Shown here: positions 1 through 64,000 of the stretch, piece by piece
How the letters are laid out: every line of letters starts with the position of its first letter
How positions within the stretch are numbered: position 1 is the stretch's first letter
DNA from: Megasphaera sp. MJR8396C
GTDB taxonomy: Bacteria > Bacillota > Negativicutes > Veillonellales > Megasphaeraceae
Direction: 5' to 3'
DNA: 64,000 bases
NCBI RefSeq assembly: GCF_001546855.1
Contig: NZ_KQ958176.1
Location: 1-64,000, forward strand
Position numbers and translations under genes: made by a program
The notes under the pieces: model-generated
The model's database searches: none
Told to the model about the DNA's origin: nothing
What the model saw: the letters and a program-made list of their open reading frames with translations, nothing else

Positions 1-24
1 ACCACCAGTTAAACTGGTGGTTTT
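1..24. terminator. Hairpin terminator at window edge
   Basis: A ten-base inverted repeat (ACCACCAGTT/AACTGGTGGT) is followed by TTTT on the plus strand. It could end a plus-strand gene lying before the window. It could also end exodeoxyribonuclease III on the minus strand, but the flanking bases needed to decide are outside the window. Confidence 0.6.
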
Positions 25-41
25 GATTGTCATTATATACT

Positions 42-797
42 TTATTTTATTGTCAAGCCGACGGGGCAGTGGTCGCTGCCGAGGATGTCGGTGTAAATCG
101 ATGCCGATTCCAACCGGTCGTCGAGGTCGGTCGTGGTCAGGAAGTAGTCGATGCGCCATCCGGCGTTGTTCTGACGGGCCCTAAAGCGGTAGCTCCACCA
201 CGAATAGACGCCTTCCGTGTCGGGGTAGAAGTGACGCCAGGTATCGGTGAACCCGGCCGCTAAGAGGTCGGTCATCTTCTGCCGTTCTTCGTCGGAGAAG
301 CCGGCGTTCTTGCGGTTGGTCTTGGGGTTCTTGAGGTCGATTTCCTGGTGGGCGACGTTGAGGTCGCCGCAGACGATGACCGGTTTTTCCTGGTGGAGGG
401 TCAGGAGGTAGTCTTTAAAATCGTCTTCCCACTGCATGCGGTAGGGCAGGCGGGCTAGTTCGCTCTGGGAATTGGGCGTGTAGCAGGTGACGAAGAAGTA
501 ATCGTCGAATTCGAGGGTGATGAGGCGCCCTTCGTGGTCGTGTTCGTCCTTATCCATGCCGTAGCGGACGGACAGGGGCTTGATGCGGGTGAAGATCGCC
601 GTGCCGCTGTAACCCTTGCGGTCGGCGTAGTTCCAATATTGTTCGTAGCCCGGAAGGTCGATATCGATCTGACCTTCTTGGAGCTTCGTTTCCTGAAGGC
701 AGAAGAGATCGGCGTCGAGGTCGTTGAATGTATCTAAGAATCCTTTTTTCATGACGGCCCGCAGGCCGTTGACGTTCCAAGAGATAAACTTTGTCAT
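42..797 (-). CDS. xth: Exodeoxyribonuclease III
   Basis: AP endonuclease and 3'-5' exonuclease of the EEP superfamily, acting in cytoplasmic base excision repair: it nicks DNA at abasic sites and clears blocked 3' ends. The 251 residues are the usual family length. Visible motifs are ISWNVNGLRA at the N terminus, CLQETK with the metal-binding Glu, CGDLNVAHQEIDL, and the C-terminal RIDYFL and GSDHCPVGL carrying the catalytic Asp and His. The ATG at 797 is chosen because AAAGGTGG ends five bases before it. An in-frame GTG nine bases upstream lies inside that ribosome-binding site. The gene is divergent from pgm and probably transcribed alone. Confidence 0.95.
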   Translation of the reverse strand: MTKFISWNVNGLRAVMKKGFLDTFNDLDADLFCLQETKLQEGQIDIDLPGYEQYWNYADRKGYSGTAIFTRIKPLSVRYGMDKDEHDHEGRLITLEFDDYFFVTCYTPNSQSELARLPYRMQWEDDFKDYLLTLHQEKPVIVCGDLNVAHQEIDLKNPKTNRKNAGFSDEERQKMTDLLAAGFTDTWRHFYPDTEGVYSWWSYRFRARQNNAGWRIDYFLTTTDLDDRLESASIYTDILGSDHCPVGLTIK

Positions 798-999
798 AAA
801 AACCACCTTTCTTTTTCAGATATCCTCGATGATAAGCCATTTTTATCTAGGATAATGATGCGTTTTTTGTTATAATGAAAACAAACGAATTGCCGCGATG
901 AGATGCTGTGATGACAGTATCCGCAAGGATATTGGCAGCACTCTTTCTTATTGTATAAAATCGTTGAATCCTTGTCAAAATAATAAAGCAGGTGATAGT

Positions 1000-2637
1000 A
1001 TGGCAGTACATGAATTAGCAGGAACGAAAGTAAGACCTGAAGACTATATCGACTTGGACGCCATGACGAGGGCGTATCATTCGATTCATCCGGACGCAGC
1101 CGATCCCCATCAGCAGGTGCGCTTCGGGACGTCAGGCCATCGGGGACAGGCCCAAAGCGGCAGCTTTACGGCAGACCACGTCGCAGCCATTACCCAGGCC
1201 GTTTGTAATTTCCGCCAGGAGTTTGGTGCCGACGGACCGTTGTTTGTCGGAGCCGACACCCATTATTTGTCAAAACTGGCTTTTGAAACGGTCTTATCGG
1301 TCCTTGCGGCCAATAAGGTCACGGCCTATGTCGATGCCGACGGGGATTTTGTCCCGACGCCGTCGGTGTCACGGGCGATCCTGCGCTTTAATGACCATCG
1401 GAAGGAACACGTAGCCGACGGCCTGATCCTGACGCCGTCCCACAATCCTCCGGAACACGGCGGCATCAAATACAACCCGACGACGGGGGGACCGGCCGGC
1501 TCCGAGATGACCAAGGCCATTGAAACCGAAGCCAACCGCCTGTTGGCCGGACACAATAAGGACGTCCAGATGATTCCTTATGAAGAAGCGGCTCAGAGCG
1601 ATTTTGTCGTCCCTTATGATTATAAGGGATTATATGTGGCTGAACTGGCGTCCATCCTCGATATGGAAGCTATCCGCGATGCCAATCTGCCCATTTTGGT
1701 CAATGCCCTCGGCGGTTCGGGCATGAATTACTGGCACCGTATTTCCGAACGCTACCATTTGAACCTGTCTTTTGTCAACGATACCTACGATCCGCAGTTC
1801 ACCTTTATGAATTACGACCACGACGGCAAGGTCCGCATGGACTGCTCGTCGGCGTACGTCATGTCGGCCGTTACCGGTCAGGCTGCCGACTACCGCCTCA
1901 TTTTGGCCAACGACCCGGACTACGACCGCTTCGGCATCGTCTGCGGCACCGACGGCATGATTACGGCCAACGCCTTTTTGACCGTCGCCGCTCACTACCT
2001 CATGACCCATCGCCATTTTGAAGGCCTGGGCATTGCCAAAACTGTCGTCACGACGGATATGCTGGCCCGGGCGGCTAAGAAGCTCGGCGTACCGCTTTAT
2101 GAAGTCCCCGTCGGCTTTAAGTATTTCGGGCCCCTTTATGAAGAAGGGAAAATCGCTTTCTCCGGCGAAGAAAGTGCCGGCGCCTCCTTCATCGCTAAAG
2201 ACGGCAGCGTCTGGACGACCGATAAGGACGGCATCATCCTCTGCCTGTTGGCTGCGGAAATCTACGCCGTTACGGGAAAATCGCCGCTGGCTTACTATGA
2301 GGAACTCTGTGCTGAACTAGGCCGGCCTTACACCGTCCGCAGCGACGCCCCGGCAACGCTTGAAGAAAAGGACAAGATCAGCTCCTTGACGGAAAAGGAC
2401 GTCACCGAAAAGAATCTCTGCGGCAGTCCCATTACGGCTGTCCTGTCCCGTTCGCCTTACGGCAATTCGGCCATTGGCGGCGTCAAGATCACGACCGATG
2501 ACGGCTGGGTAGCAGCCCGCCCGTCGGGAACGGAAGACATGTATAAGCTCTATGCCGAAAGCTTCGTCTCTGAGGAACAGGCCGGAAAGCTGCTGGAAGA
2601 AGGCAAGGCCCTCATCAGCAAAGCCTTGGGTGCATAA
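1000..2637 (+). CDS. pgm: Phosphoglucomutase (alpha-D-glucose specific)
   Basis: Interconverts glucose 1-phosphate and glucose 6-phosphate, linking glycolysis to UDP-glucose and polysaccharide synthesis. All family signatures are present in order: FGTSGHRG, the phosphoserine loop TPSHNPPEHGG, the metal loop DPDYDRFG, the sugar-binding GEESAG and the C-terminal phosphate site RPSGTE. The 545 residues match the E. coli-type enzyme (about 546). The reading frame stays open upstream to 898, but the ATG at 1000 has AGCAGGTGA before it and starts where the family normally starts. A TATAAT at 871-876 may be the promoter, with no good -35 box. A second phosphohexomutase of a different subfamily lies at the far end of the window. 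Confidence 0.95.
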   Translation: MAVHELAGTKVRPEDYIDLDAMTRAYHSIHPDAADPHQQVRFGTSGHRGQAQSGSFTADHVAAITQAVCNFRQEFGADGPLFVGADTHYLSKLAFETVLSVLAANKVTAYVDADGDFVPTPSVSRAILRFNDHRKEHVADGLILTPSHNPPEHGGIKYNPTTGGPAGSEMTKAIETEANRLLAGHNKDVQMIPYEEAAQSDFVVPYDYKGLYVAELASILDMEAIRDANLPILVNALGGSGMNYWHRISERYHLNLSFVNDTYDPQFTFMNYDHDGKVRMDCSSAYVMSAVTGQAADYRLILANDPDYDRFGIVCGTDGMITANAFLTVAAHYLMTHRHFEGLGIAKTVVTTDMLARAAKKLGVPLYEVPVGFKYFGPLYEEGKIAFSGEESAGASFIAKDGSVWTTDKDGIILCLLAAEIYAVTGKSPLAYYEELCAELGRPYTVRSDAPATLEEKDKISSLTEKDVTEKNLCGSPITAVLSRSPYGNSAIGGVKITTDDGWVAARPSGTEDMYKLYAESFVSEEQAGKLLEEGKALISKALGA

Positions 2638-2725
2638 ATTTTCTTTTCAAAGCGAAACGATTTGCTCGATTTTAGGATAATGAGGTCTTTTCATGGGCCG
2701 AAAGTGGCATTTACTGCGTTACCTG

Positions 2726-2734
2726 TGCTATAAT
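2726..2734 (+). promoter_or_regulatory. Extended -10 promoter for the ACT/UPF0210 pair
   Basis: TGCTATAAT is an extended -10 element 38 bases before the GTG start of the ACT-domain gene. There is no convincing -35 box, which is common for extended -10 promoters. Confidence 0.5.
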
Positions 2735-2772
2735 GGGGGAGCGTAGAATCTAACTCAAAGGGGTGGGCAGCT

Positions 2773-3045
2773 GTGAAAGTTGTAATCACGGTAGTCGGCG
2801 TGGACCGCACAGGTATCATCGCCGCCGTCAGCCAGATCATGGCGGAACATAAGGTCAATATACTGACGATCAATCAGGTTATTTTAGAAGGTATCTTTAA
2901 TATGGCTATGATTGTCGATATGGACTCTGCGGATATTGATTTAGATACTCTTCAGGATTTGCTCAAGCAGAAGGGTGAAGCCCTCGGCGTCGAAATCAGA
3001 GCTCAGAACCAGGCCATTTTTGACGCCATGCATCGTGTGGGCTAA
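2773..3045 (+). CDS. ACT-domain protein (UPF0237 family)
   Basis: A 90-residue protein that is a single ACT domain, the small ligand-binding fold that usually senses amino acids. The N-terminal [20 protein letters not shown] is the beta-alpha opening typical of the family. It starts with GTG at 2773, preceded by AAAGGGGTGGG. Only 11 bases separate it from the next gene, so the two are surely co-transcribed. The same pairing of a lone ACT protein with a UPF0210 protein occurs in many Firmicutes, which suggests a regulator and its enzyme partner. The ligand is unknown. Confidence 0.85.
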
Positions 3046-3056
3046 GGAGAGGGACT

Positions 3057-4415
3057 ATGCTGACAATCCATGACGTACTTGAAACGAATCAGATGATTCA
3101 AAAGAACAACCTTGACGTCCGCACGATTACCATGGGCATCAGTCTCCTCGACTGCTGTGCCAGCGACGGCAAGACGTTGTGCAACAATATTTACGATAAG
3201 ATCACGCGCTACGGAGAACACCTGGTAGAGACCGGGGAAGCCATTTCCCGCGAATACGGTGTACCGATCATCAATAAGCGCGTGTCCGTTACGCCCATCA
3301 GCCTCGTCGCCGGGGCCAGCGATATGACCAGTTACGTCGATATCGCCCGGACCCTGGATAAGGCGGCTAAGACGATCGGCATCAACTTTATCGGCGGCTT
3401 TTCGGCCCTCGTCGAACGGGGCATGAGCAAGGGCGACCGGATCCTCATCGATTCCATCGCCGAAAGCCTGGCCGTGACCGATCTCGTCTGCAGCTCTGTC
3501 GCCGTCGGCTCGACCAAGGCCGGCATCAACATGGATGCCGTCGCCGAAATGGGGCGAGTCTTTAAGGATTTGGCTGAACGGACGAAGGAACAGGACGCCT
3601 TAGGCTGCGCCAAACTGGTCGTCTTTTCCAATGCCGTTGAAGACAATCCCTTCATGGCCGGCGCCTTCCACGGCGTCACCAACGGCGACTCCTGCATCAG
3701 TGTCGGCGTCAGCGGTCCCGGCGTCGTAAAAGTAGCCCTGGAACACGTCAAGGGCGAGCCTTTCGACGTCGTTGCCGAAACGATTAAAAAGACGGCCTTT
3801 AAGATTACCCGTGTCGGCCAATTGGTCGCCATGGAAGCATCGAGACGCCTCAACATGCCTTTTGGCATCATCGACTTGTCCCTGGCTCCGACGCCGGCTG
3901 TCGGTGACAGCGTCGCTTCGATCCTCGAAGAAATGGGCCTTGAAAGCTGCGGTGCCTGTGGTACGACGGCAGCCCTGGCCCTCTTAAATGACGCCGTCAA
4001 GAAGGGCGGCCTCATGGCTTCGTCCCGCGTCGGTGGCCTGTCAGGCGCCTTCATTCCGGTCAGCGAAGACAAGGGCATGCTCGAAGCCGTTGGCCGCGGC
4101 AGCCTGAGCCTTGAAAAGCTCGAAGCCATGACTTGCGTCTGCTCCGTCGGCCTCGATATGATCGCCATCCCCGGTGATACACCGGCGTCGACCATTTCGG
4201 CTATCATCGCCGATGAAGCCGCTATCGGCATGATCAATAACAAGACGACGGCCGTCCGCGTCATTCCCGTACCGGGTAAGGGCGTCGGCGACAACGTCGA
4301 GTTTGGCGGCCTTCTCGGCCATTGCCAGATTATCAATGTCAATAAATATAAGTCAGATGAATTCATTGCCCGCGGCGGCCGTATCCCGGCGCCCATGCGC
4401 AGTCTGACCAACTGA
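3057..4415 (+). CDS. UPF0210 (DUF711, PFL-like) family protein
   Basis: A 452-residue soluble protein of the conserved UPF0210/DUF711 family, described as structurally related to pyruvate formate-lyase-like folds but without an established reaction. Recognisable stretches are [20 protein letters not shown] near the N terminus, [20 protein letters not shown] in the middle, and [19 protein letters not shown] and [16 protein letters not shown] towards the C terminus. Length is normal for the family. It is the second gene of a two-gene unit with the ACT-domain protein. I assign no function beyond the family name. Confidence 0.85.
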
Positions 4416-4445
4416 TGATAGATTAACGGAAAGTAGGCGTGTGTT

Positions 4446-5483
4446 GTGCTCCAATATGTTGTACCCTTTATCATTGCCTTGGTGGTGTCTTACCTGTTGA
4501 CGCCGGGCGTCAAGAAGGTAGCCATCAAGGTCGGTGCCGTGGACAGGCCTAATGCAAGAAAGGTACATACTCATGTCATCCCGCGGCTCGGCGGGCTGGC
4601 CATCTATATCGGCTTTATGGCAGCCGTCTTGTTCTGCGTGCCCCTGCACCATGAACTCATCGGGATGCTCCTGGGCTGTACGGCCATCGTCGCCATCGGC
4701 ATTTGGGACGATATCTGCAACATCCCGGCCCGGGTCAAGCTCGTCGGTCAGATTGCCGCGGCCTGTATTCCCGTGGCCTTCGGCATTCAAATCGAATGGC
4801 TGACCAATCCCTTTGGGGATATCCTGGTCCTGCCGGAAGTCATTGCTGTGCCGCTGACAATCTTTTGGATCATCGGCTTTACCAACACGGTGAACCTCAT
4901 CGACGGACTGGACGGACTGGCTGCCGGCGTGGCCTTCATCGCCTCGATTTCGATGTTCCTCTTGGCGGTAAACCTCAACCAATTCCTGCCGGCCCTCATT
5001 ATCGTGTCTATGGCCGGCGCAGCCCTGGGATTTTTGCAGTACAACTTTAACCCTGCTAAAATCTTCATGGGCGATACGGGGAGCATGCTCCTCGGATATA
5101 CCTTAGCCGTCTCGGCCGTTCTCGGCCTGGTCAAGACGGCGGCGACGGTGGCCCTGGTCGTGCCCATCATCGCCTTAGGGCTTCCTATTCTCGATACGAC
5201 CTTCGCCATCATCCGACGCCGGATGAGCGGCGTTCCCATATTTCAGCCGGATAAGGGCCACCTGCACCATCGTCTCCTGGCCCTGGGTATGACACAGAAG
5301 CAAGCCGTACTGATCATGTATTTTGTCAGCATGATCTTAGGCATCGTCGCCCTCTTCGTAGCCAATGTAAGCTATCAGACGGGGATCGTGACTGTCTTGG
5401 TCGTTCTTGCCGTTATCATCTACTCGGCAAAGCGCATCGGCATACTGCGTAAATCAACGACCGATTCGACCCGCAAACCATGA
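4446..5483 (+). CDS. wecA: Undecaprenyl-phosphate GlcNAc-1-phosphate transferase (TagO/WecA family)
   Basis: Polytopic membrane enzyme that transfers a sugar 1-phosphate from its UDP form onto undecaprenyl phosphate, the first step of lipid-linked surface polymer synthesis. The 345 residues contain about ten to eleven hydrophobic segments. The family loops DRPNARKVHTHVIPRLGG, NLIDGLDGLAAG, GDTGSMLLGY and GHLHHRLLALG are all present, including the catalytic aspartates. Translation probably begins at GTG 4446 behind GGAAAG. The next gene makes UDP-ManNAc from UDP-GlcNAc, so the two genes feed the same surface glycan. Whether this is a teichoic acid-like or an outer-membrane polymer cannot be told here. 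Confidence 0.9.
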   Translation: MLQYVVPFIIALVVSYLLTPGVKKVAIKVGAVDRPNARKVHTHVIPRLGGLAIYIGFMAAVLFCVPLHHELIGMLLGCTAIVAIGIWDDICNIPARVKLVGQIAAACIPVAFGIQIEWLTNPFGDILVLPEVIAVPLTIFWIIGFTNTVNLIDGLDGLAAGVAFIASISMFLLAVNLNQFLPALIIVSMAGAALGFLQYNFNPAKIFMGDTGSMLLGYTLAVSAVLGLVKTAATVALVVPIIALGLPILDTTFAIIRRRMSGVPIFQPDKGHLHHRLLALGMTQKQAVLIMYFVSMILGIVALFVANVSYQTGIVTVLVVLAVIIYSAKRIGILRKSTTDSTRKP

Positions 5484-5523
5484 CGGGGAGAATCGGTTCG
5501 TCATATAAGGAGGAATTTGTATT

Positions 5524-6675
5524 ATGATCAAGGTAATGACTGTATTCGGCACGCGGCCGGAGGCGATTAAAATGGCACCGGTCGTCAAGGAATTACAGAA
5601 ACATGCCGACAGCATTGAGACGGTCGTTGCCGTCACGGCCCAGCATCGTCAGATGCTCGACCAGGTCTTGGAGTTGTTCCGGATTACGCCGGATTACGAC
5701 CTGGACATCATGGCCAAGGGCCAGACCTTGTACGATATTACGACGAAGTCGCTCCTGGGCCTCAAGGACGTCCTGGCCAAAGAACAACCGGATCTGGTCC
5801 TCGTTCACGGTGATACGACGACGACCTTTGCCGGTGCCCTGGCTTCGTATTATCAGCAGATCCCCGTCGGCCACGTCGAAGCCGGCCTTCGGACAGGGGA
5901 TATATACTCGCCGTTCCCGGAAGAGATGAACCGCAAGCTCACTGGGGCCATGGCGTCCATTCACTTTGCACCGACCTCGACGGCACGGGACAATCTCCTT
6001 CGTGAAAATGTAAATCCATCTCAGATTTATGTAACCGGGAATACTGTCATCGACGCCTTGATGACGACCGTGGCCGGCGACTATGATTTCGGCGATCAGT
6101 TGAAGTCCGTCGACTTCAAAAACCACCGGGTCATCTTACTTACGACCCACCGCCGGGAAAACCTGGGCGAACCCATGCGCCACATCTATAAGGCCTTGCG
6201 CCGGATCATCGAAGAGATTCCCGATACGGAAATCGTCTTTCCCGTCCACCGCAACCCCAAGGTGCGCAAAGTCGTCGAAGATGAACTGTCCGGCGTCGAT
6301 CGGATCCACCTCATCGATCCCATGGAATATGAACCCTTTGCCAATCTCATGAGCCTCAGCTATCTGGTGCTGACCGATTCCGGCGGCATCCAGGAAGAAG
6401 CGCCGTCTCTGGGAAAACCGGTTCTGGTCCTGCGCAATACGACGGAACGGCCGGAAGCCGTTGAAGCCGGTACGGTCCGCCTCATCGGCACCCATAAGGA
6501 CGTCGTCTATGCCGAAACGAAGCGTCTTTTGACCGACAAGGCCGCTTATGACGCCATGAGCAACGCCGTCAACCCCTATGGCGACGGCCAGGCATCGCGG
6601 CGCATCGTCGAAGCCATTCTCCATGTTTTTGCCGGTAACGAAGCCGTTCCGGACGACTTCAGCCGTTCAAAATAA
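5524..6675 (+). CDS. wecB: UDP-N-acetylglucosamine 2-epimerase (non-hydrolysing)
   Basis: Converts UDP-GlcNAc to UDP-ManNAc in the cytoplasm for surface glycan synthesis. The 383 residues carry the GT-B-like epimerase motifs GTRPEAIKMAPV at the N terminus, HGDTTTTFAGALASYY, GHVEAGLRTG, the EMNRKLTG region, and DSGGIQEEAPSLGKP with the UDP-binding Glu near residue 290. A strong AAGGAGG sits just upstream of ATG 5524. The gene follows wecA by 40 bases and is probably in the same transcript. It lies upstream of the ATP synthase operon, which has its own promoter. Confidence 0.95.
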   Translation: MIKVMTVFGTRPEAIKMAPVVKELQKHADSIETVVAVTAQHRQMLDQVLELFRITPDYDLDIMAKGQTLYDITTKSLLGLKDVLAKEQPDLVLVHGDTTTTFAGALASYYQQIPVGHVEAGLRTGDIYSPFPEEMNRKLTGAMASIHFAPTSTARDNLLRENVNPSQIYVTGNTVIDALMTTVAGDYDFGDQLKSVDFKNHRVILLTTHRRENLGEPMRHIYKALRRIIEEIPDTEIVFPVHRNPKVRKVVEDELSGVDRIHLIDPMEYEPFANLMSLSYLVLTDSGGIQEEAPSLGKPVLVLRNTTERPEAVEAGTVRLIGTHKDVVYAETKRLLTDKAAYDAMSNAVNPYGDGQASRRIVEAILHVFAGNEAVPDDFSRSK

Positions 6676-6734
6676 ATCTCAGTTATATTGAGAATAGTTT
6701 TTAGCTATATACTCATTTTTTCTTTCATTTTGTG

Positions 6735-6763
6735 TTGATTTTCCCGTTTTTCCGTGCTAAAAT
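6735..6763 (+). promoter_or_regulatory. Sigma-70-type promoter of the ATP synthase operon
   Basis: TTGATT (6735-6740) and TAAAAT (6758-6763) are separated by exactly 17 bases in an AT-rich gap between wecB and atpZ. The leader to the first start codon is about 80 bases. Confidence 0.75.
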
Positions 6764-6850
6764 AAGCAATAATCGCGGCTAAACGTAGGTTTTCTATGCG
6801 CACCGTGGTTGTGGAAAGACTGCTATCGCCTGAGCAGGAGTGTGTATGCT

Positions 6851-7129
6851 ATGAGAAAAAAGAATGATTCTCACAGTGACCAAGGGAATTCTATGAGGCT
6901 CCTGGACATCGTGGCCATCGCCGGCTCGCTCGGCTTGTCGCTCTTTGTCTGCATCTGCGTTGGCGTCGCCATCGGCCGTTTTATCGATGTCTACACGGGC
7001 ACATCGCCGTGGGGCTTGATCCTATTTTCGCTGATCGGTGCCGTTTCCGGGTTTTGGACGCTTTACAAAAAAGCTGTGTCCTATGAACGGGATGAATCCC
7101 GCCGGAATCGTTCGTCATCGAGGCGGTGA
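6851..7129 (+). CDS. atpZ: ATP synthase accessory protein AtpZ
   Basis: A 92-residue membrane protein of the AtpZ/AtpI-like family that begins many Firmicute ATP synthase operons and is thought to help c-ring assembly or carry divalent cations. A charged N terminus is followed by two hydrophobic segments, one around LSLFVCICVGVAIGRFI and one around WGLILFSLIGAVSGFW, and then a basic tail. The ATG at 6851 has AGGAG ten bases upstream. A second ATG at 6893, behind AAGGGAA, is an alternative start. Confidence 0.75.
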   Translation: MRKKNDSHSDQGNSMRLLDIVAIAGSLGLSLFVCICVGVAIGRFIDVYTGTSPWGLILFSLIGAVSGFWTLYKKAVSYERDESRRNRSSSRR

Positions 7130-7150
7130 GAAGCGCGGAGGGTGGAGTCT

Positions 7151-7519
7151 ATGGAAGCTTTTTACACCTATGTAAAGGCAACAATTTGCAAACTCATTGG
7201 TTTTACATGTATCGTCACCGCTGTCCTGTTATTGGGCGGGTGGTGGCAGTACATAAGTGGCTGGTGTATCGGCAGCGGCTTGAACATCGTGTATTTCTTC
7301 ATGCTCAGCAGCCGTTCGGTACGGGCCTTGAAACTGCCGCCAGAGCAGGCGGCGGCATTCATCCGCGGCGGTGCCGTGTTCCGGCTGATTTTCGTCTGCC
7401 TGGCCGTCATCGTGATCCTGCAGTTCCCGTCCATTTCGCTGGGAGCTGCCTTGGCCGGTATCTTTTCATACCGTGTCCTGATCTTTGCAGATGTGTTGAC
7501 CGCACGCTTCAGACGGTAA
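7151..7519 (+). CDS. atpI: ATP synthase protein I
   Basis: A 122-residue integral membrane protein with four predicted hydrophobic segments, matching the AtpI-type assembly factor encoded just before subunit a in bacterial F-ATPase operons. AtpI helps the c-ring form. Sequence conservation in this family is low, so the call rests on position, size and topology. The ATG at 7151 is preceded by GGAGGGTGGAG. An in-frame GTG three codons upstream falls in that ribosome-binding site. Confidence 0.75.
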   Translation: MEAFYTYVKATICKLIGFTCIVTAVLLLGGWWQYISGWCIGSGLNIVYFFMLSSRSVRALKLPPEQAAAFIRGGAVFRLIFVCLAVIVILQFPSISLGAALAGIFSYRVLIFADVLTARFRR

Positions 7520-7538
7520 AGGAAAGGAGGTATTGCGT

Positions 7539-8210
7539 ATGGAATTACATGCAGGGCATCATGTGGTCGTTCAGCTTCTGGGTCTGAATGTCAACCTGGA
7601 TACGCTGATGATGACCTGGCTCGTTGCAGCGCTGGTCATCATCGTCACCGTCTCTGCCACAAGGGGACGTTCCCTCGTCCCGTCGGGCCTGCAGAATGCC
7701 ATGGAAATGGTCATCGAATCCCTCCTCGACCAGTTCAGGGAAACGTTGGGACCGAAATACGGCCAAGTCGTATCGGTCTTATTGACCATGTTCTTATTCA
7801 TCCTGTTCGCCAACGAATTGGGCATGATTCCGAATCCGGAAATCCTGGCTTCGCCGACGAATGACTTGAATACGACTGTCGCCCTGGCACTGGTATCTTC
7901 GTTTATGGTCCATTTTATGGCCTTGAAGAACCAGGGGTTCAAAAAACATTTCAAACACTTCTTTAAACCCTTTGCGCCATTTGTTATCATCAATTTGATG
8001 GAAGAAATTACCAAACCGTTAACGTTGGCCTTCCGTCTATTTGGCAATATCCTGGCCGGGGAAATTTTGTTGGAAGTCCTGTACTTCCTGGTGCCTATCG
8101 GGATTCCGATCATCTGGCTGCTGTTCAGCCTGGTCATCGGCCTCATTCAGGCATTTATCTTTACGATCCTGACCACGTCGTATCTGGCTCCGTCTTTTGC
8201 AGACGACTAA
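7539..8210 (+). CDS. atpB: ATP synthase subunit a
   Basis: Membrane stator subunit that forms the two ion half-channels against the c-ring. At 223 residues it is a compact Firmicute-type subunit. The conserved block EEITKPLTLAFRLFGNILAGE contains the essential stator arginine (in AFRLFGN). FANELGMIP and a final helix with GLIQAFIFTILTTSYL are also typical. AAAGGAGG lies eight bases before ATG 7539. The next gene encodes its rotor partner, subunit c. Confidence 0.95.
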   Translation: MELHAGHHVVVQLLGLNVNLDTLMMTWLVAALVIIVTVSATRGRSLVPSGLQNAMEMVIESLLDQFRETLGPKYGQVVSVLLTMFLFILFANELGMIPNPEILASPTNDLNTTVALALVSSFMVHFMALKNQGFKKHFKHFFKPFAPFVIINLMEEITKPLTLAFRLFGNILAGEILLEVLYFLVPIGIPIIWLLFSLVIGLIQAFIFTILTTSYLAPSFADD

Positions 8211-8276
8211 TCGTGCCGGATACTGTTTGACACTGAAAATTTCATCTTACTCACAGAAACTAGGAGGTTATTTATT

Positions 8277-8534
8277 ATGGAAAAAGCTATCGTTTTGGCA
8301 CTGTCCGCTTTTGGTGCATGCTTGGGTATTGGTTTGGCAGCTCTCGGCGCTGCTATCGGTGACGGCCACGCCGCATCGAAAATGCTTGAAGGTACGGCTC
8401 GTCAGCCTGAAATGGGCGGCAAACTCTTGGTCAACATGCTTATCTCCATCGGCTTGATCGAATCCATGCCGATTATCGCAGCTGTCATCTCCATCGTATT
8501 GGTATTTGCCAATCCGTTCGTCAGCCTGCTTTAA
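8277..8534 (+). CDS. atpE: ATP synthase subunit c
   Basis: The 85-residue hairpin of two membrane helices that oligomerises into the rotor ring. The polar loop ARQPE lies at residues 41-45 and the ion-binding glutamate is E62, followed by S63. Helix 1 carries an aspartate (D29) in GAAIGDGHAA, at the position equivalent to Gln32 of the Na+-binding Ilyobacter tartaricus subunit. The site therefore has two carboxylates. The Thr and Tyr that complete the classical Na+ site correspond here to M64 and I67. Coupling ion is undecided. AGGAGG precedes the ATG. Confidence 0.97.
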   Translation: MEKAIVLALSAFGACLGIGLAALGAAIGDGHAASKMLEGTARQPEMGGKLLVNMLISIGLIESMPIIAAVISIVLVFANPFVSLL

Positions 8535-8573
8535 TCTAAGTGATTCTACTATACAGCCGGGGAGGGAAGTACA

Positions 8574-9071
8574 TTGGTTAGTATTAATGGTACCTTGCTG
8601 TTCCAGTTTATCAACTTCTTCGTCTTAGTTGCTATTTTGGCGAAGTTCGCTTACAAACCGCTGCTCAAAGTGCTGGAAGACCGCCGCAATAAGATTGCCT
8701 CCGATCTCAGCGATGCAGCTAAAGCCAAGGAAACGGCTGAAAAGATGAGAGCCGACTATGAAGCTCAAATCCGCGATGCCCGTGCAGAAGCGCAGGCCAT
8801 CGTCGACAAAGCTGTAAAACAGGCCGATAAGGAAGCACAGGCCCAGCTCGAAGCCATTCGCGATCAGATCGCCCGGGAAAAACAGATTGCCCAGGCTGAA
8901 ATCGCCAATGAACGGGAAGCGGCTATCCGGGAAATGCGTAAGGAAGTAGTCAATCTGTCGATGGCTGTGGCAGAAAAACTGCTCAAGAAAAATATCGATT
9001 CTGATATGAACGCGAAACTCGTAGCCGACTGCATTGACCAGATCCAGACGCATCGCGTAAAGGGGAACTGA
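8574..9071 (+). CDS. atpF: ATP synthase subunit b
   Basis: Peripheral stalk subunit of 165 residues: one N-terminal membrane helix (residues about 5-25, FQFINFFVLVAILAKF) followed by a long, highly charged helix that dimerises and reaches up to the delta subunit. The start is an unusual TTG at 8574, with GGGGAGGG seven bases upstream; no ATG or GTG fits. It lies 39 bases after atpE and 4 bases before atpH. Confidence 0.92.
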   Translation: MVSINGTLLFQFINFFVLVAILAKFAYKPLLKVLEDRRNKIASDLSDAAKAKETAEKMRADYEAQIRDARAEAQAIVDKAVKQADKEAQAQLEAIRDQIAREKQIAQAEIANEREAAIREMRKEVVNLSMAVAEKLLKKNIDSDMNAKLVADCIDQIQTHRVKGN

Positions 9072-9075
9072 TCTT

Positions 9076-9645
9076 ATGATACCCGAAACGATCTACAGCA
9101 AATACAGCCAGGCCATGTTTGACATTGCCAGCGAACAAAAGAAGCTTACCGAGTTCGGAACAGAATTAAAAGGCGTACGGGATGCGTTCCAGGAAAATCC
9201 CGATTTATGGAAATTCCTGAATCATCCCCTCGTACCGCCGCAGTCCAAAAAGGACACATTGAAACAGATTTTTGGGGACAGCGTGTCGCCGCTGGTCATG
9301 CAGTTCATGTACGTCATGATCGACCGGCGCCGCGAAGCGGCTTTGCTCTTGGGCATTGACGGGTTTATCGATTTGGCCCGTAAGGCTCAGAACATCGAAG
9401 TGGCTAAGATCCGCGTCGTCAAGCCGTTGTCCAAAAAAGAACAGACCAAGCTCGTAGCCAGCCTGGAAACCATGACGGGTCAGCAGATTGAACCGCTGTA
9501 CTACGTCGATCCGTCGCTTATCGGCGGCATGGTCATCCAAATTGGCGACAAATTAATAGACGCCAGCCTCAAGCGGCAACTGCAGGATATGCAGAATAGC
9601 TTGCTCCAGGCTGACGCGACGAATGGGGTGACGGACGAACAATGA
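9076..9645 (+). CDS. atpH: ATP synthase subunit delta
   Basis: A 189-residue soluble subunit that links the b stalk to the top of F1. It has the usual all-helical N-terminal half and the C-terminal [20 protein letters not shown] motif that identifies the OSCP/delta family. The stop codon overlaps the atpA start by four bases (ATGA), indicating translational coupling to the alpha subunit. Confidence 0.93.
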
Positions 9646-11177
9646 ATATGAAGCCAGAAGAAATTACGGCTATAATCAAGAAACAAATCGAAGATTATAA
9701 TGTGGAAATGAACGTCGATGACGTCGGTACTGTCCTAGAAGTCGGGGACGGCATTGCCCACATTTACGGTTTGGAAAAAGCCATGTCCGGGGAATTGCTG
9801 GAACTGCCGCACGGCGTTTACGGCATGGCCCTGAACCTGGAAGAAGATAACGTCGGTGCCGTACTGCTCGGCGATGACGCCCTCATTAAAGAAGGCGACA
9901 CCGTCCGTCGTACAGGCCGCGTTATGCGTGTCCCTGTCGGCGAAGGCATGATCGGCCGCGTCGTCAATCCCTTAGGGATGGCCATTGACGGCAAAGGGGA
10001 CATCAAGACGACAGAATCCCGTCTGATCGAAGTCAAGGCTTATGGCATCGCCGACCGCCAGCCGGTCAAGGTGCCCCTCCAGACGGGCCTCAAGGCAATC
10101 GACTCCATGGTTCCGATCGGCCGTGGCCAGCGTGAACTCATCATCGGTGACCGCGGTACCGGCAAGACGGCCATCGCTATCGATACCATTTTGAATCAGA
10201 AAGATACAGGCGTCATCTGCGTCTACGTCGCCATCGGTCAGAAATCGTCGACCGTTGCCCGCGTCGTACGGACCCTGGAAGAACACGGCGCTATGGCCTA
10301 TACCATCGTCGTCGCCGCTACGGCTTCCGATGGGGCTCCGCTCCAGTACCTGGCTCCGTATTCCGGCGTATCCATTGCCGAATACTTCATGCTCCAGGGC
10401 AAAGACTGCCTCTGCGTATACGACGATTTGTCCAAACACGCTCAGGCATACCGCGCCATGAGTTTGCTTCTCCGTCGTCCGCCAGGACGTGAAGCTTACC
10501 CCGGCGACGTATTCTACTTACACTCTCGTCTGCTCGAACGGGCGGCTAAGCTGTCCGATAAATTAGGCGGTGGCTCGATTACGGCCCTGCCGATCATCGA
10601 AACCCTGGCCGGTGACTTGTCGGCATACATCCCGACCAACGTCATTTCCATTACCGACGGCCAGATCTTCCTCGAAACGGAAGCCTTCAACTCCGGGATC
10701 CGTCCGGCTATCAACGTCGGCCTCTCCGTATCCCGTGTCGGCGGCTCGGCTCAGATCAAGGCCATGAAGAGCATTGCCGGTACGCTCCGTCTGAACCTCG
10801 CTCAGTACCGCGAATTGGCCGCTTTTGCTCAGTTCGGCTCCGACCTCGATAAGAACACCAAAGCTCAGATCGACGCCGGCGAACGGACGATGCAGCTCCT
10901 CATTCAGCCGCAGTATAAGCCGATGGCTGTCGAAGATCAGGTCATGCAGATTTATTTGGCCGTTAAGAACTATCTGATGCCCATTCAGGTTGAAGAAGTG
11001 GCTGAATTTGCGGACGGCTTCATCACCTTCATGCACAGCAACTATCCGGAAGTCGGCGAAAGCATCAAGTCGACGAAGGAACTCGGCAAAGATGCAGAAG
11101 AAACCCTTAAGAAAGCCATTGCTGAATACATCAAGCAGTACGGTACTTCTCACGAGCTGGTTAAAGAGGAGGAATAA
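9642..11177 (+). CDS. atpA: ATP synthase subunit alpha
   Basis: Non-catalytic nucleotide-binding subunit of the F1 head (three copies). The 511 residues include the P-loop [10 protein letters not shown] at about residues 169-178, the signature [17 protein letters not shown], and the conserved arginine-finger region near SVSRVGG. It starts four bases inside atpH. Length and all landmarks are normal. Confidence 0.97.
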
Positions 11178-11180
11178 GCT

Positions 11181-12044
11181 ATGCCGAGTGCACGCGAAAT
11201 AAATCGACGGATTAAATCCGTTACCAATACTCAGCAGATCACCAAGGCCATGAAGATGGTCTCCTCCGTGCGACTGCGCCGTGCACAGGAACGGGCACTG
11301 GCTACTGCCCCGTATACCGAAAAAATGGAAGGCATGCTGCGCCGCTTGTCGGCCGCTTCGCCCGATTCCGGGAACCCTTTGTTCCAGTCCCGCGATGACG
11401 TCAAGAAGACGTGCTATATCATCATCGGGGCCGATAAGGGCCTGGCCGGGGCCTTCAATGCCAATATCAACAAGGCCATGGTATCGGTCTTAAAGGATAA
11501 GCCCCGCAGTGCGTCGGTCCTTTTCGTCGCCGGCCGCAAACCGGCAGAGTACTTAAAGCACCTGCGCATTACGCCGGATGAAAAATGGTCCGGTTTTTCG
11601 GATAAGCCGCAGCTCATCAATGCCCAGGAAATCGCCCACATGGCGACCCAGAAGTTCCTCGACGGCGAAGTCGATGAAGTCTACGTCATCTACACGCACT
11701 TTAAATCGGCTCTGTCCCAGGAAGCGAAAATCGTCAAGATGCTTCCCATCGATCAGGACGAACAGGGGGAAGACCACGGTCTGATGGAAGAATACTTGTA
11801 TGCTCCCAACGCAGCCCAGGTCCTCAATTCTTTGCTGCCCCAGTACTTAGATCTGTTTATTTATAACAGTCTCCTTCAGTCGGCTGCCAGTGAACTCGGT
11901 GCCCGTATGACGGCCATGACGTCGGCTACGGACAACGCCGGTGAGCTGATTGAAAAACTGACTGTTACCTACAATAAAGTCCGCCAGGCTGGTATTACCA
12001 ACGAACTGACGGAAATCGTAAGTGGCGCCAACGCCTTGAAATAA
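11181..12044 (+). CDS. atpG: ATP synthase subunit gamma
   Basis: Central rotor shaft of F1, 287 residues. The N-terminal coiled-coil strand (REINRRIKSVTNTQQITKAM) and the C-terminal strand (RMTAMTSATDNAGELI, then a helix rich in Leu and Lys) are those that pair in the shaft. It follows atpA by three bases. RBS GAGGAGG overlaps the end of atpA. Confidence 0.95.
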   Translation: MPSAREINRRIKSVTNTQQITKAMKMVSSVRLRRAQERALATAPYTEKMEGMLRRLSAASPDSGNPLFQSRDDVKKTCYIIIGADKGLAGAFNANINKAMVSVLKDKPRSASVLFVAGRKPAEYLKHLRITPDEKWSGFSDKPQLINAQEIAHMATQKFLDGEVDEVYVIYTHFKSALSQEAKIVKMLPIDQDEQGEDHGLMEEYLYAPNAAQVLNSLLPQYLDLFIYNSLLQSAASELGARMTAMTSATDNAGELIEKLTVTYNKVRQAGITNELTEIVSGANALK

Positions 12045-12051
12045 GACGTGA

Positions 12052-13521
<1,470 letters not shown>

Positions 13522-13524
13522 TCT

Positions 13525-13947
13525 ATGGCAGAAGCAGGAAAGACACTCCATTTGGAAGTCATAACGCCCGATGCTGCCGTACTCCATGAAGACGTGGACT
13601 TTATCCTCGTTCGCGCCTTAGACGGCGATTTGGGCATCATGCCCAACCATGCGCCGCTCATCGCGTCCCTGTCGATTTGGCCCTTGTACTATGACAAGGA
13701 TGGAAAACGCGACTGTGTTACCGTTGCCGGGGGCTTCATGGAAGTCCACAGCAATGTGGTTACGGTCATTACGCCGGCTTCGGAAAAGCCGGAAGACATC
13801 GATATCGACCGTGCTATCGAATCGGAAAAGCGTGCCGAAGCCCTCTTGGCGGAACACGCAGCCAACCTCGATGAAACACGGGCCCGCGCATCCCTGGAAC
13901 GCGCTCTGCGCCGCATTGACGTAGCCCGAAAATACGGCAAGCACTAG
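13525..13947 (+). CDS. atpC: ATP synthase subunit epsilon
   Basis: A 140-residue rotor subunit with an N-terminal beta sandwich (residues about 5-90, including GDLGIMPNHAPLI) and a C-terminal helical hairpin able to inhibit ATP hydrolysis. It is the last gene of the operon, three bases after atpD, and is followed within 15 bases by a strong terminator. Confidence 0.95.
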   Translation: MAEAGKTLHLEVITPDAAVLHEDVDFILVRALDGDLGIMPNHAPLIASLSIWPLYYDKDGKRDCVTVAGGFMEVHSNVVTVITPASEKPEDIDIDRAIESEKRAEALLAEHAANLDETRARASLERALRRIDVARKYGKH

Positions 13948-13961
13948 ATTTACCTGATTGA

Positions 13962-14010
13962 AAAGGATTGTCTCCTAAAGGTTTTATGCCTTTAGTGACA
14001 ATCCTTTTTT
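13962..14010 (+). terminator. Terminator of the ATP synthase operon
   Basis: The stem AAAGGATTGTC/GACAATCCTTT, with a second inner pairing CTAAAGG/CCTTTAG, is followed by a run of six T. Confidence 0.9.
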
Positions 14011-14024
14011 GATGGCTGAAAAGA

Positions 14025-14053
14025 TTGACTTTTACCTTTAAGTTTGCTATGAT
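14025..14053 (+). promoter_or_regulatory. Promoter of the glyQS T-box transcript
   Basis: TTGACT (14025-14030) and TATGAT (14048-14053) with a 17-base spacer, immediately before the T-box leader. Confidence 0.8.
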
Positions 14054-14059
14054 AAGGAA

Positions 14060-14286
14060 CGTACAATTACATAGGCGATGCAAGAGAACAAGTACGTATC
14101 TTATCAGCGAGGCCGGGACAGTGTGAGCCGGCTGCCGATGCGGAAGGCGCTCTGAAGGCCGCGGCCGGAAGTCATTCGATGTGTATGGCCGATCAATCAA
14201 GCGGGTCTTTTGGACCAATCAGGGTGGAACCGCGGGTACGTATACTCGTCCCTGTAACATACTATCTATGTTACAGGGACTTTTTT
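14060..14286 (+). promoter_or_regulatory. T-box leader controlling glyQS
   Basis: The roughly 225-base leader ends with the hallmark AGGGTGGAACCGCGGG at 14221-14236, followed by a terminator hairpin (14248-14280) and six T. Upstream there is a GC-rich hairpin region (GCCGGGACAGTGTGAGCCGGC) typical of T-box leaders. Uncharged tRNA is expected to stabilise the antiterminator and switch on the genes. The downstream genes predict tRNA-Gly; I did not assign the specifier codon by folding. Confidence 0.93.
14248..14286 (+). terminator. T-box regulated terminator
   Basis: The stem GTCCCTGTAACATA/TATGTTACAGGGAC with a five-base loop is followed by TTTTTT. This is the conditional terminator of the T-box; the alternative antiterminator uses the conserved GGAACC segment. 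Confidence 0.9.
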
Positions 14287-14305
14287 GCATGTAGGAGGGA
14301 ATACG

Positions 14306-15184
14306 ATGAATTTTCAAGACATGATATTTGCATTGAAGAACTTCTGGTCTTCTCAGGGCTGTATCATCTACGAACCGTATGATGTAGAAAAAGGGGCAGG
14401 GACCATGAACCCGGCGACGTTCCTCAGAACGCTCGGCCCGGAACCGTGGCATGTAGCCTACGTCGAACCGTCTCGTCGCCCGGCTGACGGCCGCTATGGC
14501 GACAATCCGAACCGCCTCTATCAGCACCATCAGTTCCAGGTTATCTGCAAACCGTCGCCGGACAACATTCAGGAACTCTATTTAAAGAGCTTGGAAACGC
14601 TGGGCATCAACCCGGCCGAACACGACATCCGCTTCGTCGAAGATAACTGGGAATCGCCGACCCTCGGCGCCTGGGGCCTTGGCTGGGAAGTCTGGCTCGA
14701 CGGCATGGAAGTCACGCAGTTTACCTACTTCCAGCAGGTCGGCGGCATCGACGTCGCCCCCGTATCGTCGGAAATCACATACGGCATGGAACGACTGGCC
14801 ATGTACATTCAGGGCGTAGAAAACGTCTATGACCTCCAGTGGAACGAAACGGCCACCTACGGCGATATCTTCCATCAGAACGAAGTCGAACAGTCGACGT
14901 ATGCCTTTGAACTGAGTAACGCCGACCTCTTGTTCCACCTCTTCGATGAATATGAAAAAGAAGCTATGCGGGTCATCAAAGCCGGCTTCGTCCTTCCGGC
15001 CTATGACTACGTATTGAAATGCTCGCACACGTTCAACCTCCTCGATGCCCGCGGCGCCATCAGCGTCAGCGAACGAGCTGCCTTCATCGGCCGCGTCCGC
15101 AATATGGCCCGGGCCTGCGCTAAGGCATACCTGGAACAGCGTGAAAAATTAGGATTCCCAATGCTTTCCAAGGAGGAAAAATAA
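14306..15184 (+). CDS. glyQ: Glycyl-tRNA synthetase alpha chain
   Basis: Catalytic chain of the bacterial alpha2beta2 glycyl-tRNA synthetase, which charges tRNA-Gly. The 292 residues begin [14 protein letters not shown] and contain the family signature [37 protein letters not shown] and the motif 2-like YQHHQFQV. The ATG at 14306 has AGGAGGG five bases upstream. The frame is open for seven more codons upstream, but those lie in the T-box terminator. It is adjacent to glyS with one base between stop and start. Confidence 0.97.
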
Positions 15185-15185
15185 G

Positions 15186-17234
15186 ATGAGCAAAGATTTG
15201 TTACTTGAAATCGGCACCGAAGAAATCCCGGCTCATTATATGCCGAGTATCCTCGGTCAGGTCAAAGACTTGGCTGAAAAATCGTTTGGCGAAGCGAATA
15301 TCGCCTATGAATCGGTCCGCACCTTGGGCACGCCGCGCCGTATCGCCTTGCTGATGAAAGGCGTTGCTGAAAAGCAGGCTGACGTCTCAGCTAAGCATAA
15401 GGGCCCGTCGGTCTCCATCGCTTATGACGGCGACGGAAAACCGACCAAGGCTGCCATGGGTTTTGCCCGCGGCCAGAAAATCGATGTCGCAGATTTGACC
15501 GTTGAAGACGGCTACGTCTACGCCAACGTCACCAGCGTCGGCGCTGAAACGAAGGGCCTTTTGCCGGACCTCATGAAGGGCATCGTAACGGGTCTCAACT
15601 TCCCCAAGAGCATGCACTGGGGGAGCCTCGACTTCCATTTCGTCCGTCCGATTCGCTGGTTCGTCGCCCTCTTTGATACGGAGGTCATTCCCTTTGAATT
15701 GGCCAACGTCCAGTCTGGCAAGGTCAGCCGCGGCCATCGCTTCCTCGGCACCGGCGACTTCACCATCGACGATCCGGCTTCCTATGAAAAAATCTGCGAA
15801 GAACACTTCCTCATCGTCGATCCGGAAAAACGCCGCCAGCTCATCCTCGACGGCCTCCAGAAACTGGCTGACGAAAAGGGCGGTACGGTCATCATGGACG
15901 ACGACCTCCTCGAAGAAGTCGTCTACCTCGTCGAATATCCGACGGCCCTTTGCGGGGAATTCGATAAAGACTATCTGAAACTGCCCGAAGCCGCCATCAT
16001 TACGCCCATGAAGGACCACCAGCGCTATTTCCCCATGCGCGACGCCGACGGCAAGCTCATGAACCTCTTCTTGACCGTCCGCAACGGCAATGACTACCAT
16101 TTGGAAACGGTCCAGCACGGGAACGAACGCGTCCTCCGGGCCCGCCTCGACGACGCCAAGTTCTTCTTCGAAGAAGATAAGAAGCATACCTTGGCCGACT
16201 ACACGGAAAAATTGAAGAAAATCGTCTTCCAGGACGGCCTCGGCACGCTTTCCGATAAGGCTCAGCGCCTGGCACAGATTACGGTATTCCTCAATCAGAA
16301 ACTCGATCTCGGCCTCGACGATGCTAAGTTGCAGCGGGCGTCGGAACTGGCTAAAGCTGATCTGGCTACCCAGATGGTCATGGAATTTACGGAACTCCAG
16401 GGCGTCATGGGTAAGGAATACGCCCTCATCGATGGGGAAGACGAAGCCGTTGCCGAAGCCATCAACGAACAGTATCAGCCGCGCTTTGCCGGTGACGAAC
16501 TGCCGGCGACCGACATGGGCCGCATCCTCGGTATTGCCGATAAATTCGACACCATTACGGGCATGTTCAGCCGCGGCTTCATTCCGACAGGCTCCCAGGA
16601 CCCCTTCGCCCTGCGCCGTCAGACCATCGGCATCTTGAACATCGTCATGGATGCCGGCTGGAACATCAACTGCCACGAAGTCTTCGCCTTCATCCTGAAC
16701 CTTCTCGGCGTCACCGGCGAAGATGCCGCGACGGTCATGGGGCAGCTCGACGATTACTTTACCCTGCGCCTGAAGAATATCTTCCAGGATAAGGGCATGG
16801 ATTACCACATCATCGACTGCGTCCTGAGCTCGGATACGCTCAACGCCAACGAAGCCGCTCGCCGCGCCCAGGCCCTCATCGATGCCGACATCATGAGCAA
16901 GACCGACCTGCTCCAGGCCTTTACCCGGGTCAGCAACATGATCAAAGGTGCCGACGACACCGACGTCGATCCTGACCTCTTTGAAACCGATGAAGAACGG
17001 GCCCTCTACAGCGCCTGCCAGGCCATGCAGGTCAATTTGTCCCAGCAGTACGCCGTCTATGACTACCAGAGCGTTGCCGACATCTTGTCCGAAGGCATTG
17101 CCGTCATCAATGAATTCTTAGACAACGTCCTGGTCATGCATAAAGATGAAGCCGTCAAAGAAAACCGACTCCATCTCCTGGCTCTGACCTACAGCCTCAT
17201 TCAGCCTCTCGGCGATATCAAAAAATTATCGTAA
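15186..17234 (+). CDS. glyS: Glycyl-tRNA synthetase beta chain
   Basis: The 682-residue beta chain binds and positions tRNA-Gly for the alpha chain. It opens with LLLEIGTEEIPAHYMP, the standard family start. The middle contains the HD-like segment LARASELAKADLATQMV-type helix (residues about 375-400), and the C terminus has the DALR-type tRNA-binding helices. RBS GGAGG lies in the end of glyQ. Length is normal. Confidence 0.96.
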   Translation: MSKDLLLEIGTEEIPAHYMPSILGQVKDLAEKSFGEANIAYESVRTLGTPRRIALLMKGVAEKQADVSAKHKGPSVSIAYDGDGKPTKAAMGFARGQKIDVADLTVEDGYVYANVTSVGAETKGLLPDLMKGIVTGLNFPKSMHWGSLDFHFVRPIRWFVALFDTEVIPFELANVQSGKVSRGHRFLGTGDFTIDDPASYEKICEEHFLIVDPEKRRQLILDGLQKLADEKGGTVIMDDDLLEEVVYLVEYPTALCGEFDKDYLKLPEAAIITPMKDHQRYFPMRDADGKLMNLFLTVRNGNDYHLETVQHGNERVLRARLDDAKFFFEEDKKHTLADYTEKLKKIVFQDGLGTLSDKAQRLAQITVFLNQKLDLGLDDAKLQRASELAKADLATQMVMEFTELQGVMGKEYALIDGEDEAVAEAINEQYQPRFAGDELPATDMGRILGIADKFDTITGMFSRGFIPTGSQDPFALRRQTIGILNIVMDAGWNINCHEVFAFILNLLGVTGEDAATVMGQLDDYFTLRLKNIFQDKGMDYHIIDCVLSSDTLNANEAARRAQALIDADIMSKTDLLQAFTRVSNMIKGADDTDVDPDLFETDEERALYSACQAMQVNLSQQYAVYDYQSVADILSEGIAVINEFLDNVLVMHKDEAVKENRLHLLALTYSLIQPLGDIKKLS

Positions 17235-17244
17235 GCCGCCTTTC

Positions 17245-17274
17245 TTGTGCAGCTAAATTTGAATATGGTATAAT
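17245..17274 (+). promoter_or_regulatory. Promoter of the exported-protein gene
   Basis: TTGTGC (17245-17250) and a perfect TATAAT (17269-17274) with an 18-base spacer, just after glyS. The predicted start site falls at about 17280. Confidence 0.65.
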
Positions 17275-17280
17275 AGATGA

Positions 17281-17303
17281 CAGATGCAGCCTGCCTGCAT
17301 CTG
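17281..17303 (+). terminator. GC-rich hairpin (glyS terminator or 5' stem-loop)
   Basis: A perfect nine-base stem CAGATGCAG/CTGCATCTG with a five-base loop, followed by TTATTTATTT. It may end glyQS, but it also begins right at the predicted transcription start of the downstream promoter and could cap that mRNA. The interrupted T run makes termination less certain. Confidence 0.5.
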
Positions 17304-17367
17304 TTATTTATTTGAAAGCCGTCTTTTCGCAAGTTTCATCGCACCAGACAATAAAGGAGTGATATCC

Positions 17368-17928
17368 ATGAAATTAAAGAACGTTGCCCTCTTAGTCGCT
17401 GCCTTGACCTGCATCGCAGGCTCGACGGCACTGGCTGCTGAAAAAGTCAGCATCAAGAGCGCCAATGCCGACAGTTACGACGTCGTTCAGGTCATGACGA
17501 CCAAGGATAAGGACTATTACCAGTATTACAACCGCACCTATCAGTATGCCGTCGACATCCCGCGTTCGGCGACGACTGCCGATATGACCGTCGACGGGGA
17601 CGGGGCTTACTTCCAGGACCCGAAGGACGATGCCGTTTTCCGGACCTATGCCGCCAAGAATACCATGGGCTTTTCCATCGATGAATTGTACAACATGGCC
17701 GTCGGCATGAACGAATCGCCGGAACTGACGACCAACATCAAGACCAAAGACAGCTACGCCATCGGCTGGACCGACGGCAAGACGTCTTACTATCACGAAC
17801 TTTACCTCAACGACAAGGATAAGACCTACGTGGCCTTTACCGTAACCTATCCGACGGACAAGCGGGATAAGTACCAGGCCATCATCTCCCACATGTCCCG
17901 TACCTTCCTGCCTAACGTGCAGATGTAG
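17368..17928 (+). CDS. Exported protein of unknown function
   Basis: I do not recognise this 186-residue protein. It has a clear Sec signal peptide (KLKNVALLVAALTCIAG, likely cut after STALA). The mature part of about 160 residues is polar, tyrosine-rich, and has no cysteine. Segments such as YQYAVDIPRSA, MGFSIDELYNMAVG and VAFTVTYPTDKRDKYQAIIS resemble the beta-rich PsbP/SRPBCC-like layouts seen in small periplasmic proteins, but that is only an impression. GGAGTGAT precedes the ATG at 17368. It has its own promoter and is monocistronic. Confidence 0.8.
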   Translation: MKLKNVALLVAALTCIAGSTALAAEKVSIKSANADSYDVVQVMTTKDKDYYQYYNRTYQYAVDIPRSATTADMTVDGDGAYFQDPKDDAVFRTYAAKNTMGFSIDELYNMAVGMNESPELTTNIKTKDSYAIGWTDGKTSYYHELYLNDKDKTYVAFTVTYPTDKRDKYQAIISHMSRTFLPNVQM

Positions 17929-17971
17929 GCCTTAGGTCCCTTCGTATTTGCGATTTTGCGAGAAAAAAGGC

Positions 17972-18000
17972 TTTACACAAAGGATTTTTTATGATATAAT
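17972..18000 (+). promoter_or_regulatory. Promoter of rplS
   Basis: TTTACA (17972-17977) and TATAAT (17995-18000), 17-base spacer. Confidence 0.85.
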
Positions 18001-18015
18001 TCCTTTGTTATTTTA

Positions 18016-18076
18016 GGCAGTCCGCTGCCCGATATGATCGGTATCATATGACGATTGCCGCGTACGATGGCGGCAA
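18016..18076 (+). promoter_or_regulatory. Structured leader of rplS (possible L19 autoregulatory leader)
   Basis: Three consecutive hairpins lie in the 105-base leader: GGCAG/CTGCC (18016-18029), ATATGAT/ATCATAT (18032-18049) and TTGCCGC/GCGGCAA (18055-18076). L19 leaders are known in Firmicutes as protein-binding autoregulatory elements. I see the stems directly; assignment to that class is inference. Confidence 0.5.
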
Positions 18077-18111
18077 CGGGGTAAGAATGTCTTATAGGAG
18101 GAAAAAGAGCA

Positions 18112-18453
18112 ATGAACATTATCAGCGTACTTGAACAGGAACAGCTTCGTGACGATATCCCGGCATTCCGCCCTGGGGATACTGTCAAAGTTCACGTAAA
18201 GGTTGTCGAAGGCAATCGTGAACGTATCCAGATCTTTGAAGGTGTCGTTATCGGCCGTCAGAACGGCGGTGTCCGCGAAACTTTCACTGTCCGCCGCATT
18301 TCCTATGGCGTCGGTGTTGAACGTACTTTCTTGGTACATTCCCCGCGCTTGGCTAAAATCGAAGTCGTTCGCCACGGTATCGTTCGCCGTGCAAAACTGC
18401 ACTATCTCCGCGGTCTTACCGGCAAAGCTGCCCGTATCCGCGAACGCCGATAA
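18112..18453 (+). CDS. rplS: 50S ribosomal protein L19
   Basis: A 113-residue ribosomal protein at the interface of the two subunits. The motif [20 protein letters not shown], the block [17 protein letters not shown] and the basic C-terminal [18 protein letters not shown] are diagnostic. TAGGAGG precedes ATG 18112. It is transcribed alone from its own promoter to a terminator, rather than with trmD and rimM. Confidence 0.98.
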
Positions 18454-18475
18454 GCTATTGGCAAGAACACTTGAA

Positions 18476-18510
18476 AAAAGGTCTGTCGCAACTGCGACGG
18501 GCCTTTTTTT
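18476..18510 (+). terminator. Terminator of rplS
   Basis: Stem AAAAGGTCTGTCGCA/TGCGACGGGCCTTTT followed by a long T run. Confidence 0.9.
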
Positions 18511-18561
18511 GTGGCCTTCCCGCGCTTTCACAGGCGGCAGCATCGTTCCCGATTTATCCTA

Positions 18562-18597
18562 TTGTTAACCATAATACTCGGAAAATATGGTTGACTA
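18562..18597 (+). promoter_or_regulatory. Probable BirA operator of bioB
   Basis: TTGTTAACC (18562-18570) and GGTTGACTA (18589-18597) form an imperfect inverted repeat with an 18-base spacer. The half-sites match the biotin-repressor (BirA) consensus TTGTTAACC/GGTTAACAA; the spacer is two bases longer than in E. coli bioO. The right half overlaps the -35 box, so binding would block transcription. Confidence 0.7.
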
Positions 18598-18619
18598 GAG
18601 GCGGCTCTGCGCGTATAAT
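18591..18619 (+). promoter_or_regulatory. Promoter of bioB
   Basis: TTGACT (18591-18596) and TATAAT (18614-18619) with a 17-base spacer; the -35 box is embedded in the BirA-type operator. Confidence 0.8.
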
Positions 18620-18660
18620 AATCCCATAGTCACTAATAGAAAGAGGGGCATGGGTTAACA

Positions 18661-19665
18661 ATGAATACAATTGCAGGTTTGACCGAAAAAATTTTACGAG
18701 GCTATCGCATCAAACGGGGCGACGATCTGAGCCTCTTCCTGACGGCACCGCTGGATGAACTGAAAGAGGGGGCCGGCGTACTGCAGCGCCATTTCTGCGG
18801 CAACCACGTCGACTTCTGTACCATCATCAACGGCCGCAGCGGCCGCTGCAGCGAAGACTGTAAATACTGCGCCCAGTCGGCTTGTCACCATACGGGCTGC
18901 GATGAATACGATTTCCTGCCGAAAGAAGAAATCATGGCCAATGCCAAGGCCAATCAGGATGCCGGTGCCAACCGCTTCGCCATCGTTACCTCCGGCCGGG
19001 CCCTTTCGGGAAAGGACTTTGAAAAGGCCCTCGATACGTACCGGACCATGAAGGGCGAACTTCATATCGGCCTCTGTGCCTCTCACGGCCTGCTGACGAG
19101 AGCACAGCTCCACGCCCTTCGCCAGACGGGCGTCACCAGCTACCATCACAACATCGAAACGTCGCGCCGTTTCTTCCCACAGATCTGTACGACCCATACC
19201 TACGACGACCGCATCCGCACCATTAAAGATGCTCAGGCCGAAGGGCTCTGCGTCTGTTCTGGCGGCATCATCGGCATGGGGGAAACCTGGGAAGACCGGC
19301 TGGATATGGCCATCAGCCTTGCCGAACTCGGCATTGAATCCATTCCCATCAACGCCTTGATGCCCATTCCCGGCACGCCTTTTGAAGGACGGGAAGAACT
19401 CTCTGGCGACGACATCCTGCGGACCATTGCCTTCTTCCGCTTCATCAACCCCGAAGCCAATATCCGCCTGGCGGCAGGCCGTAAACTCCTGCCTGAAAAT
19501 GGGGCTACGGCCCTCCTGTGCGGCGCCTCGGCGTCGATTACGGGCAATATGCTGACCACGTCGGGCTCGACCATCGTCGAAGACATGGCCATGATCAAGC
19601 GCCTGGGCCTGACCAATGACGCGGCAGCCGAAGGGGGAAACTGCGGCACGACCTGTGCGTCCTGA
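18661..19665 (+). CDS. bioB: Biotin synthase
   Basis: Radical-SAM enzyme that inserts sulfur into dethiobiotin, the last step of biotin synthesis. The cluster motif C63-x3-C67-x2-C70 (RCSEDCKYC) is intact. YHHNIETS, GGIIGMGET and the IPINALMPIPGTPFE barrel segments are typical. The 334 residues are the normal length. RBS AGAGGGG lies 12 bases from ATG 18661. No other biotin gene is nearby, so dethiobiotin is made elsewhere or imported. Confidence 0.96.
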   Translation: MNTIAGLTEKILRGYRIKRGDDLSLFLTAPLDELKEGAGVLQRHFCGNHVDFCTIINGRSGRCSEDCKYCAQSACHHTGCDEYDFLPKEEIMANAKANQDAGANRFAIVTSGRALSGKDFEKALDTYRTMKGELHIGLCASHGLLTRAQLHALRQTGVTSYHHNIETSRRFFPQICTTHTYDDRIRTIKDAQAEGLCVCSGGIIGMGETWEDRLDMAISLAELGIESIPINALMPIPGTPFEGREELSGDDILRTIAFFRFINPEANIRLAAGRKLLPENGATALLCGASASITGNMLTTSGSTIVEDMAMIKRLGLTNDAAAEGGNCGTTCAS

Positions 19666-19717
19666 TTGCCATCGGAAGGCCCGTATCCCCGCTGGGAGCG
19701 AGCTTTTGACGAAGAAT

Positions 19718-19753
19718 AGAGATTTGCCTTTTGCCGGCAGATCTCTTTTTTTT
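19718..19753 (+). terminator. Terminator of bioB
   Basis: Stem AGAGATTTGCC/GGCAGATCTCT with a six-base loop and eight T. Confidence 0.9.
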
Positions 19754-20019
19754 GTAGGGGATCGCCTCTTTGGGGCAATACTTGTCCCAGGGGGTTCATA
19801 TTTGCCTGACGGATCGCGGCAAGGCCCCGCATCGGCAGAATGACGGGCTCGGGCACACGTGGCTCATGGGATGGATGGGGCGATTTTTTTTGACTGTCCC
19901 GTTCTGTTTATAGTAATATGAAGAAAAAGTACGGCTTTTTTTGTGTCAACGAGAAAGAAGTATGATAAAATAGGAAGGTACATATGCAGAATAGACTAAT
20001 TGGAGGAGGTGTGCCGATC
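19754..20019. other. Intergenic stretch without a recognised gene
   Basis: After the bioB terminator, about 150 bases of GC-rich sequence (19754-19890) contain no start with a ribosome-binding site and no clear repeat. An AT-rich part follows, with a weak promoter candidate for the next operon (TTGTGT at 19941 and GATAAA at 19964). I see nothing else. Confidence 0.5.
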
Positions 20020-20580
20020 ATGATGAAGCGGAATATCGTCCTCGTCGGGATGATGGGGAGCGGCAAGAGTCATATTGGCCGTAAGCTGGCGCAGCGCCTC
20101 AATTGGCAGTTTGTCGATACGGATAGGCGTATCGAGCGGGCCGTAGGCATGACGATTGCTGATTTCTTTGCCAGCTATGGAGAACAGGCGTTTCGAGAGC
20201 GGGAGCTCAATATTTTACAGCAAGTCAGCCGCTATCATGAAGCGGTGATTTCTTTTGGCGGCAACTTTCCCATGAATGTCGATACGTACCGTATCTTGCA
20301 TCGTCATGGCTTTATCGTGGCCCTCTTATCCGAGCCCTTCCGCGTCGAGGAAAGAGTCAGCCGCCACATTGGAAAGCGGCCGACCGTGGACTACGATAAT
20401 CTTCATGATTTTGTCCATACTATGATGAAACAGTGGGAAGAGATCTATCCGTACTGCGACGGCGTCGTCGATACGACACGCGGGGGAGCGTCACAGATCG
20501 TCGAATCCATTGTCCATAAAATCAATGAAAGGCATGTGCAGTTTATTGCCAGGGAAAAGAAGGAGACTGATGTAAAATGA
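20020..20580 (+). CDS. Shikimate kinase-like protein
   Basis: A 186-residue P-loop kinase closest to shikimate kinase, which phosphorylates shikimate in aromatic amino acid synthesis. It has the Walker A GMMGSGKS (residues 10-17), the DTD of the shikimate site (33-35), FRERE (58-62) and the lid RP (120-121). Two substrate-pocket features differ from the family: the GGG loop reads FGGN (79-82), and the C-terminal arginine of the ER-x-x-x-Y segment appears replaced (WEEIYPY, 139-145). GGAGGAGG sits ten bases before ATG 20020. The stop overlaps the pfkA start (ATGA). Shikimate as substrate is therefore uncertain. Confidence 0.75.
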   Translation: MMKRNIVLVGMMGSGKSHIGRKLAQRLNWQFVDTDRRIERAVGMTIADFFASYGEQAFRERELNILQQVSRYHEAVISFGGNFPMNVDTYRILHRHGFIVALLSEPFRVEERVSRHIGKRPTVDYDNLHDFVHTMMKQWEEIYPYCDGVVDTTRGGASQIVESIVHKINERHVQFIAREKKETDVK

Positions 20581-21539
20581 TCAACAAAATCGGAGTATTG
20601 ACCAGCGGCGGGGATGCGCCGGGAATGAATGCGGCAATCCGCGGTGTCACGCGGTACGCCATTCAGCGCGGCCTGACCGTCGAAGGGATTATTCGCGGTT
20701 ATGAAGGTTTGCTGCGTCATGAAACGCGCCCCTTGGGCCGACGCGATGTCGGTGCGATCATTCATCATGGGGGGACCGTGCTTCGGACAGCCCGTTGCTT
20801 GGAATTTAAAGAAAAAGAAACACAGCAGAAAGCGGCTGAATATTTGCGGGAACAGGAAATCGACGCCTTAGTCGTCATCGGCGGTGACGGCTCCATGCGC
20901 GGTGCCGAAGCCTTGTCTGGCTTTGGTTTCCCGACGATCACCATTCCCGGGACCATCGACAACGATATGGTCGGGACCCAGTATACCCTGGGCTTCGATA
21001 CGGCCGTCAATACGGTTCTCGAATCGGTCAATAAAATCCGCGATACGGCCTTTTCCCACGACCGCGTCGCCGTCATTGAAGTCATGGGCCGCGAAGCGGG
21101 CTTTATCGCCATCAGTGCCGGCATGGCCTCCGGTGCCGAAGCGGTCTTAGTCCCGGAACACAAAGTCGACTTGGCCGCCCTCTGCCAGCATCTGGAAGAA
21201 TCGCACCGCATGAAGAAACTGAGCAGTATCGTCATCGTCGCCGAAGGCGCTGCCAAAGGCTCCGACGTCGTCGACTATATCAAAGAACATACCTATCTGT
21301 CGCCGAACCTGACCGTCCTCGGCTACGTACAGCGCGGCGGTGCTCCGTCGGCGTACGACGCCATCATGGCTGGCCGCTTTGCGCAGAAAGCCGTCGACAG
21401 TCTCCTGGACGGCACGCATAACTGCGTCATCGGCCTCATCGACAACAAAGTCGTGGCCACACCCTATGCGGAAGCCGCCAAACTTCGCTATCCCATCGAT
21501 GAAAACCTGTTTGAACTGGTTCACCTCTTAGGCCGATAA
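20577..21539 (+). CDS. pfkA: ATP-dependent 6-phosphofructokinase
   Basis: Phosphorylates fructose 6-phosphate to fructose 1,6-bisphosphate, the committed glycolytic step. The 320 residues show LTSGGDAPGMNAAIRG at the N terminus, GGDGSMRGA (the Gly after Asp marks an ATP-type rather than a pyrophosphate-type enzyme), and the catalytic PGTIDND. LGYVQRGG follows near the C terminus. Translation is coupled to the preceding kinase gene by a four-base overlap. Confidence 0.96.
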   Translation: MINKIGVLTSGGDAPGMNAAIRGVTRYAIQRGLTVEGIIRGYEGLLRHETRPLGRRDVGAIIHHGGTVLRTARCLEFKEKETQQKAAEYLREQEIDALVVIGGDGSMRGAEALSGFGFPTITIPGTIDNDMVGTQYTLGFDTAVNTVLESVNKIRDTAFSHDRVAVIEVMGREAGFIAISAGMASGAEAVLVPEHKVDLAALCQHLEESHRMKKLSSIVIVAEGAAKGSDVVDYIKEHTYLSPNLTVLGYVQRGGAPSAYDAIMAGRFAQKAVDSLLDGTHNCVIGLIDNKVVATPYAEAAKLRYPIDENLFELVHLLGR

Positions 21540-21581
21540 TTTCTTGGCCTTGACTGCGTCCAGTCCATACCTGCAAATAGG

Positions 21582-21622
21582 GGAATACATAAGGGATCCT
21601 TCCTTTATGCATTCCTTTTTTT
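21582..21622 (+). terminator. Terminator of pfkA
   Basis: Stem GGAATACATAAGG/CCTTTATGCATTCC followed by seven T. Confidence 0.85.
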
Positions 21623-21686
21623 GTCGTTTTCTGTCAAATACAGGCAAAAAAGCGACGGAAGATGAAGAAAATTTATTAAATCTGAA

Positions 21687-21715
21687 TTGACAGCACATAA
21701 ATATGCAAGTATAAT
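21687..21715 (+). promoter_or_regulatory. Consensus promoter of the amino acid ABC transporter
   Basis: Perfect TTGACA (21687-21692) and TATAAT (21710-21715) with a 17-base spacer. A fully consensus promoter usually implies repression by a separate factor; I see no clear operator. Confidence 0.9.
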
Positions 21716-21769
21716 AAGATAGCATGTGTTTTTGTATATTTATCTGTATCATCAAGAGGAGTGTTATTC

Positions 21770-22435
21770 ATGTCATTTGATTTTAGCCTGATTTGGAATT
21801 CATTGCCTCTGCTGTTGGCAGGCGCCGGTGTTACCATTGAGATCACGGCCATTGCCGTCGGCTTAGGTTTTGTATTCGGCCTGATTACCAGTGTGTGCCG
21901 CTTGTCAGGAGTCAAAATATTGAACATCCTGGCTGTCTGCTACGTCAATATTATCCGCGGGACGCCGCTCTTAGTCCAGATCTTTTTGATTTACTTCGCC
22001 CTGCCCATGATCATCGGCGAACGAATCAATCCCTTCGTCGCTGCCGTCGCCGCCTGTTCCGTAAACAGTGGGGCTTATGTCGCAGAAATCTTCCGTGCAG
22101 GCATTCAGTCTGTCGATAAGGGCCAGATGGAAGCCGGCCGGTCTCTTGGCCTGTCCTGGATGCAGACCATGCGCTACATCATTTTGCCCCAGGCTTTCAA
22201 ACACGTCATCCCGCCCCTTGGCAATGAATTTATTTCCATGACCAAAGAAACATCCCTGGTTTCGGTCATCGGCTTCGAAGAACTGACCCGTCGTGGCCAG
22301 CTGATCATCGCCAAGACCTACGGTTCGTTTGAAATCTGGCTGACCGTAGCCTTTATTTATTTGGTCATGACCTTTACCATCGCCCAGTTGGTAAGCTATT
22401 TGGAACGGAGGTTTGCAACGGATGATAGAAATTAA
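21770..22435 (+). CDS. Polar amino acid ABC transporter, permease
   Basis: Membrane subunit of a His/Glu/Gln/Arg/cystine-type importer, 221 residues with about five membrane helices. The N-terminal HEQRO-type helices and the EAA loop ([20 protein letters not shown]) that docks the ATPase are clear. The typical [17 protein letters not shown] follows. ATG 21770 is chosen, with AGAGGAG upstream; an in-frame GTG at 21761 is part of that site. It overlaps the ATPase gene by 14 bases. Confidence 0.92.
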
Positions 22436-23141
22436 AGGGTTGAAAAAAAGCTTTGGCAAACACGAGGTTCTCCGGGGCATCGATTTGACCATCCAAGATA
22501 AAGAAGTCGTCGTCATCATCGGCCCGTCGGGGTCCGGCAAGAGTACGATTCTCCGCTGCATCAACTATTTGGAAGAACCGTCAGCCGGTGAAATCATCGT
22601 CGACGGCATCAGCATGAACGATGCCAAGAGCATCAATAGTGTCCGCAAGGAAGTCGGCATGGTCTTCCAGCGGTTCAATCTCTTCCCGCACATGACGGTG
22701 TTGGAAAACATCATCTTGTCGCCTATGAAGACCCGTGGCGAAAGCAAGGAAGCGGCTACGGAAGTGGCCATTCAGCTCCTTGAAAAAGTAGGCCTGGCCG
22801 ATAAGAAAGATGCCTATCCCGAAACCTTGTCGGGTGGCCAGCAGCAGCGTGTCGCCATTGCCCGCGCCCTGGCTATGAAACCGAAATTCATGCTCTTCGA
22901 CGAACCGACGTCGGCCCTTGACCCGGAAATGGTCCGCGAAGTTCTCGACGTCATCAAAGACCTGGCCCACGACGGCATGTCCATGGCCATCGTTACCCAC
23001 GAAATGGGCTTTGCCCGCGAAGTGGCTGACCGCGTCTTATTCATCGACGAAGGCCAGATTCTGGAACAGGGGAAACCGGACGATCTCTTCTCCCATCCGA
23101 AGGAAGAACGGACCCAGATCTTCTTGTCAAAAATCTTATAA
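22422..23141 (+). CDS. Polar amino acid ABC transporter, ATP-binding protein
   Basis: GlnQ-type ATPase, 239 residues: Walker [11 protein letters not shown]-loop [17 protein letters not shown], signature [15 protein letters not shown], Walker [14 protein letters not shown] and the H-loop [11 protein letters not shown] 22422 follows GGAGG by ten bases; an upstream in-frame TTG is less likely. No periplasmic binding protein gene is in the operon, so it must be supplied from another locus. The substrate is unknown. Confidence 0.93.
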
Positions 23142-23174
23142 GGTACGGCCCACCCTGAAAGGTACGGCCTGTGT

Positions 23175-23210
23175 AAAAGCCCGCCTGAGCTTAGCTCAGA
23201 CGGGCTTTTT
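23175..23210. terminator. Bidirectional terminator between ABC transporter and hemL
   Basis: AAAAGCCCGCCTGAGC pairs with GCTCAGACGGGCTTTTT; A run on one side and T run on the other serve both convergent operons. Confidence 0.85.
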
Positions 23211-23243
23211 GTATTGCCGTGATATAGTTTTTACTGGCTGTTC

Positions 23244-24533
23244 TTAGAGCGAACGGAAGGCCTTTTCCGCGGCTTCGATCGTCTTTTCGATGTCGGCGTC
23301 GCTGTGGGCGCCGGAGACGAAGTTCGTTTCAAAAGGAGACGGTGCCAGGTAGATGCCGTCATTCAGCATGGACAGGAAGTACTTTTTGAAGGCTTCAGCG
23401 TCGCAGGCTTCGGCTGCGGCGTAGTTTGTGACCGGTGCGTCACTGAAAAAGACGCTGAACATGGTGCCGGCCTGGGGAACCTGTACCGGGATGCCGGCTT
23501 TGGCGGCAACGCGGCGAATCCCTTCGGTGAGCGTTGTCGTCTTTTCCGTGACCTTTTCGATATAGGCCGGGTCTTCGGTGATGATGCGCAGCGTCTCAAG
23601 GCCAGCGGCCATGGCCAGGGGATTGCCGCTTAAGGTGCCGGCCTGGTAAACCGGACCCTGGGGCGAGACGCAGTCCATGATGGCTTTTTTGCCGCCGTAG
23701 GCTGCCACAGGTAGGCCGCCGCCGATGATTTTCCCCAAGGTCGTCATGTCGGGCTCGATGTGATAGATGCTCTGGGCGCCGTGGAGGGCCGAGCGGAAGC
23801 CGCACATGACTTCGTCAAAGATGAGGACCGTGCCGTGTTTCTTCGTTTCCTCCCGCAGGAGTTCGAGGTAGCCTTCTTGGGGCAGGACGAGGCCCATGTT
23901 GCCGGCAATGGGTTCGACGATGACGGCGGCGATGGCGTCGCCGTTTTGGTCCATGAGAGCTTTAAAGGCGGCGGCGTCGTTATAAGGGACGGTCAGGGTA
24001 TCTTTGGCCGTTCCGGCCGTAACGCCCGGGCTGTCGGGTTGGCCGAAGGTCGCGGCACCACTGCCGGCTTTGACCAAGAGGCTGTCGCCGTGGCCGTGGT
24101 AGCAGCCGATGAATTTGACGATTTTTTCCCGTCCCGTATAGCCCCGGGCGGCACGGATGGCGCTCATCGTCGCTTCGGTACCGGAGTTGACCATGCGCAG
24201 TTTTTCAATGGACGGGTAGACTTTTCGGACCAGTTTGGCCAGATCCGATTCGACGACCGTCGGGGCGCCGTAGCTGGTACCGCGTTCAGCTGCTTCCTGA
24301 AGGGCTTTGACGACGCGGGGGTGGGCGTGGCCGACGATCATGGGGCCCCAGGAGCCGACGTAGTCGATGTATTCGTTGCCGTCGATGTCGGCAATGGTAC
24401 TGCCCTTGGCCCAGGCGATGAACGGCGGCGGGCAGCCGATGCGGCTGTAGGAACGGACCGGGCTATTGACGCCGCCCGGCATGAGGGTCTGCGCTTCGGC
24501 AAAGGCAGCCCTTGATGTTTCTAAGGAAATCAT
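23244..24533 (-). CDS. hemL: Glutamate-1-semialdehyde 2,1-aminomutase
   Basis: PLP enzyme that makes 5-aminolevulinate from glutamate 1-semialdehyde. The 429 residues start with the family motif [12 protein letters not shown] region. [20 protein letters not shown], the PLP Asp in [10 protein letters not shown] and the Schiff-base Lys in [16 protein letters not shown] are all visible. Strong GAGGAGG precedes the ATG. It is the last gene of the tetrapyrrole operon, 12 bases after hemA, whose product it uses. Confidence 0.96.
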
Positions 24534-24545
24534 AAGAAGGCCTCC

Positions 24546-25814
24546 TCACTCTTTAATATCTAACTTGAATACGTTCTGCAGCTCCCGGACGACCTGCGCT
24601 TCGTCAGGCGTATGGGCCGCTTCGACGGTGCGCTGTAAGGGCGCCCGCAGGAGCTTGCGGACTAAGATATGGGATAAGTTTTCGACGACGCGGAATTGGT
24701 CGTCCGTCAGTTCCGGCAGTTTGCTGCGAGCCTTTTTGACGAAGTGGCGCCGCGTCTGTTCGGCCTGCTGTGAGAGGCTGACGACGACGGGCCGGACCGA
24801 GAGGTAGCGGTAGCGCTCGACCATGGCTTCGACGGCTTCGTCGACGATGACCTTGGCGGCGACGGCTTCGCGCTGTCTGGCCGCTTCGTTGTCGTGGACG
24901 ATGTCTTCGAGATCGTCGATATTGTATAAGGTAACGCCGGCGATGGAGGCGGCGTCAGGCGAGATGTCGCGGGGGACGGCGATGTCGATGAGCAGGAGGG
25001 GGCGATTCTTACGCCGTTCCTGAAAGCGCCGCAGGCGGGGGACGGTGACGACGTAGTGCGGCGCCCCGGTAGAGGCGATGATGATGTCGACGTCGTCGAT
25101 GATGGTTTCGGCCTCTTTATAGTGGACGGCCGTACCGCCGACGTCACGGGCCAGTTCTTCGGCCCGCTCTAAGTGGCGGTTGACGATGTAGAGCTTATCG
25201 GCGCCTTTTCCGAGAAAGTTTTGGGCCGTCAGGCGGGCCATCTGGCCGGCACCGTATAAAAGCAGCCCTTTTCCCTTCAGGGAGCCGAAGACTTTTTCCG
25301 CCATTTGGACGGCGGTATAACTGACCGACACGGCGTGGTAGGCGATGTGGGTGTCGGTCCGGATCCTTTTCCCGACGGCGATGGCCTGCTGAAAGAGCAT
25401 GTTCAGCATGGCCCCGGTGGCCCCATGTTCATGGGCCATGACGTAGGCCTGTTTGACCTGGCTCAAGATCTGGCCTTCGCCGACGACGAGGGAGTCCAGG
25501 CTGGCGGCAACGGTGAATAGATGGGCGATGCATTCCTTTCCTGTATAGCGGTAGAAATAGGCCGGCTCATAGGCCGGTTTTCCCGCCAAATCGAGGAAGA
25601 AGTCGCGCAGGGCCTGTTCGTTTTCCCTTATATCGTCGACGACGGCGTAGACTTCGGAGCGGTTGCACGTCGATAAGACGACGGCTTCGCGCAGGCCGCC
25701 GTAATCGTCGAGGTGCTTTAGGCCGGTGCCGATGGCGTCCGCTGTCATGGCAAATCGTTCCCGAATGGCGACGGGGACCGTTTTATGGTTGAGTCCGACG
25801 ATGACTAAATCCAT
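24546..25814 (-). CDS. hemA: Glutamyl-tRNA reductase
   Basis: Reduces glutamyl-tRNA to glutamate 1-semialdehyde, the first committed step of C5-pathway tetrapyrrole synthesis. The 422 residues carry VGLNHKTVPVAIRERF, the nucleophile C50 in LSTCNRSEVY, the NADPH-binding GAGQMARLTAQN and the C-terminal dimerisation helix. The start lies three bases after the hemB stop. It sits fifth in the operon rather than first. Confidence 0.96.
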   Translation of the reverse strand: MDLVIVGLNHKTVPVAIRERFAMTADAIGTGLKHLDDYGGLREAVVLSTCNRSEVYAVVDDIRENEQALRDFFLDLAGKPAYEPAYFYRYTGKECIAHLFTVAASLDSLVVGEGQILSQVKQAYVMAHEHGATGAMLNMLFQQAIAVGKRIRTDTHIAYHAVSVSYTAVQMAEKVFGSLKGKGLLLYGAGQMARLTAQNFLGKGADKLYIVNRHLERAEELARDVGGTAVHYKEAETIIDDVDIIIASTGAPHYVVTVPRLRRFQERRKNRPLLLIDIAVPRDISPDAASIAGVTLYNIDDLEDIVHDNEAARQREAVAAKVIVDEAVEAMVERYRYLSVRPVVVSLSQQAEQTRRHFVKKARSKLPELTDDQFRVVENLSHILVRKLLRAPLQRTVEAAHTPDEAQVVRELQNVFKLDIKE

Positions 25815-25817
25815 GGC

Positions 25818-26807
25818 TTAGGCCTCGATGTCGCCGTTTTTCAGCCACCGGGCGACGTCGATGGCATGGTAGGTGATGATGATGTCCGAGCCGGCCCGCT
25901 TCATGCTGAGCAGGGATTCAGTGACGATGCGCTTTTCGTCGATCCAGCCTTTTTGGGCCGCCGCTTTGACCATGGCGTATTCACCGCTGACATTGTAAGT
26001 GGCAATGGGGCGCTGGCAGCGTTCCCGAGCCTGATGGACGATGTCGAGATAGGCCAGGGCCGGTTTGACCATGATGATGTCGGCCCCTTCGTCGAGGTCG
26101 AGGTCGATTTCCTTCAGGGCTTCACGGCTGTTGGCCGGATCCATCTGATAGCCCCGGCGGTCGCCGAAGTGCGGTGCCGAATCGGCAGCGTCGCGGAAGG
26201 GACCGTAATAGGCCGAGGCGTATTTGGCGGCGTAGGACATGATGCTGATATCGGTAAAATCGTTGGCGTCGAGGGCTTTTCGGATAGAAGCGACGCGGCC
26301 GTCCATCATATCCGACGGGGCGATGATATCGGCACCGGCCTCGGCCTGGCTGACGGCGACCTTGTTTAAGAGTTCCAAGGTCGCGTCGTTATCGACTTCA
26401 TGGCCGCACAGTTTGCCGCAGTGGCCGTGGCTCGTATACTGGCAGAGGCAGACGTCGCCGACGATGACCATGTCGGGAACGGCCTGTTTGATGGCCTTCA
26501 TGGCACGCTGGACCGGGCTTTCCGGATCCCAGGCACTGGAACCGATGTCGTCTTTATAGGCCGGAAGACCGAAGACTTCGATGGCCGTAAGGCCGAGCTC
26601 ACGGATGTCTTCGGCTAAGGCGACGGCTTTGTCGACAGACAGGTGGTAACAGCCGGGCATGCTGGGGATTTCTTCTTGGACATTCGTCCCGGGGACGACG
26701 AAAATGGGGTAGATGAGGTCATTCAGGGAGAGGTGGTTTTCCCGTATCATAGCCCGCAACGGCGCCGAGCGGCGCAGGCGGCGGGGACGGAGGGTATTTA
26801 CGTTCAT
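25818..26807 (-). CDS. hemB: Porphobilinogen synthase (delta-aminolevulinate dehydratase)
   Basis: Condenses two 5-aminolevulinates to porphobilinogen. The 329-residue protein has the zinc site C120, C122 and C130 ([13 protein letters not shown]), so it is a Zn-type enzyme. The two active-site lysines are K195 (SYAAKYAS) and K248 (MVKPALAY). The start at 26807 is chosen because GGAGA lies 11 bases upstream and the ATG overlaps the previous stop (ATGA); the frame extends ten codons further without a better site. Confidence 0.95.
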
Positions 26808-28324
26808 CGTGTGTTGAGTCTCCAATCTTTTATACAATCAGTCAGACCTGCTGTCGTGTAGGTCGAGGCTGTGAGAATCTGTGTGAGCCCCTTTTCGCGG
26901 CACGTCTGGGCCGTGATGGGGCCGATGCAGGCAAAGGTGACGGCGTCGAGTTTGTCACTAGCGTCCTGGGTGAGGTCTAAGAAGTGATGGACGGCAGACG
27001 AACTGGTGACGGTGACGACGTCGATTTGGCCGTCGGTCAATAATTTTTCCAGGCGTTCTTTGTTTTCGCTGGCGCCGATCGTTTGATAGGCTTCGCAGAT
27101 CTCGACGTCGGCCCCTTTACGGCGGAGCGTATCGGGCAGGAAGGAACGGGCTTCTTTGGCCCGGGGAATGAGGATCTTTTCGCCGCCCCTAAGGTGGGGC
27201 GACAAGGCCTCAAAGAGTCCTTCGGCACAGTAGGCCCGAGGGACGACGTCGGCCGTAAGGCCGTGGGTGAGGAGGGCATCCGCTGTGGCGCTGCCGATGG
27301 CGGCCAATTTGGCCTGCCCTAAGGCGCGGCTGTCGAGCCCTTTTAAGGCCAGGCGGCGGAAAAAGGCGTCGACGCCGTTAGTGCTGGTGAAGATGAGCCA
27401 GTCGTATTCCGTGAGGCGGTCGATGGCGGTATCGAGGGCGGCGTAATCGTCGCTCGGCGGTTCGATGCGGATCGTCGGGACTTCGATACAGGACGCGCCT
27501 AAGTTTTCCAGCTGGCGGGTCAGGGCCGGCGCCTGGGCATGGGTGCGGGTGACGGCGATGCGAAGGCCAAAGAGAGGCTTCGTATCGAACCATTGCATAG
27601 ACGGCCGGAGGGAGACGACGTCGCCGACGACGAAGATGGCCGGCGCCTTGAACTGCTGCTCAGCCGCCTTTTGGGCGATGTCGCCGACGGTGGCCACTAA
27701 GGTTTCCTGGATGGGCTTGGTGCCCCAGCGGACGAGGGCCGCCGGCGTGTCGGCAGCTCTTCCGTGAGCCATCAATTCTTTCGTGATCAAGGGCAGGTTG
27801 TGGACGCCCATGAGAAAGACCAGGGTATCGACGGCCGTGGCCAGTTTATCCCAGCGGATGGACGACTCTTTTTTCGTCGGATCTTCGTGGCCGGTGACGA
27901 CGGCAAAGGATGAGGCTGCCGTCCGATCGGTGACGGGAATGCCGGCGTAGGCTGCGGCGCCGATGGCCGAGGTCACACCGGGGATGATTTCAAAAGGAAT
28001 GCCAGCGTCGTGCAGGGCACGACTTTCTTCACCGCCGCGGCCGAAGACGAAGGGGTCGCCCCCTTTGAGACGGACGACGATGTTGCCGGCACGGGCCTTT
28101 TCGAGGAGTAAGGCAATGATGCCTTCTTGAGAAAGGGTGTGGTCGGCGGCTTTTTTGCCGACGTATATTTTTTCCGCATCAGGCCGGGCGAAGTCGAGGA
28201 GACGTTCATCGGCCAGATAGTCGTAGACGACGACGTCAGCCTCTTTGAGGACGTCGCGGCCTTTTAAGGTAAGCAGGCGGTAGTCGCCGGGGCCGGCGCC
28301 GGTGAGATATACAATGCCGTTCAT
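26804..28324 (-). CDS. cobA-hemD: Fused uroporphyrinogen-III C-methyltransferase / uroporphyrinogen-III synthase
   Basis: A 506-residue fusion. Residues 1 to about 245 are the SAM-dependent methyltransferase that turns uroporphyrinogen III into precorrin-2 ([53 protein letters not shown]). Residues about 255-506 are HemD, which cyclises hydroxymethylbilane ([36 protein letters not shown]). One polypeptide thus makes and immediately methylates the macrocycle, directing flux to siroheme and cobalamin. AAAGGAGG precedes the ATG. The fusion is known in Firmicutes. Confidence 0.96.
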
Positions 28325-28336
28325 GGAAAACCTCCT

Positions 28337-29272
28337 TTATTCGGCAGGGGTGATGCCGAGATCTGTCAAAATTTGTCGGCCTCCTTGGTCGAGGAGGGTT
28401 CGGGCGGCTTTTTGGCCGATAGCGATGCTGCCCGAGGCAGGGCCCGTCGCCTGATGGCGAAAGACGCGGCTGCCATCGGGGGCGGCGATGATACAAGACA
28501 GGGTTAGCTGTCCGTCGTTGACCCTGCCGTAGACGCCGACCGGGACCTGGCAGCTGCCGTTGATGGCCGCTAAAAAGGATCGTTCGGCTATCGTGGCGGC
28601 TGTCGTGTCGTCGCTGCAGAGAAAGGAAAGGGCACTTTTCAAGGCTTCGTCATCGGCACGGGTCTCGATGGCAAGGGCCCCCTGGCCGACGGCGGGAATC
28701 ATGGTGTCCGTCGGAAGCAGCTGGGTAATGCGCTGGGAAAGGCCCAGGCGCCGAAGGCCGGCTTCAGCTAAGATGATGGCATCGTATTCGCCGTCATCGA
28801 GCTTTTTGAGCCTCGTATCGACGTTGCCCCGAAGATCAAGGACCGTAAGGTCGGGACGGTGGGCTAGGAGCTGGGCCTTTCGGCGCAGGCTCGACGTGCC
28901 GATGCGGGCACGGGCCGGCAGGGCGTCGAGGGAATCATAGCGGTTCGATACCAAGGCGTCGTGGACGTAAGACCGAGCCGTGACGGCCGCCAGACAGAGG
29001 CCATCCGGAAGGTCGGTAGGGACATCTTTTAAGCTGTGGACGGCCAAATCGATGGTGCCGTCAAGAAGCCGCGCTTCCAGTTCTTTCGTAAAGAGGCCTT
29101 TGCCGCCGATGCGGGCCAAGGGTACGTCGAGAATCTTATCGCCTTTGGTGACGATATGCTCGAGGGTGATCGAAAGATTCGGGTCATGACACTCGAGGGC
29201 TTTTTTTATGTATTCGGCCTGCCATAAGGCAAGGGCACTTTTGCGGGTGCCAATGATCAGGTTACGTTTCAT
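28337..29272 (-). CDS. hemC: Hydroxymethylbilane synthase (porphobilinogen deaminase)
   Basis: Polymerises four porphobilinogens to hydroxymethylbilane on a covalent dipyrromethane cofactor, attached at C241 (NGSCQVPVG). The 311 residues begin RNLIIGTRKSALALWQ and contain the standard GTSSLRRKAQL and DLRGNVDTRL. The start at 29272 follows AAAGGAG. The frame is open for 39 more codons but that part overlaps the upstream gene in another frame. The true start overlaps the upstream stop by 11 bases. Confidence 0.96.
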   Translation of the reverse strand: MKRNLIIGTRKSALALWQAEYIKKALECHDPNLSITLEHIVTKGDKILDVPLARIGGKGLFTKELEARLLDGTIDLAVHSLKDVPTDLPDGLCLAAVTARSYVHDALVSNRYDSLDALPARARIGTSSLRRKAQLLAHRPDLTVLDLRGNVDTRLKKLDDGEYDAIILAEAGLRRLGLSQRITQLLPTDTMIPAVGQGALAIETRADDEALKSALSFLCSDDTTAATIAERSFLAAINGSCQVPVGVYGRVNDGQLTLSCIIAAPDGSRVFRHQATGPASGSIAIGQKAARTLLDQGGRQILTDLGITPAE

Positions 29273-29909
29273 GGCGGCTCCTTTCAAATTCGACCAGCTT
29301 CTGAAAGAGGCGGCGGCCGGCTTCGTCGATGTCATTTTGTTCGACCAGGTCCATGATGTCGTCCGATAAGGCCGTGCGCCAAAAGGCATGGCGGTCTTTC
29401 GAGGACGGAAGGCCTTCGCGGGCAGCTTGGCGGACGCGGGCTACTTCCTCGAGCCAGCGGCTGTAGCGTTCATCGAAGTGCCGTTCCAATCGCTGCCGCA
29501 GCCAGCGTGAGAAGGCCGGTCCCTTGCCGTTGGTCGAAATGGCCAGCTGCAAGTCACCTTGGCGGACGACGGCGGGCAGGGTGAAGCTGCATAGTTGTGG
29601 GACGTCACAGACGTTGATCGGTTTGCCTTCTTTTTCGGCGGCCTGGGACGCGGCGCGGCTTACGCTTTCGTCGTCGGTGGCGCAGATGATGAGAAAGTAG
29701 GCTTTTTCGTCACCGACCTCATAGGCACGGGCCTTCCATGTCAGTCGATGGGAGGCGGCCCAGTCTTTTATCGTGTCCGTCGCCTCCGGAGCGATGACCG
29801 TGATTACCGCGCCTTCGTCGAGGAGGCGGGCGGCTTTTCGCTCGGCGATGGTACCGCCGCCGATGACCAGACAAGGCCGGTTTCGGAGATCTACATTAAT
29901 AGGATACAT
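29262..29909 (-). CDS. Precorrin-2 dehydrogenase / sirohydrochlorin ferrochelatase-type protein
   Basis: A 215-residue protein matching the N-terminal part of CysG (Met8/SirC type): NAD-dependent oxidation of precorrin-2 to sirohydrochlorin, in some members also iron insertion. It opens YPINVDLRNRPCLVIGGG with the Rossmann GGGTIAERKAARLL, then IICATDDESVSRAAS, CDVPQLCSFTLPAVV and AISTNGKGPAFSRWLR. Start 29909 has GAGGAT upstream; a longer frame to 29951 lacks a site. It is the first gene of the tetrapyrrole operon, which places siroheme or cobalamin synthesis as the operon's destination. Confidence 0.92.
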   Translation of the reverse strand: MYPINVDLRNRPCLVIGGGTIAERKAARLLDEGAVITVIAPEATDTIKDWAASHRLTWKARAYEVGDEKAYFLIICATDDESVSRAASQAAEKEGKPINVCDVPQLCSFTLPAVVRQGDLQLAISTNGKGPAFSRWLRQRLERHFDERYSRWLEEVARVRQAAREGLPSSKDRHAFWRTALSDDIMDLVEQNDIDEAGRRLFQKLVEFERSRHET

Positions 29910-30008
29910 AGGGAATCCTCGCTTTTTTATAATATATTCCTTATTATACACAATTCTCCGAAAAAAAGCGTGGCAACGACAACACTTTTAGAAAGAGGGG
30001 AATAAGAG

Positions 30009-30044
30009 AAAATCCGTACAGTTGTGGAAACTGTACGGATTTTT
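30009..30044. terminator. Terminator hairpin between tetrapyrrole and flavin reductase genes
   Basis: Stem AAAATCCGTACAGTT/AACTGTACGGATTTT with a five-base loop. It should end the minus-strand flavin reductase transcript, upstream of the next minus-strand operon. Confidence 0.8.
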
Positions 30045-30060
30045 CCTATCGCGCAGGGGC

Positions 30061-30624
30061 TTAGCGGATGAAGTTGGTCATGATCTTCGTTTCCGTCTGC
30101 GGTGCTTCGATACCGGCTTTTTTCCCAGCTTCGATGCACCGTAAGATCCAGGCCATGTTGCGCCCTAAGTTGCGCATGATCTGAAGGCCTTCTTCGTCGC
30201 GCTTGACTTCGTCCGGCGTATTGCCGTGGACCATGGGCCAGTAATTGGAGGCGACGCTGATCATCTGGTGGTAGGCCAGGTATTTATTGAGGACGTCTAA
30301 GGTAGCCGTTGTGCCGGCTCGGCGGGCCGAGGCGACGGTGGCGCCGACCTTATGGGCCAAGGCACTTCCGGCCATGCCGGCTAATTGGTCCATGAAGGAC
30401 ATGATTTCTCCTGTCGGCGAAGCCCAGTAGACCGGCGAACCGATAATGAGACCGTCGGCGGTATTCATCTTTTCGGCAACGGTGGTGACGACGGATTTGT
30501 AGGGGACGGCGTGGATGATTTCTGTATCGATCCCGTTTTCACGGAGCGTATCGGCGACGACGGACAATGCCGTATAGGTGCAGCCTTTTTCGCGGCGGCT
30601 GCCATTTAATAAAATAACCTTCAT
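30061..30624 (-). CDS. NADPH-dependent FMN reductase / flavodoxin-family protein
   Basis: A 187-residue flavodoxin-fold protein. The FMN phosphate loop (LLNGSRREKGCTYTAL) is N-terminal, and IIGSPVYWASPTGEIMSFMD is the second flavin-binding loop. Members reduce quinones, metals or other small acceptors; the real substrate is not evident. AGGAGGG precedes the ATG. It is monocistronic and upstream of, but separated by a terminator from, the tetrapyrrole operon. Confidence 0.85.
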   Translation of the reverse strand: MKVILLNGSRREKGCTYTALSVVADTLRENGIDTEIIHAVPYKSVVTTVAEKMNTADGLIIGSPVYWASPTGEIMSFMDQLAGMAGSALAHKVGATVASARRAGTTATLDVLNKYLAYHQMISVASNYWPMVHGNTPDEVKRDEEGLQIMRNLGRNMAWILRCIEAGKKAGIEAPQTETKIMTNFIR

Positions 30625-30793
30625 GGAAAATCCCTCCTAGATGGTGGACTGAGTGTGCTCAGCCCATAAAACGATCAATATATATCTATATATACCAAGA
30701 TAACTATAGCACAGGACGGGGCAGGGAGCAAGGCAGTCATCGTCGGAAAGGCTTCTTGCTCTTTTGTCATAGAAAAGGTTTTTTCTATGAAAT

Positions 30794-30830
30794 AAAAATA
30801 TCAAAATATAGAATTAAAAATGATATTTTT
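30794..30830 (+). promoter_or_regulatory. Candidate operator of the gluconate operon
   Basis: AAAAATATCA (30794-30803) and TGATATTTTT (30821-30830) are perfect inverted repeats 17 bases apart, ending one base before the -35 box. The RpiR-type regulator encoded in the operon is the obvious candidate to bind here; this is inference. Confidence 0.5.
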
Positions 30831-30831
30831 A

Positions 30832-30860
30832 TTGCATTTAAGGGATAGGCATGGTATCAT
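30832..30860 (+). promoter_or_regulatory. Promoter of the gluconate operon
   Basis: TTGCAT (30832-30837) and TATCAT (30855-30860), 17-base spacer. Confidence 0.75.
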
Positions 30861-30909
30861 AAGGGCATCGAAAAAGACTAGCCATGATTCATGAAAGGAT
30901 GTATGACTT

Positions 30910-32469
30910 ATGAATACAATTACGCCGATGGATTCGGTCAATCAGGAAGTTTGGATTGGCGTCGATGTCGGTACGACCGGTGTCCGTGCCATTGCTTATA
31001 CAGAAGAAGGCATTAACGTCTGCTCTTCCGAAGCGTTTTATCCCTTATTGACACCCCATCCCGACTGGGCCGAAGAAAGCCCGCTCCAGATTCTCGAAGC
31101 CGTTCAGGATGTCATCCGCAAGACATCCGGTCAGCTCCGCTATAAGAATAAGGAACTGGCAGGCATTGCCTTGAGTACGGTCATGCACAGCTTTGCTGGC
31201 CTCGACGAAGCCTTGGAACCCCTCCACGATATGCAGACTTGGGCCGACAGCCGCAGCGCTGCCATCGTCCGCGAGATGAAGAAAGATGAAGCCCTGTGCC
31301 GCTCCTTCTACGAACGGACAGGCTGCCCGATTCACGCCTGCTATCCCTTGGCTAAGATCATCTGGCTCCGTCAGAACCAGCCGGAACTGTTCCGCCAAAT
31401 GCGCTACGTCGGATCCCTGAAAGATTACTTATACTACCATCTGACCGGCCAGTGGGTTATCGATAAGTCGGCTGCCAGCACGACGGGCATGTACAATGAA
31501 CATACCCTCGACTGGGACGATGAAATCATCGCCTATGCCGGCATCACCAAGGATCAGCTTCCGCCCGTCGTTTCCACGACCTACAGCAAGGGGTTGAGTG
31601 ACACGGCTGCCAAGGCCCTGCGCCTCCCCGAAGGTCTTCCCGTCGTCATCGGCGCCACCGACGGCGTCTTGGTCAACGTCGGCATCGGTGCCGTCGAACC
31701 GGGACAGATCAGCGGTACCATCGGTACCAGCGGCGCTCTTCGCATGCTGACTCGTCAGCCGAAGACCGACCCGCAGATGCGCACCTGGTGCTATAACCTG
31801 ACCGACGACATGTGGGTTGCCGGCGGGGCCATCAATAACGGCGGCATGATCCTGCGCTGGGTCCGCGACAAGATCTGCCATTACGGCGGCAGCGCCCTGG
31901 AAACGCTGGACATCGATCCTTACGATCTCATGACCATGAAGGCCGAACACGTCGAAGCCGGGGCCGACGGCCTCATCTGCCTGCCTTGCTTTACGGGCGA
32001 ACGGGCACCTCATTGGAATTCAGAACTGCGGGGCATGTTCTTCGGTTTCTCCCTCAATCACAGCCGGTCTCATATGATCCGCGCCGTCATGGAAGGCATT
32101 TGCTACAGCTTAAACAGCGTCATGGCCGCCCTTCGGGAATTTGGCGAAGTCAAAGACATCCGCGTCAGCGGCAGCTTTACCAAGTCGAAGCTCTGGCTCC
32201 AAATCATGTCCGATGTCTTCGATGAACCGATTACCCTGCCGGACAACAGTGAAGGCGCCGCCTTCGGTGCCGCGGTCTTAGGCTTCATTTCAAGCGGGAA
32301 GTTAAAGAGCATTGCCGATACGGCCAATTTGGTCCACGCCAAAAAAGTCTATACGCCCATTGAAGAAAATGCCGCCGTATACCGCAAGCTCTACGATATT
32401 TTTATTCGCCTCTATCAAAAATTACAAGGTGAATTTGCCGATATTGCGGCATATCAACAGAAATTATAA
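30910..32469 (+). CDS. gntK: Gluconate kinase (FGGY family)
   Basis: Phosphorylates D-gluconate to 6-phosphogluconate. It is a 519-residue FGGY carbohydrate kinase: GVDVGTTGVRAIAY (phosphate loop) near residue 17, ATDGVLVNVGIGAVEPG, the ATPase loop SGTIGTSGALR, and the C-terminal VSGSFTKSKLWLQIMSDVF. Gluconate specificity is inferred from the following gnd and gntP genes. It is unrelated to the small P-loop GntK of enteric bacteria. GAAAGGA lies upstream of ATG 30910. Confidence 0.92.
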   Translation: MNTITPMDSVNQEVWIGVDVGTTGVRAIAYTEEGINVCSSEAFYPLLTPHPDWAEESPLQILEAVQDVIRKTSGQLRYKNKELAGIALSTVMHSFAGLDEALEPLHDMQTWADSRSAAIVREMKKDEALCRSFYERTGCPIHACYPLAKIIWLRQNQPELFRQMRYVGSLKDYLYYHLTGQWVIDKSAASTTGMYNEHTLDWDDEIIAYAGITKDQLPPVVSTTYSKGLSDTAAKALRLPEGLPVVIGATDGVLVNVGIGAVEPGQISGTIGTSGALRMLTRQPKTDPQMRTWCYNLTDDMWVAGGAINNGGMILRWVRDKICHYGGSALETLDIDPYDLMTMKAEHVEAGADGLICLPCFTGERAPHWNSELRGMFFGFSLNHSRSHMIRAVMEGICYSLNSVMAALREFGEVKDIRVSGSFTKSKLWLQIMSDVFDEPITLPDNSEGAAFGAAVLGFISSGKLKSIADTANLVHAKKVYTPIEENAAVYRKLYDIFIRLYQKLQGEFADIAAYQQKL

Positions 32470-32495
32470 TTTTCAGCCGAAAAGGAGATGTACTT

Positions 32496-33908
32496 ATGAT
32501 GCTTCATGATATTGGTGTCGTCGGCATGGCCGTTATGGGCAGCAACCTGGCCCTCAACATGGCCGACCACGGGTATGACGTCGCTGTATACAACTACACG
32601 CCGGATCTTACGGAAAAATTCTTGAAAGAACGGCCCCACGATAAGATTCATGGTTTTTTGGAACTCGATGAATTCTTAGCCGCCCTCAAACGGCCGCGCA
32701 AAATCATGCTCATGATCATGGCCGGGGCTCCCGTCGACAGCATGATCGACCAGCTTCTCTCGCGCCTCGATGAAGGCGATATCATTATCGACGGCGGCAA
32801 CTCCTATTTTGGCGATACCCAGCGCCGGTTTGAACGTTGCAAAGAAGCTGGCGTCCACTTCTATGGCATGGGCATTTCCGGTGGGGAAACGGGCGCTCGC
32901 CGCGGTCCGGCCATCATGCCCGGCGGCAACAAGGAAACATACGCTGAAATCCAGCCCATTTATGAAGCCATTGCTGCTAAAGCCTCCGACGGCAAACCCT
33001 GCTGCACCTACATCGGCTCCGACGGTGCCGGCCACTACGTTAAGATGGTTCATAACGGTATTGAATACGCCGACATGCAGCTCATTGCCGAAGCTTACTT
33101 ACTGCTCAAATACGTCGGTGGCTACGACAATGCCGCCATTTCCAAGATCTTCCACGAATGGAACCAAGGGGAACTCAAGAGCTTCCTCATCGGCATCGCC
33201 GCCGACATCTTCGCCGAAGACGATGAAGACGGCGGTCAGGTCCTCGATAAGATCGTCGACGCCGCCGGCCAGAAGGGGACCGGTCGCTGGACCAGCATCG
33301 AATCGATGAAACAAGGTGTCGATATCTCCATGATTACGGCAGCCTGCAACGCTCGCGTCATGTCCAATGCCAAAAGCCGCGTCAAAGCCCAATCGGCTAT
33401 CGTCCGTCCGGCCATTACGCACCAGCGCGGAGACGACTTCGTCGAAGCCGTCCGTCAGAGCCTGTACGCCGCTAAGATCGTCGCCTACGCCCAAGGGTTC
33501 TCCCTCTACAAGAGCGCTTCGGAAACGTACGATTGGCACCTCGACTACGGCGCCATCGCTTCGATTTTCCGAGCTGGCTGCATCATTCAGGCTGAATTTT
33601 TGACCAAGATCACCGAAGCCTATGGCAAGAATCCTGATTTGGACAACCTCTTATTCGATGATTTCTTCCTCAAAAAAATCAATGATAATCAAAGTGCCCT
33701 GCGCCGCATCATCGGCCTTGCCGTCAGCCAGGGACTTCCCATTCCGGCTTTCTCGGCAGCCCTTCAATACCTCGACGCTTACAGCAGTCCCCAGGCAGGG
33801 GCCAACCTCATCCAGGCCCTGCGCGATTACTTCGGGGCGCATACCTTCCAGCGTGTCGATAAAGAAGGCACCTTCCACCATCAGTGGCACGAACATTATA
33901 CGAAATAA
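32496..33908 (+). CDS. gnd: 6-phosphogluconate dehydrogenase (decarboxylating)
   Basis: Oxidises 6-phosphogluconate to ribulose 5-phosphate and CO2 with NADP+. The 470 residues have the dinucleotide fold GMAVMGSNLALNMADHG, the family signature ILGGDGGNSY-type segment (here IIIDGGNSYFGDT), GISGGETGARRGPAIMPGG and the catalytic lysine region HYVKMVHNGIEY. Length is normal for the long form. Two ATGs in tandem follow AAAAGGAGA; the first (32496) is used here. Confidence 0.96.
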   Translation: MMLHDIGVVGMAVMGSNLALNMADHGYDVAVYNYTPDLTEKFLKERPHDKIHGFLELDEFLAALKRPRKIMLMIMAGAPVDSMIDQLLSRLDEGDIIIDGGNSYFGDTQRRFERCKEAGVHFYGMGISGGETGARRGPAIMPGGNKETYAEIQPIYEAIAAKASDGKPCCTYIGSDGAGHYVKMVHNGIEYADMQLIAEAYLLLKYVGGYDNAAISKIFHEWNQGELKSFLIGIAADIFAEDDEDGGQVLDKIVDAAGQKGTGRWTSIESMKQGVDISMITAACNARVMSNAKSRVKAQSAIVRPAITHQRGDDFVEAVRQSLYAAKIVAYAQGFSLYKSASETYDWHLDYGAIASIFRAGCIIQAEFLTKITEAYGKNPDLDNLLFDDFFLKKINDNQSALRRIIGLAVSQGLPIPAFSAALQYLDAYSSPQAGANLIQALRDYFGAHTFQRVDKEGTFHHQWHEHYTK

Positions 33909-33922
33909 AGGGGGTTTTCATC

Positions 33923-35242
33923 ATGCCGCTTGTCATCCTTGCCGTTGGCATTCTCATCTTATTTTTTCTCATTGTAAAAGTAAAACTCAATAGCTTTCTG
34001 GCCCTACTCCTGGTAGCGGGTATCGTAGGCCTTGCTGAAGGCATGCCCATCGATCAATTGATTCCGACCATTGAAAAGGGCCTAGGCGGCACCTTAGGCG
34101 GTCTTGCCATCGTCGTATCCTTCGGCGCCATGCTGGGCAAACTCATGGCTGAAAGCGGCGGTGCCCAGCGCATTGCCACGACGCTGATCAATGCCTTCGG
34201 CCGGGAAAAAGTCAAATGGGCCGTCTGCCTGACGGGCTTCATCGTCGGCATTGCCTTGTTCTATGAAATCGGCTTCGTCCTCCTCATTCCTTTAGTCTTT
34301 ACCATTGCTGCCGAAGCCAAGATTCCTTTATTGGAAATCGGTATTCCTATGGCTGCGGCCTTGTCGGTTACCCACGGCTTCCTGCCGCCTCATCCGGCAC
34401 CGACGGCCATTTCCATCATCTATAACGCCGATATCGGCATGACCTTACTGTACGGTGCCATTATTGCCATCCCGACGGCTATCGTCGCTGGCCCCTTGTA
34501 CTGCATCTTGACGAGGGATATCAATCCGGAAATCCCCAAGAATTTGTACAATCCGAAAATCTTTAAGGATGATGAAATGCCAAGTTTTGGTATCTCCGTC
34601 TTCACGGCCTTGGTTCCGGTCATCCTCATGGCAGCTGCGGCTATCTCCAAATTGACCATGAGTGCCGATTTGCCCCTGCGCCATATCTTGACCTTCTTCG
34701 GTCAGCCTGACATTGCCTTGACTATTTCCGTTGCTATTGCTATTTATACCTTTGGTATCGGTCGCGGCAAATCGATGGAAGAAATTATGAAGACCGTACA
34801 GGATGCGGTCCTGGCCATCGCCATGATTTTACTCATCGTCGGCGGCGGCGGTGCCTTGAAACAGGTCCTCATCGACAGCGGCCTTGGCACTTATATCGGC
34901 AATCTGGTTGCCGGCTCCGACCTCTCGCCGCTCCTCTTGGCCTGGTTGGTTGCTGCCGTCATCCGCACGGCCTGTGGTTCGGCGACCGTGGCAGCCCTTA
35001 CAGCTGGCGGCATTGCCGCACCGATTGCTGTTGCTACCGGTGCTCATCCGGAACTGATGGTTCTGGCGACCGGTGCCGGGTCCCTCATCTTCAGCCCGCC
35101 GAATGACCCTGGTTTCTGGTTGTTTAAAGAATTTTTCGGACTGACCATTAAAGAAACGGTCCGCACCTGGTGCGCCTTGGAAACGATTATCGCCGTCATG
35201 GGTCTCATCGGTGTCCTTGTCTTAAACGTATTTGTAGGGTAA
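33923..35242 (+). CDS. gntP: Gluconate permease (GntP family)
   Basis: Proton-coupled gluconate importer, 439 residues with about 12 to 14 membrane segments. The family landmarks GLGGTLGGLAIVVSFGAMLG, FLPPHPAPTAI and SFNDPGFW-like SPPNDPGFWLFKEFFGL are present. The frame runs 13 codons upstream into gnd, but ATG 33923 has AAAGGGGG before it and starts at the first membrane helix. With gntK and gnd this completes uptake and conversion of gluconate to the pentose phosphate pool. Confidence 0.94.
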   Translation: MPLVILAVGILILFFLIVKVKLNSFLALLLVAGIVGLAEGMPIDQLIPTIEKGLGGTLGGLAIVVSFGAMLGKLMAESGGAQRIATTLINAFGREKVKWAVCLTGFIVGIALFYEIGFVLLIPLVFTIAAEAKIPLLEIGIPMAAALSVTHGFLPPHPAPTAISIIYNADIGMTLLYGAIIAIPTAIVAGPLYCILTRDINPEIPKNLYNPKIFKDDEMPSFGISVFTALVPVILMAAAAISKLTMSADLPLRHILTFFGQPDIALTISVAIAIYTFGIGRGKSMEEIMKTVQDAVLAIAMILLIVGGGGALKQVLIDSGLGTYIGNLVAGSDLSPLLLAWLVAAVIRTACGSATVAALTAGGIAAPIAVATGAHPELMVLATGAGSLIFSPPNDPGFWLFKEFFGLTIKETVRTWCALETIIAVMGLIGVLVLNVFVG

Positions 35243-35277
35243 AATAAGAAAGTACATAATGAGTAGGAGCGATGCTG

Positions 35278-36138
35278 ATGGAAGAAAAGATCCAGCAAAT
35301 TCCCGTCCTGCGCAGCGTATACGGCGGTCTGACGAAGTCAGAGCGCCGTATTGCCGATTATATCGCCAATCACATCGGCGTCGTCATGGAACAGACCGTC
35401 GCCGACTTGGCGGCGCAGACCGAGAGTTCGGAAATCACGATTTCCCGATTTTGTAAGAAATTAGGCTGCAGCGGTCTGAAAGAGTTAAAATTGATGCTGG
35501 CCGCAGGGATGTCGGCAGCGCCGCCCAAAGCTTTTCACGATATCGATGCCGGTGACGGCGGCCGTGACGTCGCCTCTAAGGTCTTTGCCAATATTTCCGA
35601 AGGGCTGCAGGATACGCTGAGCCTCCTCGATTACGAGGCCCTCGATGCGGCGGCAGCCATGATTTTAGCGGCCAAAAGAGTCTATGTCTTTGGCTTTGGC
35701 AACTCGGCCACGGTCTGTACCGATATGGAGACCCTTTTTTTGCGCCTGGGTCTGGCCATCCGAGCCGATGCCGATTCCCATATGCAGGCTACCGAAGCGG
35801 CCCTAGTGACGCCTGATGACGTCGTCATTGCCGTCTCCCACAGCGGGGCGACGAAAGAGCTGTTACAGTCCGTTCAGACGGCGAAAGCAGCCGGTGCCGG
35901 TATCATCGTCATTACCAGTCACGGTCAGTCCTTATTGGCCAAATTAGCCGATATCTGCCTCTGCGGCATGGGCCGCGAAGTCCAGTACATGTCGGAAGCC
36001 GGTGCCTCGCGGTTGATTCACATGGCCATTGGCGATGTCCTTTATACGCGCATTGCCATGAAAGAAAAAGGGTTTTTCCAGGACAATATCAAAAAGATGC
36101 GTAAGGAAATCAGCAAAAGACGAAAGTATCGATTTTAA
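35278..36138 (+). CDS. RpiR-family transcriptional regulator
   Basis: A 286-residue regulator with an N-terminal HTH_6 domain (residues about 1-77; SERRIADYIANH, TISRFCKKLGCSGLKELK) and a C-terminal SIS sugar-phosphate-binding domain (about 120-255; VYVFGFGNSATVCTDME, VIAVSHSGATKELL). It most likely senses a phosphorylated intermediate, perhaps 6-phosphogluconate, and controls the gluconate operon of which it is the last gene. The second of two close ATGs (35278) is chosen because AGGAG is only two bases from the first at 35272. Confidence 0.88.
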   Translation: MEEKIQQIPVLRSVYGGLTKSERRIADYIANHIGVVMEQTVADLAAQTESSEITISRFCKKLGCSGLKELKLMLAAGMSAAPPKAFHDIDAGDGGRDVASKVFANISEGLQDTLSLLDYEALDAAAAMILAAKRVYVFGFGNSATVCTDMETLFLRLGLAIRADADSHMQATEAALVTPDDVVIAVSHSGATKELLQSVQTAKAAGAGIIVITSHGQSLLAKLADICLCGMGREVQYMSEAGASRLIHMAIGDVLYTRIAMKEKGFFQDNIKKMRKEISKRRKYRF

Positions 36139-36157
36139 CACGCAAAAACAGGAAGCG

Positions 36158-36193
36158 CAGCCTGCTGTCCATCATCGGCAGCAGGCTGTTTTT
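36158..36193 (+). terminator. Terminator of the gluconate operon
   Basis: Ten-base stem CAGCCTGCTG/CAGCAGGCTG with an 11-base loop, followed by TTTTT. Confidence 0.88.
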
Positions 36194-36242
36194 CTCTGAG
36201 AAAAAAAGATCGGTGAAGGGAGCGTGCCTATCAGGAGGGCAT

Positions 36243-36346
36243 AAAAAAGAAACCATGTCCACCAATACATCCTTACTGATGTACATCGAGTGGCAAACCG
36301 CAAGGGGCTGTCTGCCGTTAACAAACGACAGAACATGGTTATAGAT
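36243..36346 (-). ncRNA. Candidate small RNA, about 104 nucleotides
   Basis: On the minus strand an ideal promoter is followed by a compact foldable sequence and a terminator, with no reading frame that starts inside it. The closing stem AACCATGT/ACATGGTT ends in TCTTTTTT. Inside are a nine-base hairpin TCTGTCGTT-TGTT-AACGGCAGA and a third stem combining CCAC/GTGG with TACATC-AGTAAG-GATGTA, giving a three-way junction. It is not SRP RNA, tmRNA, RNase P RNA or a tRNA by motif. It is transcribed opposite to both flanking genes, so it is not a leader. Function unknown. Confidence 0.65.
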
Positions 36347-36352
36347 ACGTTA

Positions 36353-36381
36353 AGTATATCCGACTCGGTGCCTGGCGTCAA
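36353..36381 (-). promoter_or_regulatory. Promoter of the candidate small RNA
   Basis: Read on the minus strand: TTGACG (36381-36376) and TATACT (36358-36353) with a 17-base spacer. The start site should fall near 36346. Confidence 0.7.
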
Positions 36382-36475
36382 GGACCTGCGCCGTATCAGG
36401 GGGCTGCCAAAACCTTAGTGGTGCCGTAAACACTGAATGACTAAGTTCGCGGCAGGTCCTTTCTAAGCGAAAGGG
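36380..36475. other. Nested inverted repeat with alternative pairings
   Basis: AAGGACCTGC (36380-36389) pairs with GCAGGTCCTT (36452-36461), enclosing CTTAGT/ACTAAG (36415-36420/36440-36445). The right arm also overlaps a second hairpin CCTTTC-TAAGC-GAAAGG (36459-36475), and its GGCAG could instead pair with CTGCC inside the loop. The left arm overlaps the small-RNA -35 box. Whether it acts as RNA or as a DNA site is unknown. Confidence 0.4.
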
Positions 36476-36522
36476 GAATTTTACGTATTCCAAACTTAGA
36501 TATGTACTTTTCGCCGTATTCG

Positions 36523-36531
36523 TGGGATAAT
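36523..36531 (+). promoter_or_regulatory. Possible extended -10 promoter of pyrK-pyrD
   Basis: TGGGATAAT lies about 40 bases before the pyrK start. No good -35 box is present. Confidence 0.4.
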
Positions 36532-36569
36532 AGAGTCGTTATATAAAGAAGAGGAAGGATGATCAGAGG

Positions 36570-37331
36570 GTGAAAAAATTTGTGGAAATGGCGACCATTG
36601 TCGAAAATACAGCCATCATTCCGGAAGTCTGGAAAATGGTCTTCCAAGCGCCGAAGACGGCGAGCGAAGCCAAGGCCGGTCAATTTGTCAACGTCCATCG
36701 CGATGGGGGACAGACCTTTTTGCGCCGTCCTTTCGGTATCGTCGATGCCGATGTGGAAGCCGGAACGGTGACCATTATTTACCGCCTGGTCGGTATCGGC
36801 ACGGAAGAAATGAAGGCCCTTCGTCCCGGCGACGTCCTGAACGTCGAAGGCCCCTTAGGCGACGGCATCTTTACGACGACGCCCGGCAAGGTACTCCTGG
36901 CTGGCGGCGGGGTGGGCCTGGCACCGCTCATCTTCTTGGCGAAACAGCTCGATCATCCCATCGTGCTCGTCGCCGGTAAGACGGCAGCCGAAACCTTTTG
37001 GACCGAGTTTTTTGAACCCTATGCCGAACAGATTTACGTCACGACCGATGACGGCTCGAAAGGCATCAAGGGCTTTGCCGTCGACGCCTTGCCGACGATC
37101 TTTTCCGAGCATCCCATCGACCGCGTGTCGGTCTGCGGTCCGACGATGATGATGAAAACCATTGCCGAAGGATCGGCCAAAGCCGGCATCGACTGCGAAG
37201 TTTCTATGGAAAAACGGATGGCCTGCGGCATCGGTGTCTGCCTGGGCTGTACCTTTGAAAGCAAACAGGACGGTAAGCGCTATAAAGTCTGTACCGACGG
37301 TCCTGTCTTTTCGGCAAAGGAGGTTTTCTGA
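36570..37331 (+). CDS. pyrK: Dihydroorotate dehydrogenase electron transfer subunit
   Basis: FAD and [2Fe-2S] subunit that lets the type 1B dihydroorotate dehydrogenase pass electrons to NAD+. The 253 residues have the flavin motif RRPFGIVD, the GPLGDGIF loop, the NAD-binding [19 protein letters not shown], and a C-terminal cysteine cluster ([15 protein letters not shown] then YKVCTDGP) for the iron-sulfur centre. The start is taken as GTG 36570; GTG 36582 or ATG 36588 are possible. Its stop overlaps the pyrD start by one base. Confidence 0.94.
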
Positions 37332-38248
37332 TGATCAGTGAACGGATAGCCGTAGAATTTGCCGGCATTTCCATGAAAACGCCGGTTATGGGCGCATCAG
37401 GTACCTTCGGATTCGGCATTGAATACGCCGATTTTCTCGACCTCGACGCCGTCGGGGCCATCATCTCCAAGGGCATTACGCCCTTGCCGCGGCCGGGCAA
37501 TCCCGGTGTCCGCGTCGCCGAAACGCCGGCCGGGATGCTCAACTGCATCGGCCTGGAAAACCCCGGCGTCGACGCCTTTAAAAGGGATATCCTGCCCAAG
37601 GTAGGGGCTGCCTGTAAGACGCCGCTCATCGTCAATGTCTCTGCCGGCAGTGTCGAAGAATACGGGCAAATCGCAGCCGACCTCGACGTCGACGGCGTCG
37701 CCGGCCTTGAAGTCAATATTTCCTGCCCTAACGTCAAAGAAGGGGGCATCGTCTTTGGCACCCAGCCTGAAGCCGCTGCCGCCGTTACGCGCAGCGTCAA
37801 GGACAACACGAAAAAGCCGGTTATCGTCAAATTATCGCCCAACGTCACCGATATTACGACCATGGCTAAGGCCGTCGAAGCAGCCGGTGCCGACGCCCTT
37901 TCCCTCATCAACACCCTGACCGGCATGGCCATCGACATCACGACGCGCCGTCCTATTTTAGGAAACATTACTGGTGGCTTGTCCGGCCCGGCCGTAAAGC
38001 CCATCGCCCTGCGCATGGTCTGGCAGGCGTCGAAGGCCGTCTCCATTCCCATCCTGGGTCTTGGCGGTATCGTGACCTGGCAGGATGCGGTAGAATTCAT
38101 GCTGGCCGGTGCCAGCACCGTCGCCGTCGGTGCCCATAACTTCGTCGACCCCAGAGCCGTCGAAACCGTCGCCGAAGGCCTGGACCAATACTGCAAAGAC
38201 CAGGGCATCGCCCATATCAGCGATATCGTCGGTCAATTAGAAGCATAA
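37331..38248 (+). CDS. pyrD: Dihydroorotate dehydrogenase, catalytic subunit (type 1B)
   Basis: FMN enzyme that oxidises dihydroorotate to orotate in pyrimidine synthesis. The 305 residues show [12 protein letters not shown], the substrate loop [21 protein letters not shown] with the active-site cysteine region, NTLTGMAID and the phosphate-binding [16 protein letters not shown]. It pairs with PyrK as an alpha2beta2 complex. Other pyr genes are not adjacent. Confidence 0.96.
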
Positions 38249-38260
38249 AGAAGTTATACA

Positions 38261-38301
38261 AACGTCTTGTGGACCCTTTCGGTTCATGAGACGTTTTTTT
38301 T
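38261..38301 (+). terminator. Terminator of pyrK-pyrD
   Basis: Stem AACGTCTTGTGGACC/GGTTCATGAGACGTT with a long T run. Confidence 0.85.
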
Positions 38302-38423
38302 GTTGCCATAACATAAAAGTGTTCGTGAAGGCTATCCCCGGTGTGTCCTAGACGATAAGACTTTTTTAGAGGCCGTTCCTTGCTGGGGAGGGATATCCGT
38401 TTTTTAGCGTGAGCGACCGACAC

Positions 38424-38467
38424 AAAAAAAGACATGGTCATGAAATTACGCTGTTCATGACCATGTC
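38424..38467 (-). terminator. Terminator of metNI
   Basis: On the minus strand GACATGGTCATGAA pairs with TTCATGACCATGTC and is followed by seven T. Confidence 0.9.
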
Positions 38468-38479
38468 GGATCGATACCT

Positions 38480-39133
38480 TTATTTCTTGTTCTTTTTATG
38501 CGATGCCAGGTCGCCGCCGTACTGGATGAGGTTGACGACGACGATGAGGATGATGATTGTCGCTAACATGACGTCGGGACGGAAGCGCTGGTAGCCGTAG
38601 CGGATGGCGATATCCCCGAGGCCGCCGCCGCCGATGGCACCGGCCATGGCCGATGCCCCGATGAGGTTGACGATGAGGACTGTGACGTTGTTGATGATCG
38701 TCGGCAGGGCTTCCGGCAGGAGGACCTTGCGGATGATCTGGAAGGGCGTCGCACCCATGGATTCAGCAGCTTCGACGAGGCCGTAATCGACGTCGCGGAT
38801 CGACGTTTCGACGAGGCGGCTGAGGAAGGGGATGGCGACGATGGTCAAGGGCACGCAGGCGGCTGCCGTACCGATGGACGTGCCGGCAACGAGCCGGGTC
38901 AAGGGGATGATGGCCACCATGAGGATGATGAAGGGCACGGAACGGATGATGTTGACGATGGTGCCTAAGATCCGGTTGATGAAGAGGTTCTGCAGGATGT
39001 GGCCTTTACTGGTCGTAACTAAGGTGACCCCCAGGGGGATGCCGATGATGCCGGCGATGACCGTGGCCACGGCGACCATATAGAACGTTTCTTCAATGCC
39101 TTGGAGCATTAACTTAATGATTTCTTGGGACAT
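38480..39133 (-). CDS. metI: D-methionine ABC transporter, permease
   Basis: A 217-residue membrane subunit of the MetNIQ methionine importer with five membrane helices. The EAA loop VEAAESMGATPFQIIRKVLLPEA contacts MetN, and NLIGASAMAGAIGGGGLGDIA is characteristic of MetI. It starts 20 bases inside metN. The binding protein MetQ is not encoded in this window. Confidence 0.94.
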   Translation of the reverse strand: MSQEIIKLMLQGIEETFYMVAVATVIAGIIGIPLGVTLVTTSKGHILQNLFINRILGTIVNIIRSVPFIILMVAIIPLTRLVAGTSIGTAAACVPLTIVAIPFLSRLVETSIRDVDYGLVEAAESMGATPFQIIRKVLLPEALPTIINNVTVLIVNLIGASAMAGAIGGGGLGDIAIRYGYQRFRPDVMLATIIILIVVVNLIQYGGDLASHKKNKK

Positions 39134-40157
39134 AACCTAAAACCTCACTTCCTATCGGTAATGTTTTAATATACGAGAAGGCCTTGGCCTGGGTTTCCAT
39201 ATCGCCCATGATGACGATGATCAAGTAGCCGAAGGGTTCGTCCTGGATGTAGTCGATGTTGCCGTAGAGGACGCTGACCTTGACGTGGAAGGTGCTGACG
39301 ATTTCCGAGACGACCGGTTCGTGGGTGGCCTTGCCTTTGAAGCGCAGGCGGACCAGCATATCCCGGTCTGGCGTCGGCTGATCGGAGACGCCGAGGTTCT
39401 TGATGCCCGTCGGCAGTTCCATGTTGATGACCGACGTGACGAAGTCCTTCATGGTCTGGGACTGGGGATTGGTGAAGATGTCGACGACGCGGCCCAGTTC
39501 CTTGATGACGCCGCCTTCGATGACGGCTGCCCGGTGGCAGATGTTTTGGACGACGGCCATTTCATGGGTGATGATGACGATGGTGATGCCCATGCGCTGG
39601 TTGATATCCTGGAGGAGTTCCAGGATGGATTTCGTCGTCTGCGGATCGAGGGCTGATGTCGCTTCGTCGCAGAGGAGAATCTTGGGGTCACTGGCCAGGG
39701 CCCGGGCAATGCCGACGCGCTGCTTCTGACCGCCTGAGAGCTGGGACGGATAGTTGGACGCTCTGTCGCTGAGGCCGACCAGTTCTAACAGGGATTCTAC
39801 TTTTTTGTGGATGACGTCTTTCGAGGCGCCGATCAGTTCCAGGGGGAAGGCGATGTTTTCAGCTACCGTCCGCGAGGAGAGGAGGTTGAAGTGCTGGAAA
39901 ATCATGCCGATGTTCTTGCGTTCTGCCCGAAGTTCGGAATCGCTCATCTTCGACAGGTCCTTGTCGTCGATGATGACTTGGCCGCTGGTCGGTTTTTCCA
40001 GCATATTGATGCAGCGGACGAGGGTCGATTTGCCGGCACCGCTCTTGCCGATGATGCCGAAGATCTCGCCGTCTTCGATGGTCAGGTTGATGCCCTTTAA
40101 GGCTTGGATTTGGGCAGCGCCGCCGTAGGTTTTGGTAATGTTCTTTAAGGTAATCAC
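39114..40157 (-). CDS. metN: Methionine ABC transporter, ATP-binding protein
   Basis: ATPase of the methionine importer, 347 residues. The ATPase domain (1 to about 245) has GKSGAGKSTLVRC, MIFQHFNLLSSRTVAENI, LSGGQKQRVGIARAL, LLCDEATSALDP and ITHEMAVV. The C-terminal NIL domain (about 265-347) binds methionine and inhibits transport when the cell is replete. The start is GTG 40157 with AAGGAG nine bases upstream. Expression is under the SAM riboswitch. Confidence 0.95.
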   Translation of the reverse strand: MITLKNITKTYGGAAQIQALKGINLTIEDGEIFGIIGKSGAGKSTLVRCINMLEKPTSGQVIIDDKDLSKMSDSELRAERKNIGMIFQHFNLLSSRTVAENIAFPLELIGASKDVIHKKVESLLELVGLSDRASNYPSQLSGGQKQRVGIARALASDPKILLCDEATSALDPQTTKSILELLQDINQRMGITIVIITHEMAVVQNICHRAAVIEGGVIKELGRVVDIFTNPQSQTMKDFVTSVINMELPTGIKNLGVSDQPTPDRDMLVRLRFKGKATHEPVVSEIVSTFHVKVSVLYGNIDYIQDEPFGYLIIVIMGDMETQAKAFSYIKTLPIGSEVLGYVPRNH

Positions 40158-40198
40158 AGTATCACTCCTTGAGCCAGGCGTACAGGGAAAAAGACAAT

Positions 40199-40227
40199 AA
40201 AAAAGGCCGTCATGCAGATGACGGCCG
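40199..40227 (-). terminator. SAM-riboswitch-controlled terminator
   Basis: Minus-strand stem GGCCGTCAT/ATGACGGCC with a five-base loop followed by six T, between the aptamer and metN. Confidence 0.9.
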
Positions 40228-40241
40228 TCAATACGGTGTTA

Positions 40242-40339
40242 CTTCATCTGTCGGAATGTTCCGGTGGACTTGGCACCTTCCCGAATGGGGGTTGCCGCAG
40301 CGTCATCGGGCCATTCCCTCAGCTGCTCTGGATGAAAGA
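40242..40339 (-). promoter_or_regulatory. SAM-I (S-box) riboswitch upstream of metNI
   Basis: Read on the minus strand the leader shows the S-box core: closing stem CTTTCATC/GATGAAG, AGAGCAGCTGAGGGA, ATGGCCCGATGACGCTGCGG, CAACC, then GGTGCCAAGTCCACC. SAM binding is expected to favour the downstream terminator, so the methionine importer is made when SAM is low. Confidence 0.95.
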
Positions 40340-40358
40340 TATATCGTTGTTGAAACTT

Positions 40359-40387
40359 ATAATAGCACGGCTTGGGACCGTTGTCAA
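40359..40387 (-). promoter_or_regulatory. Promoter of the metNI riboswitch transcript
   Basis: Minus strand: consensus TTGACA (40387-40382) and TATTAT (40364-40359), 17-base spacer. It begins ten bases after the stop of the aminopeptidase gene. Confidence 0.88.
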
Positions 40388-40397
40388 TAAGTAATCG

Positions 40398-41630
40398 TTA
40401 CTCGGCCCAGTTTCCGTTCGTGAATACGGGGACGACCGTGCCGTCTTTTTTGAGGCCCGTAATGGTCAGGTCCTTGGAACCGACCATGAAGTCGACGTGG
40501 ATCATGGAGTCGTTGAGTCCGGCTTTAGAAAGGCCTTCTTTGTCGAGTTCCGTGCCGCCTTTAAGGCAGGTCGGGTAGGAGGCACCGAGGGCCAAATGGC
40601 ACGACGCATTTTCGTCGAATAAAGTTTCGTAGAATAAGATGCCCGAGAGGGAAATAGGAGAGGCGTAAGGGATGAGGGCCACTTCACCGAGGCGGCCGGC
40701 GCCTTCATCGACGGCGACGAGCTTCTTTAAGACGTCTTCACCGATTTCGGCAGCGGCGTCGACGACTTTGCCGTCCTTAAAGGTCAGGTGGAAGCGGTCG
40801 ATAGTATTGCCGTTGTAGACGAGCGGTCTCGTGCTGTACACCGTGCCGTTTACGGCGTCGGCTTGGGGGGCGGAATAGATTTCTTCCGTCGGGACGTTGG
40901 CATTGAATAAGATGCCGCTGGCCGTTTCTTCCATGCCGCCCTGCCAGATGTGGTTATCCGGAAGGCCGACGGTGAGGTCCGTTCCCAGGCTGTTGGTATA
41001 GTGCAGGCTGGTGAAGTGCTGGTTGGTCATCCACGTCCGGCGGGCTTCGAGGTTGGCTAAATGGGCATCCCAATCGGCCAAGGGATCTTTTCCGTCCGAG
41101 CGGGACGATTGCAGGATCTGATTCCAGAGGGCGTCATAAGCCTTATGGGCATCAAGGTCAGGGTAGAGGAGTTTGGCCCAGACGGCACTCGGGACAGCAG
41201 CGACGAGCCACGTCGTCTTCGAGGCCATCATGCCGTCGATATATTCCTTCAAAGCTTGGTTATGGGCCTTCTGCTGGGCAAAGATCTTCTTGGTATCGAT
41301 GCCGCTCAAGAGTTTGGGATTGGCCGAAATGAGGCTCAGGAAGGCCGCTTTTTTATGGTAGTAATGGAGGCTGAAGTCGCGGCGCCAATCGGGCAGGGTC
41401 TCGAAGGACGACAGGTCTTCGTATTCGTAGCGCAGGCGGGTCATATCGTCACTGCGCCAGTTGACGACGACTTCAGCGGCACCCATCGTATAGGCTTCTT
41501 TGGTCAGTAAGGTGACGAAGTCGTGGCCTTCGACGGGGGCATTGATGACTAAGGTCTGTTCTTTTTGAAGATTGAGGCCCTTTTGCAGTAAAACCTTAGC
41601 ATAGGCCGTTAATTGTGCGGTAGTAGGCAT
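40398..41630 (-). CDS. Aminopeptidase, M29 family (AmpS/AmpT type)
   Basis: Cytoplasmic metallo-aminopeptidase removing N-terminal residues from peptides. The 410 residues follow the M29 pattern: KVLLQKGLNLQKEQTLVIN at the N terminus, VNWRSDDMTRLRYEY, the middle TDLTVGLPDNHIWQGG, and the metal-binding Glu and His residues in the C-terminal third (NIHFDENASCHLALGASYP-type block and MIHVDFMVGSKDLTITG). ATG 41630 has AAAGGAG nine bases upstream; an in-frame TTG lies just before. It follows the MATE gene by 22 bases and is probably co-transcribed. Confidence 0.9.
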   Translation of the reverse strand: MPTTAQLTAYAKVLLQKGLNLQKEQTLVINAPVEGHDFVTLLTKEAYTMGAAEVVVNWRSDDMTRLRYEYEDLSSFETLPDWRRDFSLHYYHKKAAFLSLISANPKLLSGIDTKKIFAQQKAHNQALKEYIDGMMASKTTWLVAAVPSAVWAKLLYPDLDAHKAYDALWNQILQSSRSDGKDPLADWDAHLANLEARRTWMTNQHFTSLHYTNSLGTDLTVGLPDNHIWQGGMEETASGILFNANVPTEEIYSAPQADAVNGTVYSTRPLVYNGNTIDRFHLTFKDGKVVDAAAEIGEDVLKKLVAVDEGAGRLGEVALIPYASPISLSGILFYETLFDENASCHLALGASYPTCLKGGTELDKEGLSKAGLNDSMIHVDFMVGSKDLTITGLKKDGTVVPVFTNGNWAE

Positions 41631-41652
41631 AAGAATCAACTCCTTTATAGGG

Positions 41653-42990
41653 TTATGAAAATCGCCAAGCGGTCTGTTTCCACAGGCGCCAGTTTAAGGC
41701 CGCGGCGTTGATGGCCAGGCTGATGATCAGGCTGAGCCAGTAGCCGAAGGGGCCATAGGGCGTGAGATGAGCCATGGCATAGCCCATGGGGATACTGATG
41801 AACCAGTAGGTGATGAAGGCGATGTAGGTAATGATGCGGACGTCTTTGTAGCCGCGAAGGATACCCTGGACGGGCGTTCCCATGGCGTCGCAGAAGGCAA
41901 AGGCCACGGCGCATAACAGGAAGGTACGAAGAACCCGGAAGGTTTCGGCGTCGGTCGTGAAAATGGCGGAAATGTCATCGACGAAGACGTAGGTAAAGAG
42001 GGTCACGCCGACGGCGATGATGAGGGCCGTGATTTGACAGAGGACGGCGTATTGCCGGGCGCCATGGTAGTTTTTGGCACCCACTTCGTAGCCGATGACG
42101 ATGGTCGCCGCCAGGCTGATGCTCCAGGGAATGGTATAGGTCAGGGTCGTGAAGCTGATGGCGGCCTGGTTGGCGGCCAGATAGAGGGTACCAAATTCAG
42201 CCATCAAGAGGCTGACGATGGAAAAGAGGCTGGTTTCACAGAAGACGGCGATGAAGATGGGAATGCCAAGCTCTAACTGATGGTAGGCGTGATACCAGCT
42301 GAAAGGGCGCAGACGGCGCCACAGGCCGTACGAGCGAAAGGGCTCCATAAAGGTCAGGACGGCGACGAAGAGCAAGAAGGACACCCAGCCGGCAATGGTA
42401 ATGGCATAGCCCGTGCCGATGCCGCCCATGGCCGGAATGGGGCCGGCGCCGAAGATGAGCAGGCGAAAGAGGATGATGGTCAGGACCAGGTTGGTCATGA
42501 GGATGGCCATCGAAACCTGGGTCTTGCCGTGGGCGTCGACGACGTAGCGCATCGTCGCCTGCAGGCAGATCGGGACCAGGCCTAAGGACAGGGCTTTGAG
42601 ATATCCCCAGGCGATATAATGGACCCTCGGTTCAAGGCCCATGAAGTCGAGAAAAGGCGGCAGCAGCACATAGCCGGCTAGGAAGATAACGACCGTAAAG
42701 GCCAGGCTTAGATAGAGGCCCTGCATGATGTAGACGGGGATTTCGTCCGTCTTTTGGGCGCCGCGGAGCTGGGCGATGATCGGCGAGATGCCGAAGAAGA
42801 GGCCGCACAGGCCGGCAAAGACGGGAATCCAAATGTTGACGGCGACGGCGACACCGGCCAGATCGACGGTACCGGCGCGGCCGCTGAAAATCGAGCTGAA
42901 GACCGACGTGCCGACTTGGGCCATCTGGGTCAGGAGCAGGGGAAAAAACAGGGTCAGAAAATGACGCCACTGGCTGCGGTGGGGGAACAT
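41653..42990 (-). CDS. MATE family efflux transporter
   Basis: A 445-residue membrane protein with 12 predicted helices in two related halves, as in the multidrug and toxin extrusion family (cation-driven export of drugs or metabolites). Conserved early elements are FPLLLTQMAQVGTSVFSSIF and GLFFGISPIIAQLRGAQ; the second half repeats the pattern at IPWSISLAATIVIGYEVGA. The start at 42990 follows AAGGAGG. It lies directly downstream of rpsT and its terminator, so it depends on readthrough or an unseen promoter. Confidence 0.9.
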   Translation of the reverse strand: MFPHRSQWRHFLTLFFPLLLTQMAQVGTSVFSSIFSGRAGTVDLAGVAVAVNIWIPVFAGLCGLFFGISPIIAQLRGAQKTDEIPVYIMQGLYLSLAFTVVIFLAGYVLLPPFLDFMGLEPRVHYIAWGYLKALSLGLVPICLQATMRYVVDAHGKTQVSMAILMTNLVLTIILFRLLIFGAGPIPAMGGIGTGYAITIAGWVSFLLFVAVLTFMEPFRSYGLWRRLRPFSWYHAYHQLELGIPIFIAVFCETSLFSIVSLLMAEFGTLYLAANQAAISFTTLTYTIPWSISLAATIVIGYEVGAKNYHGARQYAVLCQITALIIAVGVTLFTYVFVDDISAIFTTDAETFRVLRTFLLCAVAFAFCDAMGTPVQGILRGYKDVRIITYIAFITYWFISIPMGYAMAHLTPYGPFGYWLSLIISLAINAAALNWRLWKQTAWRFS

Positions 42991-43007
42991 AGAAACCTCC
43001 TTATACG

Positions 43008-43040
43008 AAAAAAGCGTTGGCTCAGAGGACAACGCTTTTT
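43008..43040 (-). terminator. Terminator of rpsT
   Basis: AAAAAGCGTTG pairs with CAACGCTTTTTT; the structure reads as a terminator on either strand, with rpsT the natural client. Confidence 0.85.
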
Positions 43041-43052
43041 CTACAGTTCAAC

Positions 43053-43319
43053 TTATTTGCCCATCGCATTGACTTTGGAAGCCAAACGGGATTTTTTACG
43101 AGCTGCCGTATTTTTATGGAGAACGCCTTTACGTGCGGCGCTGTCGATTACGCTGCTAGCTTTATCAAATGCCTGTTTAACGGCATCAGCGTCACCGCCG
43201 AGGATAGCTTCGTTCGTACGGCGGATAGCGGTATGAACCGAAGATTTTACTCGAGAGTTAGCTGCATGACGAGCTGCGTCTTTTTCCATCGTTTTCATGT
43301 TGGATTTAATCTGCGGCAA
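43053..43319 (-). CDS. rpsT: 30S ribosomal protein S20
   Basis: An 88-residue basic protein that binds the 5' domain of 16S rRNA. It begins PQIKSNMKTMEKDAARH and ends GVLHKNTAARKKSRLASKV, the standard S20 ends. The start is a TTG at 43319, with GGGAGG eight bases upstream. The GTG at 43328 touches the ribosome-binding site and would add three non-conserved residues. A TTG start is notable because S20 of other bacteria is autoregulated through a weak start codon. Confidence 0.95.
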   Translation of the reverse strand: MPQIKSNMKTMEKDAARHAANSRVKSSVHTAIRRTNEAILGGDADAVKQAFDKASSVIDSAARKGVLHKNTAARKKSRLASKVNAMGK

Positions 43320-43357
43320 TGGATTCACCTCCCTAATTTACAAGAACACTAGAAGAA

Positions 43358-43386
43358 ATTTTACCATATGCCACAGAAAAAATCAA
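43358..43386 (-). promoter_or_regulatory. Promoter of rpsT
   Basis: Minus strand TTGATT (43386-43381) and TAAAAT (43363-43358), 17-base spacer. Confidence 0.78.
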
Positions 43387-43409
43387 TACTTTTTTTGCAG
43401 GACATGCGA

Positions 43410-44375
43410 TTAGGCTTTACCTTCCGAACCGAGAACGGCTTTGATCTTGTGAGCTACGATGTCATGGACGAACTGACGGCCGTCGGTCAGGTACTGACGC
43501 GGGTCGAAGTGATCCGGATGCTGAGCCATGTGCTGACGGATGCCGGCAGTCAGGCCGAGACGGAGGTCGGAGTCGATGTTGATCTTGCAGACCGACAGGG
43601 AAGCTGCTTTACGGAGCTGATCTTCGGGGATACCGACAGCATCAGCCAGGTCGCCGCCGTTGGCGTTGATGATCTTAACGTATTCCGGTACGACGGAAGA
43701 TGCGCCGTGGAGTACGATCGGGAAGCCCGGCAGGCGTTTGGAAACGTCTTCGAGGATGTCGAAGCGGAGCGTCGGCGGTACGAGAACGCCGTCAGCGTTG
43801 CGGGTGCACTGTTCCGGAGTGAATTTGAAAGCGCCGTGGCTGGTGCCGATAGCGATAGCCAGGGAATCGACGCCCGTGCGGGATACGAATTCTTCGACTT
43901 CTTCCGGACGGGTGTAGTGAGCTTCTTCAGCCGAGACGTTGACATCGTCTTCGATGCCAGCCAGCTGGCCGAGTTCGCCTTCGACGACGACGCCCTTGGA
44001 ATGAGCGTATTCAACGACTTTTTTCGTCAAAGCGATATTGTCTTCGAAAGAATGTTTGGAGCCGTCGATCATGACAGACGTGAAACCGCTGTCGATGCAG
44101 TCTTTGCAGGTTTCAAAGTCAGCACCGTGGTCGAGGTGAAGGGCGATGGGGAGATCGTAATCTTCCAGGGCTGCGGCTACGAGATGTTTCAAGTACGACG
44201 GTTTCGCATATTTGCGGGCACCGGCCGAAGCCTGAAGGATGATCGGGGATTTCAATTCAGCAGCGGCTTCTGTGACAGCCTGGACGATTTCCATGTTGTT
44301 GATGTTGAATGCACCGATAGCATAGTGGCCTTCATAGGCTTTTTTAAACATTTCTGTAGTTCCAATTAATGGCAT
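43410..44375 (-). CDS. fba: Fructose-1,6-bisphosphate aldolase, class II
   Basis: Zinc enzyme of glycolysis and gluconeogenesis that cleaves fructose 1,6-bisphosphate. The 321 residues carry AIGAFNINNMEIVQAV, the zinc site IALHLDHGADFETC, MIDGSKHSFEDNI, EGELGQLAG, and HGASS before the second metal histidine region. AGGAGG lies nine bases before the ATG. It follows the pseudouridine synthase gene by 37 bases and is followed by the rpsT promoter. I see no clear terminator of its own. Confidence 0.95.
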   Translation of the reverse strand: MPLIGTTEMFKKAYEGHYAIGAFNINNMEIVQAVTEAAAELKSPIILQASAGARKYAKPSYLKHLVAAALEDYDLPIALHLDHGADFETCKDCIDSGFTSVMIDGSKHSFEDNIALTKKVVEYAHSKGVVVEGELGQLAGIEDDVNVSAEEAHYTRPEEVEEFVSRTGVDSLAIAIGTSHGAFKFTPEQCTRNADGVLVPPTLRFDILEDVSKRLPGFPIVLHGASSVVPEYVKIINANGGDLADAVGIPEDQLRKAASLSVCKINIDSDLRLGLTAGIRQHMAQHPDHFDPRQYLTDGRQFVHDIVAHKIKAVLGSEGKA

Positions 44376-44412
44376 GTTTACATTCCTCCTACAAGTTACG
44401 TATAGAATAGTG

Positions 44413-45294
44413 TTAATGTATATAATTCCAGCCGGCCTGACGGACGAGGGCGTCCATATCTTCAGGCAGCTGGGAATTAACGGTAATGAAGCGATGCGTC
44501 ATGGGGTGGGTAAACTGCAGGCAGTAGGCGTGAAGCGCCTGGCGCTGCATGAGGCGGCGCGAACCGCCGTATAGATCATCCCCGACGAGGGGATAGCCGA
44601 GATAACTGCTGTGGACCCGGATCTGATGAGTCCGTCCGGTATGCAGTACGACTTGGAGCAGACTGTATTCGTCATTCCTGGCCAGGCAGGTAAAATCGGA
44701 ATGAGCCTGCTTTCCATCGGGCCGGACGCAGCGGGTAATGATGCTGTCGGGACATCTTCCGATGGGGGCGTGTACAGTTGTGACCCGCGCAGGGTATCGT
44801 CCCTGACAAATCGCGAGATACAGCCGTTTATAGCTGAGATCTTTCTTGTCGAAAGCATACTGAATCTGCGGTTCTTTGGCGACCATGCACAGGCCCGACG
44901 TGTTTTTATCGAGGCGATGCATGGGGTGGTATGAGCAGTGCTGACCGGTCTTTTCGTAGTGGTAAGCTACGGCGTTAGCCAGCGTTCCGTCTCGGACGGC
45001 CGACGTCGGATGCATTAAGATGCCTGCCGGTTTATCGATGACCATGAGGTAGTCGTCTTCGTAGACGATGCCGATGGGGATATCCTCGGGCGCAAATTCG
45101 TTTTTGACGGGAATGACGATGGAAACGACATCTCCTTCGCGGACGAAATCGCGTGTCGAGGCAGGCTGGCCGTTGATGGTACAGCTGCCGCTGTGCTTGA
45201 TGCGGCGCCGCAGTGTCGATGAGACGCCGAAGTGTTTCATCGCGCCGGCTACGGTCGTAGGCCGGTGGAGCGGACCGACTGTAAAATGAATCAT
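44413..45294 (-). CDS. RluA-family 23S rRNA pseudouridine synthase
   Basis: Converts specific uridines of RNA (usually 23S rRNA) to pseudouridine. The 293 residues have an N-terminal S4-like RNA-binding stretch (residues about 15-75), then YEDDYLMVIDKPAGILMHPT and the catalytic aspartate in MHRLDKNTSGL, and finally TGRTHQIRVHSSYLGYPL. The second ATG (45294) is chosen because AGAGGA is too close to the one at 45300. The exact target uridine cannot be told from sequence. Upstream of fba on the same strand. Confidence 0.9.
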   Translation of the reverse strand: MIHFTVGPLHRPTTVAGAMKHFGVSSTLRRRIKHSGSCTINGQPASTRDFVREGDVVSIVIPVKNEFAPEDIPIGIVYEDDYLMVIDKPAGILMHPTSAVRDGTLANAVAYHYEKTGQHCSYHPMHRLDKNTSGLCMVAKEPQIQYAFDKKDLSYKRLYLAICQGRYPARVTTVHAPIGRCPDSIITRCVRPDGKQAHSDFTCLARNDEYSLLQVVLHTGRTHQIRVHSSYLGYPLVGDDLYGGSRRLMQRQALHAYCLQFTHPMTHRFITVNSQLPEDMDALVRQAGWNYIH

Positions 45295-45615
45295 TGGCAT
45301 ATTCCTCTATCTTGGCGTTGTCTATCCTTATTATACCCAATAGAAATAAATAAATCCACACATTTCAGGAAAAGAGGTGGGCTATATTTTAGCCCGCAGC
45401 CAAGGAAATACGCTGATTCTGAGAAAATGAAGAAAAAAGTTACCTTTATAAACAGGAAACTTGACGCTATGTGTCGAAATAGTATAACATAGAAAGGCTA
45501 TGTATCCGTTTTTGGCATTTATGTGAAAAGGGCCTTTCAAAAAGAAGGAATTGGACAGGTCCATAGAGAATATATAAATACATCAGCTTAATTGAAACAA
45601 AGCAGGTGATAGTGA
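45295..45615. other. Divergent intergenic region upstream of dnaG
   Basis: It holds a TATAAT for the minus-strand pseudouridine synthase (45329-45334 region) and the dnaG promoter at 45461-45488. The about 120-base dnaG leader contains no clear hairpin with a T run. No convincing small gene is seen. Confidence 0.5.
45461..45488 (+). promoter_or_regulatory. Promoter of dnaG-rpoD
   Basis: TTGACG (45461-45466) and TATAAC (45483-45488), 16-base spacer. Confidence 0.7.
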
Positions 45616-47409
45616 GTGAAACGGTTTTCCAGCGAATTTATTGAACAGGTTCGCCAGGCGAATGACATCGTCAGCGTCATTTCGGACTACGTCGCGCTGA
45701 ATCGGAGGGGCCGCAATTTTTGGGCCTGCTGTCCTTTCCATAATGAAAAGACGGCGTCCTTCAGCGTCACGGCCGACAAGGGATTTTTCTACTGCTTCGG
45801 CTGTCATGCCCACGGCGATGTCTTTCAGTTTATCATGAAAAAAGAAAACCTTTCCTTTTCAGACGCCGTCGAGCGATTGGCCGAACGGGCTCATATTGCC
45901 CTGCCCGTCGTCGAACGGTCGGCTGAAGAAATGGCCCGCGATAAACTGCGGGACCGACTCTATGAAATCAATGAAATGGCAGGGAATTTTTTCCATAACT
46001 GCCTGGTACAGACCCATTATGGTGAACCGGGGCTGGCCTATTTCCACAAGCGTCACGTGTCTGACGATACGATTGACGCCTTTAAGCTGGGCTTTGCACC
46101 GGACAGCTGGGATAAGCTGACCGGCGCCTTTATGAAAAAAGGCGTCACCGGCAAAGAACTGGTTGCACTGGGCCTGGCAAAAGAAAAAAACGGCCACTTT
46201 TACGACGCCTTCCGCGGCCGGGTCATGTTTCCCATCAGAGATGGCCGCAGCCGCATCGTCGGGTTCGGTGGCCGCGTCCTCGACGACAGCAAGCCGAAAT
46301 ACTTAAACTCCCCGGAAACGCCGATCTTCAATAAACGGCGCCTCTTGTTTGCCATGGATATGGCCCATAAAGCCATCTTCGACGAGGGCAAGGCCGTATT
46401 GGTCGAAGGCTATATGGATGTCGTCTCGGCCCATAACCGGGGCATCCACAACGTCGTAGCGTCTCTTGGGACGTCCTTTACGGATGAACAGGCGCGGCTC
46501 CTCCAGCGTCAGGCCAAAGAACTGGTCCTAGCCTACGATATGGACGGCGCCGGCCGGCAGGCGACCCAGCGGGCCATGACCATCGTAAGGGGTCTTGGCA
46601 TGCGCATCCGCATCCTGTCCCTGCCGCAAGGCAAGGACCCTGATGAATACATCAATGCTGCCGGTCCGGAAAAATTCCGGGACGCCGTAAACGACGCGCC
46701 CAACGTCCTCGACTACATGCTAAACCGGGCCCTTTCCCTCTACGATGCCACGACCCTTGAAGGGAAATCGTCCATTACGGCCATGGTTCTCCCCGTCGTC
46801 GCAGCCGTCGACAACCGGGTCCTCTTAGAGGCCTTTTTGAAAAAACTGGCCGGCCAGCTGCAAATCGGGGAAGACGCCGTTCGCAGTGAATTTAATAAAT
46901 ACGTCGCAGCCCATCCGGAGGCAGGACAACAGCAGGTCGTCATATCCCCGTCCGTATCGCAGCACAATGCCGCCGCCCGCGGCACGGGAACCATGGCGGT
47001 CGCCGAAGAAAACATCCTGCGCTTTCTCCTGGAAAAGCCAGCTTCTTGTGAGCGCATCAGCGCCAAGGTAGATGCCTCGGTCTTTGCCGATGAACGGCGC
47101 CGCCGTATTTATCAAATTATATTAGATACATATGCACACCAAGGGATGTACACACTACATGACATCCAGCAAAAATTAACTCCTGAGGAGGCCGAAGAAG
47201 TTGCAAGAATTATGGTTCTGCAAGACGTCCCGTTGGACGAAAACGTGTTGATGGATTACGTCAAACGGTTTCGCCTGGCGGACCTGCAAAAACAGTACCT
47301 TGAACACAGTCGCCTGGCTGCCGGCTACAGCCGCACGGGCGATGCCAGATTGGCAGCTGAGCTTGCCGTCTGCAAACAAATTAACGATGAAATGAAGCAA
47401 TGGTCTTAA
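45616..47409 (+). CDS. dnaG: DNA primase
   Basis: Synthesises RNA primers at the replication fork. The 597 residues have the CHC2 zinc finger (CCPFHNEKTASF then FYCFGCHAHGD) at residues about 38-65, the catalytic core with FGGRVLDDSKPKYLNSPET, and the TOPRIM motifs VEGYMDV and AYDMDGAGRQA. The C terminus is the DnaB-interacting helical domain. The start is GTG 45616, with AGGTGA six bases upstream. It is followed by rpoD after 24 bases, the classic macromolecular-synthesis arrangement, here without rpsU. Confidence 0.96.
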   Translation: MKRFSSEFIEQVRQANDIVSVISDYVALNRRGRNFWACCPFHNEKTASFSVTADKGFFYCFGCHAHGDVFQFIMKKENLSFSDAVERLAERAHIALPVVERSAEEMARDKLRDRLYEINEMAGNFFHNCLVQTHYGEPGLAYFHKRHVSDDTIDAFKLGFAPDSWDKLTGAFMKKGVTGKELVALGLAKEKNGHFYDAFRGRVMFPIRDGRSRIVGFGGRVLDDSKPKYLNSPETPIFNKRRLLFAMDMAHKAIFDEGKAVLVEGYMDVVSAHNRGIHNVVASLGTSFTDEQARLLQRQAKELVLAYDMDGAGRQATQRAMTIVRGLGMRIRILSLPQGKDPDEYINAAGPEKFRDAVNDAPNVLDYMLNRALSLYDATTLEGKSSITAMVLPVVAAVDNRVLLEAFLKKLAGQLQIGEDAVRSEFNKYVAAHPEAGQQQVVISPSVSQHNAAARGTGTMAVAEENILRFLLEKPASCERISAKVDASVFADERRRRIYQIILDTYAHQGMYTLHDIQQKLTPEEAEEVARIMVLQDVPLDENVLMDYVKRFRLADLQKQYLEHSRLAAGYSRTGDARLAAELAVCKQINDEMKQWS

Positions 47410-47433
47410 GGAGCAGAAAGGAGCCTGTACACC

Positions 47434-48684
47434 ATGGTGAATAAAAAGACAGACGATATGAACGAAACGAATAAAACGACAAAGAAAACCGTACGCCGCA
47501 AGACGACGAAGAAAAAAGAGGCGGCAGCAAAGCCGGCCCTCTCGGAAAAAGAACGCCAGGCCCTGGCCCTGCAGCACATACAGCAACTCCTGCAAACGGG
47601 GCAGAAGAAAGGCAGCTTGACTTATACGGAAATCATGAACCTCATGGAAGAAGACGACCTGACGCCGGACCAGATCGACAAGATGTATGAACTCTTTGCC
47701 GATAAGGGTATTGACATCATCGGTGAAGAAGATTCCATGCGCGATCGTGATGAAATAGATGACGAAGATACGGAAAAAGTACCGGATATGCACAATGTCG
47801 ACCTCAGCGTGCCCGAAGGCATCAACATCGACGACCCGGTCCGTATGTACTTAAAAGAAATCGGCCGCGTGCCCCTCTTGTCGGCGACGGAAGAAATCAC
47901 CCTGGCCAAGGCCATTGAACAGGGGAACGCTCCCGACGCGACGGAAGAAGACATCAAAGCCGGCACGATCGCCAAGAAGAAACTGACCGACGCCAACCTG
48001 CGCCTCGTCGTCAGCATTGCCAAGCGCTACGTCGGCCGGGGCATGCTCTTCTTGGACCTCATTCAAGAAGGCAATCTGGGCCTCTTGAAAGCCGTCGATA
48101 AATTCGACTACAGCAAGGGCTATAAATTCAGTACCTATGCTACCTGGTGGATCCGCCAGGCCATTACCCGCGCCATTGCCGACCAGGCCCGGACGATCCG
48201 AATCCCGGTCCACATGGTCGAAACGATCAATAAACTGATCCGCATTTCCCGTCAGCTCCTCCAGGACAAGGGCCGTGAACCCCTTCCGGAAGAAATCGCC
48301 GAAAAGATGGATATCCCCGTCGAACGCGTTCGGGAAATCATGAAGATCGCCCAGGAACCGGTGTCCTTGGAAACGCCGATTGGCGAAGAAGAAGATTCTC
48401 ACTTAGGCGATTTCATCGAAGACTCGGAAGCCGTTGCACCTGACGACGCTGCGTCCTTCATCCTCTTGAAAGAACAGATCGAAGACGTCTTCTCGTGCCT
48501 TACGGACCGCGAACGAAAGGTCCTCTACCTGCGCTTTGGCCTGAAAGACGGCCGGCCGCGGACCTTGGAAGAAGTAGGCCAGCACTTTAACGTCACTCGT
48601 GAACGTATCCGCCAGATCGAAGGCAAGGCCTTAAGCAAGCTCCGCAACTGGGGCAAGCGGGAAAAAATCAAGGATTTCCTCTAA
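47434..48684 (+). CDS. rpoD: RNA polymerase primary sigma factor
   Basis: Housekeeping sigma-70/SigA that directs RNA polymerase to the TTGACA/TATAAT promoters seen throughout the window. The 416 residues have a lysine-rich N-terminal extension and a short region 1.1. Region 1.2 reads [19 protein letters not shown], region 2 contains [20 protein letters not shown], region 3 the [14 protein letters not shown] block, and region 4.2 [24 protein letters not shown] precedes the ATG. Confidence 0.97.
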
Positions 48685-48744
48685 GCCGTTTATTTCTATA
48701 TTATAGATTTATATACGTTGTCGTTTCTCTTAGGAGGTAGTTTT

Positions 48745-49557
48745 ATGGATAAAGCCAATCGGCCCCACATCTTCTGCCATATGGAGACGTCTCTCGACGG
48801 CAAGATCATGGGTAAGTACCTTTGGATTGAAGAAACCAACGCCGAAGAAGATTCCTTCTATACCTTATTTGCCGGCCCTAAAGCGTATTTTAAGCCTCAG
48901 GCTCTCTTAAACGGCCGGACGACAATTGAAGACAATTTTACTTTTTATAAAACGCCGGCTGTCGATGAAAACGCCGCTCCCGTGCCGGGTGGAGACTTTT
49001 TAGCCGACGACGGCAAGACGGGATTCTACCTCGTCGTCACCGATTCCAAAGGGCGCGTGGCCTGGGAAACGGGGCAGCTTACTGATTTCTACGGTCATGA
49101 AAAAGCTCAGGTCGTCGAAGTCCTGTCGGAACAGGCGTCCAATGCCTACAAAGCCTACCTGCGCGACAAGGGCGTCAGCTACTTGATCTGCGGGAAGGAC
49201 CAGATTGATCTCTCTCTTACGTGCCGTAAACTGAAAGAGGTCCTGCACCTCGATTCGGTCATGCTGGCCGGCGGGGGAGCGATCAACTGGAGCTTCCTTC
49301 AGGAAGGCTTATGCGACGAAGTCAGTGTCGTCATCGCCCCGGCAGCCGACGGCAGTGCCGACACGCAGACCTTATTCATGGCCCGTCCCGGTTTTTCCGA
49401 CGACCAGCCCATCGTCTTTTCCGTGAAAGACTGTAAGGTCATGGCCGACGGCAAGGTCTGGCTGCGCTATGACGTACAGGGCAAGAGTCAACACGATTTT
49501 GCCGCTGACAGTGAATATCAGGCCGTTCAGGATATGTTGGCAAAAGTCAATCAGTAA
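48745..49557 (+). CDS. RibD C-terminal (dihydrofolate reductase-like) domain protein
   Basis: A 270-residue single-domain protein of the RibD_C fold. The NADPH-type start CHMETSLDGKIMGKYL and the later VMLAGGGAINWSFLQEGLCDE (here within residues about 175-200) are the landmarks. Standalone members are annotated as reductases of pyrimidine or pterin substrates, but the specific reaction is not known. ATG 48745 has AGGAGG seven bases upstream. It is 12 bases before an FMN-binding protein gene, which suggests a shared redox role. Confidence 0.85.
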   Translation: MDKANRPHIFCHMETSLDGKIMGKYLWIEETNAEEDSFYTLFAGPKAYFKPQALLNGRTTIEDNFTFYKTPAVDENAAPVPGGDFLADDGKTGFYLVVTDSKGRVAWETGQLTDFYGHEKAQVVEVLSEQASNAYKAYLRDKGVSYLICGKDQIDLSLTCRKLKEVLHLDSVMLAGGGAINWSFLQEGLCDEVSVVIAPAADGSADTQTLFMARPGFSDDQPIVFSVKDCKVMADGKVWLRYDVQGKSQHDFAADSEYQAVQDMLAKVNQ

Positions 49558-49569
49558 AGGAGGCTACTC

Positions 49570-49944
49570 ATGTTAACCGATATTTTCTTCGATTGCATCA
49601 AGCATGACGGCATCGTGTCCGTCGCCTCGGCCGGAAAAGACGGTCGAGCTCACATCGCCAATACGTGGAACAAGTACCTCATCGTCACCGACGATGAAAA
49701 GATCCTCATCCCTTGCTTCGGCTTCATCAAGACCGAAAAGAACGTCGATGACAATCCCTATATCGAAGTCGTCATCGGAAGCCATGAAGTACAGGGCAAG
49801 ATGGGCATGGGCACGGGCTGCCTGTTAACCGGGAAAGCCGAATTCTTCAAAGAAGGAAAGCTCTTTGATGACATGAAGGCCAAATGCTCCTTTGCCAACC
49901 GGGTCCTGGTCTTTACGCCGGAAACGTGCAAACAGACAATTTAA
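49570..49944 (+). CDS. Pyridoxamine 5'-phosphate oxidase-family FMN-binding protein
   Basis: A 124-residue split-barrel flavin-binding protein (PPOX superfamily). IVSVASAGKDGRAHIANTWN at the N terminus is the typical first barrel strand pair, and GTGCLLTGKAEFFKEGK the last. No catalytic role can be read off. AAAGGAGG precedes ATG 49570. It ends the two-gene unit with the RibD-like protein and is followed by a terminator. Confidence 0.85.
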   Translation: MLTDIFFDCIKHDGIVSVASAGKDGRAHIANTWNKYLIVTDDEKILIPCFGFIKTEKNVDDNPYIEVVIGSHEVQGKMGMGTGCLLTGKAEFFKEGKLFDDMKAKCSFANRVLVFTPETCKQTI

Positions 49945-49955
49945 CCTAACAAACG

Positions 49956-50008
49956 AACTCCTCCGATACGAGGCTGCCGTGACGGTCGCCTGGCGGAGGA
50001 GTTTTTTT
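49956..50008 (+). terminator. Terminator after the FMN-binding protein gene
   Basis: AACTCCTCCG pairs with CGGAGGAGTT, with an inner AGGC/GCCT stem, followed by seven T. Confidence 0.88.
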
Positions 50009-50178
50009 GTCTTGGGCCCTGATGGGGAGGGGCGCCCTCTTTATGATATAATTAATGATATAGATTATGAGAACACGAAGGTTGTAAAAAAATCTTAGCG
50101 TTAGAGGCATTTTTTGCCATGTACGGTACATCGGGATAGACGTTTTTTTACCGTTGAACGCGTTAAGGAGGATGAAGT

Positions 50179-51438
50179 ATGACAGACGAGACGGTCAAGG
50201 CCTATACACTGCGTGCGAAAGATACGGCACTGATCGAATTTTCCCTCTATCGGCGGCAAGGGGGTGGCGACGGGAGTTTACCCGGTACCGATGAACTTGT
50301 CATCGACAAGGTACATGTAGATCAGCAGGCCTTATTTCCGGCGGCCTTAAAAACGGGAGTCCCCCTTACGGGAAAGAAGCTGGCCGATTGGATACGGAGC
50401 CGAAAACTTCCGCGGCACCGCCATTTTGCTGAGGCCATGGAGGCAGCCATTCACGACGACGGACAGCTCATGACCTACGTCGATGTGACGAAGGCCCTGT
50501 CCCTGAACGATGCTTATTGGATCACGGCTACGGATATTTCGCCTTCCTGGGCCGACTGCAATCTCTACGATCATCCCTTTGAGGAAGGGATGGCAGCCGT
50601 CGCCTTTACCGGAGAGGGCGGGCCTTTTCAGGGACCTCTGGCGACGCCGGAGCTTACGACCTGCGGGGCTTTGAAAAAATGCTGGATTCGGCGGGATGGG
50701 CGCCTCTATTTACAAAAAGGCGACGGCTTTATGCCGCGCTCTGACGGCCGGACCCAGGCGACCTTAGAATGGTATGCCGCCCAGGTGGCTGAGGTCATGG
50801 AACTACCCCACATTCCCTATGAACTGGAGTGGTACACCCAGGCCGACGGGACGAAGGAAACGGTGTGCCTGTGCGAGCTCTTTACCTGTGCCGACGTGGG
50901 CTATGTCGATGCCCATACGTATTTTTCTCAACAGGGCCTCGATTGGGCTTCCTTAGATGATGAAACCTTAGCCGCTCATGAGCGTATGGCCCAGCTCTAT
51001 GGCAGAGAAGCTTACGCCGATCTCATGGTCTTTGACGCCCTTATCTGCAACAAGGACCGCCACTACGGGAATTACGGCTATCTCATCGATAATGATACGG
51101 GAGCATGGATCGGGCCGGCGCCGATTTTTGACAACGGACGCTCTCTTCTTTATGATGCCAGTACCTATGATTTGGACCACCTCGAAGACTATATGGCAGG
51201 TCCCGGCGGGAGAGGGACGTCGATGCCCTTCGATGCCCTGGCTCAATTCTTTGTGGAACCGCGCCATTTAGAGGGCCTCCAAAAATTGACGACCTTTTCC
51301 TTTGAAAATCATCCCACTTGTCCCTTGCCGGAGGTGACCCTGGCACGCCTGACAAACTTCGTTCGCCAGCGGGCAGCGCATATTATTGATTTATATGAAG
51401 CACGGGAGATGCATCATCACTTGACGGTGACGGACTAG
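50179..51438 (+). CDS. HipA-like kinase domain protein
   Basis: A 419-residue protein whose C-terminal half follows the HipA serine/threonine kinase fold. The predicted ATP lysine is K180 (LYLQKGD), and the catalytic loop is D293-R-H-x-x-N298 (CNKDRHYGNYG). The metal aspartate is D318 (PIFDNGRSL). All look intact. The N-terminal half (about 1-165) is unlike the HipA N-subdomain-1 I know, and no HipB-type helix-turn-helix partner is adjacent. It is therefore a solitary HipA-related kinase, not an evident toxin-antitoxin pair. GGAGGATGAAGT precedes the ATG. The substrate is unknown. Confidence 0.75.
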   Translation: MTDETVKAYTLRAKDTALIEFSLYRRQGGGDGSLPGTDELVIDKVHVDQQALFPAALKTGVPLTGKKLADWIRSRKLPRHRHFAEAMEAAIHDDGQLMTYVDVTKALSLNDAYWITATDISPSWADCNLYDHPFEEGMAAVAFTGEGGPFQGPLATPELTTCGALKKCWIRRDGRLYLQKGDGFMPRSDGRTQATLEWYAAQVAEVMELPHIPYELEWYTQADGTKETVCLCELFTCADVGYVDAHTYFSQQGLDWASLDDETLAAHERMAQLYGREAYADLMVFDALICNKDRHYGNYGYLIDNDTGAWIGPAPIFDNGRSLLYDASTYDLDHLEDYMAGPGGRGTSMPFDALAQFFVEPRHLEGLQKLTTFSFENHPTCPLPEVTLARLTNFVRQRAAHIIDLYEAREMHHHLTVTD

Positions 51439-51460
51439 GACTTTGGTGATACAGAAACAA

Positions 51461-51506
51461 AAAAATACGACGACAAGGTATGCTTAGACACCTGTCGTCG
51501 TATTTT
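51461..51506. terminator. Bidirectional terminator between HipA-like gene and tRNA
   Basis: AAAATACGACGACA pairs with TGTCGTCGTATTTT across a 17-base loop. Minus-strand transcripts (the tRNA) meet seven T, plus-strand ones a shorter run. Confidence 0.88.
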
Positions 51507-51515
51507 CATATGATC

Positions 51516-51590
51516 TGGTGGGCCCACTTGGGATCGAACCAAGGACCAACCGGTTATGAGCCGGTGGCTCTACCGCTGAGCTATAGGCCC
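51516..51590 (-). tRNA. tRNA with CAU anticodon, probably tRNA-Ile2
   Basis: A complete 75-base cloverleaf with encoded CCA. Acceptor stem GGGCCTA/TGGGCCC, D arm AGCTCAGCGGTAGAGC, anticodon arm CCGGCTCATAACCGG with CAU, T arm CTTGGTTCGATCCCAAG. CAU can be initiator Met, elongator Met or lysidine-modified Ile2. The C4-G69 and C5-G68 pairs and the CTCATAA loop fit Ile2 best; elongator Met is not excluded. Confidence 0.93.
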
Positions 51591-51621
51591 ATGTAATCAG
51601 CGCGTAAAGTCTTACCAAGTT

Positions 51622-51650
51622 ATTATACGCCAATCAGAAAGGGCCGTCAA
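51622..51650 (-). promoter_or_regulatory. Promoter of the tRNA gene
   Basis: Minus strand TTGACG (51650-51645) and TATAAT (51627-51622), 17-base spacer. Confidence 0.88.
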
Positions 51651-51867
51651 GAAGGGATATGGCATGGTCGTCAGCCAGGAGACGGCCTGTATATCGGCCC
51701 GGGCGTTGGGCTTACGGCAGGAGGTACATCATCGCCTGGAACCGTGGAAGTGGGACAATTTTTAGCCTGTCAGCGGTAAAATCCGATAAATTTGCCATTA
51801 TCGGTGGCAGTATCCTTATTTTTTCGTTATAATAGAGCATAAATAATTATGTAAAGGGGGAGGGCTC
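51651..51867. other. Intergenic region upstream of the corrinoid activator gene
   Basis: It contains TATAAT at 51828-51833, a likely -10 box for the downstream gene, without a good -35. No cobalamin riboswitch or S-box motif is visible here. A 33-codon frame at 51664-51765 is not convincing. Confidence 0.5.
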
Positions 51868-53988
51868 ATGGCCGATATTCGTATTTTAAGGGGACCTAGG
51901 ATCGTCCCCGACGTAGATCAGGCATTGCAATTTGCCGGCTATAAAGAGGGCGGTCTCGGAAGGGACAAGAGCCTCATTCGCTGTCAGGAACTGGTGACGA
52001 TTCTGCGCCCACTGATGCAGGCCAAGGCCGCACTGGCCTTTACCGACGATACGCTCTATGCCGTCCTGACCTTAGGGGCTGCCGTCAGCCGTAAACTCGA
52101 TGAGTACGAAAAAGACGGCGACGTCATGGATTCCTTGTTGTTCAATGCCTTGGCCGATACCTGCCTCATGGCCCTTGAAGAAGAGGTCCTGCAGCAGCTT
52201 CAGCTCATTTGTAAGCAAAAAGGCTGTGGCATTACCGGCCGTCACGAACCGGGCAGCGACATCCCCTTGTCATCCCAGGCCGATGCCGTAGCGGAAACGA
52301 AGGCCGGTCAGTCCCTGGGCGTGAGCGTCAATAAAGATTTGGTCCTGTCACCGGCCAAATCGATGACCCTGGTCTTTGATATCGGCTCCGATCCCAAGGT
52401 CTTTCACGCCGCCCATGACTGTGCGTCCTGCCCCAAGACCGATTGCGACCGCCGGAAGGACAGTGGCGAGGCCGTCGTGACCGTTCCGGCCGGGGTTAAG
52501 GTCGATGAGGCTATTCAGGCCCAGGGGACGGATCTTTCCATGCCCTGCGGCGGCAAGGGACGCTGCGGGAAGTGCCGCGTCCGCGTCGTGGCGGGAAAAC
52601 TTGCCGTGACACCGGCCGACCGAAACGTTTTTTCCGACAGTCAATTGCGCGAAGGCTGGCGACTGGCCTGTCAGGCTGAAACGACGGAAGAAACGAAGAT
52701 CGCCGTGCCCCTTCGCGAACAGCAGGGCTTTTCAGCCCTGGCCCTTCAAGAAGATGCGGAACAAGATTCGGCTTTGTTGGCCAACCATGGCTGCGGCATC
52801 GCCATCGACATCGGAACGACGACCATCGCCGCAGCCCTCGTCGACCGGACCGACGGCCGTATCGTGGCCACGGCGACGACGGCAAGCCGGCAGCGCTCCT
52901 TTGGTGCCGACGTCATCAGCCGTATCGATGCCGCCAATAAGGGCAAGGGAAAGGCTTTGCAGAAGGCCGTTCGCAAGGACATCCTGGGACTGATGGAAAC
53001 CCTCTTTGACGATCACCCCGAGGGACGAACCTCGTGCCGGGCTGTAGCCATTGCCGCCAATACGACCATGCTTCACCTGCTCATGGGCTGGTCTTGTAAG
53101 GGACTGGGCAACTGGCCCTTTACGCCGGTATCCTTAGGCGGCGAGACCTACGCTTTTAAAGACGTCTTTGGGAGCGACTTTCTGTCGGACTGCCCGGTGA
53201 CCCTCATTCCCGGCATGAGTACCTACGTCGGCGGCGACATTACGGCCGGCATTGCCGCTTCGGGCCTCATGGACTCCGACGAGGTTACCTTGTTCATCGA
53301 CTTAGGGACCAACGGGGAATTGGTCCTCGGCAATCGGGATCAGCGCTTCATCGCCTCGGCGCCGGCCGGACCGGCTCTCGAAGGGGGCAAGCTGACCTGG
53401 GGGACGGCCAGCATTTCCGGGGCCATCTGCGGCGTCCGCATCGAAGGCAGCAAGGCCATTGTCCGCACTATTGACGGCGCCGTTCCCGTCGGCATCTGCG
53501 GGACCGGCATCATCGAAGCCATGGCCGGCCTGGTCTCAGCGGGACTGGTCGATGAGACGGGAAAATTAGAGGAACCGTACTTCAGCATGGGCTTTACCCT
53601 GGGGTCGACCCTCGATTATGAACGGATCGTCCTCAGTCAGAAGGATATCCGTGAAATCCAGATGGCCAAGAGCGCCATTCGGGCCGGGATTGAAACCCTC
53701 ATCGAAGGGAGCGGCATGGACCGCCGGCGCATCGATCGGGTCTGTCTCGCCGGAGGTTTTGGCTATCGCCTCGATCCGGAGAAAGCCGCCGTCATCGGCC
53801 TCTTGCCGCCCGATTTAGCCGATAAGGCGACGGCTGTCGGCAATACGGCCCTCCAAGGGGCAGCAGCTCTGGTGGCGGGAACGCTTTCCATTCAGGATCT
53901 GCAGGACGCGGCTTCCGGAGCCGAAGAAAGGGTCCTTGGCAACGAAGAAGCATTTCAGCGCTTATACATTTCATATATGAATTTTTAG
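51868..53988 (+). CDS. Fused methionine-synthase activation-like domain / [2Fe-2S] / ASKHA corrinoid activator
   Basis: A 706-residue three-part protein. Residues about 1-180 resemble the MetH activation domain, with the AdoMet-type R125-x-x-P128-G129 and SPAKSMTLVFDIG. A short cysteine patch follows (C185, C188, C193). Residues about 205-290 are a plant-type [2Fe-2S] ferredoxin with C227, C233, C236 and C268. From about residue 310 comes the DUF4445/RACo ATPase (IAIDIGTTTIAAALVD, DLGTNGELVLG, GICGTGIIEA, CLAGGFGYRLDPE). RACo proteins use ATP to drive reduction of inactive Co(II) corrinoid. Lying 12 bases before metH, it most likely reactivates MetH. GGGGGAGGG precedes the ATG. Confidence 0.85.
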   Translation: MADIRILRGPRIVPDVDQALQFAGYKEGGLGRDKSLIRCQELVTILRPLMQAKAALAFTDDTLYAVLTLGAAVSRKLDEYEKDGDVMDSLLFNALADTCLMALEEEVLQQLQLICKQKGCGITGRHEPGSDIPLSSQADAVAETKAGQSLGVSVNKDLVLSPAKSMTLVFDIGSDPKVFHAAHDCASCPKTDCDRRKDSGEAVVTVPAGVKVDEAIQAQGTDLSMPCGGKGRCGKCRVRVVAGKLAVTPADRNVFSDSQLREGWRLACQAETTEETKIAVPLREQQGFSALALQEDAEQDSALLANHGCGIAIDIGTTTIAAALVDRTDGRIVATATTASRQRSFGADVISRIDAANKGKGKALQKAVRKDILGLMETLFDDHPEGRTSCRAVAIAANTTMLHLLMGWSCKGLGNWPFTPVSLGGETYAFKDVFGSDFLSDCPVTLIPGMSTYVGGDITAGIAASGLMDSDEVTLFIDLGTNGELVLGNRDQRFIASAPAGPALEGGKLTWGTASISGAICGVRIEGSKAIVRTIDGAVPVGICGTGIIEAMAGLVSAGLVDETGKLEEPYFSMGFTLGSTLDYERIVLSQKDIREIQMAKSAIRAGIETLIEGSGMDRRRIDRVCLAGGFGYRLDPEKAAVIGLLPPDLADKATAVGNTALQGAAALVAGTLSIQDLQDAASGAEERVLGNEEAFQRLYISYMNF

Positions 53989-54000
53989 GGGGAAGGTAGA

Positions 54001-56472
54001 TTGACCAACGAAGCATTTCAGCGGCTCTTAGACAGGGGTGTCGTCGTCCTCGACGGCGCTACGGGAACCAATTTACAGCAGGCCGGCATGCCTATCGGCG
54101 TCTGCCCGGAACAATGGATTTTGGAAAATCGCCAGGTCATGATCGATTTGCAGCGAAAATTCATTGAAGCCGGGACCGATATCGTCTATGCGCCGACCTT
54201 TACGGGCAACCGCCTGAAACTGGCGGAATACGGATTAGATCAGGACTTGAAAGCCATCAATGAGGGGTTGGTGGCCATTTCTAAAGAAGCCGCAGGGGAC
54301 AAGGCTTTGGTGGCCGGCGATATGACCATGACCGGCCGCCAGCTCTATCCCATGGGGGATTTGACCTTTGAAGAACTGGTGACGGTCTATAAAGAACAGG
54401 CCAAGGTCCTTTATGAAGCCGGCGTCGACCTCTTTGTCGTCGAAACGATGATGAGCCTTCAGGAAACGAGGGCCTGCGTTTTGGCCATCAAAGAAGTCTG
54501 CGACCTGCCCATCATGGCCACTCTGACCTTTGAAAAAGACGGCCGCACCTTGTATGGCACGCCGCCGGAAGCGGCCGTCGTCGTCCTCGAACACTTAGGC
54601 GTTGCCGCCGTCGGCCTCAACTGCTCGACGGGACCGGCCGACATGGTCGATACGGTACGGACGATGTACGATTATGCCAATATTCCCATCATCGCCAAAC
54701 CGAATGCCGGCCTTCCCGAACTGGAAGGCGACAAGACGGTCTATAAGACGACGCCGGAAGAATTTGCCCAAGACGGCTGCCTCCTCATCGAAGCTGGGGC
54801 CCATATCGTCGGCGGCTGCTGCGGGACGACGCCGGCTCATATGAAGGCCCTGGCTGACGCCGTAAAGGGTCTGACGCCAAAAGTACCGAAGGCCGGTCAC
54901 CACCGCGTCCTGGCATCGGAACGGCAGGTCCTGGACATCCATCTCGACGGTGATTTTCAGGTCATTGGCGAACGCATCAATCCGACGGGCAAGAAGAAAC
55001 TCCAGGCCGAACTGCGGGCGGGAAAACTCGATTTAGTCCGCTCCATGGCCCGCGAGCAGGAACGGTACGGGGCCTCGATCCTCGACGTCAACATGGGGAC
55101 CAACGGAATCGATGAAAAAGAGATGATGCTCAAAGCCATTTATGAAGTGACCGGCGTATCGGGACTGCCCCTTAGCATCGATACCAGCTCGCCGGAAATC
55201 ATGGAAGCCGCCCTGCGCATCTATCCCGGTCGGGCCCTGGTCAATTCCATTTCCTGTGAAACGGAAAAATACGAAACCCTCCTGCCTGTCGTCAAGAAGT
55301 ACGGTGCCATGTTCATCGCCCTGCCCGTATCGGATGAGGGCATTCCCAAGACCTTAGCGGAAAAACACGCCGTCCTCGATGAACTCTTGAACCACGCTTA
55401 TGACGCCGGCTTTAAGCCCGAAGACATCGTCGTCGATGCCCTGGTAGCGACGGTCGGTGCGGCGCCGACGGCAGCTCTTGACTGCATGGCGACGTTTTCC
55501 CACTGCAAGAACGATTTGGGTCTAGCCACGGTCTGCGGATTGTCCAACATTTCCTTCGGCCTGCCGGACCGGATGTACGTCAATGCCGCCTTCTTATCCA
55601 TGGCCATTGCCAGCGGCCTTACCATGGCCATTGCCAATCCGTCCCAGGACCTTCTGATGAATACGGCGGCGGCTGCCAATATGCTCATGAACCGCGAAGG
55701 CAGTGACCTCGGCTACATCCGCCGCATGCAGTATTTCGATAAGAAAGAGGCTGAAGCCAAACGGAAGCAGGAAGCAGAACTCCTGGCCCGTCACGGCGAG
55801 TCGGCCACCGCCGCTTCGCCGGGGGAGTCTGAGGGCACGGATGAAAAACCGGTCAGTCCCGTCTATCAGGCCGTCCTGGACGGTGAAAAAGAGGCCATCG
55901 TCGCCTTAGCCCAGGCCGAAATGGCAAAAGGCACGGCTCCAGGCGCCATCATCGATGAACAGCTGATTCCGGCCATTACCGAAGTCGGCAATTTATATGA
56001 CAAGCAGATCTATTTCCTGCCCCAGCTCATTGCTAGTGCCAATACGATGGAAACGGCCATTGCCTACTTAGAGCCACTCATCAAAAAGGCGCCGGGCCAG
56101 GCGGAAATGGCGACGGTCATCATCGCCACCGTCGAAGGCGACGTCCATGATATCGGCAAGAACCTCGTCGGTCTCATGCTGCGCAACTACGGGTATAAGG
56201 TCATCGACCTGGGCAAAGACGTGCCGGCCGGCAAGATCATCGAAACGGCCCTTTGCCAAAAGGCGTCCGTCGTCGGCCTGTCGGCTTTGATGACGACGAC
56301 CATGATGCATATGAAAGACGTCATTGCCGAAGCCGCCGATCGGCATTACGACGGAAAGATCATCATCGGCGGCGCCGCCGTGACACCGAGCTTTTCCGAT
56401 GAAATCGGCGCCGACGGCTATTCAAAAGACGCGGCAGACTGTGTCAAACTCGTCAGCCGCCTGTTATCGTAA
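54001..56472 (+). CDS. metH: Cobalamin-dependent methionine synthase lacking the activation domain
   Basis: Transfers a methyl group from methyltetrahydrofolate via cobalamin to homocysteine. The 823 residues contain the homocysteine domain with zinc ligands C208, C273 and C274 (LNCSTGP, GGCCGTTPAH), the pterin domain (about 315-580; VIGERINPTGKKKLQ, ILDVNMGTNG), and the cobalamin cap and binding domains with the cobalt-ligating H716 (EGDVHDIGKN). It stops there: the C-terminal AdoMet activation domain of the 1,227-residue E. coli enzyme is absent. The start is TTG 54001 behind GGGGGAAGG. Confidence 0.95.
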   Translation: MTNEAFQRLLDRGVVVLDGATGTNLQQAGMPIGVCPEQWILENRQVMIDLQRKFIEAGTDIVYAPTFTGNRLKLAEYGLDQDLKAINEGLVAISKEAAGDKALVAGDMTMTGRQLYPMGDLTFEELVTVYKEQAKVLYEAGVDLFVVETMMSLQETRACVLAIKEVCDLPIMATLTFEKDGRTLYGTPPEAAVVVLEHLGVAAVGLNCSTGPADMVDTVRTMYDYANIPIIAKPNAGLPELEGDKTVYKTTPEEFAQDGCLLIEAGAHIVGGCCGTTPAHMKALADAVKGLTPKVPKAGHHRVLASERQVLDIHLDGDFQVIGERINPTGKKKLQAELRAGKLDLVRSMAREQERYGASILDVNMGTNGIDEKEMMLKAIYEVTGVSGLPLSIDTSSPEIMEAALRIYPGRALVNSISCETEKYETLLPVVKKYGAMFIALPVSDEGIPKTLAEKHAVLDELLNHAYDAGFKPEDIVVDALVATVGAAPTAALDCMATFSHCKNDLGLATVCGLSNISFGLPDRMYVNAAFLSMAIASGLTMAIANPSQDLLMNTAAAANMLMNREGSDLGYIRRMQYFDKKEAEAKRKQEAELLARHGESATAASPGESEGTDEKPVSPVYQAVLDGEKEAIVALAQAEMAKGTAPGAIIDEQLIPAITEVGNLYDKQIYFLPQLIASANTMETAIAYLEPLIKKAPGQAEMATVIIATVEGDVHDIGKNLVGLMLRNYGYKVIDLGKDVPAGKIIETALCQKASVVGLSALMTTTMMHMKDVIAEAADRHYDGKIIIGGAAVTPSFSDEIGADGYSKDAADCVKLVSRLLS

Positions 56473-56489
56473 AAGGGGGAATTTCTATC

Positions 56490-57470
56490 ATGACATCTTA
56501 TCGTTGGGCCACCTTAGGCTGCGGTGTAATTGGGAATGAATTGGCTCAGGCTATGCAGCAATTAGGCGGCAACCTGTATGGCGTCGGCAACCGGACCCAT
56601 GCCAAAGCCGTTTCCTTTGCCGAAAAATACGGCATCTCCAAAGTCTATGACAAGCCGGAAGACATCTTTTCCGATCCCGACGTCGATATCGTCTACTTAT
56701 CGACGCCGCACAACACGCACATCCAGTACCTGATCCCGGCCCTGGAAGCGGGAAAGCACGTCCTCTGCGAAAAATCGATTACCCTCAACAGTGACGAACT
56801 GGCCCGGGCCCGCAAAGTCGCCGAAGAAAAAGGCGTCGTCCTGGCCGAAGCCATGACCTTGTATCACATGCCGGTCTATAAGAAATTGGCCGACCTCGTC
56901 AACTCCGGTGCCTTAGGGAAACTGCGCTTCGTCCAGATGAACTTCGGCAGCTATAAAGAATATGACATGAAGAACCGTTTCTTCAACCGTTCTCTGGCCG
57001 GCGGGGCCCTCCTCGATATCGGCGTCTACGCCTTGTCCTTCGTCCGCTACTTCATGACGGCCCAGCCCGATCAGATCGCATCCCAGGTCCTGCAGGCTCC
57101 GACCGGCGTCGATGAACAGGCCGGCATCCTCCTCCAGAACAAAGAAGGGGAAATGGCCACCTTAGCTCTGTCCCTCCACGCCAAACAGCCGAAACGGGGC
57201 ATGGCTGCCTTCGATAAAGGCTATATCGAAATCTACGACTATCCCCGGGCTGACACGGCGACCATCACCTATACCGAAGACGGCCGCAAAGAAGTCATCC
57301 AGGAAGGCAGCACGGCGAAAGCCCTGCAGTACGAAATCCTCGATATGGAACAAGCCGTCGCTAACGGCGGCAAGGGCATGTGCCAGGAATACACCAAGGA
57401 CGTCATGGACCTCATGACCACCATCCGCAAGCAGTGGGGCCTGACCTATCCGGAAGAAGAACAGGCATAA
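56490..57470 (+). CDS. Gfo/Idh/MocA family oxidoreductase
   Basis: A 326-residue NAD(P)-dependent dehydrogenase. The Rossmann motif GCGVIGNELAQAMQQLGG is at the N terminus, then STPHNTHIQYL, the family EKSITLNSDE (EKP-type) loop and the C-terminal substrate domain starting with LGKLRFVQMNFGSY. Members oxidise sugars, inositols or related alcohols; the substrate is not evident. It follows metH by 17 bases and probably shares its transcript, though no functional link is obvious. A terminator follows. Confidence 0.9.
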   Translation: MTSYRWATLGCGVIGNELAQAMQQLGGNLYGVGNRTHAKAVSFAEKYGISKVYDKPEDIFSDPDVDIVYLSTPHNTHIQYLIPALEAGKHVLCEKSITLNSDELARARKVAEEKGVVLAEAMTLYHMPVYKKLADLVNSGALGKLRFVQMNFGSYKEYDMKNRFFNRSLAGGALLDIGVYALSFVRYFMTAQPDQIASQVLQAPTGVDEQAGILLQNKEGEMATLALSLHAKQPKRGMAAFDKGYIEIYDYPRADTATITYTEDGRKEVIQEGSTAKALQYEILDMEQAVANGGKGMCQEYTKDVMDLMTTIRKQWGLTYPEEEQA

Positions 57471-57538
57471 ATCACGCTGAAAGGGCCTCATAAAGGCTTC
57501 CTTTTACAGACATTTCAATCAGTCTTTGCAAAAGATAT

Positions 57539-57583
57539 ACAGGCTCTCGCTATACTGAAGATGTACAGCGAGAGCCTGTTTCT
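57539..57583 (+). terminator. Terminator of the metH operon
   Basis: Thirteen-base stem ACAGGCTCTCGCT/AGCGAGAGCCTGT followed by TTTCT. Confidence 0.85.
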
Positions 57584-57606
57584 ATTGGGGATGAGGAGGA
57601 GATGCC

Positions 57607-58530
57607 ATGTTTTCGTCACTGTTTTCCAGGAATCAAGAGGGACTTGAAAGAAAAAATTATTCGCGCCTGTCGATCATTAGCGATTTCCATTATCCGTGCA
57701 AAAAATTGGTCACGCCGAAAGAACGCCTGCGCTATATGGCTGCCAAAGAAGGGGCCCTGCAGGATATGAACGACTGGCGCGACCTCGATCTGGCCGTCTT
57801 TACGGGCGATATGGTCCAGCGCAACGGCGACGCCGAAGAATACCGCCTGGTGCGGCTCGTCGTCAACGGTCTCAAAAAGCGCAAGGCCTTCATTGCCGGC
57901 AATCATGAACTGCTCTATACGGGCCACGGCGAAGACCTGCGGCCCTGCAGCAGTACCGAACGAATCCTGCATTTTGCCCGCTATACCAAGACCTTCGGGC
58001 CGCTGTATTACGCCAAAGAACAGCGGGGGTATCTCCTGGTCTTCCTGTCGCCGGACACGGTTACCGGCGGCGCTGCCGTCGAATTATCCCATCAGCAGCT
58101 GACCTGGCTCGACCAGACCCTGGCCGCCCACCGTCAGATGCCGACGATCATCTTCTGTCACGCTCCCTTAGAAAATACAGCCGTTCCCGAAAAGAATGGC
58201 GTCAGCCTGCCGACACCGCGCAATTCCGCCCAACCGGCAGCCGACATCCGCCGCATTTTGGCCCGCCACCACCAGGTCCGCCTGTGGGTATCGGGACACA
58301 CCCATACCATGCCCGGCGATGCGACCTTCATGGACGATCAGAACTACTATGAAGGCCGGGTCCTCAACGTCTATAACAGCGACTGGGACGAAGACACCAT
58401 TTATTCCAACTCGATCTATCTTTATTCCGACAAGATCATCATTCGGACTTATAACCATACCAAGGGCATCTGGCTGCCGGTCTTCGACCGGGTCGTCACC
58501 CTGCCGGAATGGTGCCGCGCCGTCGCCTAA
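57607..58530 (+). CDS. Metallophosphoesterase
   Basis: A 307-residue calcineurin-like phosphoesterase. The five metal-site motifs are in order: ISDFHYP, VFTGDMVQRNG, IAGNHE, IIFCHAP and WVSGHTHTMPG. There is no signal peptide, so it acts in the cytoplasm, on a nucleotide or phosphoester that cannot be identified. GAGGAG precedes ATG 57607. It is monocistronic between two terminators. Confidence 0.88.
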   Translation: MFSSLFSRNQEGLERKNYSRLSIISDFHYPCKKLVTPKERLRYMAAKEGALQDMNDWRDLDLAVFTGDMVQRNGDAEEYRLVRLVVNGLKKRKAFIAGNHELLYTGHGEDLRPCSSTERILHFARYTKTFGPLYYAKEQRGYLLVFLSPDTVTGGAAVELSHQQLTWLDQTLAAHRQMPTIIFCHAPLENTAVPEKNGVSLPTPRNSAQPAADIRRILARHHQVRLWVSGHTHTMPGDATFMDDQNYYEGRVLNVYNSDWDEDTIYSNSIYLYSDKIIIRTYNHTKGIWLPVFDRVVTLPEWCRAVA

Positions 58531-58580
58531 TCGCTGCTTGATCGAAATCTATCTTTGACACGCCTCGAGATCGGCATATA

Positions 58581-58625
58581 AAAAAGGCCGGGAAGAAATG
58601 AATGTCATTTCTTCTCGGTCTTTTT
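58581..58625. terminator. Bidirectional terminator between the phosphoesterase gene and prfC
   Basis: AAAAAGGCCGGGAAGAAATGA pairs with the mirror-image arm ending CTTCTCGGTCTTTTT; it serves both convergent genes. Confidence 0.88.
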
Positions 58626-58635
58626 GGCGTGTTTC

Positions 58636-60246
58636 TTATTCTTCTTCGTCGTCGATGGCCAGTTGGTCCGGCGTCGTGCAGAAGGTAAAGTCAGGATTTC
58701 GTTCGACGATCCAGTTGGCCTGCCATTCGTTGGTAATGAGCAGGACGACGCGCTGTTTATGGTCTTTGACGATCATGGCGCTGTCGATGTTCTTGAGGTC
58801 CTTGTAGTCGTTTCCGTTATCCTGGATCCAGCGGGCGACGGTGTAGGGCAGGCGGTTCATTTCCAGATCGACGCCGTATTCGTGCTTCAGCCGGTATTCG
58901 AGGACTTCGAACTGCAGTTGGCCGACGGCGCCGACAATGTAGCTTTCCATGGAGCCCAGGTTTTCATAGATCTGGACGGCCCCTTCCTGAGCTAACTGGG
59001 TCATGCCCTTTAAGAACTGCTTGCGCTTCATGGAGTCCTTGGCGCGGATGCGGGCGAAGAGTTCCGGCGGGAAGGTCGGGAAGTCTTTGAAAGTGACTTT
59101 CTTCTTGCCGTCGTAGAGGGTGTCGCCGACACCCATGGTGCCGTTGTCAAAGACGCCGATGATGTCACCGGGGTAGGCGTCTTCGATGATCGTCCGTTCC
59201 GTAGCCAGGAACTGTTGGGGCTGCATGAGCCGCAGGGTCTTGCCCGACTGGCGATGGGTGACCGACATGCCCTTTTCGAACTTGCCCGAGCAGATGCGCA
59301 TGAAGACGATGCGGTCGTGGTGCTGGGGATTCATGTTGGCCTGGATCTTAAAGACGAAGGACGTGAACTGATCCGATGTCGGGTCGACGGAGCCTTCGAG
59401 GCATTTTCGCGGCTGCGGTTTCGGAGCCATGCGCAGGAATTCTTCGAGGAAGGGCTTGACGCCGAAGTTGGTCATGGCCGAGCCGAAGAACATCGGTGTC
59501 AGTTCGCCGCGCTTGACCTTTTCCATATCGAATTCGTCGCCGGCTTCGTCGAGGAGTTCGATGTCGTCGATGAGGCCCTGGTGGACGTCTTCGTCGAGGA
59601 GTTCTTTAAAGATCGGATCGTCGGCCGAGCCCTTGGTCGACGCCAGTTTGCGCTGGCCGTGGGTCGTGTCCTTTTCAAAGAGTTCGATGGACGACGAGGC
59701 CCGGTCGTAAATGCCCTGGTAGCTGCCGTTGAGGCCGATGGGCCAGTTCATGGGGTAGGCGTGGATGCCGAGGATGTCTTCGATTTCATCCATGAGGTCG
59801 AAGGGGTTGCGGCCGAAGTGGTCGATTTTATTGACAAAGGTAAAGATGGGGATGCCCCGTTCTTTACAGACGCGGAATAATTTCTTGGTCTGGGCTTCGA
59901 CGCCTTTGGCGACGTCGATGAGCATGACGGCGCTGTCGGCGGCCATCAGCGTCCGGTACGTGTCTTCACTGAAGTCCTGATGGCCCGGCGTATCGAGGAT
60001 GTTGATGTGATGGCCTTCATAGTCGAACTGCAGGACCGAGCTGGTAACCGAGATCCCACGCTGCTTTTCGATTTCCATCCAGTCCGAGACGGCGTGTTTG
60101 GCCGTTTTCCGGGCTTTGACGGAACCGGCCAGATGGATGGCACCTCCGTAGAGCAGTAATTTTTCAGTCAGCGTCGTCTTACCGGCATCGGGGTGAGAGA
60201 TGATGGCAAAAGTACGGCGATTATTTACTTCATCGGTTAATGACAT
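58636..60246 (-). CDS. prfC: Peptide chain release factor 3
   Basis: Translational GTPase that removes RF1/RF2 from the ribosome after termination. The 536 residues start with TDEVNNRRTFAIISHPDAGK (P-loop SHPDAGKTT). The other G-domain motifs DTPGHQDFSEDTYRTL and FVNKID follow, and the C terminus has the RF3-specific LQFEVLEYRLKHEYGVD. ATG 60246 follows GAGGTG; four further in-frame codons upstream are not needed. Confidence 0.95.
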   Translation of the reverse strand: MSLTDEVNNRRTFAIISHPDAGKTTLTEKLLLYGGAIHLAGSVKARKTAKHAVSDWMEIEKQRGISVTSSVLQFDYEGHHINILDTPGHQDFSEDTYRTLMAADSAVMLIDVAKGVEAQTKKLFRVCKERGIPIFTFVNKIDHFGRNPFDLMDEIEDILGIHAYPMNWPIGLNGSYQGIYDRASSSIELFEKDTTHGQRKLASTKGSADDPIFKELLDEDVHQGLIDDIELLDEAGDEFDMEKVKRGELTPMFFGSAMTNFGVKPFLEEFLRMAPKPQPRKCLEGSVDPTSDQFTSFVFKIQANMNPQHHDRIVFMRICSGKFEKGMSVTHRQSGKTLRLMQPQQFLATERTIIEDAYPGDIIGVFDNGTMGVGDTLYDGKKKVTFKDFPTFPPELFARIRAKDSMKRKQFLKGMTQLAQEGAVQIYENLGSMESYIVGAVGQLQFEVLEYRLKHEYGVDLEMNRLPYTVARWIQDNGNDYKDLKNIDSAMIVKDHKQRVVLLITNEWQANWIVERNPDFTFCTTPDQLAIDDEEE

Positions 60247-60292
60247 AATACACCTCATCTGTTGTTAAAGCTAAAATATGCAAGTACTCCTT

Positions 60293-60321
60293 ATTATATA
60301 ATTTTTTCCACGCACTGGCAA
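60293..60321 (-). promoter_or_regulatory. Promoter of prfC
   Basis: Minus strand TTGCCA (60321-60316) and TATAAT (60298-60293), 17-base spacer. Confidence 0.8.
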
Positions 60322-60480
60322 GATTCTATTATGCATAAAACGGGTCACTGGTGTGGTAACTTATGTTTTTTGTATACATGTGAATTTTTTATCAATTCTT
60401 ATGAGTAAAGTATAGCCTTACACTTGATTTCAGGTTATAATAGACTTAATCCATAGAGAATAGAGAAGGAGCATGTTGAA

Positions 60481-60918
60481 GTGATAATAACAAGAGAAAC
60501 TGACTATGCAATCCGTATTTTACGGGCCCTGGCTGATTGGGAACAGAAGAATATTCGGGAAATCAGCGATGAACAGATGATTCCCCGGCAGTTTGCCTAC
60601 AAGATTTCCAAGAAGCTGGAACAGGCCGGATACATCGAGATTGTCCGCGGCGCCCAAGGCGGCTGCCGACTGGCAAAGGATCTGCATGAATTGAACCTGA
60701 TGGACGTCATCACCGTGATGGATCGGGATAACATGATCATCAGCTGCCTCGACGGTAGTTTTGAATGCTTGTACCGCCGTCGTCACGGCTCCTGCCCGAC
60801 CCACGACGCCTATGCGGCCATTCAGGACAAGCTGACCGATGATTTGTCGGCCATCCCCTTACAGGACATTATTTTTGCTCCTAAAGACGATTCGATCTCG
60901 GTGGAACAGGCAGAATAA
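60481..60918 (+). CDS. Rrf2-family transcriptional regulator
   Basis: A 145-residue winged-helix regulator. TRETDYAIRILRALADW opens the helix-turn-helix, with the recognition region PRQFAYKISKKLEQAGYIEI, and GAQGGCRLAK is the wing signature. Three cysteines in a short stretch (ISCLDGSFEC...GSCP, residues about 83-100) match the iron-sulfur ligand spacing of IscR/NsrR-type sensors, so it may sense redox, NO or Fe-S status. GTG 60481 follows AAGGAG by nine bases. TATAAT at 60436-60441 is the likely -10. Targets are unknown. Confidence 0.9.
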   Translation: MIITRETDYAIRILRALADWEQKNIREISDEQMIPRQFAYKISKKLEQAGYIEIVRGAQGGCRLAKDLHELNLMDVITVMDRDNMIISCLDGSFECLYRRRHGSCPTHDAYAAIQDKLTDDLSAIPLQDIIFAPKDDSISVEQAE

Positions 60919-60964
60919 CCATAGCCGTTCGGCGGCTAACCTATTGATAGAAAAGGAATTTACC

Positions 60965-61429
60965 ATGAAGAAAAAGCTTTTTTGCGTGACTTGTCTCTTA
61001 CTTCTCCAGACGGCCTTCATTACGGCGCCTGTGTACCAGCCGGTCCAAGCTGCAAAAGGCGGTATCCGTATGTCGGCCCCTCGTTCGGCACCGGCTGCGC
61101 CGGCTCCTAAAGCGACGCCGAAAACCAATACCAATAACAACACTTCATCGGCACAATCCCAGACTCGGAATCAAAGCACAGCGCCTCGGACCAACACCAA
61201 TACGACGACCAATCGCTCGTCAGCCTGGGGTGGGGCCATGCGCGGCATCGGCCTCTTTGCCGGGGGCATGTTCCTCGGCAGTATGCTGAGCAGCCTCTTT
61301 GGCCTGGGCAACTTTGGCTGGGCCGCTGATTTTCTCGGCCTATTGTTTAACGTCGTCCTCATCTATGTACTGTTTAAAGCCGTGTCGGCGGTCTGGCGGG
61401 CTATCCGCGACCGTAGGCATCGTTCATAA
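60965..61429 (+). CDS. Exported or membrane protein with low-complexity linker
   Basis: I do not recognise a function for this 154-residue protein. A signal peptide (KKKLFCVTCLLLLQTAFI, likely cut after PVQA) is followed by a Pro/Ala/Asn/Thr/Ser-rich linker (residues about 35-88). Two hydrophobic segments then follow (GIGLFAGGMFLGSMLSSLFG and LLFNVVLIYVLFKAVSAVW), with a basic tail. The glycine-rich hydrophobic block resembles the N-terminal part of Tim44-like bacterial proteins without their soluble domain. It is 46 bases after the Rrf2 gene, so may be in its operon. AAAGGAA precedes ATG 60965. Confidence 0.75.
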   Translation: MKKKLFCVTCLLLLQTAFITAPVYQPVQAAKGGIRMSAPRSAPAAPAPKATPKTNTNNNTSSAQSQTRNQSTAPRTNTNTTTNRSSAWGGAMRGIGLFAGGMFLGSMLSSLFGLGNFGWAADFLGLLFNVVLIYVLFKAVSAVWRAIRDRRHRS

Positions 61430-61458
61430 AAAAGGAAGGGCAGAGGCCCTTCCTTTTT
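61428..61458 (+). terminator. Terminator after the exported-protein gene
   Basis: AAAAAGGAAGGG pairs with CCCTTCCTTTTT around a six-base loop; the stem begins at the stop codon. Confidence 0.88.
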
Positions 61459-61572
61459 GCGAATCATGGGACTAATTTTGTCCCTGGGGTAGCGAAAATG
61501 CCGGGAACATGATATGTTCAGAACGTAACGAATTATCTAAAATTATTAATATTTATTGAAGGAGAGAAGCCC

Positions 61573-62391
61573 ATGAATAACTATAAAATCATTGCTTGTG
61601 ACATGGATGAAACACTGCTCAGCAGCGACGCGACGATTTGTCAGCGCAATATCGAAGCCATTGCCAAGGCGGTCGAAAAGGGCGTCAAGTTCGTGCCCTG
61701 CACGGGTCGGGGCTTTCGCTCCATTGACGGCGTCTTGAAGACCCTCCATCTTTTTGAACAGCCTGACCAGTACGTCATCGGCTTTAACGGCGGCAACATC
61801 ACCGAAAATAAGGGCAGCCGCTCGCTGTTCTGGGATCCCATTCCCTTTGACCTGGCCGATCAGATCTTCCGCAAGTGCTGCACCTATGGCCAGTGCCTGC
61901 ACATCTATACGCGGGACGTCGTCTATATCACCAATATCACGCCTGACGAAGAAGCCTTTTTGAAGGGCCGCATGGGCTACGTTCCCTGTGAAGAACAGAC
62001 CCTCGATTTCATTCGCGGCAAGGAAGAAGTATCGAAATTGATCCTGACCAATACGGACTACGACTATTTGGAAAAAGTCCATGCCGACATGAAGCCTCTC
62101 CTCGATGACATTACGGTCAGCTTCTCCAGCAACCGCTACATTGAATTCATGCATAAAGGCGTCAATAAGGGCGCCGGCCTCTTGAAATTAGCCGACATCC
62201 TCGGCGTGCGTCCCGAAGAAACGATGGCCATTGGCGACAATATCAACGATATCGATATGCTCAAAGCGGCCGGCCTTTCCATCGGCGTCCGCAACCTGAA
62301 TCCGGCTATCCGTCAGTATTGCGACGTCGTGACCGATGCTACCAACAACGAAGGCGCCGTAGCCGAAGCCATCGAAAAATACGTCTTATAA
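61573..62391 (+). CDS. Cof-type HAD-superfamily phosphatase
   Basis: A 272-residue haloacid dehalogenase-type phosphatase of the Cof/IIB class, likely hydrolysing sugar phosphates or flavin phosphates. The nucleophile motif is CDMDETLLSSD, motif II FVPCTGRG, the cap domain spans residues about 85-190, and the metal site is GDNINDIDMLKAAG. GAAGGAG precedes ATG 61573. The exact substrate is not predictable. Confidence 0.92.
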   Translation: MNNYKIIACDMDETLLSSDATICQRNIEAIAKAVEKGVKFVPCTGRGFRSIDGVLKTLHLFEQPDQYVIGFNGGNITENKGSRSLFWDPIPFDLADQIFRKCCTYGQCLHIYTRDVVYITNITPDEEAFLKGRMGYVPCEEQTLDFIRGKEEVSKLILTNTDYDYLEKVHADMKPLLDDITVSFSSNRYIEFMHKGVNKGAGLLKLADILGVRPEETMAIGDNINDIDMLKAAGLSIGVRNLNPAIRQYCDVVTDATNNEGAVAEAIEKYVL

Positions 62392-62411
62392 GTGACCGGT
62401 CCCTGTATGCC

Positions 62412-62440
62412 TTGCAGGAGGGGCCAATTTTCAGTATGAT
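62412..62440 (+). promoter_or_regulatory. Promoter of the phosphomannomutase gene
   Basis: TTGCAG (62412-62417) and TATGAT (62435-62440), 17-base spacer. Confidence 0.65.
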
Positions 62441-62500
62441 AAAAGTAGATTACAGAAAGGAAAAGCTGTCTTACCGGGAACAGGCAGCAGGAACAGGCAT

Positions 62501-64000
62501 ATGAACTCTACCGAAGCAATCTTAAAATTACAGAATGGCAGTGACGTCCGCGGCATCGCCGTCGAAGGCGTCCCTGACGAAAAGGTCAATTTGACGCCCG
62601 AAGCCGTCAACCGCATCGCCGCCGGCTATGCTCAGTTTTTAGCCCAGAAGTTGGGCAAGAAGGAAGGGGACTTACGCATCGCCGTCGGCCACGATTCGCG
62701 CATCTCGGCGGACATGATGAAAGAAGCCGTCTTTGCCGGCCTCCTCGGCCGGGGCGTCCACGTCACCGACTGCGGCCTGGCTTCAACGCCGGCCATGTTC
62801 ATGTCCATCATTTTTGAAGACACGGCCATGGACGGGGCCATCATGATCACCGCCAGCCATCTGCCGTATAACCGCAACGGCCTCAAATTCTTTACGGAAA
62901 ACGGCGGCCTTGAAAAGAAAGAAGTCAAAGAAGTCCTGACCCTGGCCTCGAAGCTTTCGGCAACGGCCGTATCGACGGCAGCCATCGCCTCGTTGGACCT
63001 CATCGAACGCTACGCCCTGCACCTGCGCCAGAAAATCTGCGCCGGCCTCCGCTCGGGCATGTACGATCGTCCCTTGGAAGGGATGCACATCGTCGTCGAC
63101 GCCGGCAACGGCAGCGGCGGTTTCTTTGCGAAAAAAGTTTTGGCTCCGCTCGGCGCCGATACGACGGGCAGCCAGTTCCTCGAACCGGACGGCCATTTCC
63201 CGAACCATATCCCCAATCCGGAAAACAAAGAAGCTATGGCTTCCATCCGTAAAGCCGTCCTCGACAATCAGGCCGACTTGGGCCTCATCTTCGACACTGA
63301 CGTCGACCGCATGAGCGCCGTATTGCCAAGTGGCGAAGAAATCAACCGCAACGCCCTCATCGCCATGATGGCCGCCATTTTGGCCCCCGACTACCCGGGC
63401 AGCACCATCATTACCGACTCGGTCACGTCCGATGAATTGACGACCTTCCTCGAAGACGAACTGCACCTCGTCCATCACCGCTACATGCGGGGCTATAAGA
63501 ACGTCATCGACGAATGCATCCGCCTCAATAAAGCCGGTACCGTATCGCCCCTGGCCATTGAAACGTCAGGTCACGGCGCCTTAAGTGAAAACTACTACCT
63601 CGACGACGGCGCTTATTTGGCCGTCAAACTCCTCATCGCTGCCGCCAAAGCCAAGAAGGCCGGAAAGCCCTTAGGCGACCTCATTGCGGCCCTCGGCCAG
63701 CCTGCCGAAGGCGTGGAATATCGCCTCAAGATCAGCGGCGACAGCGACGTTCAGGCCTATGGTGCCGACGTCTTAAAAGCCTTTGAACAGCGGGCTGAAG
63801 AAAAGGGCATCTCCATTGCCAAACCGTCTTATGAAGGCGTCCGCCTCGTATTCCCCGGCGGCTGGGCCCTTCTTCGCATGTCCCTCCACGACCCCAATAT
63901 GCCCCTTAACATCGAAAGCAAAGCCGTCGGCGGCTGCGAAGCCATTGCCAAAGACGTGAAAGCTCTGCTGGCCGGTTTTGACCGCCTGAATATCACCGTC
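62501..64000 (+). CDS. manB: Phosphomannomutase/phosphoglucomutase, cut by window end
   Basis: The first 500 residues of an alpha-D-phosphohexomutase; the frame is open to the last base. It begins ILKLQNGSDVRGIA and has the phosphoserine loop MITASHLPYNRNGLKFF, the metal loop FDTDVDRMSAV, and the sugar-binding ETSGHGALSENYYLDDGAY. The loop reads SHLPYN where most bacterial enzymes have SHNP. This places it in a separate subfamily from the pgm at the start of the window. AGGA lies eight bases before ATG 62501. It probably makes mannose 1-phosphate for surface glycans. Confidence 0.9.
   Translation, partial: MNSTEAILKLQNGSDVRGIAVEGVPDEKVNLTPEAVNRIAAGYAQFLAQKLGKKEGDLRIAVGHDSRISADMMKEAVFAGLLGRGVHVTDCGLASTPAMFMSIIFEDTAMDGAIMITASHLPYNRNGLKFFTENGGLEKKEVKEVLTLASKLSATAVSTAAIASLDLIERYALHLRQKICAGLRSGMYDRPLEGMHIVVDAGNGSGGFFAKKVLAPLGADTTGSQFLEPDGHFPNHIPNPENKEAMASIRKAVLDNQADLGLIFDTDVDRMSAVLPSGEEINRNALIAMMAAILAPDYPGSTIITDSVTSDELTTFLEDELHLVHHRYMRGYKNVIDECIRLNKAGTVSPLAIETSGHGALSENYYLDDGAYLAVKLLIAAAKAKKAGKPLGDLIAALGQPAEGVEYRLKISGDSDVQAYGADVLKAFEQRAEEKGISIAKPSYEGVRLVFPGGWALLRMSLHDPNMPLNIESKAVGGCEAIAKDVKALLAGFDRLNITV

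Follow-up and report, generated by a model that had tools for sequence, protein, structure and literature searches.

A candidate small RNA gene with a conserved four-way-junction fold between rpiR and pyrK in three Megasphaera species

The window, a 64,000-nucleotide stretch of contig NZ_KQ958176.1 from Megasphaera sp. MJR8396C, contains a candidate small RNA (sRNA) gene on the minus strand at 36381-36243, between rpiR and pyrK. The rpiR product has HTH_6 and SIS domains and, because the gene follows a gnd and gntP pair, is read by context as a gluconate-type regulator. Both rpiR and pyrK/pyrD lie on the plus strand, and the sRNA gene therefore opposes both neighbours, in agreement with an earlier sequence-only reading of this DNA. 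The features of the locus are given below, where the relatives are M. massiliensis NP3 (G007) and Megasphaera sp. UBA1696 (G010).

35272-36138, plus strand: rpiR, HTH_6 and SIS domains
36157-36189, plus strand: terminator-like hairpin of rpiR itself
36243-36252, minus strand: U-rich tail TTTCTTTTTT immediately following P1, resembling an intrinsic terminator, with the U-run also present in both relatives
36253-36258, minus strand: P1 3' strand ACATGG, consensus fold
36259-36293, minus strand: P4, long hairpin with internal loop, single-sequence and consensus folds
36294-36310, minus strand: P3 hairpin with C-rich loop (CAGCCCCTTGCGGTTTG), strong form in the relatives CAAGCCTTCGCGGYTTG
36311-36332, minus strand: P2 hairpin TCTGTCGT...ACGGCAGA, consensus fold
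36333-36338, minus strand: P1 5' strand CCATGT, consensus fold
36243-36342, minus strand: candidate sRNA body of about 100 nt used for model R1, block conserved among the three species
36353-36358, minus strand: -10 hexamer TATACT after a 17-base spacer, same spacing in the relatives
36376-36381, minus strand: -35 hexamer TTGACG (extended TTGACGCC), kept in both relatives
36570-37331, plus strand: pyrK, neighbour of the sRNA gene

A cis-regulatory leader or riboswitch was considered for this element and rejected, as both adjacent genes lie on the opposite strand; with no gene following on its own strand, the RNA cannot be a leader. Elsewhere in the window, an ordinary SAM riboswitch (RF00162, 85 bits) is found at 40241-40338 on the minus strand, upstream of an operon for a methionine-type ABC transporter.

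The minus strand reads TTGACG-CCAGGCACCGAGTCGGA-TATACT-TAACGTATCTATAACCATG... and finishes ...ACATGGTTTCTTTTTT at 36243, so that about 100 nt follow the promoter and terminate in TCTTTTTT at that position. The TTGACG-N17-TATACT promoter, the structured stretch of about 100 nt and the TCTTTTTT end are thus all present as first described. The true 5' end of the RNA probably lies at about 36346-36340, within a few bases either way. The promoter agrees with the consensus at 10 of 12 positions. However, a region of this size contains one such match against 1.2 expected in shuffled sequence, and the promoter alone therefore proves nothing. The longer pattern TTGACGCC-N15-TATACT has only two mismatch-free occurrences in this genome, and the reversed-pattern control gave none. 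In the relatives, the -35 hexamer is TTGACT (M. massiliensis) or TTGACG (UBA1696), and the -10 hexamer TACACT or TATACT, respectively. Directly upstream of the promoter, a large imperfect hairpin (AAGGACCTGC...GCAGGTCCTT; 36378-36463) touches the -35 hexamer. This hairpin occurs once in the genome and is missing from the corresponding position in the relatives; its fold lies within the range given by shuffled sequences.

A DNA-level search covered 15 Megasphaera genomes, counting the present one. Two relatives, M. massiliensis NP3 and UBA1696, matched at 70-71% identity across the whole 139 bases, while the element was found in none of the 12 other genomes. In both relatives the element adjoins pyrK on the opposite strand, at the same locus and in the same orientation as here. 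pyrK itself is present in 15 of the 15 genomes, at 58-100% protein identity. rpiR also adjoins pyrK in two genomes (G002 and G006), where the gap is short and lacks the element. In G002, we also observed a tandem duplication of about 100 bases upstream of pyrK (L007:1268-1475), spanning the 3' end of rpiR and the pyrK promoter.

A covariance model, R1, was built from the sequences of the three species, which it scores at 92-114 bits. Run over 17 genomes of the family, 61 of the order and 350 of the class, R1 returned the three known copies and nothing else convincing, and with filters off it detected no diverged copy in any pyrK region of the genus. Weak matches of 17-21 bits (G001, G035, G054 and G102) were fragments with many broken pairs and were set aside as chance. 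A pattern scan of GTDB contigs matched only M. massiliensis NP3 and UBA1696, in a collection from which the window's own genome may be absent. Neither BLAST against phage and plasmid records nor the pattern, scanned over viral contigs, gave a match, and the element occurs once per genome. The conservation expected at the outset was found, in three Megasphaera species; the expectation that it would extend across the Veillonellaceae was too wide.

Pairwise identity of the RNA body among the three species is 76%, 71% and 94% over aligned bases. For M. massiliensis and UBA1696, identity reaches 94% in the body and 95% in the 106 bases that separate the promoter from pyrK, whereas the 39-base promoter block and the 100 bases downstream are each at 54%, near the 46-49% (sd 6-8) obtained when random sequences were passed through the same aligner. 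Inside this diverged promoter block, the hexamers and their 17-base spacing are kept, and the stems and the U-run are likewise kept in both relatives. Judged by these alignments, the conservation pattern is gene-like.

The predicted minimum free energy of 36352-36243 is -34.7 kcal/mol, where dinucleotide-shuffled sequences gave -23.6 +/- 3.2 (z -3.5, 0 of 200), and the single-sequence fold in this genome is only moderately unusual. Folded individually, the copies of the three species gave z values of -3.5, -5.1 and -5.6. Their consensus fold is a four-way junction, in which P1 (CCATGT/RCATGG) closes three hairpins, P2, P3 and P4. P1 is lengthened by an extra AA/TT in this genome, where the relatives have GG/CC. 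The closed multi-branch fold of the sequence-only reading was thus borne out, but its helix count of three was not. P3 is weakened in this genome by a C-U mismatch and is strong in the relatives, which may be why only three helices were seen. The nine-base hairpin noted in the same reading is real and corresponds to P2, and its TACATC-AGTAAG-GATGTA element forms the tip of P4. Most of the RNA is paired, the open parts being the three hairpin loops, the internal loop of P4 and the tail.

The three-sequence consensus folds at -39.8 kcal/mol, whereas alignments with shuffled columns give -15.5 +/- 2.9 (z -8.5, 0 of 500); the corresponding values of the structure conservation index (SCI) are 1.01 and 0.64. 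Pairing in register holds in 98% of cells, compared with 32-39% when partners are slid by 1-3 bases. Compensatory changes affect one pair in P2 (U-A/C-G) and one in P4 (G-C/A-U), and P2 also shows a single C-G/U-G change. The lower stem of P4 carries an indel that is taken up by a bulge, and the junction is kept through it. Two pairs are therefore changed on both sides, a number that 52 of 500 shuffles reach. The evidence for a conserved fold is strong from energy and register and weak from covariation in the strict sense; covariation is thin because there are only three sequences, two of them close. The proposal had been exposed to a comparison that could have returned neither conservation nor compensatory changes, and it withstood it, with covariation limited to these two pairs.

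The promoter searches also surfaced a second candidate small RNA family, consisting of a TTGACGCC-N15-TATACT promoter followed by a hairpin of about 60 nt (GACGTCCCC...GGGGACGTC) and a U-run. In M. massiliensis and UBA1696, the arrangement TTGACGCC-...-TATAC[T/G], then a hairpin of about 60 nt (AAAAGGACGTCCCCTCATTTTGCAT...GGCAGGGGACGTCTTTTTT), lies further downstream on the strand of the sRNA; in M. massiliensis this second RNA starts some 175 bases after the sRNA ends. The copies are as follows.

L006:2677-2790 (G007:C6:638073 onward): M. massiliensis
L005:2621-2735: second-family copy
L059 (G007:C6:496017-496115): M. massiliensis
L057 (G000:C52:4371-4268), minus strand: this genome, another contig

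M. massiliensis has two copies and this genome one, and several compensatory pairs are seen among the four. The copy in this genome lies between two PTS-like genes, opposite to them; judged by eye from their translations, these look like a BglG/LicR-like regulator and an EIIA-like protein. The family has no Rfam match, and its duplex energy with the sRNA is within that of shuffles.

The M. massiliensis sRNA promoter spacer differs from that of UBA1696 (L002:1501-1541 versus L003:1501-1541), with flanks 94-95% identical. As UBA1696 and this genome have the same spacer type (81% of aligned bases), the change is in the M. massiliensis promoter. Since the M. massiliensis sRNA promoter (AACGATTCTGCTACACTGATTGTAT) resembles the promoter of the second RNA (AACGATGCTGATATACTGATAATAT), it may have been exchanged by local recombination. 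The hits of the promoter search also included a third candidate, likewise conserved, in which TTGACGTC-N15-TATACT precedes AAAGAGGATTCATTTTTACTGGC...GATGAATCCTCTTTTTT; its hairpin (AAAGAGGATTCAT...ATGAATCCTCTTTTTT) is near-identical in the two species in which it is listed here.

L067 (G000:C45:28649-28621), minus strand: this genome
L066 (G007:C6:1137400-1137428): M. massiliensis

Neither the promoter nor the single fold is decisive for calling an sRNA gene; the relatives decide. A promoter, body and U-run conserved together at the same locus, with no coding capacity and no Rfam family, make a stand-alone sRNA gene, as originally proposed, the best reading. We consider it highly probable that this is a real sRNA gene, whose own promoter and terminator are, as sequence signals, conserved with the body. 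A short membrane-type peptide gene (ATG-TTC-TG... inside the element) would be consistent with a frame that runs for 54 codons in one species and 31 in another. However, in UBA1696 this frame closes after 4 codons, a one-base indel in P4 shifts it, there is no consistent ribosome-binding site, and conservation follows the stems. With no open reading frame conserved among the three species, we regard a peptide gene as very improbable. The element also falls in the size range of small SRP RNA, and could in principle represent 6S RNA, SRP RNA or a similar housekeeping RNA in diverged form. Against this, Rfam 15, searched at gathering and relaxed thresholds in this genome and both relatives, gave only chance matches, with none at the element beyond chance at E up to 10, and genuine 6S and small SRP RNAs lie elsewhere in all three genomes, above cut-offs. 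This leaves a housekeeping identity with a negligible probability, in line with the initial remark that the element lacks the motifs of the common housekeeping RNAs. Megasphaera goes unmentioned in the main text of two surveys of structured RNAs (PMC11109978 and PMC8632094), and of six papers naming both Megasphaera and sRNA, none is, by title and abstract, about Megasphaera sRNAs.

With respect to function, an independently transcribed trans-acting non-coding RNA of about 100 nt, specific to the M. massiliensis branch, has roughly even chances, and we would give the same balanced judgement to trans base pairing overall. The RNA would be transcribed from a sigma-A type promoter and would end at the intrinsic-terminator-like U-run. 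The C-rich loop of P3 is the most plausible seed, and any action through it is inferred. This loop (CCCCUUG here, CCUUCG in the relatives) is C-rich and open in all three species, with an unpaired probability of about 0.9. Gram-positive (Firmicutes) sRNAs with C-rich loops are known to act on ribosome-binding purine runs, and the P3 loop, being C-rich, could therefore pair with such runs. In this scheme it would pair with Shine-Dalgarno-like purine runs of unlinked mRNAs and repress their translation. With the starts of the linked pyrK and rpiR, the loop pairs no better than with random window segments. The difference in loop sequence between this genome and the relatives counts against a strict seed.

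Because the stems rather than the loops are conserved, the main rival to trans base pairing is a structured RNA that binds a protein or small molecule (a sponge, scaffold or orphan sensor), with the four-way junction as its working part. An almost wholly paired RNA whose junction survives the indel in P4 fits this possibility, which we hold to be appreciable if doubtful, given that no gene downstream on the same strand is available for control and no known protein-binding family matched in Rfam. Less probable again is a remnant, transcribed or untranscribed, in the form of a complex terminator or a small mobile-element hairpin without a function of its own. The narrow distribution, the fast-changing intergenic region and the further structured elements nearby in the relatives would suit a remnant, whereas its single copy per genome and the conservation of hexamers and body where the flanks are not conserved argue against it. 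Nor does the element end a neighbour's transcript, since no U-run comes after the fold on the plus strand and a separate terminator already serves rpiR. A comparably unlikely, broader view is that of a young protein- or metabolite-binding four-way-junction RNA family, located in a hotspot of the M. massiliensis lineage where promoter-plus-RNA cassettes (the sRNA and the second hairpin family) would be gained and lost and would exchange promoters.

A young, lineage-specific sRNA gene is thus our best reading. Sequence comparison shows that the element is built like a gene, that its fold is conserved, that it lacks coding capacity and that it is narrowly distributed, and as a gene this new, narrow Megasphaera candidate is well supported. 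Regulatory RNAs of Megasphaera are almost uncharted, and with its anatomy defined and a model that detects it, the sRNA is directly testable. Its presence in three sister species, with no copy found in the rest of the genus, illustrates how rapidly such genes arise.

In comparison with the second hairpin family, the sRNA has the same promoter type and stands in tandem with it, upstream, in two relatives. The second family differs in being a single long hairpin of about 60 nt, in having two copies in M. massiliensis, and in an RNA body without evident similarity to the sRNA. From known trans-acting intergenic sRNA genes, the Megasphaera sRNA is set apart by the lack of a sequence or model match to named families and by a compact four-way junction that leaves hardly any stretch single-stranded. 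It resembles them in its sigma-A type promoter, its length of about 100 nt, its intergenic position opposite to the neighbouring genes, its U-run end, its lineage-restricted distribution and its open C-rich loop.
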